DNA from: Chloroflexota bacterium
GTDB taxonomy: Bacteria; Chloroflexota; UBA6077; FW602-bin22; JACPRP01
DNA length: 64,000 nucleotides
Reading direction: 5' to 3'
Assembly: GCA_023480885.1 (NCBI GenBank)
Contig: JAMCWX010000068.1
Span: 1-64,000 of the forward strand
In this document: positions 1-64,000 of the stretch, piece after piece
Position numbering within the stretch: position 1 is the first letter of the stretch
How the letters are laid out: the number at the start of each line of letters is the position of its first letter
Position numbers and translations under genes: made by a program
Notes under the pieces: model-generated
Database searches by the model: none
What the model saw: only the letters and a program-made list of their open reading frames with translations
Told to the model about the DNA's origin: nothing

Positions 1-1
1 T

Positions 2-367
2 TACGACACCATCGTCGGAGAGCGAGGATATCGACTGTCGGGCGGTGAAAAGCAGCGCGTCGCCATAGCCCGAGTGCTGCTCAAAGACCCACGCATCCTC
101 ATACTCGACGAAGCTACGTCACATCTGGACTCGCAGTCGGAGGCGCTGATCCAGGCGGCCCTCGAACTGGTGATGAAGGGACGCACCAGCCTGGTCATCG
201 CCCACAGGCTGAGCACAATCCTGGCCGCCGACGTGATCCTCGTCCTCGATCGAGGGCAGCTGGTGGAAGCGGGGACGCACGAAGGGCTGCTGGCTAAAGG
301 CGGCGTGTACGCCGGGCTCTACGTGACGCAGTTCCGGCAGCCTTCAGGGACGCACGATGTGCGTTGA
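2..367 (+). CDS. ABC exporter ATP-binding domain, C-terminal part (cut by window edge)
   Basis: This is the last ~121 residues of an ABC transporter nucleotide-binding domain; the start lies outside the window. Visible in order are the ABC signature [13 protein letters not shown], the Walker B segment [12 protein letters not shown] with D-loop, and the H-loop in VIAHRLST. The order and the short tail after the H-loop match type I exporters of the MsbA/MdlB kind, where the ATPase follows a six-helix membrane domain in the same chain. ATP hydrolysis would drive export across the inner membrane. The substrate cannot be read from this fragment. It ends in TGA and is followed by a palindromic dispersed repeat, so it is probably the last gene of its operon. 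Confidence 0.9.
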
Positions 368-390
368 TACACAGTAGGGGTACGAAATGC

Positions 391-452
391 ACCATGGAGG
401 CACGGAGGGGAACCCTCTGACCTTTTCTCCGTGTCTCTGTGCCTCCGTGGTG
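391..452. repeat. Dispersed palindromic repeat, GGAGGCAC family, copy 1
   Basis: Two inverted arms (391-407 and about 435-451) match at about 15 of 17 positions, with core GGAGGCAC, separated by ~27 bases. A related but diverged element lies at 5675-5734. It occupies the gap 368-639 downstream of the ABC gene; nothing else is evident there apart from a small hairpin at 612-625 just before the next ribosome binding site. It is non-coding and could fold in RNA. It resembles small palindromic intergenic elements scattered in many bacterial genomes. Confidence 0.6.
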
Positions 453-639
453 AACATTATACCCTTTTTTCAGAGGATGACGCGGAGTAGCCCCATTCGC
501 CTGAGCTAGAACGCACAAGCCCTGCCACCGGGCCCGCGTTATCGCAATACTCCATCGTTTGCCATAGACTCAAGTTCCACAACTTACCGTCGATTATTTA
601 CTTGACATATTCGTGCGAGAGCACGGCGGAGGGGAGAAG

Positions 640-954
640 ATGAAACAGAACTGCTGGCAAATGAAGGCGTGTGGACGCGAACCTGGCGGATCGAAGGCTG
701 GGCAAATGGGGGTTTGCCCAGCGGCGAAGGACAAAGAGCACAACGGAATCAACGGCGGGGTGAACGGTGGCCGCATATGCTGGGCAGTCGCTGGCACTTT
801 CTGCGGCGGGATCGTTCAAGGGACCTTCGCCGAGAAGCAGGCGAGCTGTCTCGCGTGCGACATCTACAAGAAGGTGAAGCAGGAGGAAGGCAGCAGTTTC
901 CACTTGATGCTGCCAGGCCAGACCTACCATCGCGCTCAGAAGGCATCTGTCTGA
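640..954 (+). CDS. Two-CW domain protein
   Basis: A 104-residue cysteine-rich cytosolic protein. The start at 640 is chosen because a GGGGAG ribosome binding site sits just upstream and the family pattern begins immediately with an N-C-W motif. Two Cys-Trp motifs (NCW near residue 4 and GRICW near residue 53) and further cysteine pairs (VCPA, FCGG, CLACD) are spaced as in the two-CW domain family, which is presumed to bind metal; its function is unknown. Homologues occur as single-domain proteins or attached to signalling modules in anaerobes. It is a single-gene unit, followed by a strong terminator at 977-1020. Family assignment is good; no activity can be inferred. Confidence 0.8.
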   Translation: MKQNCWQMKACGREPGGSKAGQMGVCPAAKDKEHNGINGGVNGGRICWAVAGTFCGGIVQGTFAEKQASCLACDIYKKVKQEEGSSFHLMLPGQTYHRAQKASV

Positions 955-976
955 GAAGTTCCCTGGGGAAGAACGA

Positions 977-1020
977 GAAGGGGCGAAGCACCTGTGGCTG
1001 GATGCTTCGCCCCTTCATTT
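977..1020 (+). terminator. Rho-independent terminator after two-CW gene
   Basis: A perfect 14-bp inverted repeat (977-990 and 1003-1016, arms GAAGGGGCGAAGCA and complement) encloses a 12-base loop and is followed by ATTTG. It sits 22 bases after the two-CW stop codon. The stem is long and GC-rich; the U-tract is weak. Confidence 0.7.
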
Positions 1021-1040
1021 GTCTCAAGAGCACTGGTACG

Positions 1041-1073
1041 CCCTCACCCTAACCTCTCCCAGAGGGAGAGGGG
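1041..1073. repeat. Dispersed repeat CCCTCACCCTAACC family, copy 1
   Basis: A leader CCCTCACCCTAACC is followed by a short palindrome CTCTCCC / GGGAGAGG. Near-identical copies lie at 33068-33100, 42464-42495 and 58465-58499, all intergenic. This is a well-known type of short element found in many bacterial genomes; the copies here lie between genes in several orientations. Confidence 0.75.
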
Positions 1074-1119
1074 ATTCGAGCGCGCGCTTCGCGCGTGGCT
1101 CTTACTTCACGGCCTCGGC

Positions 1120-3426
1120 CTACATTCGCTTGCGCTCCTGGATGGCTCGCCAGACCTTTTCTGGCGTCAGGGGCATGTCATAGATTCTAACGCCGATGGC
1201 GTCGTAAATGGCATTGGCATAGGAGCCCATGGTGGGCAACGTAGCGCCTTCGCCCACTTCTTTGACCCCAAAGGGTCCCGCTGGCTCGTAGCTGTCTACC
1301 AGATCGGAAACGACGTGCGGCACATCAAGGGCCGTAGGAATGCGATACTCGCCGAGATTGGCATTGAGTGGCTTGCCGTTGGCGTCGAAGACCATGGCTT
1401 CGTACATTGCCTCGCCCATACCCATGAACAGCGCACCTTCGACCTGAGCGTGCAGGAGCATTGGATTGATGACCTGCCCGCAGTCGTGTACGTCCCACAC
1501 ATCAGTCACCATCACCTGGCCGGTCTCTTCGTCGACTTCGACCTGGCTGACCTGGGCGGCGAAGCTATATGCGGGCGAAGTGCCGACTGGCGCTCCCTTG
1601 AACTTTCCACCCAACTTGGGAGGCGCATACTTACCTCTGCCGACCAGCGGTCCCCGCATGATGAAGAACTCGTTGGCAACGCGCTCGAATGGCAGCACCT
1701 TGTCGGGACTGCCCTTGACGTAGATGACTCTTCGATCGATATCCACATCCTCGACGTTGGCTTCCAGCATCTCGGCGGCAAGTTCCAGCACCTGCTTGCG
1801 AATCTCTTCGCCGGCCTGTTTCACAGCCCAGCCCGACATCAGCGTCTGGCGGCTGGCGTACGCGCCGAAGTCGTGCGGCGTCGTCTCAGTATCAGCCGTC
1901 ACCAGCTTGATATCCTCGTAGTTGATGCCGATAGCCTCGGCTGCCATTTGCGCCAGGACGGTATCCGAGCCTTGCCCGATGTCCACAGCGCCCGTGTACA
2001 AAGTAGCGATGTCGCCCTGCTCGCTGACCTTGATAACAGCGCCGGAGTGAGGCAGTCTGGTGCGGTAGATCGCGTAGCCGTTGCCACTGATGAAGCCGCC
2101 GCAGCCGATGCCGATGCCTTTGTCGGAGGACAGCTTGCCTTTCTTCTCGTCCCAACCGGAGATATTCCTGGCCTTATCGAGAGCCTCGGTGAAGGCGCAC
2201 GAATTGACCTGAAACTCGTTGGGGGTCATCGTGTTCGGCTTGCGGGCGTTCAACCTGCGGATCTCGATCGGATCCATCCCTAGATCCTTGGCAATCATGT
2301 CGAGCTGGCTCTCGAAGGCGAACCGCGGCTGGGGCGCTCCGTGGCCTCGCTGGGCTCCACAGGACGGCAGGTTGGTATGGACGCGGAACCCATCGAACCT
2401 GTAGTCATCAAACATATAGATGAGTGGGATCATCGCGCCGGCGTAGTAGGCGGATGCGATGCCCAGGCTGGTATAGGCTCCGCCGTCGATAATGAACCTG
2501 GCGTGGCAGCCAACGATCTTGCCTTCTTTGGTTACGCCCGTAGTGAGAGTAATGTGCTGCGGATGCCGTCCTCGATGATGGGTAAACACTTCCCAGCGAT
2601 CGAAGACGATCTTCACGGGCCGGCCCGTCTTCATCGCCAGCGCTGCGCTGACGTATTCGGCGCCCGATGCCTCCAGCTTGCCGCCGAAGCCGCCGCCGAC
2701 AAAAGTCTTCATCACGCGCACATCGCCCATCTTCAAGCCGAATACCCTAGCGATGTGGTACTGGAAGTAGTGCGGCGACTGCGTGCTGCACGAGATAGTG
2801 AGCTTGCCATCTTCCCACTTGCTGATGGCAGCGTGTGGCTCCATCGGCACGTGGCTGGTTCTAGTTCCCGAGAAGGTATCGGTACGGACGTGGTAGGCTT
2901 CAGCCAGCGCCTTGTCGACATCGCCGAAGTTCTGGTGGATCTCAACGCTGATGTTTCGTGGATATTGCGGGTGCAACTGCGGCTGGTCGTCGTCCATCGC
3001 GCGCAAGGGATCGAGCACAGGGGGCAGCACCTCGTATTCGACGTCGATCAGGCTTAGAGCTTTCGTCGCCGTTTCATCGTCGACGGCCGCTACTGCGGCA
3101 ACCTTGTCACCAACGTAGAGAACCTTTTCAATAGCAAAGATAGTCTCGTCGTACCGAGCCGGCGAAATACCGTACATGGTCGACGGGACGTCCTTGGCTG
3201 TGATCACGGCCTTGACGCCGGGCAGGGCCTCAGCCATTGAGGTGTCGATCTTGAGAATCCTGGCGTGGGCGTGAGGGCTGCGCAGGATCTTGCCATATAG
3301 CATATTGGGCACCTTGATGTCGCCCGTGTACCTTGCCCGACCCGTCGCCTTATCGCGGGCGTCGACCTTGGGGAAACTTCTACCGATTACAGAGTATTCT
3401 TTATTCTGAGTTGTCGCTTCGGACAT
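1120..3426 (-). CDS. Molybdenum hydroxylase large subunit (xanthine dehydrogenase family)
   Basis: This 768-residue protein is the molybdopterin-binding catalytic subunit of a xanthine dehydrogenase-superfamily enzyme. The N-terminal 'hammerhead' domain covers roughly residues 20-130. The cofactor motif VGGGFGGK lies at 243-250, a CGAQRGHGAPQ loop near 356-366, and the catalytic glutamate in GVKEVGEG at about 726. The loop lacks the AYXCSFR signature of true aerobic CO dehydrogenase and resembles the hydroxybenzoyl-CoA reductase / hydroxylase branch. It is the last gene of a four-gene unit (IclR, FAD subunit, 2Fe-2S subunit, this), 15 bases after its neighbour. The substrate is unknown; hydroxylation or reductive dehydroxylation of an aromatic or N-heterocycle fits. 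No insertion chaperone (XdhC/CoxF type) lies nearby. Confidence 0.88.
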   Translation of the reverse strand: MSEATTQNKEYSVIGRSFPKVDARDKATGRARYTGDIKVPNMLYGKILRSPHAHARILKIDTSMAEALPGVKAVITAKDVPSTMYGISPARYDETIFAIEKVLYVGDKVAAVAAVDDETATKALSLIDVEYEVLPPVLDPLRAMDDDQPQLHPQYPRNISVEIHQNFGDVDKALAEAYHVRTDTFSGTRTSHVPMEPHAAISKWEDGKLTISCSTQSPHYFQYHIARVFGLKMGDVRVMKTFVGGGFGGKLEASGAEYVSAALAMKTGRPVKIVFDRWEVFTHHRGRHPQHITLTTGVTKEGKIVGCHARFIIDGGAYTSLGIASAYYAGAMIPLIYMFDDYRFDGFRVHTNLPSCGAQRGHGAPQPRFAFESQLDMIAKDLGMDPIEIRRLNARKPNTMTPNEFQVNSCAFTEALDKARNISGWDEKKGKLSSDKGIGIGCGGFISGNGYAIYRTRLPHSGAVIKVSEQGDIATLYTGAVDIGQGSDTVLAQMAAEAIGINYEDIKLVTADTETTPHDFGAYASRQTLMSGWAVKQAGEEIRKQVLELAAEMLEANVEDVDIDRRVIYVKGSPDKVLPFERVANEFFIMRGPLVGRGKYAPPKLGGKFKGAPVGTSPAYSFAAQVSQVEVDEETGQVMVTDVWDVHDCGQVINPMLLHAQVEGALFMGMGEAMYEAMVFDANGKPLNANLGEYRIPTALDVPHVVSDLVDSYEPAGPFGVKEVGEGATLPTMGSYANAIYDAIGVRIYDMPLTPEKVWRAIQERKRM

Positions 3427-3441
3427 GTTTCACCTTCTTCC

Positions 3442-3936
3442 TTAGCTATTGGCATCCGCCGCGGCCAGGATCGCCTCGACAATTCTGACGTAGCCAGTGC
3501 AACGGCAGAGATTGCCGGCGATTGCCTCGCGGACCTCGCGCTCGGTGGGATGTGGATTGCGGTTTAGCAAAGCTCTGCCAGAGAGGATCATCCCCGGCGA
3601 GCAGTAGCCGCATTGGATGGCACCATGGTTGACAAAGGCTTCTTGAACGGGATCGAGCTTGCCGTTCTGATCGAGGCCCTCGATAGTAGTCACAGAATGG
3701 CCATCTGCCTCCACGGCCAGAATGAGACAGGAATTGACAGGTTCGCCGTCGAGCATCACGGTGCAGGCACCGCAATCGCCCAACTCGCAACCTTTCTTGG
3801 TTCCAGTGTAGTCGAACTCTTCACGCAAAAGGTCCAACAGCGTGGTGTTCGCCTTCACGAGCGCGACGTGCTCGTCGCCGTTCACGGTCAATGTGACAAT
3901 GTGACGCTTAACGCTTGTCTTAGCTTCAGTAACCAT
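3442..3936 (-). CDS. Molybdenum hydroxylase 2Fe-2S subunit
   Basis: The 164-residue electron-transfer subunit carries two [2Fe-2S] clusters. The N-terminal plant-type cluster uses cysteines 50, 55, 58 and 70 (CELGDCGACTV then NSC). The C-terminal helical domain uses C109/C112 (QCGYCSPGM) and C144/C146 (LCRCTGY). Length and motifs are standard for CoxS/HcrC/NdhS-type subunits. It passes electrons between the molybdenum site of the 1120-3426 product and the FAD of the 3955-4824 product. It lies 18 bases after the FAD gene and 15 before the large-subunit gene, so the three are almost certainly cotranscribed and form one heterotrimer-based complex. Confidence 0.93.
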   Translation of the reverse strand: MVTEAKTSVKRHIVTLTVNGDEHVALVKANTTLLDLLREEFDYTGTKKGCELGDCGACTVMLDGEPVNSCLILAVEADGHSVTTIEGLDQNGKLDPVQEAFVNHGAIQCGYCSPGMILSGRALLNRNPHPTEREVREAIAGNLCRCTGYVRIVEAILAAADANS

Positions 3937-3954
3937 TTTCTCGCCTCCTATCTC

Positions 3955-4824
3955 TTAGACGTGGCCTTTTTCGATAGCAGCCTTGAGAGACCGTCTGGTC
4001 AAAACGTCGACCAGGTTCCGACGGTATTCGGCGCTGCCGCGAATATCGTTGATGGGCTTGGACTCCACGGCGGCAACTTTGCCCGCGTGCTGGATGAGAT
4101 CATCGCTAACCTTCTTCCCACGGAGAACGTTTTCGGCCTCGCGCGCCACCATCGGGATCGGAGCGACTGCTCCGAGGATGATGCGCACGTCTTTGGCTAC
4201 GTCGCCTGCCATAGTCACGCTGCTGGCAACACCGACGACAGCCAGCGCACCGGCGCGGCGAAGTCCGAACTTGACGTAGTTGCTGCCGGTGGTGGCTTGA
4301 TCTGGGATGACGAGTTCGGCTAGGATCTCATCCTGCCCGAGAACAGTCCTGCCAGGGCCCAGGAAGAAGTCCTCGACACGGACGACGCGCTCGCCGGCTG
4401 TGCCGACGATACGGGCCTGGGCACCGAGAGCGATGAGAATCGGGGGCATATCGGCCGAAGGCACGGCATTTACGAGGTTGCCGCCGATAGTGCCGATGTT
4501 GCGAATCTGATAGGCTGCCATCGTGGCGGCCGCAGCGCAAACCGACGGGTATTTCTCGCGAAGAATAGGATTGGCGATAACCTGGTTGTGCGTGGTGCGG
4601 GAACCGATGATCACGCCGGTGCCAGCTTCGTAGCGAACGCCTTTGAGCTCGTCGAGGTTTTTGAGCGAAACGAGGTAATCTGGCTTCGCCAGACCGTTCT
4701 TCATCTTGACGATCAGGTCGCTGCCGCCAGATAGCACCTTCGCCTTGCTGCCGTGCTGGCCGAGCAAAGCGCAGGCCTCTTGTAAGGACTGGGGTACAAG
4801 GTACTCGAACTGCGGAACAATCAT
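3955..4824 (-). CDS. Molybdenum hydroxylase FAD-binding subunit
   Basis: A 289-residue medium subunit. The FAD pyrophosphate motif VLSGGSDLIV is at about residues 30-39 and the second FAD motif TIGGNLVNAVPSAD near 110; a CO-dehydrogenase flavoprotein C-terminal domain follows. At this length it lacks the extra [4Fe-4S]-binding insertion that marks genuine 4-hydroxybenzoyl-CoA reductase HcrB (about 320 residues), so the complex is probably a relative of that enzyme rather than the same one. It lies 23 bases downstream of the IclR gene on the same strand. The flavin would exchange electrons with NAD, ferredoxin or another carrier; which one cannot be told. Confidence 0.9.
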   Translation of the reverse strand: MIVPQFEYLVPQSLQEACALLGQHGSKAKVLSGGSDLIVKMKNGLAKPDYLVSLKNLDELKGVRYEAGTGVIIGSRTTHNQVIANPILREKYPSVCAAAATMAAYQIRNIGTIGGNLVNAVPSADMPPILIALGAQARIVGTAGERVVRVEDFFLGPGRTVLGQDEILAELVIPDQATTGSNYVKFGLRRAGALAVVGVASSVTMAGDVAKDVRIILGAVAPIPMVAREAENVLRGKKVSDDLIQHAGKVAAVESKPINDIRGSAEYRRNLVDVLTRRSLKAAIEKGHV

Positions 4825-4847
4825 TCACGGCCTCCTTGCTTGCTGAT

Positions 4848-5609
4848 TTAGGTACCGGGATTTCCTCCCATTCGCAATGAAATCTGGGCGCAAGCGCGAA
4901 CAGTCTGCTGGATGATGAAGGGTACGCGGTCGTCAGGCAATTTTGCGGCGAATCCGACGACTGTGACGGCGGCGATGACTGTCCGACCGTGCCCAACCAC
5001 AGGCGCGGAAACAGCTCGAACTCCTGCGAGATACTCTTCGTCGTCCACTGCGTAGCCCTGCTGGTGGGCCCTGGCCAGCTCACGCTTGTACGCATCGAGA
5101 TTGGTTATCGATTTGCTGGTAAAAGAGGGCAGCCCTGCAGGCCCGAAAAGGCGATCGACGTCATCTTCGCTCAAGAGAACCATGCCGAACGACCCGGCGC
5201 ACGCGGGGATGCGATAGCCGATAGGGGAAGTCACTTTCATTGGCTCTGGAGACTCTTCCCGATCGACGATGATCACACGGTCGCCATCCAAAATGCCCAG
5301 CAGCACAGTCTGGCCGGTAGCGGTAACGAGGCTCTTGAGGTATGGCCTGGCGATCGCCCGCAGATCAATGCCATCGAGCATAACGTTGCCGAGATCAAAG
5401 AGAGCGTGTCCGAGCCTGTATCGCTTGGAACTCTCACTCCGTTCCAGGAATCCATGGTGGCACAGGGTCAGCATGATCTTGTGAACGGTGCTCTTGTTAA
5501 TCCCGAGAGCCTTGCTCAGCTCTGTGACGCCCAACTCTTCCTTGCCTGACTTGAAAGCCAGGAGGATGCGTGCCGTACGGTCTACTGCAGGAACCAGGTT
5601 TTCTTCCAT
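4848..5609 (-). CDS. IclR-family transcriptional regulator
   Basis: A 253-residue regulator with an N-terminal winged helix (about residues 8-70; helix-turn-helix around LGVTELSKALGINKSTVHK) and a C-terminal IclR effector-binding domain (about 80-245, with GYRIPACAGSFGMVLLS). IclR proteins usually sense small aromatic or organic acids and control adjacent catabolic operons. It is the first gene of the transcript that continues into the hydroxylase subunits, so it probably regulates its own operon. A sigma70-like promoter at 5821-5849 and a palindrome just upstream of it fit that idea. The ATG at 5609 gives the expected family length. Confidence 0.9.
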   Translation of the reverse strand: MEENLVPAVDRTARILLAFKSGKEELGVTELSKALGINKSTVHKIMLTLCHHGFLERSESSKRYRLGHALFDLGNVMLDGIDLRAIARPYLKSLVTATGQTVLLGILDGDRVIIVDREESPEPMKVTSPIGYRIPACAGSFGMVLLSEDDVDRLFGPAGLPSFTSKSITNLDAYKRELARAHQQGYAVDDEEYLAGVRAVSAPVVGHGRTVIAAVTVVGFAAKLPDDRVPFIIQQTVRACAQISLRMGGNPGT

Positions 5610-5674
5610 TTTGAGACTGCCAAATCTTCTGTGGTGAATGAATTAGAAGACTTACGCGGGTTGGGTACCAATCA

Positions 5675-5734
5675 ACCGCAAAGGGCGCAAAGAACGCCAG
5701 GGTTTCGATGAATCTCTTTGCGATCTCTGCGGTG
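5675..5734. repeat. Dispersed palindromic repeat in the iclR 5' leader, copy 2
   Basis: Inverted arms (5675-5696 and 5713-5734) share an ACCGCA-AG--CGCAAAGA pattern and enclose ~16 bases. It is a diverged relative of 391-452. Given the minus-strand promoter at 5821-5849, this palindrome would lie inside the ~200-base untranslated leader of the iclR-hydroxylase mRNA. The rest of the 300-base gap (5610-5909) holds only that promoter and its flanking palindrome. Confidence 0.55.
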
Positions 5735-5820
5735 AAACTACGCTCCCAAAAGCCCGCCGCGTAACTCCCGCAAATTTCTGTTCTCTGGAGGAAACTGCGT
5801 TTCTTAGACCCTACAGCAGC

Positions 5821-5849
5821 ATCTTACATCACGTTCCGTTGGCTGTCAA
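5821..5849 (-). promoter_or_regulatory. Sigma70-type promoter for iclR-hydroxylase operon
   Basis: On the minus strand TTGACA (5849-5844) is followed after 17 bases by TAAGAT (5826-5821). The -35 is a perfect consensus and the -10 matches 4 of 6. Predicted transcription starts near 5813, leaving a ~200-base leader before the IclR start codon. Confidence 0.6.
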
Positions 5850-5851
5850 GA

Positions 5852-5878
5852 GTAATCTCGCGCGAGACTAGTGATTAC
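5852..5878. promoter_or_regulatory. Palindromic candidate operator upstream of iclR promoter
   Basis: A perfect 12-base palindrome TCTCGCGCGAGA (5856-5867) overlaps a second inverted pair GTAATC (5852-5857) / GATTAC (5873-5878). It lies directly upstream of the -35 box of the promoter at 5821-5849, a position typical of activator sites. IclR binding is an inference. Confidence 0.4.
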
Positions 5879-5909
5879 GATTCGAACTTGCGTGTCAGGG
5901 AGTTGGCCC

Positions 5910-6134
5910 TCACTCGTTATTGGTTTCTAGCTTCTCTTCCTGGCCGGGAGGCAGGGGACGGCGTAGGAGGTCGTTCTCTCGCTCGAGCATGAGAACCTGG
6001 TCGAGAAGACGGCGGTTCTCCTGCTCAAGGTCTCTCAGTTGCCATCGATAGCGAAAGTAATACACGAAGAGGTATGCAACTGACGCGACAACTATCAGGA
6101 CGACTATCAGCGCGATACCTATTAGCTCGATCAT
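5910..6134 (-). CDS. Small membrane protein with coiled coil, partner of SPFH protein
   Basis: A 74-residue protein with one N-terminal transmembrane helix (about residues 4-28, all hydrophobic) followed by a charged heptad-like segment (about 30-62, rich in L, E and R) predicted to form a coiled coil, and an acidic tail. Its ATG overlaps the stop codon of the upstream SPFH gene by four bases (ATGA), so the two are translationally coupled. The layout (membrane anchor plus cytosolic coiled coil) resembles small accessory proteins of SPFH/band 7 systems, but I do not recognise a named family. Confidence 0.75.
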   Translation of the reverse strand: MIELIGIALIVVLIVVASVAYLFVYYFRYRWQLRDLEQENRRLLDQVLMLERENDLLRRPLPPGQEEKLETNNE

Positions 6135-7063
6135 CTACGCTGCCCCTGAGAGGTTGGGGTTGGCGCGGGAGCCGGAGATGAACTCCTGTCGGTCGATTGG
6201 ATTGGCTGACCGATATCTATCAGCGGCATGGCGCTACTGGTCACCTGTGGGAGTTTGCCATCCCACCTGGTTGTCTCGAGATAGCGGATCAGTTCTGGCG
6301 TGACGCTCTGCGCGCGGACGCGGTTGGACTCGGCTTCGCCTCTGGCTCGTTCGATGGCCGCGTCGGCCTCGCCACGGGCATCGACGATCTTTTGCTTGGC
6401 CTGAATCTCCTTCTGAGCCAGCACCTGCTCTTCTCGCCCCACGTTCTGCTGCTGGGTCTGCTTCTGCTCGATAGCCTGTTGATATTCGGGACTGAAGGCA
6501 ATGTTGCTGATGTAGACGTCATCCACGACAATGCCATATTGCTCCAGATTCTTAGCGAGCTTCTCTTTGGTATTGCGGCGGATGTCGTCCCGCTTGAGGA
6601 GGATCTCACTCGCCTTATACTGGGGCACGACTTCTTTGATGTAGTCGCTGAAAGCAGGGTCGATTACCTTGGTGGCGAAATCGAGTCCAACCTTCTGGTA
6701 CAGCTCGTTGGCACGGGCAGGGTCGAGGTGGTAGTTCATCATGCCGGTTAGCTTCACGCTCTGCTGCTCGTTACTCGCCGCGTCTATCTCTTTGAAGGCG
6801 TGAGGCTGCACGCGCACGTCAATCTGATGGATCTGATTCACAAAGGGAAAGCGCAGGTGAAAGCCTGGATATAGTACGCCATCTTCGACCCGCCCGAAGG
6901 TGGTCACCACGCCGACGTTGCCGGCGGAGACGATGAAGCCGGACATCATGACACCAATGATCATTAGAATGGCAAACAAGGCGATGGTAGTGCACCCTAC
7001 AAGTCGCACAGCGCTCTGGCTCTGCGAATTCCTGGGCATTGGCATGCTCGTCAAATTTGACAC
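6131..7063 (-). CDS. SPFH/prohibitin-family membrane protein
   Basis: A protein of about 310 residues with an N-terminal transmembrane helix (VRLVGCTTIALFAILMIIG region), then a band 7/prohibitin domain (residues ~50-220; VGVVTTFGRVEDGVLYPGFH is its typical opening) and a long Ala/Glu/Gln-rich coiled coil. The GTG at 7063 is chosen because GGAGG lies six bases upstream; a longer in-frame ATG at 7108 lacks such a site. Family members form large ring assemblies at the membrane that organise microdomains or regulate the FtsH protease. It is followed with ATGA overlap by the small coiled-coil protein. The substrate or partner protease is not visible here. Confidence 0.85.
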   Translation of the reverse strand: MSNLTSMPMPRNSQSQSAVRLVGCTTIALFAILMIIGVMMSGFIVSAGNVGVVTTFGRVEDGVLYPGFHLRFPFVNQIHQIDVRVQPHAFKEIDAASNEQQSVKLTGMMNYHLDPARANELYQKVGLDFATKVIDPAFSDYIKEVVPQYKASEILLKRDDIRRNTKEKLAKNLEQYGIVVDDVYISNIAFSPEYQQAIEQKQTQQQNVGREEQVLAQKEIQAKQKIVDARGEADAAIERARGEAESNRVRAQSVTPELIRYLETTRWDGKLPQVTSSAMPLIDIGQPIQSTDRSSSPAPAPTPTSQGQRR

Positions 7064-7241
7064 CAACCCACCTCCGCCTCTCGTTCTAACGAGAGTTTGC
7101 TGCAACACTTCGGAAAAGCCCGAGCCCTCTTCCTTGCCACTTCCGCCATCTCGCTTGCTCGGCGTCGATCACCTCTTTGACCGTCGGCTAGCTAACTATA
7201 GCACCGGTGGTGGAGTAACGCAATAGCTCGGTTTGGCTAGA

Positions 7242-7258
7242 ATGAAGTCTGACAACTT
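7242..7258. promoter_or_regulatory. Shared 17-base palindromic motif, copy 1
   Basis: ATGAAGTCTGACAACTT occurs here and again, identically, at 45941-45957. Its core AAGTCTGACAACTT is an imperfect palindrome. This copy sits 7 bases upstream of the -35 box of the promoter at 7266-7294, in the 378-base gap between the SPFH gene and the 25-residue protein. It could be an operator for a GntR-like regulator or a repeat fragment. Confidence 0.35.
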
Positions 7259-7265
7259 TCAAAAA

Positions 7266-7294
7266 TTGACCTGATACCCAGGAAGTGTTATAGT
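7266..7294 (+). promoter_or_regulatory. Strong sigma70-type promoter
   Basis: TTGACC (7266-7271), a 17-base spacer and TATAGT (7289-7294): 5 of 6 and 5 of 6 to consensus with ideal spacing. Predicted start is near 7301. Downstream is a ~100-base stretch ending in an intrinsic terminator, then two small genes. Confidence 0.65.
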
Positions 7295-7300
7295 TAACTT

Positions 7301-7404
7301 GGGCCTTCTGAATCAGGCTCGACCATTAACGATATTTGATGTACTCACGGCGGCGCCAGCCGCTTGGAGCCCACTGGATTCGTTCCTGGTGGGCTCTTTT
7401 CTTT
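7301..7404 (+). ncRNA. Candidate small RNA or attenuated leader
   Basis: A predicted transcript of about 104 nucleotides runs from the promoter at 7266-7294 to the terminator at 7367-7404. It contains a GC-rich segment around 7346-7363 able to form a second short hairpin. I do not see the signatures of SRP RNA, tmRNA, 6S RNA, RNase P or a common riboswitch. It could be an independent small RNA, or a leader whose terminator controls read-through into the 25-residue protein starting at 7442. Confidence 0.4.
7367..7404 (+). terminator. Intrinsic terminator
   Basis: An 8-bp GC-rich stem GAGCCCAC (7367-7374) / GTGGGCTC (7389-7396) with a 14-base loop is followed immediately by TTTTCTTT. This is a textbook Rho-independent terminator, placed 38 bases before the start codon at 7442. 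Confidence 0.75.
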
Positions 7405-7441
7405 GATGCAAAGCAGAGCTATCGAAACGGGAGGATAGTCC

Positions 7442-7519
7442 ATGTCAAAAAAAGGCGGCAACAAGCCTAAGAGCCCTAGCAAACCACCTATGGCAAATAA
7501 AGGTCCGAAGAAGAAGTAG
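7442..7519 (+). CDS. Very small Lys/Pro-rich basic protein (25 residues)
   Basis: A 25-codon reading frame with an excellent GGGAGGA ribosome binding site eight bases before the ATG. The product is almost only Lys, Pro, Gly, Ser and Asn (it opens MSKKGGNKPK and ends KGPKKK), so it should be unfolded and strongly basic and may bind RNA, DNA or acidic protein surfaces. It precedes the zinc-ribbon gene at 7547 by 27 bases and probably shares its transcript. I know no named family. The ribosome binding site and clean start/stop support translation; composition alone cannot prove it. Confidence 0.55.
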   Translation: MSKKGGNKPKSPSKPPMANKGPKKK

Positions 7520-7546
7520 TGACGGGGCTAGGAAAAAGGGGGACAA

Positions 7547-7750
7547 TTGGCGGACAATAAGGGAACAAAGCGATGCAGACACTGCGGCGGCACCCTTTGG
7601 CAAGACGGTGACGTCGTGAAATGCTTCATGTGCAGCAGGTTGGCAGATGGGCAGGGCGGAGGTGATTGGATACCCAATCGCCTGGGCCGACCCAAGCTTC
7701 CTGGCGCGCCTGGTAAGTTCGACGACAAGTACAACAGGCGCAAGAATTGA
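7547..7750 (+). CDS. Small zinc-ribbon protein
   Basis: A 67-residue protein with a four-cysteine zinc knuckle: CRHCGG near residues 10-13 and CFMCSR near 26-29, separated by a short beta-hairpin-like stretch. A Gly/Pro/Arg/Lys-rich tail follows. Translation is taken from TTG at 7547, preceded by a GGGGGA site; no ATG is available. Single zinc ribbons of this size are common in bacteria, often with nucleic-acid or regulatory roles, but no function can be assigned. It lies between the 25-residue basic protein and the alpha/beta hydrolase and may be cotranscribed with the former. Confidence 0.65.
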   Translation: MADNKGTKRCRHCGGTLWQDGDVVKCFMCSRLADGQGGGDWIPNRLGRPKLPGAPGKFDDKYNRRKN

Positions 7751-7810
7751 CTCGCCAGTGCTACTTCAGTACAATGAGCTTCAACACTCGCAGGTGAGGT
7801 AGGCTCAATA

Positions 7811-8539
7811 ATGGGCCAATCAAGCGGCATAGGAAAGAATCTCGTCTTTATCCACGGTTCTGGATGCAACAAAGCCCTGTGGGCATATCAGTCGAGGTAC
7901 TTCTCGCAGCGCCACAACGTGCTGGCCATCGATCTGCCAGGACACGGCCTGGACAAGGGGAGCGGGCTGCGCTCTGTCGACGCCTACGCGCAACACGTGC
8001 TCAGTCTCATTCGGCAGAGGTCTATGCGGTCGCCCATTCTGATCGGACATTCTCTTGGCGGGGGGATAGCGCTTCGCGCGGCCCTGGACAGTCCTGAGGA
8101 GATTGGAGGCATCGCGCTGGTGGGAACGGGAGCGAGGCTTCGCGTGGCGCCGGGCCTCCTCACCTCCATCAAGTCCGATTTCGCTAGCGCCCTCGCTTTT
8201 ATCGGCGAGTACGCTTTCTCGCCGAAAACACCGCGAGAACTCGTCGAGAAGGCCCTGAGAGAGATGGGTAAGGCTAGCCCAGACGTGTTGTACGGAGACT
8301 TCGCCGCCTGCGACAGATTCGACGTGATGCAGGAGATCTTAGGTATACGGCTGCCGACGGCGATCATCGTCGGACGAGATGATAGGCTCACGCCGATTAA
8401 GTACTCCGAATATCTGAACAAAAATATCTCGGGATCGAGAATAGAGATAATCGACGACGCCGGCCATATGGTGATGCTGGAACAGCCCGCGGCCTTTGGC
8501 GACGCCCTCGAACGCTTTATCGATGCCTCAGGCAGGTGA
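7811..8539 (+). CDS. Alpha/beta hydrolase
   Basis: A 242-residue single-domain hydrolase. The oxyanion-hole motif FIHGSG is near residue 14, the nucleophile elbow GHSLGG near residue 80 supplies the serine, the acid is in GRDDRLTP near 195, and the catalytic histidine is in DAGHMVML near 222. All three triad residues are present, so it should be active as an esterase, lipase-like or C-C hydrolase; the substrate is not evident. It has no signal peptide and so is cytosolic. The next gene starts 8 bases after its stop, so the two are probably cotranscribed. Confidence 0.88.
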   Translation: MGQSSGIGKNLVFIHGSGCNKALWAYQSRYFSQRHNVLAIDLPGHGLDKGSGLRSVDAYAQHVLSLIRQRSMRSPILIGHSLGGGIALRAALDSPEEIGGIALVGTGARLRVAPGLLTSIKSDFASALAFIGEYAFSPKTPRELVEKALREMGKASPDVLYGDFAACDRFDVMQEILGIRLPTAIIVGRDDRLTPIKYSEYLNKNISGSRIEIIDDAGHMVMLEQPAAFGDALERFIDASGR

Positions 8540-8546
8540 CAGCAGA

Positions 8547-9755
8547 GTGATTGCGTTCCTCAAGTTGATCCTGGTTTTCACCCTGATCCTGGTCCTCATA
8601 CGACGCAAAGTGAACATCGGGCTGTCGCTGCTCATCGCGGCAGGGTTTCTCGGCCTGTTGTTTCAGATGGCGCCTCAAGACATCGGGCAGACCGCCCTTG
8701 CCGGCGTGATCGACCTGTCGACGCTGGACCTGCTGGCGGCGCTGATCTTCATTCTTTTCCTCGAAAACGTGATGCGCAAGACGCTTATCCTACAAAGAAT
8801 GGTCAGCGCGGTGACTGCCCTGGCACGAGATCGTCGGCTGGCGATGGCCTTACTCCCCGCCTTCGTCGGTCTGCTGCCTTCCGTAGGCGGCGCCGTTTTC
8901 TCCGCACCTATGGTCGACGAGGCCAGCCAGGGGCTACAGCTGACACCTGAACGAAAAAGCTTCATCAATTATTATTACAGACATCTGTGGGAACCTATAC
9001 TTCCGATCTATCCGTCGGTCATCCTGGTTTCACAGATACTCAAGGTTCCTATCGGAAACGTGATCATCGCCCAACTGCCATTGTCAATCGCGGCGGTTCT
9101 GGCAGGGATACCGCTGGCTTTTGGCGGCGTCGACACCAGCGGATTGACCTCGACGCCGACGAACAGAAGGAAGAATCTCTCGAACCTGGCCGTTGGCCTT
9201 GGACCAATCGCGACAGTAATGGTCCTTGTCCTGGCACTGAGGCTCAACGTGTCGTTGTCGCTCCTCGCCGTGGTGATCGCGCTGGTGGCTATCAACAGGT
9301 ACACGCGCGCGCAGATTGCCGATCTGGTTCGTGAGGCATTCTCGCCGACTATCGTCCTACTGGTGATCGGCGTGATGGTTTTCAAAGGCATCCTGCAACA
9401 GAGCGGCGCAGTTCAGGCGCTTCCGCCATTCCTGGCTTCCGTTGGCATCCCTGTCGCCGCCGTTATTTTCGTACTCCCATTCACGGTGGGGCTGATGACG
9501 GGGGTCGTTCAGGCGCCCGTAGCCATCACCTTCCCAATCGTCGCCGGCCTCTCCGCCAGCGGCACGGTGGATATGAGAACGATCGCCTTTGCCTTTGCCA
9601 GTTGCTTTGCTGGGGTGATGCTGTCCCCGACGCATATGTGCTTCGTCCTGACGGTGCATCATTTCAAAGCAGATTTTGGAAAGGTCCTGCGGATGGTGTT
9701 GCCGTCGGAGGTAGTGATCGTGCTGGTGGGGGCGCTTATTTATGTTATTAGATGA
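8547..9755 (+). CDS. DUF401 family membrane protein
   Basis: A polytopic inner-membrane protein of about 402 residues with roughly ten hydrophobic segments. It matches the DUF401 family, found beside transporters of the Gnt/Cit (ion transporter) superfamily; the conserved GLLPSVGGAVFSAPMV stretch lies near residue 110. The GTG at 8547 is chosen over an in-frame ATG at 8496 because AGGTGA lies seven bases upstream and it avoids a 44-base overlap with the hydrolase. Transport of an organic anion is a reasonable guess from the superfamily, but no substrate is established. A dispersed repeat follows its stop. Confidence 0.82.
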   Translation: MIAFLKLILVFTLILVLIRRKVNIGLSLLIAAGFLGLLFQMAPQDIGQTALAGVIDLSTLDLLAALIFILFLENVMRKTLILQRMVSAVTALARDRRLAMALLPAFVGLLPSVGGAVFSAPMVDEASQGLQLTPERKSFINYYYRHLWEPILPIYPSVILVSQILKVPIGNVIIAQLPLSIAAVLAGIPLAFGGVDTSGLTSTPTNRRKNLSNLAVGLGPIATVMVLVLALRLNVSLSLLAVVIALVAINRYTRAQIADLVREAFSPTIVLLVIGVMVFKGILQQSGAVQALPPFLASVGIPVAAVIFVLPFTVGLMTGVVQAPVAITFPIVAGLSASGTVDMRTIAFAFASCFAGVMLSPTHMCFVLTVHHFKADFGKVLRMVLPSEVVIVLVGALIYVIR

Positions 9756-9788
9756 AGAAGTGGCCTTTTTCGGTAGTCTCGAGACCCT

Positions 9789-9886
9789 GGGCGCAATGAA
9801 TTGCGCCCCTACAGATACGACAACAAACATGACGACCGGCATGACGATGCCTTGTGTAGGGGCGCGATTTATCGCGACCGGGGAGC
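9789..9886. repeat. Dispersed repeat GGGCGCAATGAATTGCGCCCC family, copy 1
   Basis: The left arm (9789-9813) and the complementary right arm (9855-9883) flank ~41 bases. Other copies are at 16615-16683 (compact) and 27796-27821 (left arm only). The arms themselves contain a small palindrome around AATGAATT. The right arm overlaps the 3' end of the glycosyltransferase gene 9869-10684 and supplies its stop codon. Confidence 0.75.
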
Positions 9887-10684
9887 CCGGTCCGTCGCCG
9901 AACTCCCAGAGGAGAACCGAGGGCGATCATTTCGCCGCATTGCCTGCAGCTTTCGATAGGTCACGAACTCGTAGTAGGCGAGGAGCGTGGCTAACAGGAA
10001 GCCGTGGCCACCATCTCTGTATCCCTGCAGGTCCAGGTAACGGCGTTTGAAGGCACGCAGTGGCTGGAGAATGAAGTTGTGAGGTCTGGGCCTGATGCCT
10101 CTATCGTGCAGGATGGTTGCTTCGAAGGTCGTATATACGCGCTGCTTCGCCAGGAACTGTCCTACGCTGTGGTAGTTGTAGTGCACGAATGGGTTCCTGA
10201 GGTATCCTGCCTGGCCCTCTAGCTGGACAAGCTCGTGAACCTGGCGGCTCTCGTCGTAGCGCGCCTTATTGCGCTCCAAAAGACGCAACTGGTAATCCGG
10301 ATACCAGCCACCGTGGCGAATCCATTTACCCCAGATGATGTCTTTTCGGGGTATCCAGAAACCGTGCGTCGAACCACGGTCCGCCTGGTCGCGCACCACA
10401 GCCCGCACTTCCCCGGCTAGCTCTGGCGTCACCCGCTCGTCGGCGTCGACAAAGAGCACCCAATCGCCAGTGGCCAGACTCAGCGCGTTGTTCCGCTGAT
10501 GAGGGAAGCTCGTAAACTCGCGTCGAAAGACCCTGTCGGTGTAGAGGCGAGCGATTTCGACGGTGCGATCCGAGCTGAAGGAATCCAGGACGAGGATCTC
10601 GTCAGACCAGGCAGCTCCTTTCAGGCACTCGGCGATCTGCGTTTCCTCGTTCTTGGTGATGACCGCGAAAGTTATCTCAGGCAT
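9869..10684 (-). CDS. Family 2 glycosyltransferase (WaaE/KdtX-like)
   Basis: A 271-residue GT-A glycosyltransferase. The N-terminal nucleotide-binding fold opens with FAVITKNEE, then LDSFSSDRT and the metal-binding DADE motif (LFVDADERV). The GKWIRHGGWYPDYQLRL segment is typical of the WaaE/KdtX subgroup that adds hexoses to lipopolysaccharide core or other surface glycans. The ATG at 10684 lies two bases after the stop of the upstream glycosyltransferase; longer in-frame starts would overlap that gene heavily. The last ~10 residues and TAA come from the right arm of a dispersed repeat, so the original C-terminus may have been replaced. Confidence 0.85.
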   Translation of the reverse strand: MPEITFAVITKNEETQIAECLKGAAWSDEILVLDSFSSDRTVEIARLYTDRVFRREFTSFPHQRNNALSLATGDWVLFVDADERVTPELAGEVRAVVRDQADRGSTHGFWIPRKDIIWGKWIRHGGWYPDYQLRLLERNKARYDESRQVHELVQLEGQAGYLRNPFVHYNYHSVGQFLAKQRVYTTFEATILHDRGIRPRPHNFILQPLRAFKRRYLDLQGYRDGGHGFLLATLLAYYEFVTYRKLQAMRRNDRPRFSSGSSATDRAPRSR

Positions 10685-10686
10685 AG

Positions 10687-11613
10687 TCACATCCGGAAGA
10701 TTTGCCAGTAGGATTCCAGCCTCTCGTCGAGGTCGCGGCGGCTGAGCTTTCCGGTCGCCAGCGCAACGACGCCGCGAAGCGCTTCGCGCGCCAGGCCAAG
10801 CCGCACGATCTGTCGCGAAGCCCAACGAAAGAGAGGGCTGTAGTGCTTCTCGAATAGCAAATTGCGGCTGCGATGCAATTCAACGAGCATGCGCCCGCGG
10901 AATTGCTGTGTGCTCTGGGCACCGTAATGAATGACTTTTGCCTCGGGCACGCAGTAGATGTCCCAACCTGCCTGCTTGATGCGCAAACACCAATCGACTT
11001 CCTCACAGTAAATAAAAAAGTCCTCGTCCAGAAGGCCGACCTGATCGACAACCGACTTGCGGACCAGGAGACATGCGCCTAAAGGGTGGTCGATCGGAAA
11101 GGGTTTTTCGTAGCGATTCAGGGGATACCGCCCGTTCAATCGCGAGTTCGTGACCCTGTGATTCAGGGGGAAGAAATCGAAGAACGACATCCAGAGGTTG
11201 GGGAAACGGAAGCAGGAGTGCTGAAATGAACCGTCAGGATTAAGCAGCCTGGCGCCAACCGCGCCTACTTTCTCGTGCCCAGCCGCAAAATCGACGAGGC
11301 GCAAGAGCGCATCGTCGAGCACGACAGTGTCGGGATTCAGCAGCAAAACGTACTGTCCGTTTGCTTGTTGGATAGCTTGATTGTTCGCGGCGGCGAAGCC
11401 GACGTTAGAATCGTTCACGACAAGCCTGGCCTGGGGAAACTCCCGCCGAACCATGTTGGCGCTCCCGTCAGACGAAGCGTTGTCGACGACCCATACCTCG
11501 ACAGATAACGGCGAGGTAGACTGGTAGCTGGCGCTGGCGCACACCGATTCGAGGCAGGAGCGCAACAGATCGCGAGTGTTGAAGCTAACGACGACGACCG
11601 ACAGATCAATCAT
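10687..11613 (-). CDS. Family 2 glycosyltransferase (rhamnosyltransferase-like)
   Basis: A 308-residue GT-A glycosyltransferase with SVVVVSFNTRDLL at the N-terminus, VVDNASSDGS near residue 45, the LLLNPDTVV metal-binding region near 95 and EEVDWCLRIKQAGW near 210. This pattern is characteristic of the WcaA/RfbF group that includes rhamnosyl- and other deoxyhexose transferases for cell-surface polysaccharides. A hydrophobic stretch is absent, so it is probably a peripheral inner-membrane enzyme. It begins six bases after the lipoprotein gene and is followed two bases later by a second glycosyltransferase, so they form one transcription unit. Donor and acceptor are unknown. Confidence 0.88.
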   Translation of the reverse strand: MIDLSVVVVSFNTRDLLRSCLESVCASASYQSTSPLSVEVWVVDNASSDGSANMVRREFPQARLVVNDSNVGFAAANNQAIQQANGQYVLLLNPDTVVLDDALLRLVDFAAGHEKVGAVGARLLNPDGSFQHSCFRFPNLWMSFFDFFPLNHRVTNSRLNGRYPLNRYEKPFPIDHPLGACLLVRKSVVDQVGLLDEDFFIYCEEVDWCLRIKQAGWDIYCVPEAKVIHYGAQSTQQFRGRMLVELHRSRNLLFEKHYSPLFRWASRQIVRLGLAREALRGVVALATGKLSRRDLDERLESYWQIFRM

Positions 11614-11619
11614 AGGAGA

Positions 11620-12819
11620 CTAGTAGCTTACGATGATCAGGGTCTGCCCCACGTGGTCGCCCACGTAGCCGACACCCTCCTGCACCAGCGAGGCCCACAT
11701 GTAAAGCTCTCGGGTCTTCTGGAGCACGGTTATCGAGCCGGTAATCTCTACCTCTTCACCTGGCGCCAGGTCTTTGCCGAGGCTCCACCGGACGGGGAAA
11801 GGAGGCGGCGTTGGCGCATTCGTCCACGAGACGCCGACGCGCCACGTTCCAGGGCGCTCGTAATACAGGGGGTCTCCGTTCTTGTCACGCCAGTGAGCGT
11901 AGTTCGTGTCGGTGCGGTAGGCGGTTCCTGGGGCAGGACCCACGCCCCATTTCGGATCGCTCCTGATAGTGGTCTCTCCGACGTTCTTGACCTTGATCCT
12001 GACGTTGACAGCGCCGCCGAGAGGGATCGAAGTTGGCGAGAACTTCGCCGATACGATCTCCAGTCTTGGCTTTCCGGAGCCCGCGACCTTCACTGGCCCT
12101 GTCACCTCTGTCACGTTGCCAGATTTGTCCCAGGCCTTGATGTGGTAGGTATAATCTCCATCAGGCAGCAGTTTGCCCTGATTCTCGGTGCCATCCCACT
12201 CAAACGAGTGTCCCCCGGCCTCCCTCTCCTTCTCTGCCGCTAGCAGATGGTATCTTCCCTCGCCGTCGGTCACATAGATTTCACTCGTGGCCTTCTTCGA
12301 CAGATCGTAGCTGAAATAGGATGAATCTTCGTCGCCATCGCCGTTTGGCGAGAACTTCTGCGGCTGAACCACCACGTTAGAAATCTGGAGAGGGGCAGGA
12401 TCGGCGTCCTGAACGTTTACCTCGACCTGCTTCTGAGCCTTATTGCCCTGTAAGTCAGTTGCCTGGATGGCCAGGACGTAGCGTCCATCTGGGAGCACAC
12501 GCTGGCCGTCAGCCCCGTCGGCAGGGACAGCGCCGTTGAACTTGATTTCGTATGTGTCCGGCGCTCGAAGCACGTCGGTGCGAAGGGCGTAGCTTTTCCC
12601 GTCGGGGCCAGTAATGCTTATAGTGACGTTTGCACGCGTGCCGAGCGAATAGCTTACGCGTGCCATGCCATCGACGCCCTGCCCATTGGGGCGAACGATC
12701 ACAGATTCAGGGCCCACCGCGTAGAGAAGGCGTGTCGAGCCGCAGCCAGCAAGTAAAATGAAGGGAACGATCAAGGAGATCGCGAGGACATAAGTGATTA
12801 TGTTTTTGGCTCGGCTCAA
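11620..12819 (-). CDS. Lipoprotein with FlgD-like Ig domains
   Basis: An exported lipoprotein of about 400 residues. A basic N-terminus (SRAKN), a hydrophobic stretch and a lipobox LLAGC give a classic 26-residue signal when TTG 12819 is used. An upstream in-frame TTG at 12876, overlapping the lon stop, is the alternative, so the start is uncertain. The body has two FlgD/FlhB-type Ig repeats (each with LPDGRY/LPDGDY and a -W/Y-D- pattern), an [10 protein letters not shown] motif known from cell-surface and gliding-type proteins, and a C-terminal Ig-like domain. It is probably anchored on the outer face of the membrane, with a structural or polysaccharide-binding role. The context is lon upstream and two glycosyltransferases downstream. 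Confidence 0.78.
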
Positions 12820-12872
12820 GACGATGACCCCCAATACATCAGGACTACGCAGCGCGATACGCGACTGGATTC

Positions 12873-15242
12873 TCAAACTGCGTCAGGCGCTGGATATAGA
12901 TCTAGCGCGTTTTCCAGCACCTCTTCCATTCGCTCGACGAAGACGAACCGCATTTCACGTTTTACGTCGGCTGGGATCTCGGCGATGTCTTTTTCGTTTT
13001 TCCTTGGCATAATGAAGACCTTGATCCCGGCCCGATGGGCCGCCAGTATCTTTTCCTTGAGTCCGCCAACTGGTAGGACACGCCCGCGCAACGTGATCTC
13101 GCCGGTCATCGCCACTTCACGTCTGACCGGCCTTTTCGTCAGGGCCGAGATCAGCGCAGTGGCCATAGTGATGCCTGCCGAGGGCCCGTCTTTGGGAATG
13201 GCCCCCGCGGGCAAGTGTATATGCACGTCTACGTTTTCGTAGAACTTGTCGGCAATGCCCAGTTGCGCAGATCTCGCGCGAGTGAAGCTCATAGCAGCGG
13301 TGGCCGACTCCTTCATCACGTCGCCAAGCTGGCCTGTAAGAGTGAGGCTTCCCTTCCCCTCCATCAACGTCGCCTCGACGGTCGCCAGATCGCCTCCAGC
13401 CTCTGTCCAATACACGCCAGTCGCCACGCCGATCTCGTCCTGCTCCTCCGCTTTGCCCCAGTAGAACTTGGGCGGACCGAGGTATTTGTTCAAGGCGAGG
13501 GCGTTGATTGTGGAGGGAGCCTTCTTGTCAGATGCCACTGTCTTGGCCACTTTGCGGCAGATCGAAGCTATACCTCGCTCAAGGTTGCGAACTCCAGCCT
13601 CTCGCGTATACTCACGGATGAGATGGCGAATCGAGCCTTCCGAGAACTTCAATTGCTCTATCGACAGGCCGTGTTCCGAGATCTGCCTCGGGACCAAGAA
13701 CTGAGTGGCGATATGAACTTTCTCTTCCTCGATGTAGCCGGGAAGCTCGATGACCTCCATGCGATCGCGCAAAGCTGGCGGCACGGGGTCGAGTATGTTA
13801 GCCGTGGTAATGAACATCACTTTGGAAAGGTTATAAGGTACGTCGAGATAGTGGTCGCTGAAGGCGCGGTTCTGCTCAGGATCGAGAACTTCCAGCAGAG
13901 CGGCGGAGGGATCGCCGCGAAAATCGATGCCCAGCTTATCGACCTCGTCCATCATAAAGACGGGATTAGTCGTGCCAGCGTTGCGCATGGCCTGGACAAT
14001 TCGCCCTGGGAGAGCGCCGACATAGGTGCGGCGATGTCCTCTGATCTCTGCCTCATCGCGAACGCCTCCGAGGCTGATGCGCACGAACTTACGGCCAAGC
14101 GTCTGGGCGATAGACCGGCCCAGCGACGTCTTTCCGACGCCAGGTGGACCCTGGAAGCAGAGGATGGGGCTGCGCATTTTCTCCATGGCGAGCTTGCGCA
14201 CGGCCATGAACTCCAGAATGCGCTCCTTGACCTTTGGCAGGCCGTAGTGGTTCTGGTCGAGAATAACCGCCGCCAGGCCAATGTCGAGGTTGTCCTGGGT
14301 TTCCTTGTTCCAGGGCAGGTTGACGAGCCAGTCCAGATAGGTGCGAATGACGGCAACCTCTGGGCTGGCAGATGGCATAGACGCCATCCTGTTAAGCTCC
14401 TCTTCGGCCTTCCCGGCTACATCCTCAGGCATGGCGGCATTTGCGATCTTCTCCCTCAGCGCGTTCACGTCTCGCGTAAGGGCATCGGATTCGCCAAGCT
14501 CTTTTTGAATAACCTTCATCTGCTCGCGCAAGAAGTACTCGCGCTGAGACTTATCGACCTCTTGCTGGACCTGAGTGTGAATCTTGTTTTCGAGTTGCAA
14601 GACGTCGAACTCTTTGGCGAGAAGAATGTTGATCTTTTGAAGTCGCTCGACTGGATCTATCGTCTCGAGGATGTCCTGCCGCTGAGCAACGGACAGATCC
14701 AGGGTCGAAGCCACGAGGTCCGCCAACCATCCAGGCTCGTCGACGTTCATGGCTGCCACGTAAGCATCGTCGGGCAAGGTGCTGCTCAGCTTGACACACT
14801 TCTCGAAAAGAGCCAGCACCGCGCGCATCAAAGCCTCGACCGCCATAGTCTTATCGGAGACTTCGTCGATAGGAGAGAACCTCGCTTTTATATAAGGATC
14901 GGTTTGTGCGAACTCGTGCATCCGTATTCTGCGTTGTCCTTGAACCAGGATGCTCGTGGTGCCGTCCGGCATCTTGAGCACTCTGCCGATGACGGCTTCC
15001 GTGCCCACAGTGTACACGTCGCCGGCAGTGATATCCTGGGTTTCTGGCTTGATCTGCGCGACGACGGCGATCGTTCGTTCACCGTTCATTGCGTCCTCGA
15101 TCGCCTTCACCGAACGCTCACGCCCGACGAACAGAGGAGAGACAATGCGGGGGAAAAGCACCGTATCCCGCACGGGCAAAACTGGCAGTTCGGCAGACAT
15201 CAGGATCTCGCCCTCGACCTTGACGGTCTTTCTTCGCGCCAT
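12873..15242 (-). CDS. lon: ATP-dependent protease Lon
   Basis: A 789-residue Lon protease with full domain order: N-terminal LAN substrate domain (about 18-215), coiled helical region, AAA+ ATPase with Walker [10 protein letters not shown], Walker B in [11 protein letters not shown], and the C-terminal protease domain with catalytic Ser688 (KDGPSAG) and Lys729 (GGLKEK). The length is usual for the LonA family. It degrades misfolded and regulatory proteins in the cytosol. It is the first gene of an unusual unit continuing into a lipoprotein and two glycosyltransferases. The 273-base gap to recA is divergent; only an A/T-rich TATAAA-like -10 is visible on the lon side. No CIRCE or CtsR-like operator was recognised. 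Confidence 0.96.
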
Positions 15243-15401
15243 TTACGCGTCAACCTCCACGGAAAGCAGTCGATTTCCTCGACCAAAGCTAGATATTTAT
15301 ACCACATTTGAGAGCAAGATAGAAGGGCAGAAGAGGGTCAATGACCACTTGACGGGCTTCCTGCCTGCCAATATAATGCTTGCTAACAAAAGGCTGCGTG
15401 T

Positions 15402-15430
15402 TTGTGCGAATAGAACGTTTGTGCTATAAT
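15402..15430 (+). promoter_or_regulatory. recA promoter with internal direct repeat
   Basis: TTGTGC (15402-15407), a 17-base spacer and a perfect TATAAT (15425-15430), 86 bases upstream of the recA start codon. The octamer GTTTGTGC occurs at 15400-15407 and 15417-15424, that is, over the -35 box and directly before the -10. Sites in this position would block polymerase, so a damage-response repressor is plausible, but the sequence is not a standard LexA box. Confidence 0.5.
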
Positions 15431-15515
15431 GGCACCTGCGAGAATAAGGGATGCAGCGTTGCTCAACGGCGATATATTAGGTATTTCGAGAAGTAAACGT
15501 TTAAGGGGTGAAAAG

Positions 15516-16544
15516 GTGATTGACAAGGAGAAAGAGCGAGCGCTGGAGATGGCTATCGGCCAGATCGACAAGCATTTCGGCAAAGGTTCGATAATGCGGC
15601 TAGGAGACGCCTCGGCCCTGGTGGTGGAAGCGATCCCGACGGGAGCCATCGCTCTGGATCTGGCCCTGGGCGTGGGTGGCATCCCTCGGGGACGGGTCAC
15701 GGAGATATTCGGGCCAGAGTCCGCTGGAAAGACCACGCTGGTGCAGCACGTGATCGCGCAGGCGCAGCGGACAGGTGGCATCGCCGCGTTCATCGACGCC
15801 GAGCACGTTTTCGATCCCGACTACGCGCGCAAATGTGGCGTCAAGGTCGAGGACCTGTACATTTCCCAGCCCGATACTGGAGAGCAGGCGCTGGAGATAG
15901 CCGAGGCCCTGGTTCGCAGCAATGCCCTCGACATTATCGCCGTCGACTCTGTGGCTGCCCTGGTCCCACGAGCCGAGATCGAAGGCGATATGGGCGACGC
16001 CCACGTGGGATTGCAGGCTCGTCTGATGTCTCAGGCGCTGCGCAAGCTCACTGGCGCCATCAATAAGTCGAAGACGGCAGTTATCTTCACCAACCAACTG
16101 CGAGAGAAGATAGGCGTGATGTTCGGCAATCCGGAGACTACACCCGGCGGTCGCGCTCTGAAGTTCTACGCTTCCGTTCGTCTCGACATCCGCCGTATCG
16201 AGGCCATCAAGCAAGGCACCGAAGTCATCGGCAACCGCACTAAAGTGAAGGTCGTCAAGAATAAGGTAGCTCCCCCCTTCAGGACGGCAGAGTTTGACAT
16301 CCTTTACGCGGAAGGCATCTCGAAAGAGGGTGGTCTGCTGGACGTCGGCATCGAGATGGCGGTCGTCAAGAAGAGCGGCTCTTTCTTCAGCTTCAACGAG
16401 ACGCGCCTGGGTCAGGGGAGGGAGAATGCACGCGAGTTCCTGAAGCAAAACCCTGAAATTGCCCTGGAGATAGAAAGCCAGATTCGGTCGAATATGGCAG
16501 GCTACCGCAAGTCGGCAGAGCCTGTCGTGGCAGAGGTCGAGTAG
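15516..16544 (+). CDS. recA: Recombinase RecA
   Basis: A 342-residue RecA. The Walker [10 protein letters not shown] is at 66-74 (most RecA proteins have S at the alanine position), followed by the conserved [14 protein letters not shown] and [20 protein letters not shown] blocks. The latter covers the L2 DNA-binding loop. GTG at 15516 is chosen because the known N-terminus begins there and AGGGGTGAAAAG lies just upstream; an in-frame ATG further upstream would add an unrelated leader. It catalyses strand exchange in recombination and triggers LexA self-cleavage. recX follows after a dispersed repeat, and the pairing is typical. There is no intein. Confidence 0.97.
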
Positions 16545-16614
16545 GCGATAGCGACGGGACTTGGCAGGGACCAGCGGTATTAAGGGGACTGTTCTCGGCA
16601 GTTCCGATACCGCG

Positions 16615-16683
16615 GGGCGCAATGAATTGCGCCCCTACATAAGGCGCCGTTGTATTTGTAGGGGCGCGATTCATCGCGCCCGG
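16615..16683. repeat. Dispersed repeat GGGCGCAATGAATTGCGCCCC family, copy 2
   Basis: The left arm (16615-16639) and right arm (16657-16683) are near-perfect inverted repeats around a 17-base centre, giving one compact hairpin-forming unit. It sits between recA and recX and could act as an RNA stem-loop within a shared transcript. It is the cleanest copy of the family in the window. Confidence 0.8.
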
Positions 16684-16718
16684 TAGCCCTGTCCTCCTTT
16701 GAACCCGAGTGAGAAACG

Positions 16719-17387
16719 ATGTCAGGCACGATCACGAGAATAGAGAAACAGCAGAAGCGCTCAGATCGCGTCAACGTTTATCTGAACGATGCTTTTGCCT
16801 TCAGCCTGGCGATGATCGTCGCCGAGGCCGAAGGGATGAGGCCGGGCATGTTCCTGTCAGACGCCCTGGTCGAGGAACTACTGCAACGTGATGCATTTCA
16901 AAAAGCAATCGACTCCGCACTGAGGTACCTGTCGTACCGTCCCCGCAGCGAGAAAGAGGTTCGCCAGAACCTGCTGCACAAGAAGCTCGCGCCCCCCTTA
17001 ATAGACAAAGTAATCCAGCGCCTCACTGAGATCAGAATGATCGACGATGCTGCGTTCGCTCAGTTCTGGGTGCAGAACCGCGAGGCGTTCAGTCCACGCT
17101 CGGAGCGAGCGCTGAGGTTCGAGCTTCGCGGCAAGGGCGTCGACCAGGTGACAGTAGACGACACGGTCGAAGGTGCCGTCGACGAGGAAGCGAGCGCCTG
17201 CGCTGCAGGGAGAAAGAAGCTGCGGGCACTCGGGCACTTAGAATACAAGGATTTCCGCAACAAAATCGGCGCCTATCTGGCGAGGCGCGGATTCCACTAC
17301 GAAGTCATCAACGTAGTGGTGAACAAGCTCTGGCAAGAAGCAGGCGCCGGCGGGCGCATATGCGGGCCAGAGGATGCCGACGAATGA
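16719..17387 (+). CDS. recX: RecA regulator RecX
   Basis: A 222-residue RecX. It is built of tandem three-helix repeats; the segment ALRYLSYRPRSEKEVRQNLLHKKL is cited here by position (about residues 66-90) and is diagnostic, followed by a DDAAFAQFWVQNR block near 110. RecX binds RecA filaments and limits their growth. Some upstream residues (about 1-60) form the N-terminal extension seen in Gram-positive-type RecX. Position directly after recA supports the call. The gene ends 85 bases before the rny promoter. Confidence 0.9.
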   Translation: MSGTITRIEKQQKRSDRVNVYLNDAFAFSLAMIVAEAEGMRPGMFLSDALVEELLQRDAFQKAIDSALRYLSYRPRSEKEVRQNLLHKKLAPPLIDKVIQRLTEIRMIDDAAFAQFWVQNREAFSPRSERALRFELRGKGVDQVTVDDTVEGAVDEEASACAAGRKKLRALGHLEYKDFRNKIGAYLARRGFHYEVINVVVNKLWQEAGAGGRICGPEDADE

Positions 17388-17472
17388 CGCTGAACCAAAC
17401 TCACTACCCCGCCTCGATAGCAGCTTGCTCAATTGAACCTCAGGAAAGCACACTGTCTAGCAGGTTCTATTC

Positions 17473-17501
17473 TTGACACTCCTTCCCAAAACAAGTATTA
17501 T
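17473..17501 (+). promoter_or_regulatory. rny promoter
   Basis: TTGACA (17473-17478), a 17-base spacer and TATTAT (17496-17501): a near-consensus sigma70-type promoter 60 bases upstream of the rny start codon. Transcription should begin near 17508, immediately before the palindrome at 17515-17537. Confidence 0.7.
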
Positions 17502-17514
17502 TAGCCTGATTGAG

Positions 17515-17537
17515 TGCGTCAACACTGTGTTGACGCA
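17515..17537 (+). promoter_or_regulatory. Palindrome in rny 5' leader
   Basis: Perfect 10-base arms TGCGTCAACA and TGTTGACGCA around CTG, lying between the predicted transcription start and the ribosome binding site of rny. As DNA it would be an operator just downstream of the promoter. As RNA it would be a stem-loop at the very 5' end of the mRNA, which could protect it or let RNase Y control its own message. Confidence 0.5.
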
Positions 17538-17561
17538 TTCACATAAGGGACGAGGTGATTA

Positions 17562-19109
17562 ATGTTTCAAAACGTAGCTGAACTCATACCGGTGATCGCT
17601 GCGATTAGCGTCATCGTAGGCGGCATGGCATTCGCCTTCGGCTACTTCTTCAAGGACTATAGAGCTCGTAAGGAGATGAAGATCGCGGAGGCATCCGCCG
17701 AACAAATCCTTGCCGAAGCCAAAGCCAAGCAGCGCGAGATTACCCTTGAGGCAAGAGACGCTGCGCTGAAGATTCGCGCCGCTGCGGAGGTGGAAATCCG
17801 CGACCGGCGCGCCGATCTACAACGGCAAGAGCGTCGATTGCAGCAGAAGGAAGAGAACCTCGACCGCAAGGTGGAGGCAATCGAGCGGCGTGAGCGCGCA
17901 ATTGGCCAGAAGGAGAAGGAGACAGATAACGTCCGCAACGAGATCGAGCAAATCAAGCGCGACCAGGTAAGGGAACTCGAGCGGGTTTCGGGTCTCAGTA
18001 TCAGCCAGGCTAAAGAGCTATTGCTGAAGGCAATCGAGGATGAGGTGAGAGAGGACGCCGCACGACGAATCAGAGAGATCGAGGCTGGAGCCAAGGAAGA
18101 AGCGGATCGTCGGGCGCGGCAAATCATTGCAATGTCGATTCAGCGCTGGGCATCGGACCAGGTCGCGGAGACCACGGTGTCTGTCGTGCCGCTGCCAAGC
18201 GACGAAATGAAGGGGAGAATCATCGGGCGAGAAGGAAGGAACATCAGGGCGCTGGAGAGCGCGACAGGGGTCGACTTGATCATCGACGATACGCCTGACG
18301 CGGTGACGCTCTCTGGTTTCGATCCGGTTCGGCGTGAAATCGCGCGTCTGGCGCTTGGCAAGTTAGTGCTCGACGGACGGATTCATCCCGCTCGCATCGA
18401 AGAGGTAGTTCAGAAGGCCAAGCAAGAGGTCGACGTCACCATCAAAGAAGAAGGTGAGCAAGCTGCTATCGAGGCGGGAGTTCCTGGGCTACATCCGGAG
18501 TTGATAAAACTGCTTGGGCGAATGAAGTACCGCACCAGCTATGGCCAAAACGTGCTGATGCATTCCGTCGAAGTGGCCCAACTGGCGGCGATGATGGCTG
18601 CCGAAATTGGCGCCGACGTACAGATCGCTCGTGTAGCCGGGCTGCTGCACGACCTGGGTAAGGCTGTCGACCACGACGTGGAAGGGCCGCACGCCTTGAT
18701 TGGCGCTGATCTGGCCAAGCGATTCGGCAAGTCGGCCAAGATCGTTCACGCTATTGCCTCCCACCACGGAGAACAGGAGCCGCAGACAGTAGAGGCGCTT
18801 CTGGTGCAAGCAGCGGACGCGATATCAGGGGCCAGGCCAGGAGCGCGCAGGGAGTCGCTGGAGAACTATATCAAACGTCTCGAGGCCCTCGAGGGCGTGG
18901 CCAACTCGTTCGCCGGGGTGGAGAAATCGTTCGCCATCCAGGCTGGCCGCGAGGTCCGCATTATCGTCAAGCCAGAGGAGATAAACGACGTCGGAGCGGT
19001 TCGTCTGGCCCGCGACATCGTCAAGAAGATCGAGGAAAGCCTGGAGTATCCGGGACAGATCAAAGTTACAGTAGTACGCGAAACTCGAGCAGTGGACTAC
19101 GCAAAGTAG
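17562..19109 (+). CDS. rny: Ribonuclease Y
   Basis: A 515-residue membrane-anchored endoribonuclease. It has an N-terminal transmembrane helix (about residues 9-28), a long charged coiled coil (about 30-195), a KH RNA-binding domain (about 205-265, [13 protein letters not shown]), and an HD metal-dependent phosphohydrolase domain with [12 protein letters not shown] near 362 and ASHHGEQEP. Length and order match the family exactly. RNase Y starts mRNA decay in bacteria lacking RNase E. It has its own promoter with a leader palindrome. The usual downstream neighbour ymdB is missing; spoVS follows after 415 bases. Confidence 0.96.
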
Positions 19110-19524
19110 CCCACTGCCGTTTTGGCACGAAATATTGGCAAGGAGGTGGTCGATAGTTTCAAGCTGAACGGGCCTGACCCTGAAGATGCTAGCCCAGGGT
19201 GCCTGGGCGCGGTTCGGCATGACCGTGATCGTCGGCATTTGCGTCATCGCAGCGGCTGTCTCGCGAAGACACAAACGCAACATTTGTGCTGCTCGACATA
19301 GATGATTCTGCCGGCAGCGCGATCAGCATCGTGGCGTTTCTTGGAGTTTGTTGCACTTTAGTCGCCTAGATATGCTGGCCCTCCCGATTGCGGGATCCTG
19401 ATATCGGGACGGCACGTCGAACGTGACGCCGTGCCGGGGTTTAGCTCCGCGGCAGAACGCCCAGAATGCCAAAGAGCTAGCTTGCGCCAGCCTCTGTTTG
19501 TCGATTGGACAGGAGGCAAGACAG
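19110..19524 (+). other. Intergenic region between rny and spoVS, no convincing gene
   Basis: A strong AGGAGG site at 19141-19146 is not followed by a well-spaced start codon. A 39-codon frame (19186-19305) would encode a short peptide with one hydrophobic stretch (MTVIVGICVIAAAVS) and a basic tail, but no ribosome binding site is near its ATG. Inverted repeats around 19384-19435 could fold in the leader of spoVS. The region may be the decayed remains of a small gene, in the place where ymdB lies in many genomes. Confidence 0.35.
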
Positions 19525-19803
19525 ATGGAGCCAGAAATACTCAAGGTGTCAGCACAGTCCAGACCAGGCGCCGTGGCAGGTGCTATCGCGGGGACGATTC
19601 GAGAGAAGGGTAGGGTTGAAGTACACGCCATTGGAGCTGGAGCAGTCAACCAAGCAGTGAAAGCGATTGCAATTGCTTCGCGCTACTTATCTACCAACGG
19701 CATCGAGATAGTCTGCATTCCTGCTTTCACAGACATCGTCATAAACGACGAGGAGCGAACGGCGGTAAAGCTTACTGTTGAGAGCAGACACAGGATGGAA
19801 TAG
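19525..19803 (+). CDS. spoVS: SpoVS-like protein
   Basis: A 92-residue member of the stage V sporulation protein S family, covering the whole small Alba-like fold: MEPEILKVSAQSRPGAVAGA at the N-terminus, then HAIGAGAVNQAVKAIAIA and VCIPAFTDIVINDEERTA. ATG 19525 has AGGAGG eight bases upstream. The family is essential for late sporulation in Bacillus but is also universal in non-spore-forming Thermus and Chloroflexota, where a nucleic-acid-binding regulatory role is presumed. Linkage to rny is conserved in many Gram-positive genomes. Its presence is not by itself evidence of sporulation. Confidence 0.93.
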   Translation: MEPEILKVSAQSRPGAVAGAIAGTIREKGRVEVHAIGAGAVNQAVKAIAIASRYLSTNGIEIVCIPAFTDIVINDEERTAVKLTVESRHRME

Positions 19804-19836
19804 GAGCTCGCGTTCTCGCAACATCAGGCCTTCACA

Positions 19837-20700
19837 TTGACAGCTAAGATCGATCTACACCTTCACACAACAGCCTCTGATGGCGTGCTGAGCCCTGAGG
19901 ACCTGGTGGCTTTGTGCGCCAAACTCGGTCTCGAGGCTATCGCCATCACCGACCACGATACTACTGATGGGATACCTGCCGCGCTCAAGGCCGCGGAAGG
20001 GACCTCCCTAACCGTCATCCCGGGCATCGAGGTCAGCGCAGACATCCCCAAAGCCGAGGTCCACGTCCTCGGCTATTTCATCGACTACGGCGACAGAGCG
20101 CTGCAACGGACCCTGCTCAAGCTGCGCCAGTCGCGAGTGGACCGCGCGCGACGCATGGTGGCGAAACTGGCCGTGATGGGCATGCCAGTTCGGTGGGAGC
20201 GCGTGCTTGAAATAGCAGGAGAGGGGGCCATAGGCAGGCCGCACGTCGCCCAGGCGCTCTACGAGAGCGGCTACGTGTCTTCGCCAGCCGAAGCTTTCGC
20301 GCTTTACATTGGACGCAACGGGCCAGCGTACGTCGAACGCTACAAGCTGACGCCGGCTCGAACAGTCAAGCTGATCACAAACGCCAAGGGATTGGCAGCG
20401 CTGGCGCACCCCATCATTCCCCCAACCCCAAGCGCCGCGCAAGAAGGGAAACTCGACCTCGAATCACTGGTGCCCGAACTGGTTCGCGCGGGGTTGACAG
20501 GCATCGAGGCATACTATCCAGGCTACACGCCTGACGACGAGAGACAGATGCTGGGGTTGGCAGGCCGATTCGGTCTCATCGCCACAGGGGGCACCGATTT
20601 CCACGGACCGCCGATCACCTCTATCGAGCCAGGTTCTGTCAGGGTGCCGCGAAAGGTGCTGGACGAGATGAGAGAGGCGTTGCGAGGGTTGCGAGGTTAG
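19837..20700 (+). CDS. PHP-domain phosphoesterase (YciV/TrpH-like)
   Basis: A 287-residue PHP protein. Metal ligands are visible as HLHTTASDG near residues 7-15, TDHD near 41-44, EVSAD near 65, and the C-terminal TGGTDFHGP motif. The complete set indicates an active trinuclear metal site. The family includes the 3',5'-nucleotide bisphosphate phosphatase / RNase AM YciV, which trims RNA 5' ends and hydrolyses pAp. The TTG start at 19837 gives the exact family N-terminus (TAKIDLHLHT). It lies 33 bases after spoVS, so the two may be cotranscribed. A role in RNA turnover would suit its place near rny. Confidence 0.87.
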   Translation: MTAKIDLHLHTTASDGVLSPEDLVALCAKLGLEAIAITDHDTTDGIPAALKAAEGTSLTVIPGIEVSADIPKAEVHVLGYFIDYGDRALQRTLLKLRQSRVDRARRMVAKLAVMGMPVRWERVLEIAGEGAIGRPHVAQALYESGYVSSPAEAFALYIGRNGPAYVERYKLTPARTVKLITNAKGLAALAHPIIPPTPSAAQEGKLDLESLVPELVRAGLTGIEAYYPGYTPDDERQMLGLAGRFGLIATGGTDFHGPPITSIEPGSVRVPRKVLDEMREALRGLRG

Positions 20701-20849
20701 CGAGCGGTGTCTCCCGCTGCTGTAGGGATTCATAGCGGACGGTTTTTGTAAAGGGAATGATCTTCGGCAGCATCGATGCCCAGGAGACCCTGTGCAAGGG
20801 TACCCCATAACCGCCACGTGCGCACTTGGTTGATCGCCATTATGCTGTT

Positions 20850-20878
20850 TTGCCCTTTGTTTGCGAAGATGCTATAAT
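20850..20878 (+). promoter_or_regulatory. argS promoter
   Basis: TTGCCC (20850-20855), a 17-base spacer and a perfect TATAAT (20873-20878), 29 bases upstream of the argS GTG. The very short leader leaves no room for a T-box or other tRNA-sensing element. Confidence 0.6.
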
Positions 20879-20906
20879 CCGAACGATTTGTACGCGGAGG
20901 TTCGGG

Positions 20907-22559
20907 GTGATTCGAGACGAAATCGCTCGGTTGGTCAGAGAAGCAGCACGGCGAGCGCAAGCTAAAGGGACGCTTCCGCCGGTCGCAATCACCGAAGTTG
21001 CGCTGGAACGCCCTCAGAAGCCGGAATACGGCGATTACGCCAGCACTCTGCCTCTCAAGCTGGCCCGAGCGGCGCGGATGAGCCCAATGGCTATCGGCAA
21101 AGCCATCGCCGACGAGTTGCCGCTGGTCGACGCCATCGGGAAAATCGAGACTGCTCCTCCCGGATTCATCAATATCACTTTGAATGAGAAATGGCTGGCA
21201 GAGCAGGTCGACGCTATCATCTCCGCTGAGCAGGATTTCGGCAATCTGGACCTGGGCAGAGGCGAGAGGTTGCAGATCGAGTTTGTCAGCGCCAATCCTA
21301 CAGGGCCGCTGACCGCGGCCAGTGGACGCGGCGGCGCGCTCGGCGATACGCTGGGGAACGTGCTCTCAGCATCTGGCTACAAGGTCGAGCGAGAATACTA
21401 CGTTAACGACGCTGGTAGCCGAATGGAGGCATTTTACCAGACCGTGTACGCCCGCTACGCCCAAGCTCTCGGGGTAGCGGAAGAAGTGCCACCTGAAGGC
21501 TACCACGGCACCTACGTTTCCGACCTGGCGAGTGAGACAGTTCAGGAACACGGCGACAAGTTCTTGAAGATGCCCCGCCAGCAAGCGATCGACGCGCTCG
21601 GCAAGATCGCGATCGAGAAAATGATCCAGGCAGCGCAAAGAGACCTGGCCGATATGGGAGTTCGCTACGACTGCTGGTTCAGCGAGCAGAGCCTTTACGA
21701 TGCGAGCCTGGTCAAGAAGACGCTGGAGATTCTGAGCGAGCGCGGATTTACGGACGAGCGTGAGGGTGCCGTCTGGTTCACTTCGACGTCTCTGGGAGAG
21801 GATAAAGACAATGTGCTTGTTCGCAGCAACGGGGTGCCCACCTATTTCGCCTCGGACGTTGCGTATCATTACGATAAGTTCTTCGTTCGAGCCTTCGATC
21901 GGGTGATCGACGTGCTGGGAGCTGACCACCAGGGACACGTCCCGCGGATGAAAGCCGCGATTGCGGCCCTGGGCGCAGATCCGAACCGCCTCCAGACGAT
22001 CGTGCACCAGATGATAACTTTGCGGCGCTGCCGTCTCGATCTGCGCATGTCCAAGCGCACGGGAGACATCGTTTCGCTGAGGGAAGTGCTGGACGAGGTC
22101 GGCGCCGACGCTTGCCGCTTCTTCTTCCTGTCAAGGTCAGCCGACAGTCAGATGGACTTCGACCTGGAACTGGCCAAGCGGCAATCGAACGAGAACCCGG
22201 TTTACTACGTGCAGTACGCGCACGCGCGCATTGCGAGCATTTTGCGCTATGCTGGCGACGTGGAGTTCGCGCAGGGCAACGTCGACCTTTTGCGCACCGA
22301 ACCCGAGCAGACGCTCATCAGAAAGATGCTCCAGTTCCCTGAGTTGATCGAGACGGCAGCGACGCAGCTCGAGCCGCACCACCTGACCTATTACGCTCAA
22401 GATATAGCCGCAGTCTTCCACTCATTCTACAAGCAGTGCCGCGTCGTCTCCGACGACGTTGAGCTAACCAGGGCACGCCTGAAGCTCGTGCAAGCGGCGA
22501 AGATCGTGCTGGCGAAAACGCTTCGGCTGATGGGTGTGGCAGCCCCCGAACAAATGTGA
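20907..22559 (+). CDS. argS: Arginyl-tRNA synthetase
   Basis: A 550-residue class I synthetase charging tRNA-Arg. It has the N-terminal Add1 domain (about 1-85), a catalytic core starting at FVSANPTGPL near 126-135, EYYVNDAG near 160, the KMSKS-equivalent MSKRTGD, and a C-terminal DALR anticodon-binding domain ending LMGVAAPEQM. GTG 20907 has GGAGG six bases upstream. Oddly, the HIGH signature that should follow NPTGPL (usually HVGH/HIGN) reads TAAS at residues 136-139, so both histidine positions are lost while everything around is normal. trpS follows 16 bases later. Confidence 0.94.
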   Translation: MIRDEIARLVREAARRAQAKGTLPPVAITEVALERPQKPEYGDYASTLPLKLARAARMSPMAIGKAIADELPLVDAIGKIETAPPGFINITLNEKWLAEQVDAIISAEQDFGNLDLGRGERLQIEFVSANPTGPLTAASGRGGALGDTLGNVLSASGYKVEREYYVNDAGSRMEAFYQTVYARYAQALGVAEEVPPEGYHGTYVSDLASETVQEHGDKFLKMPRQQAIDALGKIAIEKMIQAAQRDLADMGVRYDCWFSEQSLYDASLVKKTLEILSERGFTDEREGAVWFTSTSLGEDKDNVLVRSNGVPTYFASDVAYHYDKFFVRAFDRVIDVLGADHQGHVPRMKAAIAALGADPNRLQTIVHQMITLRRCRLDLRMSKRTGDIVSLREVLDEVGADACRFFFLSRSADSQMDFDLELAKRQSNENPVYYVQYAHARIASILRYAGDVEFAQGNVDLLRTEPEQTLIRKMLQFPELIETAATQLEPHHLTYYAQDIAAVFHSFYKQCRVVSDDVELTRARLKLVQAAKIVLAKTLRLMGVAAPEQM

Positions 22560-22575
22560 GGCTTGAGGAGTTTGG

Positions 22576-23559
22576 ATGAAGAAGAGAGTCTTCAGTGGCG
22601 CAAGACCCACTGGCAAGCAACATATCGGCAATTATATCGGCGCGATTCAGAACTACGTCAGGCTCCAGGAGGACGAAGAGTTCGATTACCGCATTTACTG
22701 CGTCGTCGATCTGCACGCGCTGATCAGTTTGCAAGAGACAGAGAATCTTCATCAAAACGCTTACGAAATGGTGCTGGATTGGCTCGCGGCGGGGATGGAT
22801 CCCAAGAAGAGCATAATCTTCCCGCAGTCGCGCGTGCCTGAGGTATCGGAGCTTCACGTCATCCTGTCCATGATTACGCCGCTCGGCAGGCTATACCGCG
22901 TTCCGACCTTCAAGGAGAAGGTGCGCCAGCAACCCGATAACGTGAACTATGGGCTGCTCGGCTATCCCGTTTTGATGACTGGCGACATTATCCTCTACAA
23001 GGCAGACACTGTGCCAGTGGGAGAGGATCAGGCGCCGCATCTGGAACTGGCGCGCGAGATAGTGAGGCGCTTCAACAACATTTTCGGCGAGACCTTCCCC
23101 GAACCGTTCGTGAGGCTGACGTCGTTTCCCAGGGTGCTGGGCATCGACGGCGTGCAGAAGATGAGCAAATCGCTGAACAACCACATCGAGCTTTCCGCCC
23201 CGGCGAAGGAGGTGGAACGCCGCGTGAAGTCGATGGTGACGGACCAGGCACGCGTCTACCGCACCGATCCGGGCCATCCAGAGATTTGCAACGTCTTCTC
23301 ACTGCACAAGTTCTACTCGCCAGACCGTCTGGAGGAGATCGCAGTTGATTGTCGAGGGGCAAAGATCGGCTGCGTGGACTGCAAGATGATGCTGGCAAAC
23401 AACCTGAACAAAGCTCTCGATCCCTTCCGAGAAAGAAGGGCGCAGTTCGCCACCGACCCGAACCTGGTGTGGGATATCCTGGAAGACGGCACGAAGCGCG
23501 CGCGGGCAATCGCTTCACAGACGATGGCTAAGGTGCGGCAGAAGGTCGGCTTAGCCTAG
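22576..23559 (+). CDS. trpS: Tryptophanyl-tRNA synthetase
   Basis: A 327-residue class Ic synthetase. The HIGH motif is PTGKQHIGNY at residues 11-20 and KMSKS is at 195-199; GEDQAPHLELAREI (about 149-162) is the Trp/ATP-pocket signature. Length and motifs are typical. It attaches tryptophan to tRNA-Trp. It is cotranscribed with argS (16-base gap). The last nine bases overlap the convergent frameshifted PHP gene on the other strand. No T-box leader is present because it follows argS directly. Confidence 0.96.
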   Translation: MKKRVFSGARPTGKQHIGNYIGAIQNYVRLQEDEEFDYRIYCVVDLHALISLQETENLHQNAYEMVLDWLAAGMDPKKSIIFPQSRVPEVSELHVILSMITPLGRLYRVPTFKEKVRQQPDNVNYGLLGYPVLMTGDIILYKADTVPVGEDQAPHLELAREIVRRFNNIFGETFPEPFVRLTSFPRVLGIDGVQKMSKSLNNHIELSAPAKEVERRVKSMVTDQARVYRTDPGHPEICNVFSLHKFYSPDRLEEIAVDCRGAKIGCVDCKMMLANNLNKALDPFRERRAQFATDPNLVWDILEDGTKRARAIASQTMAKVRQKVGLA

Positions 23560-24211
23560 GTGCTTCTTCCGCAGCTTGCTCCAGGTCGAGACGAAGTGAA
23601 CCAACGGGCTGGAGAGGCGTCCGACCACTTTCCCTCGGGCCAGGCTAAGCAGGAACTCTTCCTTCGTCTCGAATGGTGGCATTTCTACGTAGGCGCGGCC
23701 AAGCTCGTAAGTGCAATGAGCGTCGGAGCCTGCGGCCCGCAGCAGGTTGCTGTTTCGAGCCAACTCCTCGGCGCGAAGATTATCCGCCTGGACCGTTATC
23801 CTGGCGTTGTAAACCTCGATTATGTCAATTTGGGGGAGTAGCTCAAGCAGCTTGCTCTCCTCCAGGCGGGAACGCCTCAGGCGGTCGAAGGGATGAGGGA
23901 TATAGACCAGTCCACCCTGCGCCTTGATCTGCGCAACCGTCTCCTCAGGGGAGAGGTCAGGAGGAATCTCTTCCCGAATGAACAGGCCGATTATCTCGCC
24001 GTGTGTGGTCTTGATTTCCTCGCCTACGATGATCTTCAACGGCACGTTAGGGGGGCAGGTGCTCGATCATCTTTTCCGCGCCATACGTCGTGTTGTGATC
24101 GGTGATGGCGAGACAATCGATATGCCGCCGGCGAGCAGTTTCGATGACCGTCTCCAGTGACATCGAGCCGTCACGCGAGTAAAGAGTGTGGATGTGAAAA
24201 TCTGTTTTCAT
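23551..24211 (-). pseudogene. PHP-domain protein broken by a frameshift
   Basis: Two reading frames together make one PHP-domain protein of ~219 residues. The first starts at ATG 24211 and contains the metal motifs FHIHTLYSRDG and AITDHNTT, then stops at TAA just after HLPP. The second resumes with PLKIIVGEEIKTTHGEIIGLF and ends with GSDAHCTYELGRAYVEM, supplying the remaining ligands. The break is at a run of six C (six G on the plus strand, 24050-24055); five would give continuous sequence (HLPPNVPLKII). Either this is a sequencing or assembly slip, or the gene is inactive or phase-variable. Homologues are small PHP phosphoesterases of unknown substrate. The upstream neighbour is the HD protein. 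Confidence 0.82.
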
Positions 24212-24239
24212 CGACCTCGGTCTTCAAAGATTGGTAGCA

Positions 24240-25022
24240 TCAACTGGCTCTCGTCGGAATCCGCGTCAGGGCATCGAGTATCGGCTTCGGCGCCTCGGAT
24301 GCCAGTTTCATCAGATTGCGAACCTGTTCTATCTGTTCCATTCGCTCCGGCGAGCCAGTCAGCACGTATCCTCGGCCTCGCCAAATGCGAACCAACTCCC
24401 CCCAGTCACGAACTCGCTCAGCGCGACAAGCCTCGCTCAAGCGCGTTCTAACAAGCGAGGTGCCTACGCCCAATCTGGCGGCGACCGTCGCACACTTGTG
24501 CCCCTGATCCAGCAGGGGCAGCGCATCGTTGGCATCGACAGGCGAGCACCGATGGTGTGTTGCGGAGTAGTAGTCCATCTCGTGCACCAGGAGGGCTTCC
24601 GGCGTGCTCGGAGGAACCTTGCCCCACCGTCCGTGATGTGAGGCGATGATATGCCAGATATGATCGAGCTCCTCAGGTGCCAGCGAAATGGCGGCCGTGA
24701 ACTGCACCTCGCGCAGGAGATTCATCGCCTCGCAAACCGCCTCGGCAGGCGACGTACTCATCAGATAGCTATGGGAAATCGCTCGCCCTTGCCGCGTGCT
24801 GAGCTTGCTGAGGTCGTGCAGGAGGCTGCCAATGGTTATGGCATCGAGGCCAAGATAAGGGAACTTCTCTTGCCATTCGGGGAATCTATCTAGGCAGAGA
24901 AGGGTCACGTCCACGGTATGGACAAACACTGGCACGCCACGGTCTTTAATCTGCCATAGATCCTGCATTTGGGGTGAAGCCACGAGGGCGCTGACCAGGG
25001 CTCGAAGCTTTGTCTTTGCCAC
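24240..25022 (-). CDS. HD-domain phosphohydrolase
   Basis: A 260-residue protein with an HD metal-binding domain: a first histidine in VFVHTVDVT near residue 33, LLHDLSK near 67-73 (the HD pair), ASHHG near 128 and an aspartate near 148 (HEMDYYS). This arrangement resembles the YhaM/metal-dependent phosphohydrolase group acting on nucleotides or RNA. The C-terminal third (about 165-260) contains a helix-turn-helix-like segment (CATVAARLGVGTSLVRTRL) that might bind nucleic acid, an unusual addition. The GTG start has AGGAT seven bases upstream. It runs 29 bases ahead of the frameshifted PHP gene, probably in the same transcript. Confidence 0.75.
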   Translation of the reverse strand: MAKTKLRALVSALVASPQMQDLWQIKDRGVPVFVHTVDVTLLCLDRFPEWQEKFPYLGLDAITIGSLLHDLSKLSTRQGRAISHSYLMSTSPAEAVCEAMNLLREVQFTAAISLAPEELDHIWHIIASHHGRWGKVPPSTPEALLVHEMDYYSATHHRCSPVDANDALPLLDQGHKCATVAARLGVGTSLVRTRLSEACRAERVRDWGELVRIWRGRGYVLTGSPERMEQIEQVRNLMKLASEAPKPILDALTRIPTRAS

Positions 25023-25153
25023 GCATCAATCCTTCCCTAAGGCTGGGCCGCTTAGCGACCGGGTCACGGAGAGGTTAACGGCCCGGGAACGTGGCGTATT
25101 GTAGCACAAGAAGTGAGCAGTTACAATGAACCGAGCGACACAAGGGTGGATTT

Positions 25154-27220
25154 TCACCAGGCTTCAACAGGAAAGATGGGCAGGCAGAAATAGAATATTG
25201 AGCCCTTCTCGGGGTTGTCCTCGGCTCCACGAGGGGGGCTCTCGAACCAGATACGTCCTCGGTGCCCTTCGATTATGCCGCGTGTGATATAAAGGCCCAG
25301 GCCCAGGCCCACGGCGCAAGGGCCAGACGCCGCGCGATAGAATCGCTGGAAGATGAAAGGCTGCTTTTCCTTCGGAATGCCAGCGCCGTAGTCTCTACAG
25401 GACACAAGGGCCTCGCCGTTGCTTCTCCTGGCCACGATATCAACGGGCCCGCCTTCTGGCGAGTACTTGATGGCATTGGATATAAGGTTGGTAAATACCT
25501 CCTCGATGCGGTGTCTATCCGCATTTACCCAGAGTGAAGCATCGGCCTTCAGCCGCAGAGAGTGTTTGTCGCTGGTTATCTGCAATTTCTCTACCACTTC
25601 GCTGGCCAGGCGGGCCAGATCGAAAGGATTCTTGCTCAACTCGAAGCGCCCTGACTGAATGCGTGTGACGTCGAGCAATTCCTCGATCAACTCTTGCATG
25701 CTGTCCGCCTGATGATTGATGACCTCCAGGCTCCTCAGGTCCTCCTCTCGCCCCGACTCACGAGCCAGCCTGCGCGCCAGTAGCTGGGCAAAGCCTTTTA
25801 TCGAGGTGAGTGGCGTTCTCAGCTCGTGGGAGGCGATCGAGAAAAACTCGTCTTTGAGACGATCCAATTCACGCTCCTCGGTCACGTCGCGCGACACGGT
25901 CAGGCCAAGTACGATCTGGCCGCTTTCGTCCTTGATCGGGCAGCCGCTGAAGACCAGGCATCGCTTCACGCCATCAGCCCCCCACGACACGAGTTCGTGG
26001 TGAACGAATCTTTCGCCGCGAATGGCCTTGCTGATCGGTTGCTCCTCAATTGTGACAGGACGACCGTCGGGAAACGATATCGGAAGGGAGGCAAGTTCCT
26101 CTACGCGCGAACCCATCTCATCGGGAGACTTGAATCCATGCAGGGCCGCGGCCGCGGGATTGCAGCGCATAATCCTGCCAGTTACGTCCGCGATGACCAC
26201 TCCTTCAGTCAAGCTATCGATGATGCCATCTAGCTGGGCTACCCTTCGATTTGAGATTTGCGCGGTCTCGCGCAGTTCGGCGATCGTGCGCTCCAACTGG
26301 TTCTCGATCATATCGTTGAGCTTCTTCAGCTCGCGATTCTTGACGTCAAGCGCACTGAAGGCAGATTGCAGTTCCATATAAGGCCGTCGCACCGCCGAAC
26401 CGAAAAGCGCGCTGAAGATGAAGTAATAGGAAATTACTTCGTAGACGTGGCCCAGCAGGTTGTAGGTATCGTAGGCTGCAGCATAGAGTGTGAACGATAG
26501 CTCGCTAAACACGGTGACGATCAGACCCATGGTAAGCACCTTGAAGAACTGATTGCCCGTGCTCAGATAGGCCCTGAGGTAAACTAGGGCCGCGGCCACC
26601 GCCAGCGCCACAACCAGATATTCCAGCCCGATCTTGAGAGGCGATAGCCCATGGCCAGCGACGAACATCGGCGGGATGCGGTCGGGGAAAAAAGAGACCA
26701 CGACGAAGACGACAGTTGTCACGGCTACGTTTAGCCCCAGCAAAGGTCCGCGTCGCAGAAGCGGGTTTCGAGAACGAGGATCCACGAAGGCGGCAACAAG
26801 GAGCGAGAATGCCAACCACAATCGAAAGGATAGCCAGTACAGGATGCCCTTGTCGACCGAACTCGGGGTCACGAACTCAGGCATTCCCGGAAACGAGAGG
26901 GCGTGCATCACGTCGATAGCGGCAACCGCAAAGAAGGCCGTCCCAATAAAGATTCCCTGCGCGTCTCTCATCTCTCTGCTGGCGTGCCAGTAAACCGCGA
27001 AGATGGAAAAGCCGACGACGAAGCTGGCGGTTTCCAGGAAATAGTGAACTGGTAGATAGACGTCGGCCGTGAACACGACGTAGAAGTACGGTTGTGACAA
27101 AGTCGCCAGTACGAGAACCAGAGCTGAAGCTGCGACGACCGCAAGGATAGGCCATAGCGAACCCAGCAAGGATGTCGGCCAGAGAGCTCTCTGCTGTCCA
27201 GTTTGCGCAGTCCTGTTCAT
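25154..27220 (-). CDS. Membrane sensor histidine kinase (MASE3-PAS-HisKA-HATPase)
   Basis: A 688-residue orphan sensor kinase. An N-terminal multi-helix MASE3-type membrane sensor occupies about residues 15-285. A PAS domain follows (about 325-445, opening with DGIIDSLTEGVVIAD), then the HisKA dimerisation helix with phospho-accepting His in SIASHELRTPLTS (about 465), and the HATPase domain with N box NLISNAIKYSPEG, DYGAGIP and GLGLGLYITR. All catalytic boxes are intact. MASE3 ligands are unknown. No response regulator is adjacent, so its partner is encoded elsewhere. It is flanked by the HD-domain gene downstream. Confidence 0.93.
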   Translation of the reverse strand: MNRTAQTGQQRALWPTSLLGSLWPILAVVAASALVLVLATLSQPYFYVVFTADVYLPVHYFLETASFVVGFSIFAVYWHASREMRDAQGIFIGTAFFAVAAIDVMHALSFPGMPEFVTPSSVDKGILYWLSFRLWLAFSLLVAAFVDPRSRNPLLRRGPLLGLNVAVTTVVFVVVSFFPDRIPPMFVAGHGLSPLKIGLEYLVVALAVAAALVYLRAYLSTGNQFFKVLTMGLIVTVFSELSFTLYAAAYDTYNLLGHVYEVISYYFIFSALFGSAVRRPYMELQSAFSALDVKNRELKKLNDMIENQLERTIAELRETAQISNRRVAQLDGIIDSLTEGVVIADVTGRIMRCNPAAAALHGFKSPDEMGSRVEELASLPISFPDGRPVTIEEQPISKAIRGERFVHHELVSWGADGVKRCLVFSGCPIKDESGQIVLGLTVSRDVTEERELDRLKDEFFSIASHELRTPLTSIKGFAQLLARRLARESGREEDLRSLEVINHQADSMQELIEELLDVTRIQSGRFELSKNPFDLARLASEVVEKLQITSDKHSLRLKADASLWVNADRHRIEEVFTNLISNAIKYSPEGGPVDIVARRSNGEALVSCRDYGAGIPKEKQPFIFQRFYRAASGPCAVGLGLGLYITRGIIEGHRGRIWFESPPRGAEDNPEKGSIFYFCLPIFPVEAW

Positions 27221-27444
27221 AATTCAATCGTACACCCGGTTGCCGCGAATGTGCAACCGAGTACAGTATTGTTGATACGCCTGGGGAATCGAGCCACCCG
27301 GACCAGAACTTTGCTGTACGGGGGCGCAGAGATCGTCTTCAAGGAGACGACCGGCACGGTGACGCCGCAAATCGTCGAGACGCTCAGAAGAAAAATGCGC
27401 TCGGAGCCTTGAAAGAACTACCCGGCCACAGCGACTCCACGGCG

Positions 27445-27789
<345 letters not shown>

Positions 27790-27795
27790 CTACGA

Positions 27796-27821
27796 GGGAC
27801 GCAATGAATTGCGCCCCTACA
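27796..27821. repeat. Dispersed repeat GGGCGCAATGAATTGCGCCCC family, partial copy
   Basis: Only the left arm is present, with one substitution (GGGACGCAATG in place of GGGCGCAATG). It lies between the ferredoxin and macro-domain genes. It is a truncated or degraded unit. Confidence 0.65.
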
Positions 27822-27842
27822 TTCTTTTCGCCAGCGCTATCT

Positions 27843-28361
27843 CTATCCTCTGGTGTCATCAATGGCGCCGAGCTTTCTCTCGAAAGCATGGTAGGCATCA
27901 TGGCCGCGTAGAGCAAACACGACCTCTTCAAGAGAAGTAGGTCTAGAGAGATGGTCTCGCACAGCGCCGATCATTATCTCCGCGGCCTCGTCCAGAGGGA
28001 AGCCCCCTACGCCCGTGCCGAGAGCGGGGAAGGCGATACTCTTCAATCCCAACTCCTCCGCACGCCTCAGGCTGTTGACGGTCGCAGCACGGATCTTGTG
28101 CGCATCTGTTGTCAGATCCAGGCCCATTACCGCCGCGTGGATGACGTATTCGGCCTTTAGACGTCCAGCGTGGGTGACAACCGCTTCCCCCACAGGAATC
28201 GGCCCTTTCTTGACCGCTTCGTCCTCGATCTCCTGGCCACCAGCCCGCTTAATAGCGCCGGCGACCCCCGCGCCCATCCACAGGTGATTGTTCGCAGCGT
28301 TCACGATGGCATCCGTGGCTAGCTCGGTGATATCACCCTGAAACAGGCTTATCGCGGGCAT
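27843..28361 (-). CDS. Macro-domain protein (ADP-ribose binding)
   Basis: A 172-residue single macro domain of the YmdB/O-acetyl-ADP-ribose deacetylase class. GDITELATDAIVNAANN near residues 9-25 is the adenine/ribose site, GAGVAGAIKRAGG near 31-43 the catalytic loop, and FPALGTGVGGFP near 111-122 the phosphate loop. It would bind ADP-ribose or remove it from proteins, nucleic acids or O-acetyl-ADP-ribose. It starts 12 bases after the end of the upstream hypothetical gene and is almost surely cotranscribed with it. No ADP-ribosyltransferase is seen nearby. Confidence 0.92.
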   Translation of the reverse strand: MPAISLFQGDITELATDAIVNAANNHLWMGAGVAGAIKRAGGQEIEDEAVKKGPIPVGEAVVTHAGRLKAEYVIHAAVMGLDLTTDAHKIRAATVNSLRRAEELGLKSIAFPALGTGVGGFPLDEAAEIMIGAVRDHLSRPTSLEEVVFALRGHDAYHAFERKLGAIDDTRG

Positions 28362-28373
28362 AGGCGATCCTCG

Positions 28374-28862
28374 TTACTCGCTCAACTTGAACTCGCGCAG
28401 GCCGTAGTAGTTGTCGGATCGAATGATCTTCTCGATGAAATCCGGTTCGTAGTTATGCGGCTTGCTGGAAAGGGGAATCCACTCCGCAAGCTTCTCCCGT
28501 ATGGTTTCGGCATCGGCTGGCTGATTGGAATACGCGAGGAATATGCGAAATATGGCTTCCAGCACTGGCGTCTCGGTGGTAATATACCCCTTGGACTTCA
28601 AGCAGCACGAGCGAATGACCGCGAAGGGATTGGCGCCGTAAGGCACGATTCTGGTCTCGTACACTACCCTGCCAGTCTGTTGATTAAGCGTTGGCACCTT
28701 CTCTTTAGTTTCAGTACCTATTTTTTCCTTGCAAGGCGAGCAGAACCTTGCCTGAGCCATCACCTTGAACGACCGATTGTGTTCGTCGTACCAACGCATA
28801 TCTATGAAGAACTTCGGTCTTTCCTTTTCTTCCACCCGCGTCAGCTCTAATTCGTCCGGCAA
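28374..28862 (-). CDS. Hypothetical cysteine-containing protein
   Basis: A 162-residue cytosolic protein that I do not recognise. TTG 28862 is chosen because AGGAGG lies close upstream on the minus strand; an in-frame ATG at 28889 precedes that site and is less likely. It has a CSPC pair near residue 41, a CC pair near 88 that might join it in metal binding, and a charged N-terminus. The C-terminal half is helical and ends in YYGLREFKLSE. It is 12 bases upstream of the macro-domain gene, so a linked function is possible. Composition resembles its neighbours, with no sign of transfer. Confidence 0.6.
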   Translation of the reverse strand: MPDELELTRVEEKERPKFFIDMRWYDEHNRSFKVMAQARFCSPCKEKIGTETKEKVPTLNQQTGRVVYETRIVPYGANPFAVIRSCCLKSKGYITTETPVLEAIFRIFLAYSNQPADAETIREKLAEWIPLSSKPHNYEPDFIEKIIRSDNYYGLREFKLSE

Positions 28863-29021
28863 GGCTAAACCTCCTAGTCGGGTTTCCACAGTCCCTCACT
28901 AACTTTTTTCCAATTCTACAGCAAACAGCCATATAACGCAACAAAGCAAAAGAAGGTGCTTTCCTAACGGGCAAGCTTCGGCGCTTCATTCTCCCCAATA
29001 ACTGCAGGGTCCCAGTTTTCC

Positions 29022-30107
29022 TTAGACGAAGCCCAATCTCGGACTGAAGCCTAAGAAGAATATGGCGACGAAGTAGATCGCGTTGATCGCGAGCCCCAGC
29101 GGCACTCCCAGCTTCGCCCACTCGCTACTCTTGATGCCGAGCTTGCCAGCGGAGATGATGTTCGGGATATTCCCAGGGATCAGCATCCCGCCCGAAACGA
29201 GCAGGCCCATGAGCGCGGCGTTGATTTGAGCCTGAGTCATGGAGGGGGCGATCTCCGCGGCTGTCAGGGTGGCATTATCGAGGATTGCCGAGACCATGTT
29301 CAGCCAGAAGAGAATTGTGGCGGGTAACAGGGTGAAGTATTTGTTGATGATGACCTCCATACCCGCCCCGAGTAGAAACAGCGCCGCGACGAACGCGTAC
29401 ACCTTAATCGCCCTGACGAAGACTTCTTTCAGGCCACCTGCGGCCACAGCGACCTCGACCCTGTGTACGTGCCTGGATGATTTCTTGCCCACGTGGAAGA
29501 CGCCGAACAGGCCGCATCCCACAACCCCCAGAGTGACGAGTATGCCGAGCTGATCGAACAGGTACCAGAAGCCCGCGTGGTATGGTGCGCTAGACAGCTT
29601 GACGACGGCGATTGTGGAGAGCGGCTCGCCAAGTGGCGTGAGCACTGCGCCGAGGCCTATGGAGAAGCAAGAGATAATCACGAGATTCGTCTTGTCCTTG
29701 TGACGAAGCGGCATCAGGTTTGTTACCTCGACGAGCAGCAGGGCCGCGATTATGGCCGTGATGACGCTCGACAGCAGCCCCAGTCCCACGACGATTACAA
29801 AGACCGCCAGGTTCATAGGGACGACCTTCAGGGCGCTGTTCACTGCCCTCTCGAAAGCTCGTCGGCCATAGAAGAAGACGAGGCCCGCTACCAACACCGC
29901 GGGAACAATGCCCCTCGCGATGGGCTCTTCGACAGCCTGCCTTACTAACTCCAACCCCCACTTGCTGGTCACCGTCACCGCCAGCGCGCCCATCACAAAG
30001 AGAAATATCTCGAGGTTCTCTTCGACTATCCTCACCTTGAACGGGAAGATCAGCACGATCAGGAAAACCACGAACAGAACTATATCAATTGCACTTGGCT
30101 CTACCAT
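29022..30107 (-). CDS. DUF1646 family membrane protein, putative ion antiporter
   Basis: A polytopic protein of about 361 residues with some ten transmembrane helices and matching the DUF1646 family, part of the ion transporter superfamily that includes Na+/H+ antiporters and citrate carriers. The motifs LTPLGEPLSTIAVVKL and LDNATLTAAEIAPSM resemble the paired half-helix regions of that fold. ATG 30107 is preceded by GAGGTGG. It is the last gene of the gcdD-gcdB unit, 34 bases after the small zinc-ribbon protein. A role in recycling the Na+ pumped out by the decarboxylase is a reasonable inference; the substrate is not proven. Confidence 0.78.
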   Translation of the reverse strand: MVEPSAIDIVLFVVFLIVLIFPFKVRIVEENLEIFLFVMGALAVTVTSKWGLELVRQAVEEPIARGIVPAVLVAGLVFFYGRRAFERAVNSALKVVPMNLAVFVIVVGLGLLSSVITAIIAALLLVEVTNLMPLRHKDKTNLVIISCFSIGLGAVLTPLGEPLSTIAVVKLSSAPYHAGFWYLFDQLGILVTLGVVGCGLFGVFHVGKKSSRHVHRVEVAVAAGGLKEVFVRAIKVYAFVAALFLLGAGMEVIINKYFTLLPATILFWLNMVSAILDNATLTAAEIAPSMTQAQINAALMGLLVSGGMLIPGNIPNIISAGKLGIKSSEWAKLGVPLGLAINAIYFVAIFFLGFSPRLGFV

Positions 30108-30141
30108 CGGACCACCTCTCCCCCCTATCTTCTTATTCTGC

Positions 30142-30435
30142 TCACTTTTCTCCCCGACCATCATCGTCCTTGCGCAGAGGGGTCGCGCAGCGGACGCATT
30201 TGTCGGCTTCGGCGGAGTTAACAAGGAAACAACGAGGACAAGTGACGACGCTCACAGACGAAACCTGGATGGCCGACGCCACCAGCGCCAGGCCACCCAG
30301 GGCGATAACGACTCCGAGAAGATAGATGAAAATTGCCCAGTTTCCTGGGCCTATCATTCCCGAGAGCACGCGTACGAAAACAATGCCTACTACAATCAGA
30401 AACAGTCCTAACCAGGTACGACGCTGACGGAACAC
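30142..30435 (-). CDS. Small two-helix membrane protein with zinc ribbon
   Basis: A 97-residue protein with two transmembrane segments (about residues 8-26 and 33-57) followed by a cytosolic zinc ribbon with CPRC near 66-69 and CVRC near 80-83, and a charged tail. It starts 15 bases after gcdB and ends 34 bases before DUF1646, so it is embedded in the sodium-pump unit. I know no named family; it may be an assembly or regulatory factor for one of the membrane proteins around it. Its length and conserved cysteine pairs make it a credible gene. Confidence 0.7.
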   Translation of the reverse strand: MFRQRRTWLGLFLIVVGIVFVRVLSGMIGPGNWAIFIYLLGVVIALGGLALVASAIQVSSVSVVTCPRCFLVNSAEADKCVRCATPLRKDDDGRGEK

Positions 30436-30450
30436 GAGTATCCTCGGCGC

Positions 30451-31650
30451 TCAGCGCAGCAATCCCACGTAGATGCCCGCGATGATGGCGGTGGTGATCA
30501 CGCCAGCGACGTTGGGCCCCATGGCGAACGGAAGGATGACTGCCCTTTTGTTCACAGCGAAGGCACACTTTTGGGCAACCTTGGCCGTCGTCGGCATACA
30601 CGACACGCCCGCGATGCCTATAAGTGGATTGGTCTTGCCTCCTGAAAGCCAGTAGGTCACTACGCCAGCAATTAGGCCGCCAATCCCTGATACGAGCAGA
30701 GCGACCATCCCCAGGATCATTATCAGGACGATTCTTGGATCCGTAACAACGCTGACGCTGAGCAAGGCACCCAGCACAAAGCCCAGGAAGAAGCTCGAAC
30801 CTGTGAGCACTACCTCGTCGAGGAACTTGCGGTAACGCGGGATATCGGCCTCTTTGACAATCACGCCAATGAAGAACGAAGCGAATAGTGGCGCGGCCAC
30901 AGGGAATAGGAGCGAAAGCACTGTGCCTGCCAGGACGGCAAAGGCCAGCTTCTGCCGCGAAGACACCTTTGGAATGGAGCGCAAGTCCATCACAATGCCC
31001 TGCATATGCTTGGGCACGAACAGCTTAATCATGTACGGGTAGATCGCATAGGTGATGCTCAGATATACGTAGGCTACCACCGAGATAGGCACGAAGAGGT
31101 GCTTGGCCAGTTCCAAAGACGTAAACAATACCATTGGACCATCTGCCCCGCCGACGATAGCGATGGCAGCAGCCTCCTTGTAAGTGAAGCCGAAGGCAAC
31201 GGCCAACGGGAACGTCAGAATCGAGCCCAACTCAGCGGCCACAGCTATCAGCATGCTGGTAAATGGTCGGGCGATCAGGAAGTCCAGGTCGGTGATTACG
31301 CCAATGCCCATAAACACCAGACAGGCGATGAGGCTGTTGGAGAAAGTCAGGTTGTACACTGGCTGGAGGAAAAAGATCTGCATCCCGTTAAGCACGTCAT
31401 CGGGTTTGGCCAGCATAGGGTCGACGAAGAGGTTCGTAAGCCTTCCGTCCATAGTGAGGATAGCGCCGTTGACCAGGGCCATGGCCAGGCCCATTGGCAT
31501 CAGAATCAGCGGGTCCAGGATTTCTTTAGCGCTAAGATAGATGAGCAGAAGCCCCAGAGCAATGAGAGCGATACGAATCGCGACAGTCGTCGCGTCCATT
31601 TGACCGAAGGTAGAGACCCCCTCGAATACTCTCGCAAGTTGGTCGATCAC
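30451..31650 (-). CDS. gcdB: Sodium-pumping decarboxylase beta subunit (GcdB/OadB)
   Basis: A 399-residue membrane subunit of a Na+-translocating biotin decarboxylase. It shows the family signatures GGADGPMVLFTS (about residue 179) carrying the Na+-site aspartate, NPLIGIAGVSCMPTTAKV (about 342) and GPNVAGVITTA (about 377), with about 9-11 helices. It removes CO2 from carboxybiotin on the carrier protein and couples this to export of one or two Na+. GTG 31650 overlaps the gcdD stop by GTGA. GcdB, OadB and MmdB are close relatives; glutaconyl-CoA specificity is inferred from gcdA on the other strand. It is followed by a zinc-ribbon membrane protein and DUF1646. Confidence 0.92.
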   Translation of the reverse strand: MIDQLARVFEGVSTFGQMDATTVAIRIALIALGLLLIYLSAKEILDPLILMPMGLAMALVNGAILTMDGRLTNLFVDPMLAKPDDVLNGMQIFFLQPVYNLTFSNSLIACLVFMGIGVITDLDFLIARPFTSMLIAVAAELGSILTFPLAVAFGFTYKEAAAIAIVGGADGPMVLFTSLELAKHLFVPISVVAYVYLSITYAIYPYMIKLFVPKHMQGIVMDLRSIPKVSSRQKLAFAVLAGTVLSLLFPVAAPLFASFFIGVIVKEADIPRYRKFLDEVVLTGSSFFLGFVLGALLSVSVVTDPRIVLIMILGMVALLVSGIGGLIAGVVTYWLSGGKTNPLIGIAGVSCMPTTAKVAQKCAFAVNKRAVILPFAMGPNVAGVITTAIIAGIYVGLLR

Positions 31651-31820
31651 GCTATCGCCCCCTCTTTCTTAGCACCCTCTTCCACGCTGGGAACCTTTGG
31701 CTTAGCGCGCTCGGCGGTAGCGCGACGAATGACCACGATAACCACACCGACGAAAAGGGCAACGACTAGAGTGAGGACATATACACCCATAACGAAGATC
31801 AATGCGTTAACAGCCTCCAA
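31647..31820 (-). CDS. Small membrane subunit of sodium-pumping decarboxylase (GcdD/OadG-like)
   Basis: A 57-residue frame with a TTG start four bases after GGAGGG. One transmembrane helix (about residues 6-31, LIFVMGVYVLTLVVALFVGV core) is followed by a basic, then Pro/Lys/Glu-rich tail. This is the architecture of OadG/GcdD-type gamma/delta subunits, which clamp the carboxyltransferase to the beta subunit. Its stop overlaps the GTG of gcdB (GTGA), as expected of a coupled subunit pair. It is easily missed because of its length and TTG start. It is shorter than most GcdD proteins (about 100 residues) and nearer to OadG in size. Confidence 0.72.
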   Translation of the reverse strand: MEAVNALIFVMGVYVLTLVVALFVGVVIVVIRRATAERAKPKVPSVEEGAKKEGAIA

Positions 31821-32003
31821 TTCGCCCTCCGCAAATGTTGATATTGACTAGTCCCTCAGGAGAGAGCTGCCGCACGCGGGGAACCACCGCATCACTACAG
31901 TAGAGCCATTATGAGGGAAACCACCTAGCTCACGGTTAGGCGCAGTATATCACAGATATGACGGGATTACAATAATGTGCCATATTCCGAGGCAGCAAAT
32001 CAC

Positions 32004-32032
32004 TTGACAAGATAGAGCAGGAACTGTAGATT
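32004..32032 (+). promoter_or_regulatory. Promoter for the 3-hydroxyacyl-CoA dehydrogenase gene
   Basis: TTGACA (32004-32009), a 17-base spacer and TAGATT (32027-32032). It lies in the 321-base divergent gap (31821-32141) between gcdD and this gene. A/T-rich sequence around 31945-31985 could hold the opposing gcdD promoter, but I see no clear pair there. Confidence 0.55.
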
Positions 32033-32141
32033 CGAGGAGAACGATCTATCTCGGCCAGAGCCGCGCGAACACATAGCCAGATGTTCTGGTCGTCACCCCT
32101 GGGCCGAATTCTCAATTCAATACCAAATGTGGAGGCGCTTA

Positions 32142-33008
32142 ATGGAAGTAAAGCAGGTTTGCATTCTCGGGGCTGGTACTATGGGGCATCAACTTGCCCA
32201 GTCATTCGCGACGGCGGGCTTCGGCGTGTCGATGTACGACGTGCAAGACGTTTTTGTGGAAAAGGGCCACAGCACCATCAAAGGAAATCTGCAGCGCTTT
32301 TTCGTCGACAAAGGCAAGATGACACAGGAACAGGCCGACGCCATTCTCGGCAGGATCAAGCCCACGACCAGCTTTGAGGATGCCGCTAGAGACGCAGACC
32401 TTGTCGTCGAGGCCATCCCTGAGATCATGGAACTCAAGAAGGAGACGTTCAAGAGGCTCTCCGCGGTATGCCGCCCTGACACGATTCTCGCTTCGAACAC
32501 GTCATCGCTGAGCATAACCGAGATGGCATCTGTGTCCACCAATCCTGAGCGGGTCATCGGCATGCACTTCTTCAATCCGGTGGCGGTCATGCGCCTGGTA
32601 GAGATCGTGCGCGCCTTTTCAACTTCGGAAGAGACAATTCAGGTAATCAAGGAGATTTCCGAAAAGAGACTGGGCAAAGAGACTGTCGTCGTCAAGGACA
32701 GCCCGGGCTTCATCACCAGCCGCATGGTCAGCGTGATCTCCAACGAGGCAGCCTGTATGCTTCAGGAGGGCCTGGCGAGCGCCGAGGACATCGACAAGGC
32801 GATCAGGCTGGGGCTGGCGCATCCGATGGGGCCATTGGAGCTCCAGGATTACACGAGCGGTGTCGGCCTCTGCCATGAGGTAATGACCTACCTGCAGCAG
32901 GAATTCGGCGATCCCAAGTATCGCCCGGCCTTTCTCCTGACTCAGCTAGTGCGTGCCGGCCGTCTCGGGCGCAAGACAGGCAAAGGCTTTTACGATCCAG
33001 CCAGATAG
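32142..33008 (+). CDS. 3-hydroxyacyl-CoA dehydrogenase (3-hydroxybutyryl-CoA type)
   Basis: A 288-residue NAD-dependent dehydrogenase. The Rossmann motif [11 protein letters not shown] is at residues 9-19, the catalytic His in [16 protein letters not shown] near 144, and [11 protein letters not shown] near 188 opens the helical C-terminal domain. Length matches HBD/PaaH enzymes. ATG 32142 is preceded by GGAGG; five extra residues upstream are unneeded. It oxidises (S)-3-hydroxybutyryl-CoA or a similar acyl-CoA to the 3-oxo form, the step after hydration of crotonyl-CoA. Lying beside the glutaconyl-CoA decarboxylase genes, it fits as the downstream enzyme of the crotonyl-CoA product. Confidence 0.9.
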
Positions 33009-33067
33009 ACGTCGTCACACTACATAGCGCTTTGGATAAGACTACGGCCTGTAGTCGCCTGGCATGG

Positions 33068-33100
33068 CCCTCACCCTAACCTCTCCCTCTGGGAGAGGAG
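33068..33100. repeat. Dispersed repeat CCCTCACCCTAACC family, copy 2
   Basis: CCCTCACCCTAACC is followed by the palindrome CTCTCCCTCTGGGAGAG. It lies between the hydroxyacyl-CoA dehydrogenase and TerC-family genes and matches copies at 1041, 42464 and 58465. Confidence 0.75.
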
Positions 33101-33204
33101 ATGATTGGCTGGCAATGCACGACTTTGAAAAGGCATTGTTCGCGTTGACACCGCTACTGCAAGCGTAATATACTTGGCCTGGCGCAAAGTCCAGGGGAGG
33201 GGAA

Positions 33205-33927
33205 TTGGAGCTTTTCTCGGCGCTGGCAAGCATCGTGATCATCGACCTGGTGTTGAGTGGCGACAATGCCGTCGTCATCGGCATGGCTGCCCATAGCCTG
33301 CCAGAGCGGCAAAGGAAGCTGGCGATTGCGATCGGAGGTGCTGCCGCGGTCGCGCTGCGGGTAGCGAGCACAGGCGTCGCCTCCATGCTACTCCTAATCC
33401 CTGTGCTTAAGCTTGTGGGCGGCCTATTGCTGATCTGGATCGCTTTCAGCCTGCTCGAAGAGGAAGAAGAGGACCACGAGCGCACCAAGCTGGCCAGCAG
33501 CTTCCGCACCGCCATCCAGACCATCCTAATGGCCGATTTCGTTATGAGCCTGGACAACGTCCTCGCCGTTGCGGGAGCAGCGCACGGAGATGTCCCGCTG
33601 CTCATCTTCGGACTCGCGCTCAGCATGCCCATCATTATGTTCTCGGGAAGCATAGTCGCAGCGCTGATCGATCGCCTATGGTGGCTGGCCTACGTCGGCT
33701 CCGGCGTGATCGCCTGGACTGGCGCCGCGATGGTGATCGAGGATGAGTCACTCCACAGCGCCATCGCCGGGCTGGATTTCCTGAAGCTAGCGTTCCCGGC
33801 GCTGACGCTCGTGGTCGTCGTTGCCTCCTCGCATTGGTTCCATCGGCGCCCTGGCAGGGCGATTAACCCCAAGACTAATGTCATTCAAGCTATGCCTGAC
33901 GCTTGCTCTGAGGAGACAGGGGAATAA
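33205..33927 (+). CDS. TerC/YjbE-family integral membrane protein
   Basis: A 240-residue membrane protein with about seven helices. LVLSGDNAVVIGMAA (about residues 16-30) and MSLDNVLAVAGAAHG (about 115-129) are the duplicated TerC/YjbE motifs carrying buried acidic residues in helices 1 and 4. Family members export Mn2+ or other metals, or aid membrane-protein metalation. The TTG at 33205 is preceded by GGGGAGGGG; no ATG fits better. It has a short acidic linker (EEEEEDHE) between the halves. It lies between two acyl-CoA genes, but no functional tie is evident. Confidence 0.87.
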   Translation: MELFSALASIVIIDLVLSGDNAVVIGMAAHSLPERQRKLAIAIGGAAAVALRVASTGVASMLLLIPVLKLVGGLLLIWIAFSLLEEEEEDHERTKLASSFRTAIQTILMADFVMSLDNVLAVAGAAHGDVPLLIFGLALSMPIIMFSGSIVAALIDRLWWLAYVGSGVIAWTGAAMVIEDESLHSAIAGLDFLKLAFPALTLVVVVASSHWFHRRPGRAINPKTNVIQAMPDACSEETGE

Positions 33928-33939
33928 AGCGTTTGGCGA

Positions 33940-33968
33940 TTGTCCCCCTGCATAGCGTGTGTTATAAT
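33940..33968 (+). promoter_or_regulatory. gcdA promoter
   Basis: TTGTCC (33940-33945), a 17-base spacer and a perfect TATAAT (33963-33968). It lies just after the TerC-family stop codon and 64 bases before the gcdA ATG, so gcdA has its own promoter. Confidence 0.65.
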
Positions 33969-34031
33969 AGCGCCGCTCAGCGACCCAGAATAAGAGAACT
34001 TTCTACGGAGCAGTAGAAGGAGGAATGATCG

Positions 34032-35765
34032 ATGCGACCATACTTCGAGAAGATGACGGAATTCGGGAAACCTCTATCCGATGGCCTGAAGAAACGGATG
34101 GAGGAAAGCGTCTCACAGATCAAAGAAGTAGAAAATGGAATCGCCGAAGCTGTAGAAAAAGTCAGGAACGCTGGCCTTCCTGCCGAGACGCTGAACAAGC
34201 GGGGCGAATGGACTGTTTATCAAAGGCTCGAATATCTGCTTGATCCTGGCACCTGGTGCCCGTTGCACACCCTGTACGACCCAATGGACGAGGAGTCGGG
34301 AACCACTGGAGTGGTAGACGGCATAGGCAGGATCAGCGGAAGATGGGCGGTCATTATTGGCTTTGACAACAAGGTGTTGGCTGGGGCGTGGATCGCCGGC
34401 CAGGCCGAGAATATCTTGAGAGTAACCGATCTGGCCAAACGGCTCAACGTTCCTCTCGTTTGGCTGGTCAACTGCAGTGGCGTAAAACTGACCGAGCAAG
34501 AGAAAGTGTACGCCGGCCGAAGGGGCAATGGTACGACCTTCTTCAGACACGCCGAGCTGGAGAAGCTGGGGATTCCTGTTCTGGCTAGCATCTGGGGCAC
34601 CAATCCAGCCGGCGGAGGTTATCAGGGAATAAGCCCAACGTACCTTCTCGCCCACAAGAACTGCAACATCGCGGTTGGAGGCGCTGGAATCGTGAGCGGG
34701 ATGAGCCCCAAAGGATTCTTCGACGAGGAAGGGGCCGAGAGTATCATCGCCGCCACTAAGGGATTTAAGGAAGTTCCTCCTGGACGCGTAGAAATCCACT
34801 ACGATTCCACAGGCTTCTTCAAGGCAGTGTACGAGACGGAAGAGGGAATACTAGACGGGCTAAAGGACCTGATGAAAGCTATGCCCGCTTACGACCCCAG
34901 GTTCTTCAGGGTGGCGGAACCGAAGGCCCCTCGATTCGATCCCAGCGAAATCGATTACATTATCCCCTTTAACCAGAAACAGTCTTACAACTTTGACGAA
35001 GTCGTGGCCAGGCTCACCGACAACAGCGAGCACATGGAGTTCAGGCCTGACTACGGGCCAGAGGTTTACACAGGGTTAGCCAAAGTGGATGGCCTTCTGG
35101 TGGGCATAATCGGCAACCGGCAGGGCTTTCTGCCAAAAGGATATCCCGAATATGCGCCTTATCCAGGAATTGGGGGCAAGCTTTATCGGCAAGGGCTCAT
35201 TAAGATGAATGAGTTCGTAACGCTCTGCGGCAGAGACCGAGTCCCCATAATCTGGTTGCAGGATACCACAGGTATCGACGTAGGCGATTACGCCGAGAAG
35301 GCCGAACTGCTGGGGCTTGGCCAGTCGTTGGTTTACTCGATCGAGCAGACTGACGTCCCGATGATGATGGTTGTGTTACGGAAGGGAACGGCGGCTGCCC
35401 ACTACATTCTGGGTGGTCCCACGGCTAACAACAACAACGCTTTCTCCCTTGGAACACCTACCACCGAAATCTACGTGATGCACGGCGAGACCGCCGCCGT
35501 GGCATCGTTCGCCAGGAGGCTGGTCAAGGAGCAGGAGGCGGGCCGACCTCTGCAACCCATTATAGACAAGATGAATGCTCTGGCGGCAGAGTATACCGCA
35601 AAGTCCCGCCCTGCTTACTGTGCTAAAATGGGGTTTGTCGACGAGATAGTCTCCTTTGGGGCTATCCGCAAGTATATGGTAGCTTTCGCTAACTCTGTTT
35701 ACCAGAACCCTAAGTCGATCTGCCCGCAGCATCATATGGTTCTCCCAAGGATCATACGAGGGTAG
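34032..35765 (+). CDS. gcdA: Glutaconyl-CoA decarboxylase carboxyltransferase subunit alpha
   Basis: A 577-residue biotin-dependent carboxyltransferase with the two crotonase-like halves of acyl-CoA carboxylase beta chains. It tracks Acidaminococcus GcdA (587 residues) along its whole length as I recall that protein: NKRGEWTVYQRLEYL, NCSGVKLTEQEKVY, WGTNPAGGGY, GIGGKLYRQGLIKMNEFVTL (20 residues), WIQ/LQDTTGIDVG and KSICPQHHMVLPR. It moves the carboxyl group of glutaconyl-CoA to biotin, forming crotonyl-CoA. AAGGAGG lies nine bases upstream of the ATG. The GcdB/D membrane part is on the opposite strand 2.2 kb away, the carrier GcdC 1.7 kb downstream. Methylmalonyl-CoA specificity is less likely given the sequence match. 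Confidence 0.9.
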   Translation: MRPYFEKMTEFGKPLSDGLKKRMEESVSQIKEVENGIAEAVEKVRNAGLPAETLNKRGEWTVYQRLEYLLDPGTWCPLHTLYDPMDEESGTTGVVDGIGRISGRWAVIIGFDNKVLAGAWIAGQAENILRVTDLAKRLNVPLVWLVNCSGVKLTEQEKVYAGRRGNGTTFFRHAELEKLGIPVLASIWGTNPAGGGYQGISPTYLLAHKNCNIAVGGAGIVSGMSPKGFFDEEGAESIIAATKGFKEVPPGRVEIHYDSTGFFKAVYETEEGILDGLKDLMKAMPAYDPRFFRVAEPKAPRFDPSEIDYIIPFNQKQSYNFDEVVARLTDNSEHMEFRPDYGPEVYTGLAKVDGLLVGIIGNRQGFLPKGYPEYAPYPGIGGKLYRQGLIKMNEFVTLCGRDRVPIIWLQDTTGIDVGDYAEKAELLGLGQSLVYSIEQTDVPMMMVVLRKGTAAAHYILGGPTANNNNAFSLGTPTTEIYVMHGETAAVASFARRLVKEQEAGRPLQPIIDKMNALAAEYTAKSRPAYCAKMGFVDEIVSFGAIRKYMVAFANSVYQNPKSICPQHHMVLPRIIRG

Positions 35766-35820
35766 AGACGGCCTGATCGGAAGCAGCATACGCATCAACC
35801 CAAAACATTGAGCATTTGAG

Positions 35821-35850
35821 ACCGACGCGGTTTTCGAAAACCGCGTCGGT
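35821..35850 (+). terminator. Terminator-like perfect palindrome after gcdA
   Basis: A 30-base perfect palindrome with arms ACCGACGCGGTTTT and complement meeting at CG, 56 bases after the gcdA stop and followed by TTACGTTGTT. It probably ends the gcdA transcript, possibly from both directions. The 299-base gap 35766-36064 otherwise holds the promoter at 35903-35931. Confidence 0.65.
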
Positions 35851-35902
35851 TTACGTTGTTGGGCTAGTGGCTGCTCGATTGAATGCCAACAGATTCGAGC
35901 GC

Positions 35903-35931
35903 TTGACTTTTGATAGGGCATCGTGTAGTAT
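35903..35931 (+). promoter_or_regulatory. Acyl-CoA dehydrogenase gene promoter
   Basis: TTGACT (35903-35908), a 17-base spacer and TAGTAT (35926-35931). It leaves a leader of ~127 bases before the ATG at 36065, which has AGAAAGGAGA just upstream. Confidence 0.55.
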
Positions 35932-36064
35932 GCGAACTGGTGGTCCTGGCTTCCTGCGATCACCACATGCCTCGTTATGCCCATCGCAAGATTGCGACTC
36001 CAAGGTCAGTCGGTCGTAGCCAACGCTCAGACAACTGCATTTTCAATGGAGAAAGGAGATACTA

Positions 36065-37216
36065 ATGGACTTCCGACTTAGCGAAGAGCAAATCGCGATG
36101 CGGGACCTCGCGCGCGACTTCGCGGAAAAGGAAATTGCCCCGATCGTCGAAGAAGATGAGAAACACCACAAGTTTCGCCCCGAAATAGTGAAGAAGATGG
36201 GCGAACTTGGCTTTTTCGGGGTCAATATGCCCGAGGAGTACGGCGGAACTAACATGGGCGTTCTCAGTTCCGTCATTATGACCGAGGAAATCACCAGAAT
36301 CAGTCCTTCGTATGGTCTTCCCTTCAACATGCAAACGTTTGGTCCTGGTTTCGTTATTCTCAACTACGGCTCAGAAGAGCAAAAACAGAAGTATCTCCCT
36401 GCCCTGATTAACGCCGATATCTTCGGCTGTTTCGCCATCACCGAGCCTGGCTCTGGCTCTGACGTGGCGTCGATGAAGACAACCGCCGAAGAGCGAGATG
36501 ACTGCTTCGTGTTGAACGGACAGAAGACGTGGATTTCCAACGCGCAAGTAGCAGACATCGGCGTCGTTTACGCCTACACCGATAAAGCTGCCAGGGCAAA
36601 GGGAATCTCGGCCTTCATCGTCGATTTGAAGAACACTCCAGGCGTCACCACAGTTCCCATCGAATCGAAGGTCGGACTCTTCAGCGCGCCAACTGGCGAG
36701 ATCATCTTCGAGGACGCCAAGATTCCCAAGGACGCCCTTGTCGGCCAGCGGGGCGACGGCTTCAAGATCTGCATGACCCAGTTGGACAACACGCGCCTTA
36801 GCTGTGCGGCACGCGCTGTCGGCGTCGGGCGCGGCGCTATCGAGGCAGCGGTAAAGTACGCCAACGAGCGAACACAGTTCGGCGTGCCGATTTCCGATTT
36901 TCAGATGATCCAGGACCAGATAGCCCAGATGTACGTCGAGAATGAGGCCGCTAGGCTGTTGGTATGGCGGGCAGCGTATAACAGGGACCAGGGTGCCAAG
37001 AATACCCTCGAGGTATCGACGGCCAAGTACTTCGCCGCCGAAGCCGCGGTCAAGGCGGCTGGCGAGGCTATCAAGATCTTCGGCTCCTACGGTTTCTCGA
37101 CAGAGTATCCCGCGGAGCGCTTCTTCCGAGACTCGAAGTCCTTCCAGATAGTGGAAGGAACCTCCAACGTCCAGAAGATGATCATCGCTGGATTCGTGCT
37201 CGGCAAGAGGAAGTAA
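36065..37216 (+). CDS. Acyl-CoA dehydrogenase, probable non-decarboxylating glutaryl-CoA dehydrogenase
   Basis: A 383-residue flavin acyl-CoA dehydrogenase: N-terminal helical domain, ITEPGSGSDVA near residue 124 and KTWISNA near 157 (FAD contacts), and the C-terminal domain with QFGVPISDFQMIQDQIAQM and SYGFSTEYPAERFFRD. These last blocks resemble the Desulfococcus glutaryl-CoA dehydrogenase that oxidises glutaryl-CoA to glutaconyl-CoA without decarboxylating it. The catalytic Glu should lie in the VEGTSN region near 366, as in short-chain enzymes. Flanked by gcdA and gcdC, it would supply the decarboxylase substrate. Butyryl-CoA dehydrogenase is the main alternative. No etfAB genes are in the window. 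Confidence 0.85.
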   Translation: MDFRLSEEQIAMRDLARDFAEKEIAPIVEEDEKHHKFRPEIVKKMGELGFFGVNMPEEYGGTNMGVLSSVIMTEEITRISPSYGLPFNMQTFGPGFVILNYGSEEQKQKYLPALINADIFGCFAITEPGSGSDVASMKTTAEERDDCFVLNGQKTWISNAQVADIGVVYAYTDKAARAKGISAFIVDLKNTPGVTTVPIESKVGLFSAPTGEIIFEDAKIPKDALVGQRGDGFKICMTQLDNTRLSCAARAVGVGRGAIEAAVKYANERTQFGVPISDFQMIQDQIAQMYVENEAARLLVWRAAYNRDQGAKNTLEVSTAKYFAAEAAVKAAGEAIKIFGSYGFSTEYPAERFFRDSKSFQIVEGTSNVQKMIIAGFVLGKRK

Positions 37217-37233
37217 CTCAGACAGCGACTAGA

Positions 37234-37279
37234 AATGACGGGGTCGCCCTTTCGCGTTGATTGGCGCAACCCCGTCATT
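37234..37279 (+). terminator. Terminator-like hairpin after acyl-CoA dehydrogenase
   Basis: AATGACGGGGT (37234-37244) pairs with ACCCCGTCATT (37269-37279), with a further CGCC/GGCG inner pair. The stem lies 17 bases after the stop codon. There is no U-tract, so termination efficiency is uncertain. Confidence 0.5.
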
Positions 37280-37386
37280 CGGTGTCGTGCCCATCTCCAC
37301 GTTGTTCCGCGTAACCGTGGAGAACGTGGTCATGGCCCAAGAGATGTCGAAGAGAATTGGAGAGGTAGGTCGCCTCTTCTAGCATA

Positions 37387-37412
37387 AGCACGCCGAACTT
37401 CCTCGGCGTGCT
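37387..37412 (+). promoter_or_regulatory. Hairpin upstream of gcdC
   Basis: AGCACGCCGA (37387-37396) and TCGGCGTGCT (37403-37412) are perfect complementary arms around six bases, ending 32 bases before the gcdC ATG. It could be a leader stem-loop stabilising the short carrier-protein mRNA, or a terminator of upstream transcription. Confidence 0.45.
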
Positions 37413-37444
37413 TGCCAAAACAGCAATATTGGAGGGAAATAAAA

Positions 37445-37660
37445 ATGGCCGAGCAGATTACTGCACCAATGGTTGGCAAGATAATCAAGCTGCACGTCAA
37501 GGTTGGCGATCACGTGGGGGAAGACGATCCCGTCGTGACGATGGAAGCCATGAAGACCGAGATGCCGCTGGTTTCACCTATCGACGGCACGGTCAAGGAA
37601 ATCCGCGTCCAGGCAGGCCAGCAGGTCGAAGCAGACGACGTCGTCGCCGTCGTCGAATAG
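37445..37660 (+). CDS. gcdC: Biotin carrier protein of sodium-pumping decarboxylase (GcdC-like)
   Basis: A 71-residue biotinyl-lipoyl attachment domain. The biotinylated lysine is K37 in MEAMKTE, with the flanking hairpins ITAPMVGKI and SPIDGTVKEI. It is just the carrier domain, without the long Ala/Pro-rich linker of Acidaminococcus GcdC. ATG 37445 follows GGAGGG. It shuttles CO2 as carboxybiotin from the GcdA active site to GcdB in the membrane. It sits between the dehydrogenase and the bioBFDA operon, so a biotin-requiring protein and its cofactor pathway are side by side. It could also serve other biotin enzymes. Confidence 0.88.
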   Translation: MAEQITAPMVGKIIKLHVKVGDHVGEDDPVVTMEAMKTEMPLVSPIDGTVKEIRVQAGQQVEADDVVAVVE

Positions 37661-37837
37661 CTGTTCAACGTTCTGGCATTACCCGCGCTGTCGGCTCGTT
37701 GGCAGCAGCGAGCAACATCGCCAGACATGAGATTCGCGTGGCTCTATACGATATTACGCAAGTGAAAGCGAGTGCTGCTGGGCGACGTCTGGCAGCACTC
37801 GGAACACTTTAGGCCCAGATCTAGGAGAAACACTACC

Positions 37838-38784
37838 ATGACCGTAGCTTCGGGGATTTCCTTTCAAGAGGCTCTTGCACTAACCAGGTTGCAGGACAAG
37901 GACGACATACTCGAACTTGTGGACCGGGCCAGTGAAATTCGAAAGAAATACAGGGGCGATTCCGTCGATCTTTGCTCCATAACCAATGCCAAAAGCGGAC
38001 GGTGCGAAGAAGACTGCATCTATTGCGCCCAGTCGGCAAGACATTCCACACACGCAGACGTGTACGGGATGAAAAGCGTGGACGAGATCGTTGCCCACGC
38101 CAAAGTCGCCGAAGAAGCGGGATCTCATCGCTTCTGCATCGTCACCAAGGGGCGATCCTTGCCACCGGCTGATTTCGAGATCGCTTTGCGAGCTACCGAG
38201 AGAATAGCGAAAGAGACATCCCTGAAGCGATGCGCATCGATGGGGCTACTGGACGACGACCGCGCTCAGGCCCTCAAAGAGGCGGGGCTTTGTCGCTACA
38301 ACCACAATCTGGAGACGTCCAGGAGCTACTACGACCGCATATGTACGACGCATACATACGACGATCGAGTCGCAACCATCCTGGCCCTTAAGAGGGCGGG
38401 GATCGAAACGTGCGTGGGTGGAATTCTGAATATGGGCGAGACCGAGGAACAGAGGATAGAGCTCGCGTTCGAGCTGAAAGAGATCGAGCCAGACTCGGTT
38501 CCGATGAACTTCTTGAACCCGCGGCCAGGCACGCCGCTAGAGGGATGGCCCCTTCTCACGCCTTTGGAGGTCGTGAAATACATCGCGATCTTCCGGCTCG
38601 TGATGCCCAGGGCGATCATCCGCATCGCCGGCGGGCGGAAAGAGAACCTTGGAGATCTCCAGCCGCTGGGCATTAAGGCTGGCGTGGATGGCCTGCTTAT
38701 CGGAAACTACCTCACCACTATAGGCATAGATCCCTCCCAAGACCTGGCTATGTTGCGTGAGCTTGGATTAGACATCTCCAGAAA

Positions 38785-38788
<4 letters not shown>
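37838..38788 (+). CDS. bioB: Biotin synthase
   Basis: A 316-residue radical SAM enzyme inserting sulfur into dethiobiotin, the last step of biotin formation. The SAM-cluster motif CEEDCIYC (about residues 51-58) and the following QSARHST are diagnostic; the [2Fe-2S] auxiliary cysteines (SLKRCAS, AGLCRYN) and a C-terminal IRIAGGRKENLGDLQ arginine ligand block are present. ATG 37838 follows AGGAGAAACACTACC. A hairpin (arms GAGTGCTGC / GCAGCACTC, about 37769-37799) precedes it; no BirA-, BioR- or BioQ-like operator was recognised. It overlaps bioF by four bases (GTGA). Confidence 0.96.
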
Positions 38789-40710
<1,922 letters not shown>

Positions 40711-40711
<1 letters not shown>

Positions 40712-42075
40712 TGGTAGTAAGTGGTGAACAAAGTCAATCGCTATCAGTTGACGATAAGCGCTACATCTGGCATCCCTTTACCCAAATGAAGGACTGGCTT
40801 GAGAACGAGCAAATAATTATCGAAAGCGGCCACGGTGTGTATCTGAAGGACATCCACGGTCGCGAGTATATCGATGGTGTATCCTCGTTGTGGGTAACCG
40901 TACACGGCCACGGGCGTCCCGAAATCAACGAAGCGATTATCCAGCAGGTCAAGAAGATCTCGCATTCGACCATGCTTGGGCTCTCCAACGTTCCGGCGAT
41001 TGAGCTAGCCAGAAAGCTCGCGGGGATAACGCCGGCAGGCATAAATAAGGTATTCTATTCCGACAGCGGCTCCACCGCGGTCGAGATCGCCTTGAAGATC
41101 GCCTTTCAATACTGGCAGCAGTCGTCGCGCCCTGAGAAGACCAAGTTCATTACTTTTAGGAACGCCTATCACGGCGACACGATTGGCTCGGTGAGCGTTG
41201 GGGGCATAGACCTGTTCCACGCGGTCTATCGGCCGTTGCTCTTCCCCACGCTGCAAACGGGGTCGGCCTATTGTTATAGATGCAGCCTAGACCTGGACCC
41301 TGATAGCTGCCGGCTGGCCTGCCTGAACCAACTGGAGGAGATGCTGGACGAACACCACGCGGAAGTCGCGGCGCTGATCGTGGAGCCGCTGGTGCAGGCA
41401 GCAGCGGGGATGCTACTATCGCCACCCGGCTACCTCCGCCGCATTCGCGATCTTTGCGCTCGCTACGACGTTCTGATGATAGCAGACGAGGTAGCTGTCG
41501 GTTTTGGCCGCACGGGGAAGATGTTCGCCTGCGAGCACGAGGGCGTCAGTCCCGACATCATGACGGTGGCCAAGGGCATCACAGGCGGCTATCTGCCTCT
41601 CGCGGCGACGATCACTACCGATGAGGTTTTCGAGGCATTCCTGGGCGAACCGGACGAGTCCAGGACGTTCTTCCACGGCCACACCTATACGGGCAACCCT
41701 GTCGCCTGCGCGGCGGCCATTGCCAGCATCGACATCTTCGAAAAGGACCGAACGCTGGAAACGATGCAGCCTAAGATCGAGCAACTGACGAGGGCGTTGG
41801 ATCGGTTAAGGGAACTGCCCAGCGTTGGCGACATCAGGCAGCGCGGATTTATGGTCGGAATCGAGCTCGTGGCGTCGCGGGAGAGCAAGGAGCCCTACCC
41901 GGCAGCGAAGAGGATGGGGCACCAGGTAATTCTGGAAGCGCGCAAGATGGGCATGATTATCAGGCCGCTAGGCGACGTGGTCGTGCTGATGCCGCCGTTG
42001 GTGACCACGGCTGAGGAATTGGACAGGATTGTGGAGATAACTTATGGGGCGATTGAGAGGGTGACGGGGAGGTAG
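40711..42075 (+). CDS. bioA: Adenosylmethionine-8-amino-7-oxononanoate aminotransferase
   Basis: A 454-residue class III aminotransferase. [10 protein letters not shown] near residue 21 is the BioA-specific N-terminal motif. [16 protein letters not shown] near 112 forms the PLP phosphate cup, [12 protein letters not shown] near 256 the PLP-contacting Asp, and the Schiff-base lysine lies in [15 protein letters not shown] near 287. It uses SAM (or lysine in BioK types) as amino donor. The GTG shares one base with the bioD stop and has GGAGG upstream. Last gene of bioBFDA; pimelate-forming genes (bioC, bioH, bioW, bioI) are not in the window. Confidence 0.95.
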
Positions 42076-42116
42076 AGCGGCGATCGTATCAACGGCGACA
42101 GAAGCTGCCATTCCCC

Positions 42117-42380
42117 TCAATCGTCCCCGGGCATCTGCGACTTCCTCGGCCTGCCTCGTTTGGGCTTCTCAACTATCTCTTCAGTACGCTTCCGAGTTAG
42201 CTTAAGCATCTTCTCGGTTTCTTCTTTGCCAATCATCGCCTCGAGCATCTCTTTGCGCATGACGTAGCCGCACTGAAGGCATTCCACTTCGCAGCCGTGG
42301 ATGTCGCATTCACGGAACAACGCGCCCCCGCATTTGGGACAGCACTTCAGACACATCAGGTTTCGCACGTTGTCGGTCAC
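42117..42380 (-). CDS. Zinc-ribbon protein with AT-hook
   Basis: An 87-residue basic protein. Four Cys pairs form a zinc-ribbon-like head (CLKC, CPKC, then CDIHGCEVEC, CLQC), followed by a helical stretch and a C-terminal AT-hook KRGRPRK that binds the minor groove of A/T-rich DNA. GTG 42380 has GGAGG ten bases upstream. It is a small DNA-binding protein, perhaps a regulator or chromatin factor; I know no named bacterial family. It converges on bioA with a 41-base gap. Confidence 0.7.
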   Translation of the reverse strand: MTDNVRNLMCLKCCPKCGGALFRECDIHGCEVECLQCGYVMRKEMLEAMIGKEETEKMLKLTRKRTEEIVEKPKRGRPRKSQMPGDD

Positions 42381-42463
42381 GCTTCATCAACCTCCTGGAA
42401 TCCTTATTGATTGGCAAGACCTGTGTCGCCGACTCAAGAGAGCACGCGTGGTCTCAAGGAGCG

Positions 42464-42495
42464 GCCCTAACCCTTGCCTCTCCCAGAGGGAGAGG
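42464..42495. repeat. Dispersed repeat CCCTCACCCTAACC family, diverged copy 3
   Basis: CCCTAACCCTTGCCTCTCCC is followed by AGAGGGAGAGGAG. It has diverged from the other three copies in the leader but keeps the palindromic end. It lies upstream of the zinc-ribbon gene and downstream of the DinB-like gene. Confidence 0.6.
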
Positions 42496-42534
42496 AGACT
42501 CTATCCTGGCCTCGAAAAGACCAATCCCAGAGAG

Positions 42535-43002
42535 CTACTTGCCGATAGCCTTGCGTATCTGGTCACAGTGCAGTCGCTCGTGATCGCCGATGCGTTGGAA
42601 TACGCTGATGACGTCTATGGGCGTGCCCGAGGCCATGTTGCCCCTGGTGGCTAGCTGTTCATCCGTCAACTCGCCGAACCTCTTGAGCGCCTCAGGACGC
42701 GAGGCATCGAGCTCGGCAAGCAATTCGTCCACGCTGCGGTTGCGGCGCTTTTCGACCTGCTGCTGGTTGTAGGCATTCAGGTCGAAACCAGGGCGCGTCG
42801 CAACTTGCCCGCCGAGGATCCTGTTCACTGTGGCCAGTAGCCCGCCCTCCGAGCTGGCGACGTGTGCGAGCGTATCTTTGACGCTCCAGCCTTCATTCTC
42901 GGTTGGCAGTTGCAACTGCTCTGAGGTAAGCGATTTTGCCAGAGCCACAAGCTCCTGTCTGGATTCTTCGAGGGAACATATCACGGCTTTTCGGTCTTGC
43001 AT
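42535..43002 (-). CDS. DinB/maleylpyruvate isomerase-like protein
   Basis: A 155-residue four-helix-bundle protein of the DinB superfamily. The metal ligands are expected at His in TLAHVASSE (about residue 46) and the HERLHCDQIR histidines near 140-145. NEGWSVKDTLAHV is the typical opening of the DinB_2/MDMPI N-terminal group. These proteins are metal-dependent, often thiol-transferases using mycothiol or bacillithiol; the activity of this one is unknown. It starts 11 bases after the SDR gene and is probably cotranscribed. Confidence 0.82.
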   Translation of the reverse strand: MQDRKAVICSLEESRQELVALAKSLTSEQLQLPTENEGWSVKDTLAHVASSEGGLLATVNRILGGQVATRPGFDLNAYNQQQVEKRRNRSVDELLAELDASRPEALKRFGELTDEQLATRGNMASGTPIDVISVFQRIGDHERLHCDQIRKAIGK

Positions 43003-43013
43003 ACTACCTCCGA

Positions 43014-43766
43014 CTATATTACAGTGCCGCCGTCGACACAGAGGACCTGCCCTGTCACGTAGTCGCTGTCATTGCTGGCCAGGAAAATGAAGGTCGCCGC
43101 GACCTCCTCTGGCTCCGCCCACCGGCGCAGCGCCATCCTATCGAGGTACACTTCGGCCAGCCCTGGCTGCGTTCTTATCTTCTCAGTCATCGTCGTGGCG
43201 GCCATAGGCGAAACGCAGTTGACGTTAATGTTATGTTTACCGAGCTCCTTGGCACCTGATTTGGTCAGCCCGACGATTCCCGCCTTGGCGGCGCTGTAAT
43301 TGACCTGGCCGATCGTGCCGACGAGACCTGCCGACGACGTGACGTTGATGATCTTGCCTGACTTCCGCTCGATCATGTTTTTCGCCGCGACCTGCATGCA
43401 ATTGAACGTGCCCTTGAGGTGAATGTCGATCACCTCGTCCCACTGCTCCTGAGTCATCTTGTGGAGCATAGCTGGCCGCGACACACCAGCGTTGTTGACG
43501 AGGATGTCGACCTGTCCGAACCTGGCGACGGCGCTCGCGAAAAGGTTCTCGACGTCGGCGATGTTGGAAACGTCTGTTTTGACTGCTATCGCTTCGCTGC
43601 CAACGCGAGCGATCTCTTCGACCACTTCGTTGAGCGCAGACTCGGTCCTGGCGGCAAGCGCTATCTTAGCGCCCTCTTTGGCAAAAGCAATAGCGATAGC
43701 CCTGCCGATACCCTGTCCAGCACCTGTGATCACAGCAACTTTGCCTTCTAATTTCATCGATTTCAA
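43014..43766 (-). CDS. Short-chain dehydrogenase/reductase (FabG-like)
   Basis: A 250-residue classical SDR. The NAD(P) motif TGAGQGIGRAI is near residues 14-24, NNAG near 92, catalytic Ser in VTSSAGLVG near 144, and YSAAKAG (Tyr/Lys) near 157-161. The C-terminal VTGQVLCVDGG is typical of FabG and related 3-oxoacyl reductases. AGGAG lies five bases before ATG 43766. It could reduce a 3-oxoacyl-ACP/CoA or act on another alcohol. It heads a two-gene unit with the DinB-like protein. Confidence 0.87.
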   Translation of the reverse strand: MKSMKLEGKVAVITGAGQGIGRAIAIAFAKEGAKIALAARTESALNEVVEEIARVGSEAIAVKTDVSNIADVENLFASAVARFGQVDILVNNAGVSRPAMLHKMTQEQWDEVIDIHLKGTFNCMQVAAKNMIERKSGKIINVTSSAGLVGTIGQVNYSAAKAGIVGLTKSGAKELGKHNINVNCVSPMAATTMTEKIRTQPGLAEVYLDRMALRRWAEPEEVAATFIFLASNDSDYVTGQVLCVDGGTVI

Positions 43767-43868
43767 CTCCTGGGGTTAATACATGAAGCAAACGAGGAAG
43801 CCAATCATGGCAAGCGCCAATTTTATACAATAAGGGCGTCAATGTGTCAAGCGAAGTTCAGTGTATTC

Positions 43869-45920
43869 CTACTTGGGCAGGTTCGCCAGCGCGGTGTACA
43901 TTGGCCTGGGCACGAAGCCAGGGTCGAGAAGGCCAAAGATGGCCTGCTCGGAGGTGTGTGGATCTAAGAAAGTGCGGAAGTTCAGGTTCCAGATGAAAAT
44001 GGCGCCCACCCAGGGCCGGCTGGCCTTGATGCTTTCGATGCTGCTTACGTAGAAGTCAGAGACCTGCTGCTCGGTGAGATCGGTGGTCCATTCGTAGCCT
44101 TTCGGCACTGGAGGCTGTGTTGATGCCCACTCGTATTCGGTGATCCACATCTGGCGCGAGTCCCCGGCAGCCGCCATCGCATCGTGTAGCTGGTCGATCC
44201 GCCGGAAGTAGAAACTGGGGTGATCCTTGAAGCCCGGCGTGTTCACGGTGTGAAAGTCTACGAAATCCTCGGGCGCATTGTTGTAGCCAGACATGTGCGT
44301 ACCAACTACATCTGCCAGCTTCAGGAAAGCCCCACCCCGAGTGGCGTACATGCCTTGCAGGTACGCCAGGTCGTCTACCGCCACGACTCCGTCGTCGACG
44401 CCTGTGGGCGTGAGAGCGCCGGAGATGACGATCGCGTTGGGATCAGCCTGTTTGACGCGAGCCTGGGCGACTTTCAGCAGGTCGACGTACAGCCCTGGAT
44501 CGAGAGGGCGTCCGGCCCATTCGCGACGCAGGTTCTGCTCGTTCCAGACCTCGTACGCTCGCACCCGACCGCGGTAGCGACTGGCGATGGCGAACAAGAA
44601 GTTGCCGAAGTTGTTGAAATCGTCCGGAGGGCCATTCGTCAGCCCGTCCGCGCGAGCCCAGGTAGGCGACGTCACGACGCTGAGAATCAGCAGCGTCTGG
44701 CTGCGCGTGGCCGTGTCCACGAGTTGGTCGAGAGCCGCAAACTGGATGTTGCCAGGGGAAGGCTCGAAGTCGGCCCAGCGCACCTGCTGCTTCAGCCAGC
44801 GGAAGCCTGCGGTGTAGAGAGCAGTAATAGTCTGATCTTGCGGCTGGCCGAACATTTGGGCCTGCATCCCGTATCGAATGCCAGTTGAGCCTGTCTCGGG
44901 AGGCACTCCTCCTGGCGGTTGCGGGGTCTCGGGAATGAAGGCGTTATGCATATCGGTGTTGGGCAGTTGCTCCGGTCGGTTCAACCCTAACGGGCGATCG
45001 TTATTGAACTGGCGGAAGAAAGGACTGCCGGCGGCCTGTGCAGCCAGGTCGGGTGGGATGTTCTGCCCCGTGACGATCGATTTGAAGAAGTCTGCCATCA
45101 GGAGACCTTGCGTGAGGCCAGTGCTGGCATCGAAATGCATAATGCCTCGCTGAAAGCGCAAATAGATGAAGGCGAAGTTATTTGGGTCGACCAGAGGATT
45201 GCTGGTTGGGAAGCCCCACATCTCCAGATCGAAGCCCAGGAGCGCACCAGGGTCGCCTTGCCCGCCAGGAAATGCATCCTGGAAAGCGACGGTATCCACA
45301 AAGGTCGTGAAGAAGTGCACGGGCTGATTGTCGAAGACTTCCGGGGCCTGTGCCCGCAGGAAGGAGATCGCGGCCTGGCTGAAGTCAGGCGAGCCCGGCT
45401 GAGGCGCGCGAGACGCGACGACCGGGTCGTGGGGAGGCAGGGTAGCGCCGTTGATAAGATTGTAGGGCATCAGTCCGGGATCCATTACGTTCAGCAGGCC
45501 GACCGAGCCATTGGGCTGCAACTGCATGATCCGGCGCTGGAAGAACTGCACCTGCGTGCCCAGAAGCGTAAAGACGCGCGAGGTCGGAAAGCCGAAAGTT
45601 CTGAGGCCGCCGCGTTTGTTGAAGAAATCGAAGAAGCGGTCGTCGGAGATACGGAAGCCAGTCGCAGGAAAGAATCGGGGGTCCTGTTGAGGCGGCGCAG
45701 TGTCTCGCGAACTGACCTCCGTGACGCTGGCTCCGTTCTCTGTCTGGAGCTGCGCTGGATCAGGCTGAGACGCCAAGCCATTGTGCGCAAAAGCCGCCGT
45801 GGCTGGCTGGAGGACAAGCATAGCGACCAGCACAAGGATTGCGGCCAGGCGAGAAGCAGGTTGGAGGCGAAGCGTCATGTCCGGAAATACAGAACGTCGC
45901 TTCTCGACGAACGCGATCAT
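43869..45920 (-). CDS. Secreted glycoside-hydrolase-like protein with novel N-terminal domain
   Basis: A 683-residue exported protein with a signal peptide (RLAAILVLVAMLVLQPATAA, cleavage near AFA). Residues ~75-330 form a domain with FFNKRGGLRTFGFPTSR and FQRRIMQLQPNGSVGL, a pattern I associate with Chloroflexota surface proteins but cannot name. Residues ~350-680 are a TIM-barrel glycoside hydrolase of clan A type: acid/base Glu in YEVWNEQN and nucleophile Glu in MWITEYEWAS. A polysaccharide in the envelope or environment is the likely target. Start is ATG 45920 or the ATG at 45878; neither has a strong ribosome site. Confidence 0.75.
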   Translation of the reverse strand: MIAFVEKRRSVFPDMTLRLQPASRLAAILVLVAMLVLQPATAAFAHNGLASQPDPAQLQTENGASVTEVSSRDTAPPQQDPRFFPATGFRISDDRFFDFFNKRGGLRTFGFPTSRVFTLLGTQVQFFQRRIMQLQPNGSVGLLNVMDPGLMPYNLINGATLPPHDPVVASRAPQPGSPDFSQAAISFLRAQAPEVFDNQPVHFFTTFVDTVAFQDAFPGGQGDPGALLGFDLEMWGFPTSNPLVDPNNFAFIYLRFQRGIMHFDASTGLTQGLLMADFFKSIVTGQNIPPDLAAQAAGSPFFRQFNNDRPLGLNRPEQLPNTDMHNAFIPETPQPPGGVPPETGSTGIRYGMQAQMFGQPQDQTITALYTAGFRWLKQQVRWADFEPSPGNIQFAALDQLVDTATRSQTLLILSVVTSPTWARADGLTNGPPDDFNNFGNFLFAIASRYRGRVRAYEVWNEQNLRREWAGRPLDPGLYVDLLKVAQARVKQADPNAIVISGALTPTGVDDGVVAVDDLAYLQGMYATRGGAFLKLADVVGTHMSGYNNAPEDFVDFHTVNTPGFKDHPSFYFRRIDQLHDAMAAAGDSRQMWITEYEWASTQPPVPKGYEWTTDLTEQQVSDFYVSSIESIKASRPWVGAIFIWNLNFRTFLDPHTSEQAIFGLLDPGFVPRPMYTALANLPK

Positions 45921-45940
45921 TAGCTCAACCTTTTTTGCTT

Positions 45941-45957
45941 ATGAAGTCTGACAACTT
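45941..45957. promoter_or_regulatory. Shared 17-base palindromic motif, copy 2
   Basis: Identical to 7242-7258 (ATGAAGTCTGACAACTT). It lies 21 bases upstream of the secreted hydrolase start, in the promoter region of that gene. Both copies are upstream of genes, consistent with an operator. Confidence 0.35.
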
Positions 45958-46040
45958 GATTGGGTATGGCAGGCCCACCGCTGCTCCAGCGAGCTCTGAC
46001 AAGCTGCCAAGAAAAGATGTGTCGTAGCGGGGGACAAGCC

Positions 46041-46299
46041 CCAGTACGGTTCAGTTACCTGGCCTTTGCACGAAATCCAGAAGGCTTGGCGCAGCCCGTG
46101 GCCGCACCCTTCACGGGTGCGCTGTGTTGTTCGATTGCTTGACAGCCGCCTTCTTGCTCTCGGCTGGTCGAGCCAAAGCAACGGGCTACGCGCACCTGTT
46201 AAAGGTGCGGCTACATTCTTCCTCCCCTATGTGCGCTCTGCGAGCCACCCGAGACCTGATCCGATTTTCTGCAAAGGTTAGGTAACTGGACCGTATTGA
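46041..46299. mobile_element. MITE-like element with ~30-bp inverted termini
   Basis: The left end (about 46041-46078) and the right end (about 46263-46299) are imperfect inverted repeats: CAGTTACCT followed by CCTTTGCA on one side and its complement on the other, with ACGGT in register. The ~260-base interior encodes no protein and contains its own smaller inverted pair around CGCACCCTTCACGGGTGCG and CGCACCTGTTAAAGGTGCG. The size, termini and lack of coding capacity fit a miniature inverted-repeat element. It occupies most of the 693-base gap 45921-46613. Confidence 0.55.
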
Positions 46300-46353
46300 G
46301 ATAAGCCTCCCGCGCTACGTTACCTGACTAAGAAGTTGAGCCTCGCAAGCTAG

Positions 46354-46401
46354 CACTCCGACCGTGCTGGCAGACATTAGGCAGCAATCACGGTCGGAGT
46401 G
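46354..46401. repeat. Inverted repeat between MITE-like element and lepB
   Basis: Perfect 13-base arms CACTCCGACCGTG (46354-46366) and CACGGTCGGAGTG (46389-46401) around 22 bases. It could be a bidirectional terminator or another small repeat unit. Nothing else but the lepB promoter is seen from here to 46613. Confidence 0.55.
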
Positions 46402-46539
46402 GAGCCGTTTGTACGATGTGAGGCTGCATCAGGGGGAAGAGTTGCAAGATACGTGCCATGGACACGCCCGCTGCCTCGCTCAAACGCACAACTGGTGGGA
46501 TCCGATGCCGGGGAGGTGCCAGAATATGGCCAAACTCGG

Positions 46540-46569
46540 TTAGCATTAATGGAGGGGATATACTATAAT
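46540..46569 (+). promoter_or_regulatory. lepB promoter
   Basis: TTAGCA (46540-46545), an 18-base spacer and a perfect TATAAT (46564-46569), 45 bases upstream of the lepB ATG. The -35 match is only moderate. Confidence 0.45.
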
Positions 46570-46613
46570 AGCCTCTGGCAAAATCTGACTAAGGAGCGCT
46601 CTGGAATCACGTA

Positions 46614-47276
46614 ATGAAATCTGCCATTCGAGAGATCCTCGAGACCATCATCCTCACGGTGATTATCTTCCTGCTCGTCCGATCTGTCGTCCAGAACTTC
46701 AAAGTCGAGGGACGCAGCATGGAACCCACCCTTCAAAGCGGACAGTACTTGCTGATAAACAAAGCGGTTTACTGGCGATTCGATCCAGCAGTGCTCAAGC
46801 GGATCTCTCCCAGGCTCGAGCGATTCGTGAACGAAAAGGTGGGAAATAACGAGGGCAAATTCTACATTTTTGGCCAGCCACAACACGGGGATGTGATCGT
46901 CTTCAAGTATCCCAAAGATACTAGCCGCGATTTCATAAAGAGAGTGATCGCCTTACCGGGCGAGACGGTGGAGATCAAGCAGGGCCACGTCTACGTCAAC
47001 GACCAACCTCTCGACGAGAATTACATCCTCGACAAGCCGAACTACTATGTAGAAAAGCAGAGGGTGCCGCCGAACAGTTTCTTCGTCCTGGGCGACAACA
47101 GGAACAACAGCCTGGACTCCCACGTCTGGGGCATGGTGCCGGTGGAGGACATCATAGGCAAGGCGTGGCTTTGCTACTGGCCTGCGGAGAGATGGGGCCT
47201 GATCCCCAGCACGACTTTGCTAGCGCAGCCAGCGAGGCAAGGCCAAGAGCAGGCTCGTATCATCTCTCTCCGTTGA
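46614..47276 (+). CDS. lepB: Signal peptidase I
   Basis: A 220-residue inner-membrane signal peptidase. One N-terminal helix (about residues 9-27) is followed by the catalytic Ser in EGRSMEPTL near 36 and the Lys in RDFIKRVIALPGE near 104, with the GDNRNNSLDS box near 160. All box B-E motifs are present. It releases exported proteins such as the 43869-45920 product. Its 3' end overlaps the convergent xseB by 17 bases. A ~25-residue insertion between boxes B and D (VLKRISPRLERF region) is usual for Chloroflexota/Gram-positive forms. Confidence 0.95.
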   Translation: MKSAIREILETIILTVIIFLLVRSVVQNFKVEGRSMEPTLQSGQYLLINKAVYWRFDPAVLKRISPRLERFVNEKVGNNEGKFYIFGQPQHGDVIVFKYPKDTSRDFIKRVIALPGETVEIKQGHVYVNDQPLDENYILDKPNYYVEKQRVPPNSFFVLGDNRNNSLDSHVWGMVPVEDIIGKAWLCYWPAERWGLIPSTTLLAQPARQGQEQARIISLR

Positions 47277-47493
47277 AGGGCGCCATCTCATACTCGCCAG
47301 CGTCCTGCACGACTAACTGGTTGATGCGCAACTCGGCAGCATCAAGGCATCCCTGGCACAGCCTGGCAAGCTTCATTCCCTGCTCGTACAAGGCCACCGT
47401 CTCTTCGATACTGAGGTCACCGCGTTCAAGCGCCTCCACCGCCTCCTCCAGCTTCCCAAAGGCATCCTCGAAAGACATCTGTTCGCCAGCCAA
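47260..47493 (-). CDS. xseB: Exodeoxyribonuclease VII small subunit
   Basis: A 77-residue helical subunit. SFEDAFGKLEEAVEALERGD followed by LSIEETVALYEQGMKLAR covers the whole XseB family pattern. TTG 47493 is chosen because GGAGG lies seven bases upstream; a short upstream extension to 47511 is less likely. Several XseB subunits bind one XseA to form the enzyme that degrades single-stranded DNA from either end. It lies 43 bases after xseA, at the end of the operon. Confidence 0.9.
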   Translation of the reverse strand: MAGEQMSFEDAFGKLEEAVEALERGDLSIEETVALYEQGMKLARLCQGCLDAAELRINQLVVQDAGEYEMAPFNGER

Positions 47494-47536
47494 TTGTGCA
47501 CCTCCGCCCACAGAAGGTTGTGTTTGGCGATACCGC

Positions 47537-48760
47537 CTATATGGAAATTACTTCGCCCTGGAATTCGCCGTCGTAGACGCGGATGACTAGCTCGTCGCCA
47601 TCGGCGACCTGACTAACGCTGCTCACGACTTTACCATCAGCGGCACGACGGCAGACGCTGTAGCCACGAGCCAACGTCCTGTGAGGACTTAACGACTCCA
47701 GTTGAGCGGCGAGGCTTCGCAGCTTTTCGCGCTCGAGATCGAGATAATGGCGCACCTGCACGTCCATCCACCTGGACAGGTCGTCCACTCGCTGCTTCTG
47801 CCGTTGGAGAAGCGCTAGAGGAGAGGTGCGAGCGAGCCCTTCTGCGAGATGCCTGCACTCAGAGCGTCGCGCGTCGACCCTGGCTTGCGCAGTCTGCAGC
47901 AGGCGATTTCTGAGGGCATCTAACTGCATCTGGCACTCGTGTTGATTTGGAACCGCAAGCTCGGCTGCCACCGAGGGAGTGGGAGCCCGGCAATCGGCGA
48001 CCCAGTCGGCAATAGTGAAATCAGTCTCGTGGCCGATGCCGGTGATGACTGGCACGCGCGACCCGTAAATAGCGCGCGCAACTTTCTCCTCGTTGAAAGG
48101 CCATAGCTCCTCTATCGATCCGCCACCGCGCGCCAAGATAATGAGGTCCACCTCGGCAAACTCATTCAGCGCCTCGATAGCCTGACAAATCTCGTCGGCT
48201 GCCCCATCGCCCTGGACCAGGCTCGGCGCCAAAACCAAATCGATGAATGGGAACCTTCGAGTGATAACGGTGATTATGTCGTGGAGCACAGCGCCGGTCG
48301 GCGAGGTGACGACGCCGATGCGCCGAGGGAAACGCGGCAGCGGACGTTTGCGGGCCTCGTGGAAAAGCCCCTCCCGCTCCAGCCGCGCGCGAAGCTCCTC
48401 AAACTGCAAGTGCAGCAGACCGACGCCCTCGGGCCGAATCAGATCGGCGTAAAGCTGATAAACACCCTGGACATCATAAATCGAAAGGCGGCCATGTACG
48501 ATGACCGCCATTCCGTTTGAAGGCATAAAGTTGTCGCCAGATGCAAGCCTCTCTCCCCTGCCTCGCCGAGCAGCCTGGCCACGAAACATCACACAGCGAA
48601 TCTGGCTGTTGTTGTCCTTCAAAGTGAAGTAGACGTGGCCAGCCGCAGAGCGAATGAAGTTGGAGACCTCACCTTGAACCCAGAGATTCTGCAGGAGATA
48701 GTCGCTGTCAAACAGCTCTTTGAGATACCGCGTTATCTGGGCTACGGTGTAAATCTCCAT
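47537..48760 (-). CDS. xseA: Exodeoxyribonuclease VII large subunit
   Basis: A 407-residue catalytic subunit. The N-terminal OB fold (about 1-105; LWVQGEVSNF) is followed by the nuclease domain with GVVTSPTGAVLHDI (about 139-152), ARGGGSIEELWPFNEE (about 209-224) and GIGHETDFTIADWVAD (about 241-256), which are the conserved active-site blocks, and a C-terminal coiled coil that carries XseB. It is eight bases downstream of efp. Typical length is 400-450, so it is complete. Confidence 0.95.
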   Translation of the reverse strand: MEIYTVAQITRYLKELFDSDYLLQNLWVQGEVSNFIRSAAGHVYFTLKDNNSQIRCVMFRGQAARRGRGERLASGDNFMPSNGMAVIVHGRLSIYDVQGVYQLYADLIRPEGVGLLHLQFEELRARLEREGLFHEARKRPLPRFPRRIGVVTSPTGAVLHDIITVITRRFPFIDLVLAPSLVQGDGAADEICQAIEALNEFAEVDLIILARGGGSIEELWPFNEEKVARAIYGSRVPVITGIGHETDFTIADWVADCRAPTPSVAAELAVPNQHECQMQLDALRNRLLQTAQARVDARRSECRHLAEGLARTSPLALLQRQKQRVDDLSRWMDVQVRHYLDLEREKLRSLAAQLESLSPHRTLARGYSVCRRAADGKVVSSVSQVADGDELVIRVYDGEFQGEVISI

Positions 48761-48768
48761 AGCGCCCG

Positions 48769-49326
48769 CTAAACTCGCTCCAAATACTCTCCGGTTCGCG
48801 TGTCCACGCGGATCACGTCCCCTGTGTTCACGAAGAGAGGGACGAGCACCTTCAGGCCCGTCTCGACGATGGCCGGCTTGTTGCCACCTGTCGCCGTGTC
48901 GCCCTTGAAGCCAGGCTCGGTCTCGGTTACCTCAAGTTCGACCGTGATTGGCAACTCGATGGCCAGCGGCTGTTCGTCGTGCTTGAGCAAATCGACGATC
49001 ATGTTTTCCTTCAGGTAATTGACGTCGTCGCCAATATGTTCGGCGGATAGGGCGGTTTGCTCGAAGTTTTCGACGTCCATGAAGTTGAAGGTATCATCAT
49101 CTCTGTAGAGATACTGCACCTTGCGATGCTCGAGGTATACCCTCCTGAACTTCTCGCTCGCGGGGAAAGTTTTCTCAACGGTATACCCCTGCACGAGGCT
49201 GCGTAGCTTCAGTCGAACCACAGCGCCGCCGCGGCCTGTCTTGTTGTGTGTGTAATCTACCACACTATATAGCTCACCATCCAGCTCGATGGTAAGCCCC
49301 TTTTTCAGTTCCCCAGCATTTATCAT
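48769..49326 (-). CDS. efp: Elongation factor P
   Basis: A 185-residue EF-P with three beta-barrel domains: the KOW-like N-domain (about 1-62), the OB domain (about 65-127) and the C-terminal OB domain ending EYLERV. It rescues ribosomes stalled at polyproline. The modification loop reads NKTGRGGA with Arg at position 32, so it is of the Arg type and not the beta-lysylated Lys type. No epmA/epmB or earP is nearby. Located between aroQ and xseA (8-base gap) in one operon. Confidence 0.95.
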   Translation of the reverse strand: MINAGELKKGLTIELDGELYSVVDYTHNKTGRGGAVVRLKLRSLVQGYTVEKTFPASEKFRRVYLEHRKVQYLYRDDDTFNFMDVENFEQTALSAEHIGDDVNYLKENMIVDLLKHDEQPLAIELPITVELEVTETEPGFKGDTATGGNKPAIVETGLKVLVPLFVNTGDVIRVDTRTGEYLERV

Positions 49327-49351
49327 TCGTTTCCTCCAATTGCATTTTCTG

Positions 49352-49795
49352 TTACGCGGCAGGAGGCGCGATCATCTCAACCATTGCTTGCAAAGCAATG
49401 ATGTAGCCCTGCCAGCCCAGGCCCGAAATCTGCCCGGTGGCAGCCGGCGCGATTACCGACTTCGCTCGCCACGGCTCGCGCGCGTAGATGTTCGAGATGT
49501 GAACCTCGATGATCGGGATCGCGAGGTCTGCCAGCGCATCGTGCAGCGAAAGGCCGTAATGCGTTAGAGCGCCAGGATTGACGATTAGACCATCCATCGC
49601 CGATGCGTTCTGCTGAATGAAATCGATCAAAGCGCCTTCGTTGTTCGATTGAAACGTCGCCAGCTCACAGCCCAGCTCGCCTGCCCTGTCCTGAAGGGCA
49701 GCATCGATCTCAGCCAGGGTCTTCTGGCCGTACACGGTGGGATCGCGTTTGCCCAGAAAGTTCAGGTTCGGTCCGTGCACCACGAGTATTCTCAA
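49352..49795 (-). CDS. aroQ: 3-dehydroquinate dehydratase, type II
   Basis: A 147-residue dodecameric-type dehydroquinase of the shikimate pathway. HGPNLNFLGKRDPTVYG (about 7-23) contains the catalytic Tyr, NPGALTHYGLSL near 73-84 binds substrate, and EVHISNIYAREPWR near 97-110 carries the catalytic His. aroE (60982-61869) encodes the next enzyme elsewhere in the window. Its ATG overlaps the stop of the recombinase gene by four bases. It is in the topA-xer-aroQ-efp operon, an arrangement seen in other bacteria near efp. Confidence 0.95.
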   Translation of the reverse strand: MRILVVHGPNLNFLGKRDPTVYGQKTLAEIDAALQDRAGELGCELATFQSNNEGALIDFIQQNASAMDGLIVNPGALTHYGLSLHDALADLAIPIIEVHISNIYAREPWRAKSVIAPAATGQISGLGWQGYIIALQAMVEMIAPPAA

Positions 49796-50721
49796 AGCTC
49801 GCTATTCTCTCTTTCCTGGCGATCTTCTTTCGGCAGGGCTCGTGGATGTCGCTCCATATACACTTTGCGGGCCTGGCTCTGCGTCACGTGTGTATACACC
49901 TGCGTCGTTCCCAAGCCAGCGTGTCCCAACAACTCCTGGACGACCCGCAGGTCTGCGCCGCCCTCCAGGAGATGCGTCGCAAAGGTGTGGCGAAGGACGT
50001 GAGGGGTGATGCCCTCCTCCAGTCCGACGCTCCTGGTATATTTCTGCAGCAGCATATCGATGCTACGCATGGATATGCGCTGGCCAGATTTGTTAAGGAA
50101 GACCGCGTTGGTTGGCTTGCCGTTCAGCAGCTTCGCCCTTCCATCATCGAGGTACTGCTGGAGCGCTCTCGCGGCAGGCTTGCCTATGAAAATGATGCGC
50201 TCCTTGGAGCCCTTGCCCCACACGCGAATCTGTCTGCGCCTGAGATCGACGTTCGCCAGATCCAGGCTCGCAATCTCGCTGAGCCTCATTCCTGAGGCAT
50301 AAAGCATTTCCAGCAGGGCCCTGTCGCGCTGGCCCTGGGGCGTAGACGCATCGGGCGCTTCCAGCAGCCTCTCTATCTCGTCTCGCGCCAGGAACGAGGG
50401 CAGCCGCCGAGGCACCTTTGGAGCAGACATCGCCGCCAATGGATTCTTGGCCAGCAACTGCTCGCGGACCATAAAGCGGTAGAACGAGCGCACTTCCGTC
50501 ATTTTTCGGGCGATGCTCGCCCGCACGAAGGCTTCGGCGTGAAGCCAACCCAGCCATTTGCGCAGCACGCCCCGATCGACCTTATCCCACGCGTCGATAT
50601 CGTGCCGCTTCAGGAAATCGCGGAACTCGAGTATGTCGCGTCGATAGTTATCGATGGTATGTGGTGATGCGTTCTTCTCGGCCAGAAGGTACGTGAGGTA
50701 GCGCTGTACTGCCTCGTCCAC
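49792..50721 (-). CDS. Tyrosine recombinase XerC/XerD
   Basis: A 309-residue site-specific recombinase: an N-terminal SAM-like core-binding domain (about 1-85) and the catalytic domain with Arg in ASGMRLSEI (about 158), Lys in GKGSKER, HVLRHTFATHLLEGG (His/Arg near 250-253), LGHAGL, and the nucleophile Tyr in TTQVYTHV near 284. All five catalytic residues are present. It resolves chromosome dimers at dif. XerC and XerD cannot be told apart here; a lone topA-linked copy is commonly XerC or XerA-like. It follows topA after 13 bases and overlaps aroQ. Confidence 0.92.
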   Translation of the reverse strand: MDEAVQRYLTYLLAEKNASPHTIDNYRRDILEFRDFLKRHDIDAWDKVDRGVLRKWLGWLHAEAFVRASIARKMTEVRSFYRFMVREQLLAKNPLAAMSAPKVPRRLPSFLARDEIERLLEAPDASTPQGQRDRALLEMLYASGMRLSEIASLDLANVDLRRRQIRVWGKGSKERIIFIGKPAARALQQYLDDGRAKLLNGKPTNAVFLNKSGQRISMRSIDMLLQKYTRSVGLEEGITPHVLRHTFATHLLEGGADLRVVQELLGHAGLGTTQVYTHVTQSQARKVYMERHPRALPKEDRQERENSEL

Positions 50722-50734
50722 GACCTCTACGCGA

Positions 50735-52885
50735 TCAGCCCACGACTCCTACAACGGCAGGCTCGCTGGGCGTTTCGCTAACCTCCCCACACTTCGTACA
50801 GACCACACCTTGCTTGCCATTCAATGATAGCAGCCCACCGCAAGAGGGACAAGGGGTCGGCAGTGGCCGATTCCACGTGCCGAACGTGCACTCCGGGTAG
50901 CGGCCACAACTGTAGAAGATTCTCTTGCGCCTGGTCTTCTTTTCCACCATCTCGCCGCCGCACTCGGGGCACTTCACGCCAACCTTGACCTCGAAGGACT
51001 TGGCGTTGCGGCAAGCAGGGTAACCGCTGCAGGCGATGAACTTGCCGTAGCGGCCGTACTTGTACACCATCGGGCTGCCGCACTTCTCGCAGAGGTCGCC
51101 CGTAGGTTCAGGCTTCAGCTCGACGCGCTCCATTTCTTCATCTGCGCGCCGCAGCGTCGTCTCGAATGGGGTGTAGAAGTCTCGAATTACTGGCACCCAT
51201 TCCTGGCCGCCGTTTGCGATCTCGTCTAGCTCTCCCTCCATTTGAGCGGTGAAGCCGAGGTCCACGATCTTGGGGAAATGCTTGACGAGCAAATCGTTGA
51301 CGATGAAGCCGATCTCTGTCGCCTTGAGCCTCTTGTCAACTCGCTCGACGTAACCCCTGTCCTGGATAGTGGACATGATGGGCGCATAGGTCGAAGGGCG
51401 ACCGACGCCATACTCTTCCAGCGCCTTTACCAGCGTAGCCTCGGTGTAGCGTGGCGGCGGAGACGTGAAGTGTTGCTCGGGCAGCAGTTTGACCAGGTCG
51501 AGCGCCTCGTCCTGCTCTAGCGGCGGCAGGGCCTTCTTGGCTTCGTCGTCCTCGACTTCGCCCTCGTCCTTGCCCTCCATATAGACGCTCATAAAGCCAG
51601 GAAATTTGATTACCGATCCAGTGGCGCGGAACAGGTAAGGCATGCTCTGGGCGCTTCGGCCTGCTTTTATGTCAACGGAGGTGGTGTCCATAATAGCGGA
51701 AGACATCTGGCTGGCGACCATCCTCTGCCATATCAGCTTGTAAAGCTTGAACTGGTCAGGGCTCAGGTACTGCTTGATCTCTTCTGGCGCGCGCTTGACC
51801 GAAGTGGGCCGGACTGCCTCGTGGGCCTCCTGTGCTCCCTTAGCCTTGGTCTTGTAGACTCGCGGCGTCGACGGAACGTATTGTGGACCAAAGTATTTAT
51901 GGATGTACTCTCTAGCTTCGGCCTGGGCGCTCGCGGCGAGATTGGTCGAGTCGGTTCGCATATAAGTGATCAAACCGACGCTGCCCTCGTTGCCGACGGC
52001 CACGCCCTCGTAGAGCTGCTGCGCCACCGCCATAGTTCGCTTCGCGGTGAACCCAATCTTCCTCGATGCTTCCTGCTGCATCGTGCTGGTCGTGAAAGGC
52101 GGCGCGGGGTTTCGCTGGACTTCCTTGCGTCTGACTTCAGAGACGATATAGGTCGCTCCGTCGAGGTCGGCCAGAATCTCCTGCGCCTGCTTCTTATTCT
52201 TGATATCCGCCTTTTCGCCGTCGATCTGGTTCAAGGTCGCGCGAAATATCAGCGACTTGCTTCCCTTGCGTCTGGCAGACGCTTTCTTCGCCAGGTCGGC
52301 CTCCAGCGACCAGTACTCCTCGGGTACGAACGCGTTAATCTGGCGCTCGCGCTCGACGACAAGACGCACTGCCACCGACTGAACGCGTCCCGCGGAGAGG
52401 CCCTTCTTCGTGATCTTCCGACGCAGGAGAGGACTGATGGTGTATCCCACCAGGCGATCGAGCACTCTGCGAGCCTGCTGAGCATCGACCAGACGCATAT
52501 TTATCTGTCGAGGATGCGAAAAAGCCTCCTCGATAGCCTCACGAGTTATCTCGTGAAACTCTACTCTGCTGACCGGCTTGTTCTTCGGCTTCAGCGCAGA
52601 AAGGAGGTGCCATGAAATAGCTTCGCCTTCCCTATCGGGGTCAGTTGCGAGCAATATCTCGGCGGCGAGCTTAGCATCTTCCTTCAGCCCTTTGACCACT
52701 GGCTTCTTCTTTTCCGGAATCACGTAGCGTGGCTCGAAATCGTTTTCGACGTTTACGCCAAGACGATTTGCCGGCAAATCCCTGATGTGCCCGACCGATG
52801 CTTTGACGATGTAGTCGTCCCCTAAGAACTTGCCCACGGTTCGAGCCTTCGCTGGAGACTCCACAATAACTAGTTTCTTTGTCAT
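50735..52885 (-). CDS. topA: DNA topoisomerase I
   Basis: A 716-residue type IA topoisomerase relaxing negative supercoils. The Toprim domain starts at once (KKLVIVESPAKARTVGKFLG, 20 residues) with DPDREGEAISWHL near 88; the active-site Tyr is in GLITYMRTDSTNLA near 295. The C-terminus has three four-Cys zinc domains (CEKCGSP, CPECGGE with YSCGRYPEC, and CPSCGG with VCTKCG). ATG 52885 fits the family N-terminus; another ATG at 52903 is possible. First gene of the topA-xer-aroQ-efp-xseA-xseB operon. The 215-base gap upstream to 53100 contains no clear promoter that I can define. Confidence 0.96.
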   Translation of the reverse strand: MTKKLVIVESPAKARTVGKFLGDDYIVKASVGHIRDLPANRLGVNVENDFEPRYVIPEKKKPVVKGLKEDAKLAAEILLATDPDREGEAISWHLLSALKPKNKPVSRVEFHEITREAIEEAFSHPRQINMRLVDAQQARRVLDRLVGYTISPLLRRKITKKGLSAGRVQSVAVRLVVERERQINAFVPEEYWSLEADLAKKASARRKGSKSLIFRATLNQIDGEKADIKNKKQAQEILADLDGATYIVSEVRRKEVQRNPAPPFTTSTMQQEASRKIGFTAKRTMAVAQQLYEGVAVGNEGSVGLITYMRTDSTNLAASAQAEAREYIHKYFGPQYVPSTPRVYKTKAKGAQEAHEAVRPTSVKRAPEEIKQYLSPDQFKLYKLIWQRMVASQMSSAIMDTTSVDIKAGRSAQSMPYLFRATGSVIKFPGFMSVYMEGKDEGEVEDDEAKKALPPLEQDEALDLVKLLPEQHFTSPPPRYTEATLVKALEEYGVGRPSTYAPIMSTIQDRGYVERVDKRLKATEIGFIVNDLLVKHFPKIVDLGFTAQMEGELDEIANGGQEWVPVIRDFYTPFETTLRRADEEMERVELKPEPTGDLCEKCGSPMVYKYGRYGKFIACSGYPACRNAKSFEVKVGVKCPECGGEMVEKKTRRKRIFYSCGRYPECTFGTWNRPLPTPCPSCGGLLSLNGKQGVVCTKCGEVSETPSEPAVVGVVG

Positions 52886-53100
52886 GTAACCACTGTCCTC
52901 CATCACCCGCCGCTGAGATGGCGTAGTTTCTGGTTCTAAGGATAATCTTGCGCAGTTTATGGCGAGTGGCGGTACACTGCCGCCACTTGATGTCAAGGCC
53001 AACTGCTGAACTCTCAGCCTAACTGTCCAATACTGCCCGCGTGCGGGCATGATATTGATATGTTGATAAGCTCTTCTTATCCTACAAGATTCAGCAAACT

Positions 53101-54917
53101 ATGTCAACTTGTTTACAGGAAGCGCCCTCCCAGTACTATGCCTCGGCTGTCCTGCCTGACGCTGCCAATGGAATACGCTACGCGTTGGCTGCGGCGGAGC
53201 AGGCGAAGGCGGCTTATGCCCACGACCGGGCGGCGAGGTTCCTTCGAATGGCTGTCGAGTTGGCGGCGAAGAGCGCGCCGGCGGAGCGAGCGGGGATTCT
53301 CTGCAAAGTGGCCCTTGCTGAAGCCGAGGCCCTTATGCTGGAGGAGGCCCAGCGTTCGGTGCAAGAGGCCCTGTCCGCGCTGGCAGATGCAGGGACAGCA
53401 CCGATGGCATTGGCCGGGTTTCTAGCAGCGGTGGCACGGGCGCTGAAACACGGGGGGCGGCCCCTGGTGTTTGGAAGCCGCTCGTGGAGCAGGGTTTGTC
53501 GCTTCTTGGCGAGCGGCGTGACCTCCTCTGGGCGCAGCTCACGCTGCTCCGCGACCGCTTCGAGCCGGTATCGATCGGCACGATTAACGCGGTGCGCTGG
53601 CTCGGCCACGATCCACTGGCGGTGGCGATTGCCCGCGAGAAGGGCAGCGAGGATGATTACGCCAGCACGCTGGAACCCCTGGACTGGCGTACGCGAGAGG
53701 AGACCGCGGCGGTGCGCGCTCTGGTGCAAACCTGGCAGCGCCCGGCGGCGATTATCCGAGCGCTGGACGTGATGGGCCGGGACTTGCTCAAGCGCCACGG
53801 CGAGCATCTGGAATCAGGAACAGTCTATCGGCTGCTCCTGGAGGCCAGCGAACGCTGCGGCTCCATCCCAGGGCAGGCGGAGGCGCTGCTGCAGATCGCG
53901 ATCATCCAGGCGGCACAGGGGGAGTTTGGACTGGCGCAAGAGACGGCGCGACGAGCGCAGGGGGCGATCCTGCACCTCGGGCCGTGGCACGAGCTTCGCT
54001 TCGGCACAATGGCGCTAGCAAGCATTCTCGCCTTTTTTCTGGAGGGCAACTGGGAGGAATTGGCGACCGAGGTAGCCGGATTTGCCGCCAGCCTAGAGGC
54101 AGCGCGTAACCCTAGAGGCCTGGTGGCGGGAGCCTACGCGGCGCTCGGCTACGTTCGAGCGGGCAATGAGGCTGATGCCAGGCGTCTTCTCACAGCGCTT
54201 ACACCAGCGCTGGAACGGATGGAACCGACTATGTACGTCCACCACGCGGCGATTACCTTCGGGGGGAGCGCCGTCTGGGAGATCGGCGCAGCGGAGTTGG
54301 CACCTGCCTACCGGCGGCTGGCGCTCCAGCTCGTCGCGGCCGGCTTCTGCGACGGTATCCTGCTACATGAGGCAACCGTCGCTCGAATGGCCGCGCTCGT
54401 TGGGCAGACGCAGGAAGCGTGGGACTACTTCGCTCGGGCGCGCGACAGGTGTGACGCCAATGGCCTGCGACTGGCTCGGGCGATTATGGATTACGATGAG
54501 GCCGTGGCCCGCGTTCGCGCGGGATCGAGCGACAACGCCGAAATACTGGCGCAGGTTGACGCCAGCCTGATGGCGTTTCGAGCGCTGGACATGAATGGAT
54601 GGGCAGAGCGTGCGCTCGTCCTCAAGCAGAAGCTAGCTGCCCCTAACCCTTCCGCATCATCCATTGGGCGCGCACACCCAGATGGCCTTACCGCACGTGA
54701 AATCGACGTGCTGCGCCTGCTCGCGGCAGGCAAGACGAACAACGAGATCGCCAAGGCGCTGGTGCTGAGCGTTCGCACGGTCGAGCGGCACATCTCCAAC
54801 ATTTACGGGAAGATCGGAGCGCACAGTCGAGTGCAGGCCACGACCTACGCGCTGAGCAGTGGGAGTCAGGGGACAGGGAATAGGGATCAGGGGACGGGAG
54901 ACGGGGGACGGGATTAG
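53101..54917 (+). pseudogene. LuxR-family regulator remnant, truncated and frameshifted
   Basis: Two frames together encode ~600 residues of a large LuxR-type regulator: TPR-like helical repeats (YALAAAEQAKAAYAHDRAARF onward) and a C-terminal LuxR helix-turn-helix (LTAREIDVLRLLAAGKTNNE, 20 residues, then VRTVERHISNIYGK). The first frame (from 53101) runs off course after ALKHGG; the second resumes at PLVEQGLSLLGERRD. The break is at a run of six G (53452-53457); seven would restore LKHGGAAPGVWKPLVEQG. The AAA ATPase domain normally ahead of the TPR part is missing. The last ~20 residues are low-complexity and come from a GGGGACAGGG-type repeat. It is probably non-functional, though the frameshift could be a sequence error. 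Confidence 0.75.
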
Positions 54918-54972
54918 GGTGAGCACGAGTGGGAGAGAGCGGTGAGCATCACTACCATCCGCTCGCGGGCGG

Positions 54973-55001
54973 TTGAAAAACCAAGGAGGCCGATGTACAA
55001 T
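54973..55001 (+). promoter_or_regulatory. Promoter for Yip1-family gene
   Basis: TTGAAA (54973-54978), a 17-base spacer and TACAAT (54996-55001), 45 bases upstream of the ATG at 55046. A small hairpin GACGC-GAA-GCGTC (55019-55031) lies in the leader. Confidence 0.5.
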
Positions 55002-55045
55002 CGATATAGAATGTAAAGACGCGAAGCGTCGAGGAGCGAGATGCA

Positions 55046-55594
55046 ATGCAACGGGCAGCATCTAGCACCGTTGATAGAATGATAAGAGCGGCGAGATTGG
55101 ACGTCGACGTCTACGAGGAACTGGAACGGGATACAAGCGCCACCTGGCAAGCGTTAAGTGTCGTCATTATCGTCGCCATCGCCTCTGGCGTCGGCGCTCT
55201 CCTGGCTGGCATCGTCAGGGGCGTTCCCGGCATAGCTGTAGGCGGCTTTATAGGTGGGATCATCGCGGCCGTCATCGGATGGGCCATCTGGTCGCTAGTT
55301 ACCTACCTGGTCGGCACGACGTTGTTTGGAGGAACAGCCAGTTACGGAGAACTGCTCCGTACGATTGGGTTCGCTTACACGCCTAATGCACTGCAAATAC
55401 TCGGCTTCATTCCCTTAATCGGGGCACTGATCGTGATCCTCGCCGAAATCTGGGCGCTGGTTGCCGGCGTGGTCGCAGTTCGGCAGGCCCTGGACTTCTC
55501 GACGGGCAAAGCTATTCTCACAGTGTCGATTGGCTGGGTCACTATGCTGGTTATCACAGCTCTGATTATGACACTGATAGGATTAGGATTGTAA
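55046..55594 (+). CDS. Yip1-domain membrane protein
   Basis: A 182-residue protein with an N-terminal amphipathic segment (RMIRAARLDVDVYEELERD, residues ~11-29) and five transmembrane helices in the pattern of the Yip1 domain (LVTYLVGTTLFGGTASYGELLRTIGFAYTP is at about 88-117). In bacteria these are uncharacterised inner-membrane proteins, common in Chloroflexota, with roles inferred in envelope homeostasis. It starts the run of small membrane genes leading to the sigma factor at 56717. ATG 55079 is an alternative start. Confidence 0.82.
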   Translation: MQRAASSTVDRMIRAARLDVDVYEELERDTSATWQALSVVIIVAIASGVGALLAGIVRGVPGIAVGGFIGGIIAAVIGWAIWSLVTYLVGTTLFGGTASYGELLRTIGFAYTPNALQILGFIPLIGALIVILAEIWALVAGVVAVRQALDFSTGKAILTVSIGWVTMLVITALIMTLIGLGL

Positions 55595-55609
55595 GCGCAA
55601 GAGGACATC

Positions 55610-55873
55610 TTGAACTCGCTCTTCACGCTCACGCCCTTTCAGGTTTCATTTCTACTAATAGTTAGCGCATACTCCGTCATCTTCCGCGGCCTTTTCAGCG
55701 ACAAGAGGCTGCTTACGTCCTGGCTGGCAGGGGCAGCCGGCTTTCTGCTCGGGCAGTTCGTCGCGGAGCGATTCTCTGTGGACGGGCCGATCATGTTGGG
55801 CAACGTTCACTTGATCGAGACAAGCGTCGCGGCCTGGGGGGCGATGCTGTTAGCTCAGAGGCTCAGGCTGTAA
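55610..55873 (+). CDS. Small hydrophobic membrane protein
   Basis: An 87-residue protein with three hydrophobic segments (about residues 8-27, 35-52 and 64-82). TTG 55610 has AGAGGA upstream. It lies 15 bases after the Yip1 gene and is likely cotranscribed. I do not recognise a family; the conserved arrangement LLTSWLAGAAGFLLGQFVAERF and GNVHLIETSVAAWGAMLLAQ looks like small helical proteins found in Chloroflexota genomes. No function is assigned. Confidence 0.6.
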   Translation: MNSLFTLTPFQVSFLLIVSAYSVIFRGLFSDKRLLTSWLAGAAGFLLGQFVAERFSVDGPIMLGNVHLIETSVAAWGAMLLAQRLRL

Positions 55874-55895
55874 TTGTTCCATCGCCACCGGTTTT

Positions 55896-55925
55896 TTGTT
55901 TTTTGATGCCGCTCTATGGTAGAAT
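55896..55925 (+). promoter_or_regulatory. Promoter for membrane-stress genes
   Basis: TTGTTT (55896-55901), an 18-base spacer and TAGAAT (55920-55925), ending 41 bases before the ATG at 55967. It implies that the 55967-56598 pair has its own start of transcription. Confidence 0.4.
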
Positions 55926-55966
55926 TGGTTCTGAGCCTTGAGCAGGCAAAGGAGGTGCTCTACCCG

Positions 55967-56257
55967 ATGGAGTTCGCGCGGGACCTGGCAATTATAATCC
56001 TCGCCGTCGAGTCGTTAGTTGCCATTGGCATTGTGATCCTCCTTGGGCTGAAGTTGCTCAGCCTCATGAACACGGTACAATCCGAAGTGCCAACGGTCAT
56101 CGCATCGATCAACAGGACTATGAACACGGTTCAAGGAACAACTTCTTTCGTCAGTAAGACCGCAGTTACGCCGATAATTAAGGTGGCCAGCATCGCCGCC
56201 GCGGCGACTACGTTCGCCCGTGTGATGATGGGCATGCGGGAACCCAAGAGGAGGTAG
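55967..56257 (+). CDS. Small membrane-anchored protein, DUF948-like
   Basis: A 96-residue protein: one transmembrane helix (about residues 7-29, LAIIILAVESLVAIGIVILL) then an amphipathic region with NTVQSEVPTVIASINRTMNT and a basic C-terminus. This resembles DUF948 proteins that accompany YtxH in Gram-positive stress operons. ATG 55967 is chosen because GGAGGTG lies upstream; a GTG-rich longer start is possible. It is followed five bases later by the YtxH gene, so the two are a unit. Confidence 0.7.
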   Translation: MEFARDLAIIILAVESLVAIGIVILLGLKLLSLMNTVQSEVPTVIASINRTMNTVQGTTSFVSKTAVTPIIKVASIAAAATTFARVMMGMREPKRR

Positions 56258-56262
56258 CTACA

Positions 56263-56598
56263 ATGGCTGAAGGACGTGGACCAGGATTCTTCACAGGCTT
56301 CTTCATTGGCGGGCTTTTTGGTGCTGCCCTTGCCTTAGCTTTCGCGCCCAGGCCGGGCGAGGAGACCCGCGAGATGCTTCGCGAGAAAGCCGACGAGCTT
56401 CGCAGCAGAGCCGAAGAAGTATCGGCGATGGCCAAAGCCAGCGCCGACGACGTGCTGGAGCTCAGCAAGACCCTGGTCGAGGAACAGAGGACCAGGGTTG
56501 AGCGCGCTATCAAGGAGGGCAGAGAGGCGGCCGAGGAGGTAACGCAAGAGATGCTCTCAGAACTCGAGCGGGCGCAGCGCGAGGGCAAGGAGCCCTAG
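56263..56598 (+). CDS. YtxH-domain protein
   Basis: A 111-residue protein with an N-terminal hydrophobic helix (FFTGFFIGGLFGAALALAFA, residues 9-28), APRPGEETREMLREKA immediately after it (the YtxH signature), and a long charged helical C-terminus. YtxH proteins are general-stress and envelope proteins of unknown mechanism, often controlled by SigB or SigH in Bacillus. It is five bases downstream of the DUF948-like gene and 118 bases upstream of the SigB-type sigma factor gene, consistent with a stress regulon. Confidence 0.87.
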   Translation: MAEGRGPGFFTGFFIGGLFGAALALAFAPRPGEETREMLREKADELRSRAEEVSAMAKASADDVLELSKTLVEEQRTRVERAIKEGREAAEEVTQEMLSELERAQREGKEP

Positions 56599-56716
56599 CC
56601 ATCCTTTCGTCTTGGTTCGACGGAAATGCACATCGACAAGAGCAGAGGCATGCCGCTCGTCTTCCCGTTCATCATCGTGCGTCATCGGTTTCAAGGGATG
56701 AGCTTCTTGGGCGACA

Positions 56717-57502
56717 ATGGGTAGCAAATTGACCGAGACAATCGATAGCCAGGCTCATGAATTGCAGGACAAGAGCGAGACGCTCTTCAAGAACTACGCT
56801 GACAGTCGCGACCCTCTCCTGCGCGAGCGGCTGATCACTTCGCATTTGAGCCTTGTAAGCCGCCTGGCACGACGAATGGGCGCCAGCGAGGAACAACTGG
56901 ACGATCTCATTCAAGTGGGGTACATTGGCCTGATCAAGGCTATCGACCGCTTCGATCCCTCTAAAGGCAATAAGTTCAGCACGTACGCGGTTCCGACGAT
57001 AACCGGCGAGATCAGGCGCTATCTGCGCGATAAGGGGAATATCATACGCATCCCGCGCCATCTTCAGGAGTTGAGAGCCATCGTCGCGAAGGCCGCGCAC
57101 GAACTCACCCAGCAACTTGGGCGCGCGCCCACGGATGAGGAAATCGCCGCTGAGCTCGACATCGACGTCGAGCGAGTGAGAGACATCCGTTCGCTCCCTT
57201 CCAACCTGCCAGTTTCTCTGGACAGAGAGCTGACGGAACTGGATCAAGAAGAACTAAGCTCCCTCGGCGCGCTCTTCGGGCAACTCGACGATGAATTCGA
57301 ACGATCCGAAGACCGCGCAATCATCCGCCGAGCGCTGGAAAAGCTGACTCTGCGCCAGCGTGCTATCCTCCACTTGCTGTTCTACGAAGACCTATCTCAG
57401 GCAGAGATAGGGGAACGCTTGAACATCTCCCAGATGCACGTCTCGCGGCTGCGCCGAGACGCGCTGCGAAGGCTCCGCGACGGAATCCAGAACGAAGCGT
57501 GA
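56717..57502 (+). CDS. Sigma-70 family sigma factor, SigB/SigF type
   Basis: A 261-residue group 3 sigma factor. Region 2 has LVSRLARRMGASEEQLDDL and FDPSKGNKFSTYAVPTITGEIRRYLRD (about 83-109), region 3 GRAPTDEEIAAELDI, and region 4 LTLRQRAILHLLFYEDLSQAEIGERLNISQMHVSRL with a helix-turn-helix. This is the layout of Bacillus SigB/F/G and actinobacterial SigF. It would direct polymerase to stress promoters. No anti-sigma (RsbW/SpoIIAB) or anti-anti-sigma gene is adjacent, which is unusual for this group. The stop codon abuts that of the convergent phosphoesterase gene. Confidence 0.9.
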   Translation: MGSKLTETIDSQAHELQDKSETLFKNYADSRDPLLRERLITSHLSLVSRLARRMGASEEQLDDLIQVGYIGLIKAIDRFDPSKGNKFSTYAVPTITGEIRRYLRDKGNIIRIPRHLQELRAIVAKAAHELTQQLGRAPTDEEIAAELDIDVERVRDIRSLPSNLPVSLDRELTELDQEELSSLGALFGQLDDEFERSEDRAIIRRALEKLTLRQRAILHLLFYEDLSQAEIGERLNISQMHVSRLRRDALRRLRDGIQNEA

Positions 57503-58390
57503 TCAATCTTCCGACGGCTTCCTTCTCTTTAGCTCGACAATCGTCGCCTGTGGCGGACACAAGAAGCGCAGCGGAACGCTGCCGCCAAGCCCCGGGCTGA
57601 TGTGAAGCCAGGTGGCGCCCCGCCGCGAAAGACCTGAGGCAGCATCAACCGGCTTGCGCGTTCTGGTTCGTAAAGCGCCGAAAAAGGGAACCCTGATCTG
57701 GCCGCCGTGAGTGTGCCCTGCCAGCACCACGTCTATGCCAGCCGCGGCCGCGTCGTCCATCAGCTCTGGCGAATGGCTCAACAGAATCTTGAAGGCGCCG
57801 TCCGGCACGCCCACCATTCCTTTGCGCAGATCATCGTTTTGGCATACGGGATCGTCGACCCCGATTAGCCAGACATCTCCAGCGGCTACTGGCAGCCTCG
57901 TGTTGCCGTTCCGCAGCACCCTGGCGCCGACGTCCTCAAGTTGCCGCACAAGGGCAGACACATCGTTTCTTAGCTTTCGATCGACGTAGATAACGTTCAT
58001 CGCCGCGTAGATAATGTCTTCGAAAAAGTTGCCACCGCTGCGGAAATGATCATGGTTCCCCAACACGCAATAGATTCCGAGCTGAGCCTGAAGCCTGCTA
58101 ATTTGTTCCACGCACAGTTGAATCCCGTCATCGCGCTCGATGAGGTCGCCCGTTATCACGGCGACGTCCGGTGTAAGCGCGGCGATCCTTTGGAACATCG
58201 ACACCTTGTACGATTCGTTCCGCTGAAAATGGAGGTCGGTGAGGTGCAGGATAACGAGTTTTTCAACTGGCAGGCGATAGTCGTCGAACTCGATGGTAAC
58301 GGTGCGAAAGGTGAGCCGTCGCGGCTCGACGAAGAAAGCATAACAGCAGGCGGCGATCAGTGAGAGGACGGTCATTGCAAGCCAGAGCAA
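57503..58390 (-). CDS. Membrane-anchored metallophosphoesterase (YaeI-like)
   Basis: A 295-residue calcineurin-like phosphoesterase with an N-terminal membrane helix (VLSLIAACCYAFFV). Metal ligands are in order: LHLTDLHFQ near 50, ITGDLIE near 80, GNHDHF near 108, and VLAGHTHGGQIRVP near 238. YaeI homologues hydrolyse phosphodiesters of lipid-linked UDP precursors or act in envelope maintenance. TTG 58390 is taken because GGAG lies six bases upstream; an ATG at 58375 is inside. It runs convergent to and touches the sigma factor gene. Confidence 0.87.
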   Translation of the reverse strand: MLWLAMTVLSLIAACCYAFFVEPRRLTFRTVTIEFDDYRLPVEKLVILHLTDLHFQRNESYKVSMFQRIAALTPDVAVITGDLIERDDGIQLCVEQISRLQAQLGIYCVLGNHDHFRSGGNFFEDIIYAAMNVIYVDRKLRNDVSALVRQLEDVGARVLRNGNTRLPVAAGDVWLIGVDDPVCQNDDLRKGMVGVPDGAFKILLSHSPELMDDAAAAGIDVVLAGHTHGGQIRVPFFGALRTRTRKPVDAASGLSRRGATWLHISPGLGGSVPLRFLCPPQATIVELKRRKPSED

Positions 58391-58464
58391 GAGAAACTCC
58401 GTTTGTCTATGAATTCCATTCTTTTTTGACGGATTGGAGCAGTTCCTGGAAGCACTTATGCAGG

Positions 58465-58499
58465 CCCTCACCCTAACCCTCTCCCTCTGGGAGAGGGAA
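58465..58499. repeat. Dispersed repeat CCCTCACCCTAACC family, copy 4
   Basis: CCCTCACCCTAACCCTCTCC is followed by CTCTGGGAGAGGGAA. It lies between the phosphoesterase and the glycosyltransferase, with a further GGGAGAGGG a few bases on (about 58513-58522). Copies are at 1041, 33068 and 42464. Confidence 0.75.
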
Positions 58500-58570
58500 C
58501 TCCGCTGCCAAAGGGAGAGGGGGCGCCGCTGTCTGATTCGTGGCGGAAGCCAGATATTTCGAGGCTCGCA

Positions 58571-59437
58571 CTAGGTTGAGGTGTGGGGGAGGTCGCCGCG
58601 CAAAACCGCGTTGCCCGCATAGGGATAGGATACAGCCTGGGCAAACTTTTCAACCAACTCGCGCGCCTTCAAGGCGCTGGTCCGCACGAGCCTGCCCTCA
58701 TCCCAGTTGAGGTTGCTCGGTCGCTCGCGAAAGTCGAGGTGATAAGTGACCGTGCTGGGCAGGACGACGCATTTGCGTCTAAGGAGGTTGAACAACTCCG
58801 TGAGGAACGAAATCTCCCAGACTTTCTCGTTCGCCTTCTTCGAGTCCAGGACGTCGACGGTGGTCGCGTAGTATTCCAGGAGGATCTTTCGGACAAGCGG
58901 GTCCTGGCGAAAAACTCCGCCAGGGGAGAAATGCAGCACGCCGGCCAGAGGGCCGCCGACGAATCCCGCGTTCTTGCAGAAGGGCGAAATGAAGCCGTAA
59001 TCTGAGTTCGCCCGCAACTCAGGCATCATCAACATGAGGGTCGAAGAGGCCATAACCACGTCGTCGTCCATAAAGCAGACATTGGGCCCGGTCAGGGCTT
59101 GAAGCAGCTTCAGACGTCCAACGCTGAAAGCCCGGTGCTTCTCTCGACTGTGCTCGTAGCCGCAGGGTATCTCTCTATCGAAGGCCAGCCGAAGGGCAAA
59201 GACGACGTCATCGCGCTTGATGACTGGACTGTCGGACGTGTCGACTATGTGAATGCGGATATTGCGATGTTCCTGGAGCAAAAGGCTGACGAGCGCCATG
59301 CTCAGAGTTGGCTTGCCTTTGGTGAGTATCCCAACCTCGACGGGCACGTCGCTTTGGGCCTGCGACTGCTTTTCTGTCTCGCCCGGATCGTTATCTTGGA
59401 CGCCGTGCACTGGGTTCTGCGGTCCGTTGCCGTTCAT
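58571..59437 (-). CDS. Glycosyltransferase (GT-A fold)
   Basis: A 288-residue protein with a nucleotide-sugar transferase fold: VEVGILTKGKPTLSMALVSL at about residues 33-52, IHIVDTSDSP near 62, and the metal-binding triad in CFMDDDVVMASST near 120. The C-terminal domain (about 145-260, GFVGGPLAGVLHFSPGGVF) differs from common family 2 enzymes and may act on a polysaccharide or lipid. It starts 15 bases after the sugar epimerase gene, so it is part of that operon, and the epimerase would make its donor sugar. The first ~30 residues are polar and possibly disordered. Confidence 0.75.
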   Translation of the reverse strand: MNGNGPQNPVHGVQDNDPGETEKQSQAQSDVPVEVGILTKGKPTLSMALVSLLLQEHRNIRIHIVDTSDSPVIKRDDVVFALRLAFDREIPCGYEHSREKHRAFSVGRLKLLQALTGPNVCFMDDDVVMASSTLMLMMPELRANSDYGFISPFCKNAGFVGGPLAGVLHFSPGGVFRQDPLVRKILLEYYATTVDVLDSKKANEKVWEISFLTELFNLLRRKCVVLPSTVTYHLDFRERPSNLNWDEGRLVRTSALKARELVEKFAQAVSYPYAGNAVLRGDLPHTST

Positions 59438-59452
59438 TTGTTGCCGTCCACC

Positions 59453-60379
59453 TCACTGCGCAAGTCTTTCTCGAAAGAACTGAACCGTCCGGCGCAGTCC
59501 TTCGTCCAGATCGACCATCGGGCGCCAGCCTAGCTCCTGCGCCGCCTTGCTGGCATCGAGATAGATCCTGAACGTCTCACCAGCCTTTGGTGGACCGTGC
59601 ACAGCATCCAGTTGATAGTTCGTGATCTCTTTCAGGCGTTGAAACAGCTCGTTGACAGTTGTGCCTATGCCACATCCCAGGTTGAAGATCTCGCCATCCC
59701 CCTTAGCCAGGGCCAGCAGATTGGCACGAGCCACATCCTCGACGAAAACGTAGTCCCGCTCTTGCTCCCCACTGCCATTGACGACAGCCTGCTCTCCTCT
59801 GAGCATCTGCCCCGTGAAAATGGCGATCACGCCGGCCTCTCCCATTGGGTCCTGGCGAGGTCCGTATACGTTGGGGTAGCGCAAGACAGTATAGTTTAAT
59901 CCGTAGAGCTGTTTGTACATGAATAAGTAGTGCTCGGGGGCATGCTTGGTCGCGCCATACTGGCAGATCGGGTTCACTGGGTGGTTCTCATCGCAAGGCA
60001 GATAAACGGGCTCCCCGTAGACGGCGCCACCGGTGGAAATGTAGATCAGCTTCTTAACGTTGTATTTCTTGCAATGCTCGATAACATTGAGAGAGCCCAG
60101 CACATTGATTTGCGCATCTTCCAGAGGTTTTTGAACTGAGATGCGCACGCTGATCTGAGCGGCGTGATGGCTGACGTAGTCTGGCCTCTCGGCCTCGAAT
60201 ACTTCTTCCAAACGCGCATCACGTATATCGACACGGTACAGTTTCGCCGCTGGATTCAAGTTGAGCTCACTACCAGTCGACAGGTCATCCACGACCACAA
60301 CCTGATGACCGCTCTTGATGAAGACATCGACTGCGTGCGAGCCGATAAATCCTGCGCCACCTGTAACCAGTATCTTCAT
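59453..60379 (-). CDS. NAD-dependent sugar epimerase/dehydratase (GalE-like)
   Basis: A 308-residue extended SDR. The NAD motif GGAGFIGSH is near residues 7-15, DDLSTG near 36, catalytic Ser/Thr in ISTGGAVYGE near 118-127, and YGATKHAPE (Tyr/Lys) near 142-150. It matches UDP-glucose 4-epimerase-like enzymes; the IFTGQMLRGEQAVVNGSGEQERDYV segment (about 187-211) is the usual substrate region. Product could be UDP-galactose or a related donor for the glycosyltransferase next to it. It is 39 bases after hslV in the same direction. Confidence 0.9.
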   Translation of the reverse strand: MKILVTGGAGFIGSHAVDVFIKSGHQVVVVDDLSTGSELNLNPAAKLYRVDIRDARLEEVFEAERPDYVSHHAAQISVRISVQKPLEDAQINVLGSLNVIEHCKKYNVKKLIYISTGGAVYGEPVYLPCDENHPVNPICQYGATKHAPEHYLFMYKQLYGLNYTVLRYPNVYGPRQDPMGEAGVIAIFTGQMLRGEQAVVNGSGEQERDYVFVEDVARANLLALAKGDGEIFNLGCGIGTTVNELFQRLKEITNYQLDAVHGPPKAGETFRIYLDASKAAQELGWRPMVDLDEGLRRTVQFFRERLAQ

Positions 60380-60418
60380 TAGTAACTCCTCTTAAGAAAA
60401 TGGGATCGACCGCGCCAT

Positions 60419-60985
60419 CTAGTCTACCTCGGTTATCTCCTTACCCTTCAACTTGGCAAGCTCGAGCACGGTAATCTTCTCGTTAGTATAGATACAGAGA
60501 GAAGAGGCTATCTCCATGGCAACGCGCGCTATCTCAGACGCGGACAGATCAGTATGCTTTACCAGCGCCTTGGCCGCAGCCAGGGCATAGTTGCCGCCCG
60601 AGCCAATAGCGACGATGCCGTCATCAGGCTCGATAACCTCGCCGTCGCCAGAGAGCACCAGCACCTGCTCGGCGTCCGCAACAATCAGCCAGGCCTCGAG
60701 CCGCCGCAGGAACCTGTCGGTGCGCCACTGCTTGGTGAGCTCCACCGCAGCCCTGCGAAGGTTGCCGTTGTACTTCTCAATCTGCGCCTCGAACTTATCG
60801 AAAAGGGTAAGCGCGTCGGCTACTGCGCCAGCAAATCCTGCCAGCACCTGGCCGTGATACAGCGTGCGAATCTTCCGCGCGTGATGCTTCATCACCACGT
60901 CGCCGACGGTGACCTGGCCATCGCCAGCCATCGCGACCTGGTTATTATGCTTCAAGGCAATAACAGTAGTTGCTCTAACCATCAT
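60419..60985 (-). CDS. hslV: ATP-dependent protease subunit HslV
   Basis: A 188-residue proteasome-like peptidase. After a short leader (MVRA) the catalytic Thr is in ATTVIAL, as in the Bacillus ClpQ form that has residues ahead of the Thr/Ser. [36 protein letters not shown] and [13 protein letters not shown] complete the family pattern (in [19 protein letters not shown]). ATG 60985 overlaps the aroE stop (ATGA). It should assemble with the HslU ATPase, but hslU is not adjacent, which departs from the usual hslVU pairing. The next gene is a sugar epimerase. Confidence 0.94.
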
Positions 60986-61869
60986 ACATCCAAGCGGCCG
61001 TAAAGCGCAAGCCGCACGCGATCGAACATTAATCCAAGAGGCGCTTTCTCCCCCGTCCACAACTCGAAGGAGGCCGCACCCTGGTAAACCAGCATAGGAA
61101 GGCCGTTCAACGTTTGAGATCCTTTGTCCCCAGCAACCGCCAGCAGCCTTGTTGCAGGAGGATTATACACCAGATCGAAGATAAGCGCATCCCCAGGCAC
61201 CAGGTCATCAGGAAGGGGGGATGCGTCTGGACAAGGGCCGTGTCTCATCCCCACAGGCGTGGTGTTTACAACCAGGTCCACACCGTCCAGAGCACGTGAC
61301 AGAGACCCCCGCTCAAGGGGTGCTATGAGAACGCGATCCTCAAAACCTGCTCGCGCCAAAGCGGCAGCAAGCGAACGGGCCCGCTCGTCGTCGCGATTGA
61401 CGATTGTCAGACTGGCGGCACCAGAAGTGAGCAAAGCTACAGCCACCGCTCGCGCCGCGCCCCCAGCGCCGATCAACACGACACGTTTTCCGTCTGGCTC
61501 ATAGTCTGTATCTTCATCGAGCGCTCTGAGAAAGCCAATGGCATCGGTATTGTAGCCAATCAGCTTACCATTCTTGTTGACTATGGTGTTGACAGCGCCG
61601 ATGCTGGCAGCCATCTCCGCGATCTCGTCGAGAAGAGGAACGGCAGCCTCTTTATAAGGGATGGTAACGTTGGAGCCGAGGTGCTCCTGCGACCGCAGCC
61701 TCGCCACTGCTTCCTCAAGGCGATCGAGCGTGACTTCCCACTTTTCATAGGTTACGTTCAAGCCATAATAATCGAAAGCGGCCTGTTGGAAAACTGGCGA
61801 CAGACTATGAGCCAGCGGGTAACCTATTATTCCTGCTTTCCGAGCAACGCGTCGGCCAATTTTCCTCAA
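60982..61869 (-). CDS. aroE: Shikimate dehydrogenase
   Basis: A 295-residue NADP-dependent enzyme of aromatic amino acid synthesis. [17 protein letters not shown] near residues 16-32 and [12 protein letters not shown] near 66-77 (catalytic Lys) bind shikimate, NTDAIGF near 106-112 has the catalytic Asp, and [16 protein letters not shown] near 131-146 binds NADP. TTG 61869 overlaps the mltG stop by TTGA, indicating coupling. It works after aroQ (49352-49795) in the pathway. Residues are complete. Confidence 0.95.
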
Positions 61870-62963
61870 TTTCGCCCTCTGTTCCGGTATTTTTCCACGT
61901 TACGATTGTGTTCGTCCAAGGTATTGGCGAACGCGTGAGCGCCATTCTCGGTTGCCACAAAGTAGAGATACGTGGTGTTCGCTGGCTGCAGCACTGCCTT
62001 TATCGAGGCCAGGCCGGGATTGGCGATAGGGCCGGGTGGCAACCCCTTGTAGCGATATGTATTATAAGGCGAATCCACCTGCAGGTCAGCGCTGGTGAGC
62101 CCTTTCTTCCAGTAGTCTGGGCGCGCGTCGCCACGCCCAGGGGCGGACTGGCTGGCATTGTACACAGCGTATTGTACAGTGGGATCAGCTTGAAGCAACA
62201 TGCCCTCCTTCAGGCGGTTGAGATAAACGCTGGCGATTATCGGCCTTTCCTCGGGGACCACGGCCTCGCGTTCGACAATAGACGCCAGAGTGACTACCTG
62301 GTGGATGGACAACCCGGCCCTGGCCGCCTGTTCACGCATCGCGGGGGAAAAACGCTGGCCGAAGTTCTCGAGCATCTGCTCGATCACCTCGTCAGAGGTA
62401 ATCCCCGGTGGAACGCGGTAGGTGTCGGGGAAGAGGTACCCTTCCAGAGAGACGCCCGCTGGTCGGCTGCGCAAGAAGTCGGCATCGAAGGGAGGTGTGT
62501 TGACCAGCTTGAGAAACTCGTCCCTATTTACGACACCTCGCCTTTGCAGCAAGTCGGCGATCTCCTCAACTCGCCATCCTTCCACCACTGTGATCCTGGA
62601 GCCCATAAAGCGGTTTTGCTGCAGTTCGTCGATTATCTCGTTTGTCGTCATATTGCGACGAAGCTGGTACTCACCTGCTTCCAAATGGGAGTCAGCGCCA
62701 CGGAGCTTCGACATCACGCGAAAGAGCAGTGCGTTGCTTATCAGTTTCTGCCGCTCAAGTCTTTGCGCAACGCTCGCCGCGGTGTCGCCCTGCGCAACTA
62801 CAAACGTCACGGCAGAAGGATCGTTGCTGGGCCTGGTATCGAACTCGCGGGCGAGAGCCCAGATGCCGATTTCTGTGACTGTTTGCTGGCGTGCGACGAG
62901 AACAGTTCCGGTGCAAAGAAAGGCGATGACCAGCAAGAAGGCCAGGGTTATCAGATGTCGCAA
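61866..62963 (-). CDS. mltG: Endolytic murein transglycosylase MltG
   Basis: A 365-residue YceG/MltG enzyme cutting glycan strands at the inner-membrane face to end peptidoglycan chains. TTG 62963 is chosen because AAGGGGG lies seven bases upstream and the chain then opens with one membrane helix (RHLITLAFLLVIAFLCTGTV). The LysM-like domain follows (VVAQGDTAASVAQRL), then the catalytic part with the Glu in ASIVEREAVVPEER near 243 and NRLKEGMLLQADPTVQYA. The family often sits next to ruvX, as here (25 bases downstream of it). Confidence 0.93.
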   Translation of the reverse strand: MRHLITLAFLLVIAFLCTGTVLVARQQTVTEIGIWALAREFDTRPSNDPSAVTFVVAQGDTAASVAQRLERQKLISNALLFRVMSKLRGADSHLEAGEYQLRRNMTTNEIIDELQQNRFMGSRITVVEGWRVEEIADLLQRRGVVNRDEFLKLVNTPPFDADFLRSRPAGVSLEGYLFPDTYRVPPGITSDEVIEQMLENFGQRFSPAMREQAARAGLSIHQVVTLASIVEREAVVPEERPIIASVYLNRLKEGMLLQADPTVQYAVYNASQSAPGRGDARPDYWKKGLTSADLQVDSPYNTYRYKGLPPGPIANPGLASIKAVLQPANTTYLYFVATENGAHAFANTLDEHNRNVEKYRNRGRN

Positions 62964-62988
62964 GCCAGTGCCCCCTTGAATGGAGAGA

Positions 62989-63441
62989 TCAATCCTCGTA
63001 GGGAGGTATTCCGTCAAAAGTGCGGGTCCGCGAGCGCTGGAAATCGAGGTAGCTTTGAAGCATAAGAGAGGCGGCCACCGCATCAATCCTCTCCCGGCGC
63101 TTCTCGCGCCTCACGCCGGCGCCGATCATCATCTTCTCCGCGGCGACGGTCGTGAGCCGTTCGTCCCAGAAGACCACGGGAAGGCCAAGCCTGCGCTCCA
63201 GTTCGCGCCCGAATGCCTGCGCTTTTTGGGCCTGCTCGCCTAAAGTGCCATCCATGCGTCGGGGCAATCCAACGATTATCTTCTGGACCTCGTGCTCCTT
63301 CGCTAATTCGCCAATTATCTGAACGTCGCGCTTGAGCGACGTTCGGGTTATGACGGTCAGGCTACTCGCTATCCAACCTGTGGGATCGCCCAAAGCCACG
63401 CCGATTCTCTTATCACCCACATCCAATCCCATTAACCGCAC
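62989..63441 (-). CDS. ruvX: RuvX/YqgF Holliday junction resolvase-like protein
   Basis: A 150-residue RNase H-fold protein. GLDVGDKRIGVALGDPTG near residues 5-22 has the first catalytic Asp, IVGLPRRMDGTLGEQA near 56-71 the Glu-equivalent region, and WDERLTTVAAEKMM near 92-105 the next acidic residues; a final Asp is in ERIDAVAASLML. This set is the YqgF/RuvX family that processes 16S rRNA ends and may resolve junctions. Start is GTG 63441 or ATG 63432. It is followed by mltG, a common pairing. Confidence 0.93.
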   Translation of the reverse strand: MRLMGLDVGDKRIGVALGDPTGWIASSLTVITRTSLKRDVQIIGELAKEHEVQKIIVGLPRRMDGTLGEQAQKAQAFGRELERRLGLPVVFWDERLTTVAAEKMMIGAGVRREKRRERIDAVAASLMLQSYLDFQRSRTRTFDGIPPYED

Positions 63442-63476
63442 TACTTTTTTCTATTCCCTCTCTTGCGCGTTGCAGC

Positions 63477-64000
63477 TTATTCCTTCTTGTCTTTCAGCCA
63501 GTCACCTTCCACGACGATGTGGACGCGAAGGGCACGCGATGCCCAGCCGGGCTCGATGGTGACTTTTGGTTCCTTAGCCAGGCTCAAATTGCGGGCCAGA
63601 TACGCCTTTGCTTCGGGCTCAGTCTTCCAGCGGACGTTTTCGCGGATGCGATCCAGGTTCATTTCGGCCACCGCGACTCCTTCAACACGCACGACAAACG
63701 TGATCGCCCCGTCCTCGGCCTTGATGATTTCGGGTGGGAGTATCTTGTAGCCTTTAGGCGGCACGCTAAACCCGGCGCGCGTCTTGGGCTGCCAGACACG
63801 GTCGACGAGCGTGTTGACGTCAGGTCCGCTGAAGATCGTGCCACGCGCTCGGCCAGAAATCTTCAGGTTGAGCATCTTAGCCTGGTCGCCTTCCTTTTTA
63901 TCGTAAACCTCCTCCAGCACGGTGAAAGTGATAGAGTGGGGAGGCAAGGACTCGTTCTCAGCACGCTGCGAGTCTAGCTTCGGAAACGCTTCCTTGCTCA
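63477..64000 (-). CDS. Partial hypothetical protein, runs off the window edge
   Basis: About 174 residues of the C-terminal part of a larger protein; the frame is open to the edge with no stop, so an internal TTG is not the true start. The segment has two beta-rich repeats (SITFTVLEEVYDKKEGD, then ITFVVRVEGVAVAE) and charged linkers (AYLARNLSLAKEPKV). It resembles the C-terminal region of proteins annotated as baseplate J/gp47-like in Chloroflexota, but this is a weak impression. It lies 35 bases upstream of ruvX in the same direction, so it may be the first visible gene of the ruvX-mltG-aroE-hslV operon. No catalytic motif is seen. Confidence 0.6.
   Translation of the reverse strand, partial: SKEAFPKLDSQRAENESLPPHSITFTVLEEVYDKKEGDQAKMLNLKISGRARGTIFSGPDVNTLVDRVWQPKTRAGFSVPPKGYKILPPEIIKAEDGAITFVVRVEGVAVAEMNLDRIRENVRWKTEPEAKAYLARNLSLAKEPKVTIEPGWASRALRVHIVVEGDWLKDKKE

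Follow-up and report, generated by a model that had tools for sequence, protein, structure and literature searches.

The arginyl-tRNA synthetase (ArgRS) encoded in the window, as we call the whole 64,000-nucleotide stretch analysed (contig JAMCWX010000068.1 of the Chloroflexota assembly GCA_023480885.1), lacks the HIGH motif, with which class I synthetases handle ATP. HIGH is one of two signatures by which this class is defined, and ideas on the origin of the class build on it. We consider it probable that the organism has no ArgRS but this one, that the protein is the ortholog of the usual housekeeping enzyme, and that it is catalytically active without the histidines and glycine of HIGH, the activity being deduced from the presence of a sole argS, purifying selection on the altered motif and a canonical structural model. 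A textbook catalytic motif seems to be replaceable in nature. Our search of the literature, which covered subscription papers only partly, turned up no description of a HIGH-less ArgRS.

The argS gene of the window and its product

Translation of the gene (Table 1) bears out the earlier note, which had reported that HIGH is absent and that TAASGRGG occupies residues 136-143 after NPTGPL: the region reads ...SANPTGPL-TAAS-GRGG-ALGD..., with neither the histidines nor the glycine of H-x-G-H. The PROSITE form of the HIGH signature is H/T-x-G-H/N/T/G, from which TAAS departs in having no glycine at position 3 and a serine at position 4. The second signature, the KMSKS-type motif, is present as RMSKR. 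The product scores 420 bits against the family model TIGR00456 (cut-off 261.65; residues 28-550 covered) and carries the N-terminal Arg_tRNA_synt_N (PF03485), class I catalytic tRNA-synt_1d (PF00750) and DALR_1 (PF05746) domains, a combination of score and domains that places it in the arginyl-tRNA synthetase family. Against the model of NrtL, an ArgS-related anticodon-binding protein (NF045898), it reached 143.4 bits, under the cut-off of 340.

Table 1. Coordinates of argS, its motifs and its neighbour within the window
Feature	Position	Strand	Remarks
argS, arginyl-tRNA synthetase without HIGH motif	20907..22559	+	550 aa, GTG start
GGAGG, ribosome-binding-site-like, just 5' of the argS GTG	20896..20900	+	sequence reading
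NPTGPL at residues 130-135, of normal sequence, just ahead of the HIGH site	21294..21311	+	
TAAS, residues 136-139, where H-x-G-H is expected	21312..21323	+	
GRGG, residues 140-143	21324..21335	+	R141 invariant; G143 instead of the usual alanine
His367, strand preceding the KMSKS-type loop	22005..22007	+	
CRLDL, residues 375-379, unlike relatives	22029..22043	+	apparently slid in frame locally
RMSKR, residues 380-384, KMSKS-type motif	22044..22058	+	kept
trpS, downstream of argS, HIGN and KMSKS present	22576..23559	+	start 16 nt past the argS stop

The note's further remark that the enzyme appears intact elsewhere is borne out for MSKR, though not quite for the loop just before it, where CRLDL stands against G-x-E-I-V in five relatives. 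When the DNA of this segment is slid by one base, 6-7 of 12 positions match the relatives, compared with 1-3 of 12 in the unslid reading, and a local frame slip, either real or introduced by the assembly, is therefore a possible reading of these few codons.

The placement of argS beside trpS, also noted before, is correct, the two genes lying on the same strand. This order and orientation recur in all 39 loci listed of the 43 that hold both genes (duplicates included), among them HxGH relatives and distant relatives, with a gap of 5 to about 2000 bases; since the synteny is kept across relatives, the window gene is best regarded as the ortholog of ordinary ArgRS. The genome carries at least three tRNA-Arg genes (anticodons TCG, GCG and CCG, found in the 30 of 40 tRNA matches scanned), all three with C35-G36 in the anticodon and G-G-A in the D-loop.

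Variation of HIGH in the order and across Chloroflexota

Alignment with relatives settles whether the altered motif is a lineage norm: it is, since in the order to which the window organism belongs 11 of 13 genomes have an ArgRS from which the first histidine, the glycine and the last histidine (H1, G3 and H4) are all missing. Judging from the sequences, this norm is itself unusual, the whole order and several other lineages having dropped the motif. The HIGH-less versions within the order are TAAS, TAAF, TVAF, PVAS, PVAA and TAVA, with small or hydroxyl residues as replacements (T/P at position 1, A/V at 2, A/V at 3 and S/F/A at 4), and the two exceptions have HAGS (G008) and HVGG (G005). The closest comparison is an ArgRS from another genus of the same family (L003), 79% identical to the window enzyme, which likewise has TAASGRGG, encoded by different codons. 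All 11 HIGH-less enzymes of the order have glycine at residue 143, where 90 of 92 HxGH enzymes have alanine, and all 11 have histidine at residue 367, found in 6 of 92 HxGH enzymes.

Across Chloroflexota, to which the sample was confined, ArgRS matches were obtained in 223 of 400 genomes, the stronger being listed; from these, 80 regions and other loci returned by the searches were taken, giving 247 loci, 201 non-identical proteins and, after leaving out five fragments or near-duplicates (L031, L136, L109, L146 and L148), 196 aligned rows. Position 1 of the motif is H in 131 rows and otherwise T (53), L (5), P (4) or Q (3), 65 rows in all; position 3 is G in 166 and A (24), S (5) or V (1) in the remaining 30; and position 4 is H in 104, N in 31, A in 25, S in 23, T in 6, G in 3, F in 2 and R in 2. 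H1, G3 and H4 are jointly missing in 19 of the 196 rows, 11 from the window's order and 8 from families f35, f41, f80 and f90. A separate pattern search matched 23 of 400 genomes, 15 within argS and 8 outside it.

The motif is thus highly plastic, and other positions are near-invariant. R141, the sixth position counted from the start of the motif, is the same in all 196 rows, as are E125, S128, N130, P131, E163, Y313, D317, Y320 and R328, and T132 is found in 195 of 196, R384 in 195 and K383, the KMSK lysine, in 181. This lysine is kept in all 92 full H-x-G-H enzymes and gone in 15 of the 104 others, including 5 of the 19 that have none of H1, G3 and H4; its loss is thus confined to enzymes whose HIGH is already degraded, in few lineages, so that the counts are not independent events. 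In the f41/f51 clade, neither the lysine of KMSK nor the D-H in the GADH segment is left in six of nine rows: five from f41 (L147, L239, L244, L247 and L254) also lack HIGH, and L241 of f51 lacks the HIGH glycine and last histidine. The open frames of f41 are mostly 966-1024 codons long, perhaps through extension or fusion. Family f29 (L231, L234, L236, L246 and L253) shows another path of loss, with LFSH for HIGH and, alongside it, RMSRR for KMSKR.

When the motif columns are left out and a 70-row LG+C20 tree is built from the others, positions 1, 3 and 4 require a minimum of 13, 9 and 4 changes, respectively, between canonical and non-canonical states, which argues that HIGH was lost repeatedly. 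A 196-row FastTree, which gave a warning of joined long branches, presents a similar picture; both trees are unrooted, and the direction from H to T at position 1 is accordingly the one we infer.

Structure, selection and competing explanations

The AlphaFold model of the window ArgRS, which is ligand-free, has a mean pLDDT of 95.1 and a pTM of 0.92, with a strand (residues 121-129) and a helix (137-155) flanking the motif as expected and with dips in pLDDT to 75 for residues 371-380 and 72 for 381-390. Its best 15 matches in the PDB are all ArgRS, headed by 3fnr (Z 41.7, rmsd 2.1 over 446 residues) and with 2zue, which has a bound ATP analogue, in sixth place; ArgRS, CysRS and MetRS structures head the match list, in keeping with a Rossmann-type class I catalytic fold. 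The predicted fold of the enzyme is a canonical ArgRS fold, which by itself is no proof of activity. No clear compensating residue for the loss of HIGH was found among the aligned columns, two of which change along with it: 143, where A gives way to G, and 367, where S gives way to H/Y. An independent-pair test gave 0.7 for and 0.1 against for position 3 versus column 143 (position 8), and 2.1 for and 0 against for position 4 versus 367, each over only five pairs, and we treat A143 to G and histidine at 367 as leads only, which may reflect shared descent.

In the active enzyme that we favour, the backbone amides at the N-terminus of helix alpha-1 would still face the ATP phosphates, the hydroxyls of Thr136 and Ser139, where present, might add weak hydrogen bonds, and most of the stabilisation of the phosphates and the transition state would come from the MSKR loop (Lys383) and from Ser128, Asn130, Arg141 and other invariant residues. 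Arginine activation by ArgRS requires bound tRNA, and for this reason we propose that the tRNA-bound closed conformation would also help to stabilise the transition state. For the alanine at position 3, room is probably made by a slight displacement of the helix tip, G143 easing the packing, comparable to the helix-tip shift that permits GXHH in IleRS2. Counting against an active enzyme, besides the want of a clear compensating residue, is the roughly 1000-fold cost of mutating the first histidine in several class I enzymes given in PMC10485003, where this histidine is described as stabilising the transition state and the glycine as leaving room for the adenine.

A bolder extension of the same idea, which we hold tentatively and at somewhat less than even chances, is that class I adenylate formation can proceed with no catalytic HIGH side chain at all. 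The PVAA enzymes offer none, and their motif is devoid of polar side chains, which means that not every member of the group can depend on the hydroxyls; the six f41/f51 rows would in addition do without the KMSK lysine and the GADH D-H. Backbone amides, other invariant residues and bound tRNA would then carry the catalysis on ATP.

Between the window argS and L003, the codons of residues 136-143 differ only synonymously (pN 0, pS 0.93), compared with a pN of 0.015 and pS of 0.88 in the 30 codons around the motif and a pN of 0.147 and pS of 0.70 in the catalytic domain, which argues that the odd motif is being maintained and is not decaying. Over nine close pairs, comprising six HIGH-less, one HAAS and two HxGH pairs, the motif pN is without exception smaller than the catalytic-domain pN, and it is 0 in six (three of the HIGH-less pairs, the HAAS pair and both HxGH pairs). 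By these codon comparisons, the altered motif is kept by strong purifying selection in the window lineage. They bear directly on a rather unlikely alternative, namely that slow growers tolerate a slower ArgRS, HIGH having eroded nearly neutrally to leave residues under structural constraint only. Such erosion would fit the repeated, stepwise-looking series HxG[SATGN], TxG[NASH], TxA[NAS] and PxAS, and the restriction of lysine loss to already degraded enzymes, but it sits poorly with a motif that is, in close pairs, nearly as frozen as canonical HxGH.

A different driving force, and the sole point of departure from the explanation that we prefer, would be a natural ArgRS inhibitor mimicking arginyl-adenylate, under which the motif of the same active enzyme changed; we regard this as unlikely. 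The analogy is with IleRS2, whose GXHH swap is linked in PMC10485003 to mupirocin hyper-resistance at a mild catalytic cost. The IleRS of the window genome (L258, G000:C6:1309-3174) itself has GIHH, a motif of the IleRS2 type, as 27 of the 28 IleRS copies read in the class, which come from 26 of its 29 genomes, have G/AxHH, HIGH being found only in G008, and the ArgRS motif has been altered many times. Two genomes, G010 and G011, have two G/AxHH IleRS genes each. Against the proposal, a natural ArgRS inhibitor acting at the HIGH site is hypothetical, the many motif states do not converge on one bulky blocking residue, and five other synthetases of the window genome, named by appearance after a PF00133 search, retain HxGH or HxGN (ValRS-like HYGH, LeuRS HIGH, MetRS HVGH, CysRS HIGH and TrpRS HIGN).

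The earlier note had offered a choice between a functional enzyme with a different arrangement and the existence of a second ArgRS. The first stands, by inference from the three lines of evidence given at the outset, and the second finds no support here: the 3.09-Mb assembly, of 88.66% completeness, yielded no further argS to a search with TIGR00456, a model that gave matches in all 14 control genomes, some of them archaeal. The window ArgRS thus appears to be the organism's only one in the assembly, a completeness of 88.66% leaving slight room for another. Every one of the order's 13 genomes contains exactly one argS, and four of these genomes are 95-96% complete; of the 29 genomes in the class, 26 carry a single argS, two carry none and one, G020, carries an argS split into three (L031, G020:C74:61742-63280) with two internal TGA codons, a broken gene or a product of assembly errors. 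Where the motif is altered in other lineages, one argS per genome exceeds the cut-off in 33 of 34 genomes, the gene being in pieces in G156 and in G371. The only two-argS genome among these 34 is G287 of family f80, with loci at C2:24689-26383 and C2:1839437-1841056 (L212), one of which has TIAS and a KMSK-like RMKKT. This pairing of a TIAS argS with another over the cut-off is what could be said for a non-canonical role of the window protein, with a second ArgRS charging tRNA, but the single copies elsewhere and the conserved synteny of argS make such a role highly improbable.

An artefact of sequencing, assembly or local frame at the motif can be practically dismissed: although a slid reading of the DNA around it gives H-x-G-H-like residues, other genera and families show the same or like residues in different codons, which rules out a compensated frame shift at TAAS.

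Relation to known systems

Natural full-length HIGH-less enzymes, encoded by an essential gene present once, allow a direct test of what HIGH contributes, and they would let two further matters be probed: whether HIGH and KMSKS are coupled, given that only enzymes with a degraded HIGH lack the lysine, and the protection that altered motifs may afford against adenylate-mimic inhibitors. Annotation based on motifs would wrongly label such ArgRS inactive.

With the canonical bacterial ArgRS (TIGR00456; compared through 3fnr from Campylobacter, 2zue from Pyrococcus and 1bs2/1f7u from yeast), the window enzyme shares domain order, fold, invariant positions and an MSKR-type loop, and it is 34% identical to 3fnr; the three aligned canonical enzymes have H-x-G-H, whereas the window ArgRS has T-A-A-S, with no histidine and no glycine. 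The TrpRS-type motif, TxGN, shares the threonine at position 1 with the window ArgRS but retains glycine at position 3 and asparagine at position 4.

The closest precedent is the GXHH IleRS2, in which, according to Brkic et al. (2023, PMC10485003), a natural, clade-wide class I enzyme is likewise altered at positions 1 and 3 of HIGH. IleRS2 is a functional enzyme, whereas the activity of the window ArgRS is deduced; moreover, in IleRS2 a histidine has moved to position 3 and taken over the role, with the fourth position kept, while the motif of the window ArgRS is free of histidine throughout, alanine and serine standing where the G/AXHH pattern has its two histidines. A further likeness is provided by the AVGA mutant of the LeuRS urzyme LeuAC, which, according to PMC10450160, retains catalysis without the two histidines; that construct is a laboratory fragment of 129 residues, and the full-length LeuRS shows cooperation between the two motifs, the mutant there performing worse. 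Together, the GXHH IleRS2 and the AVGA urzyme indicate that HIGH is not sacrosanct, and, if adenylate formation with no HIGH side chain proves true, the ArgRS described here would be the natural full-length counterpart of the urzyme result that HIGH is dispensable.
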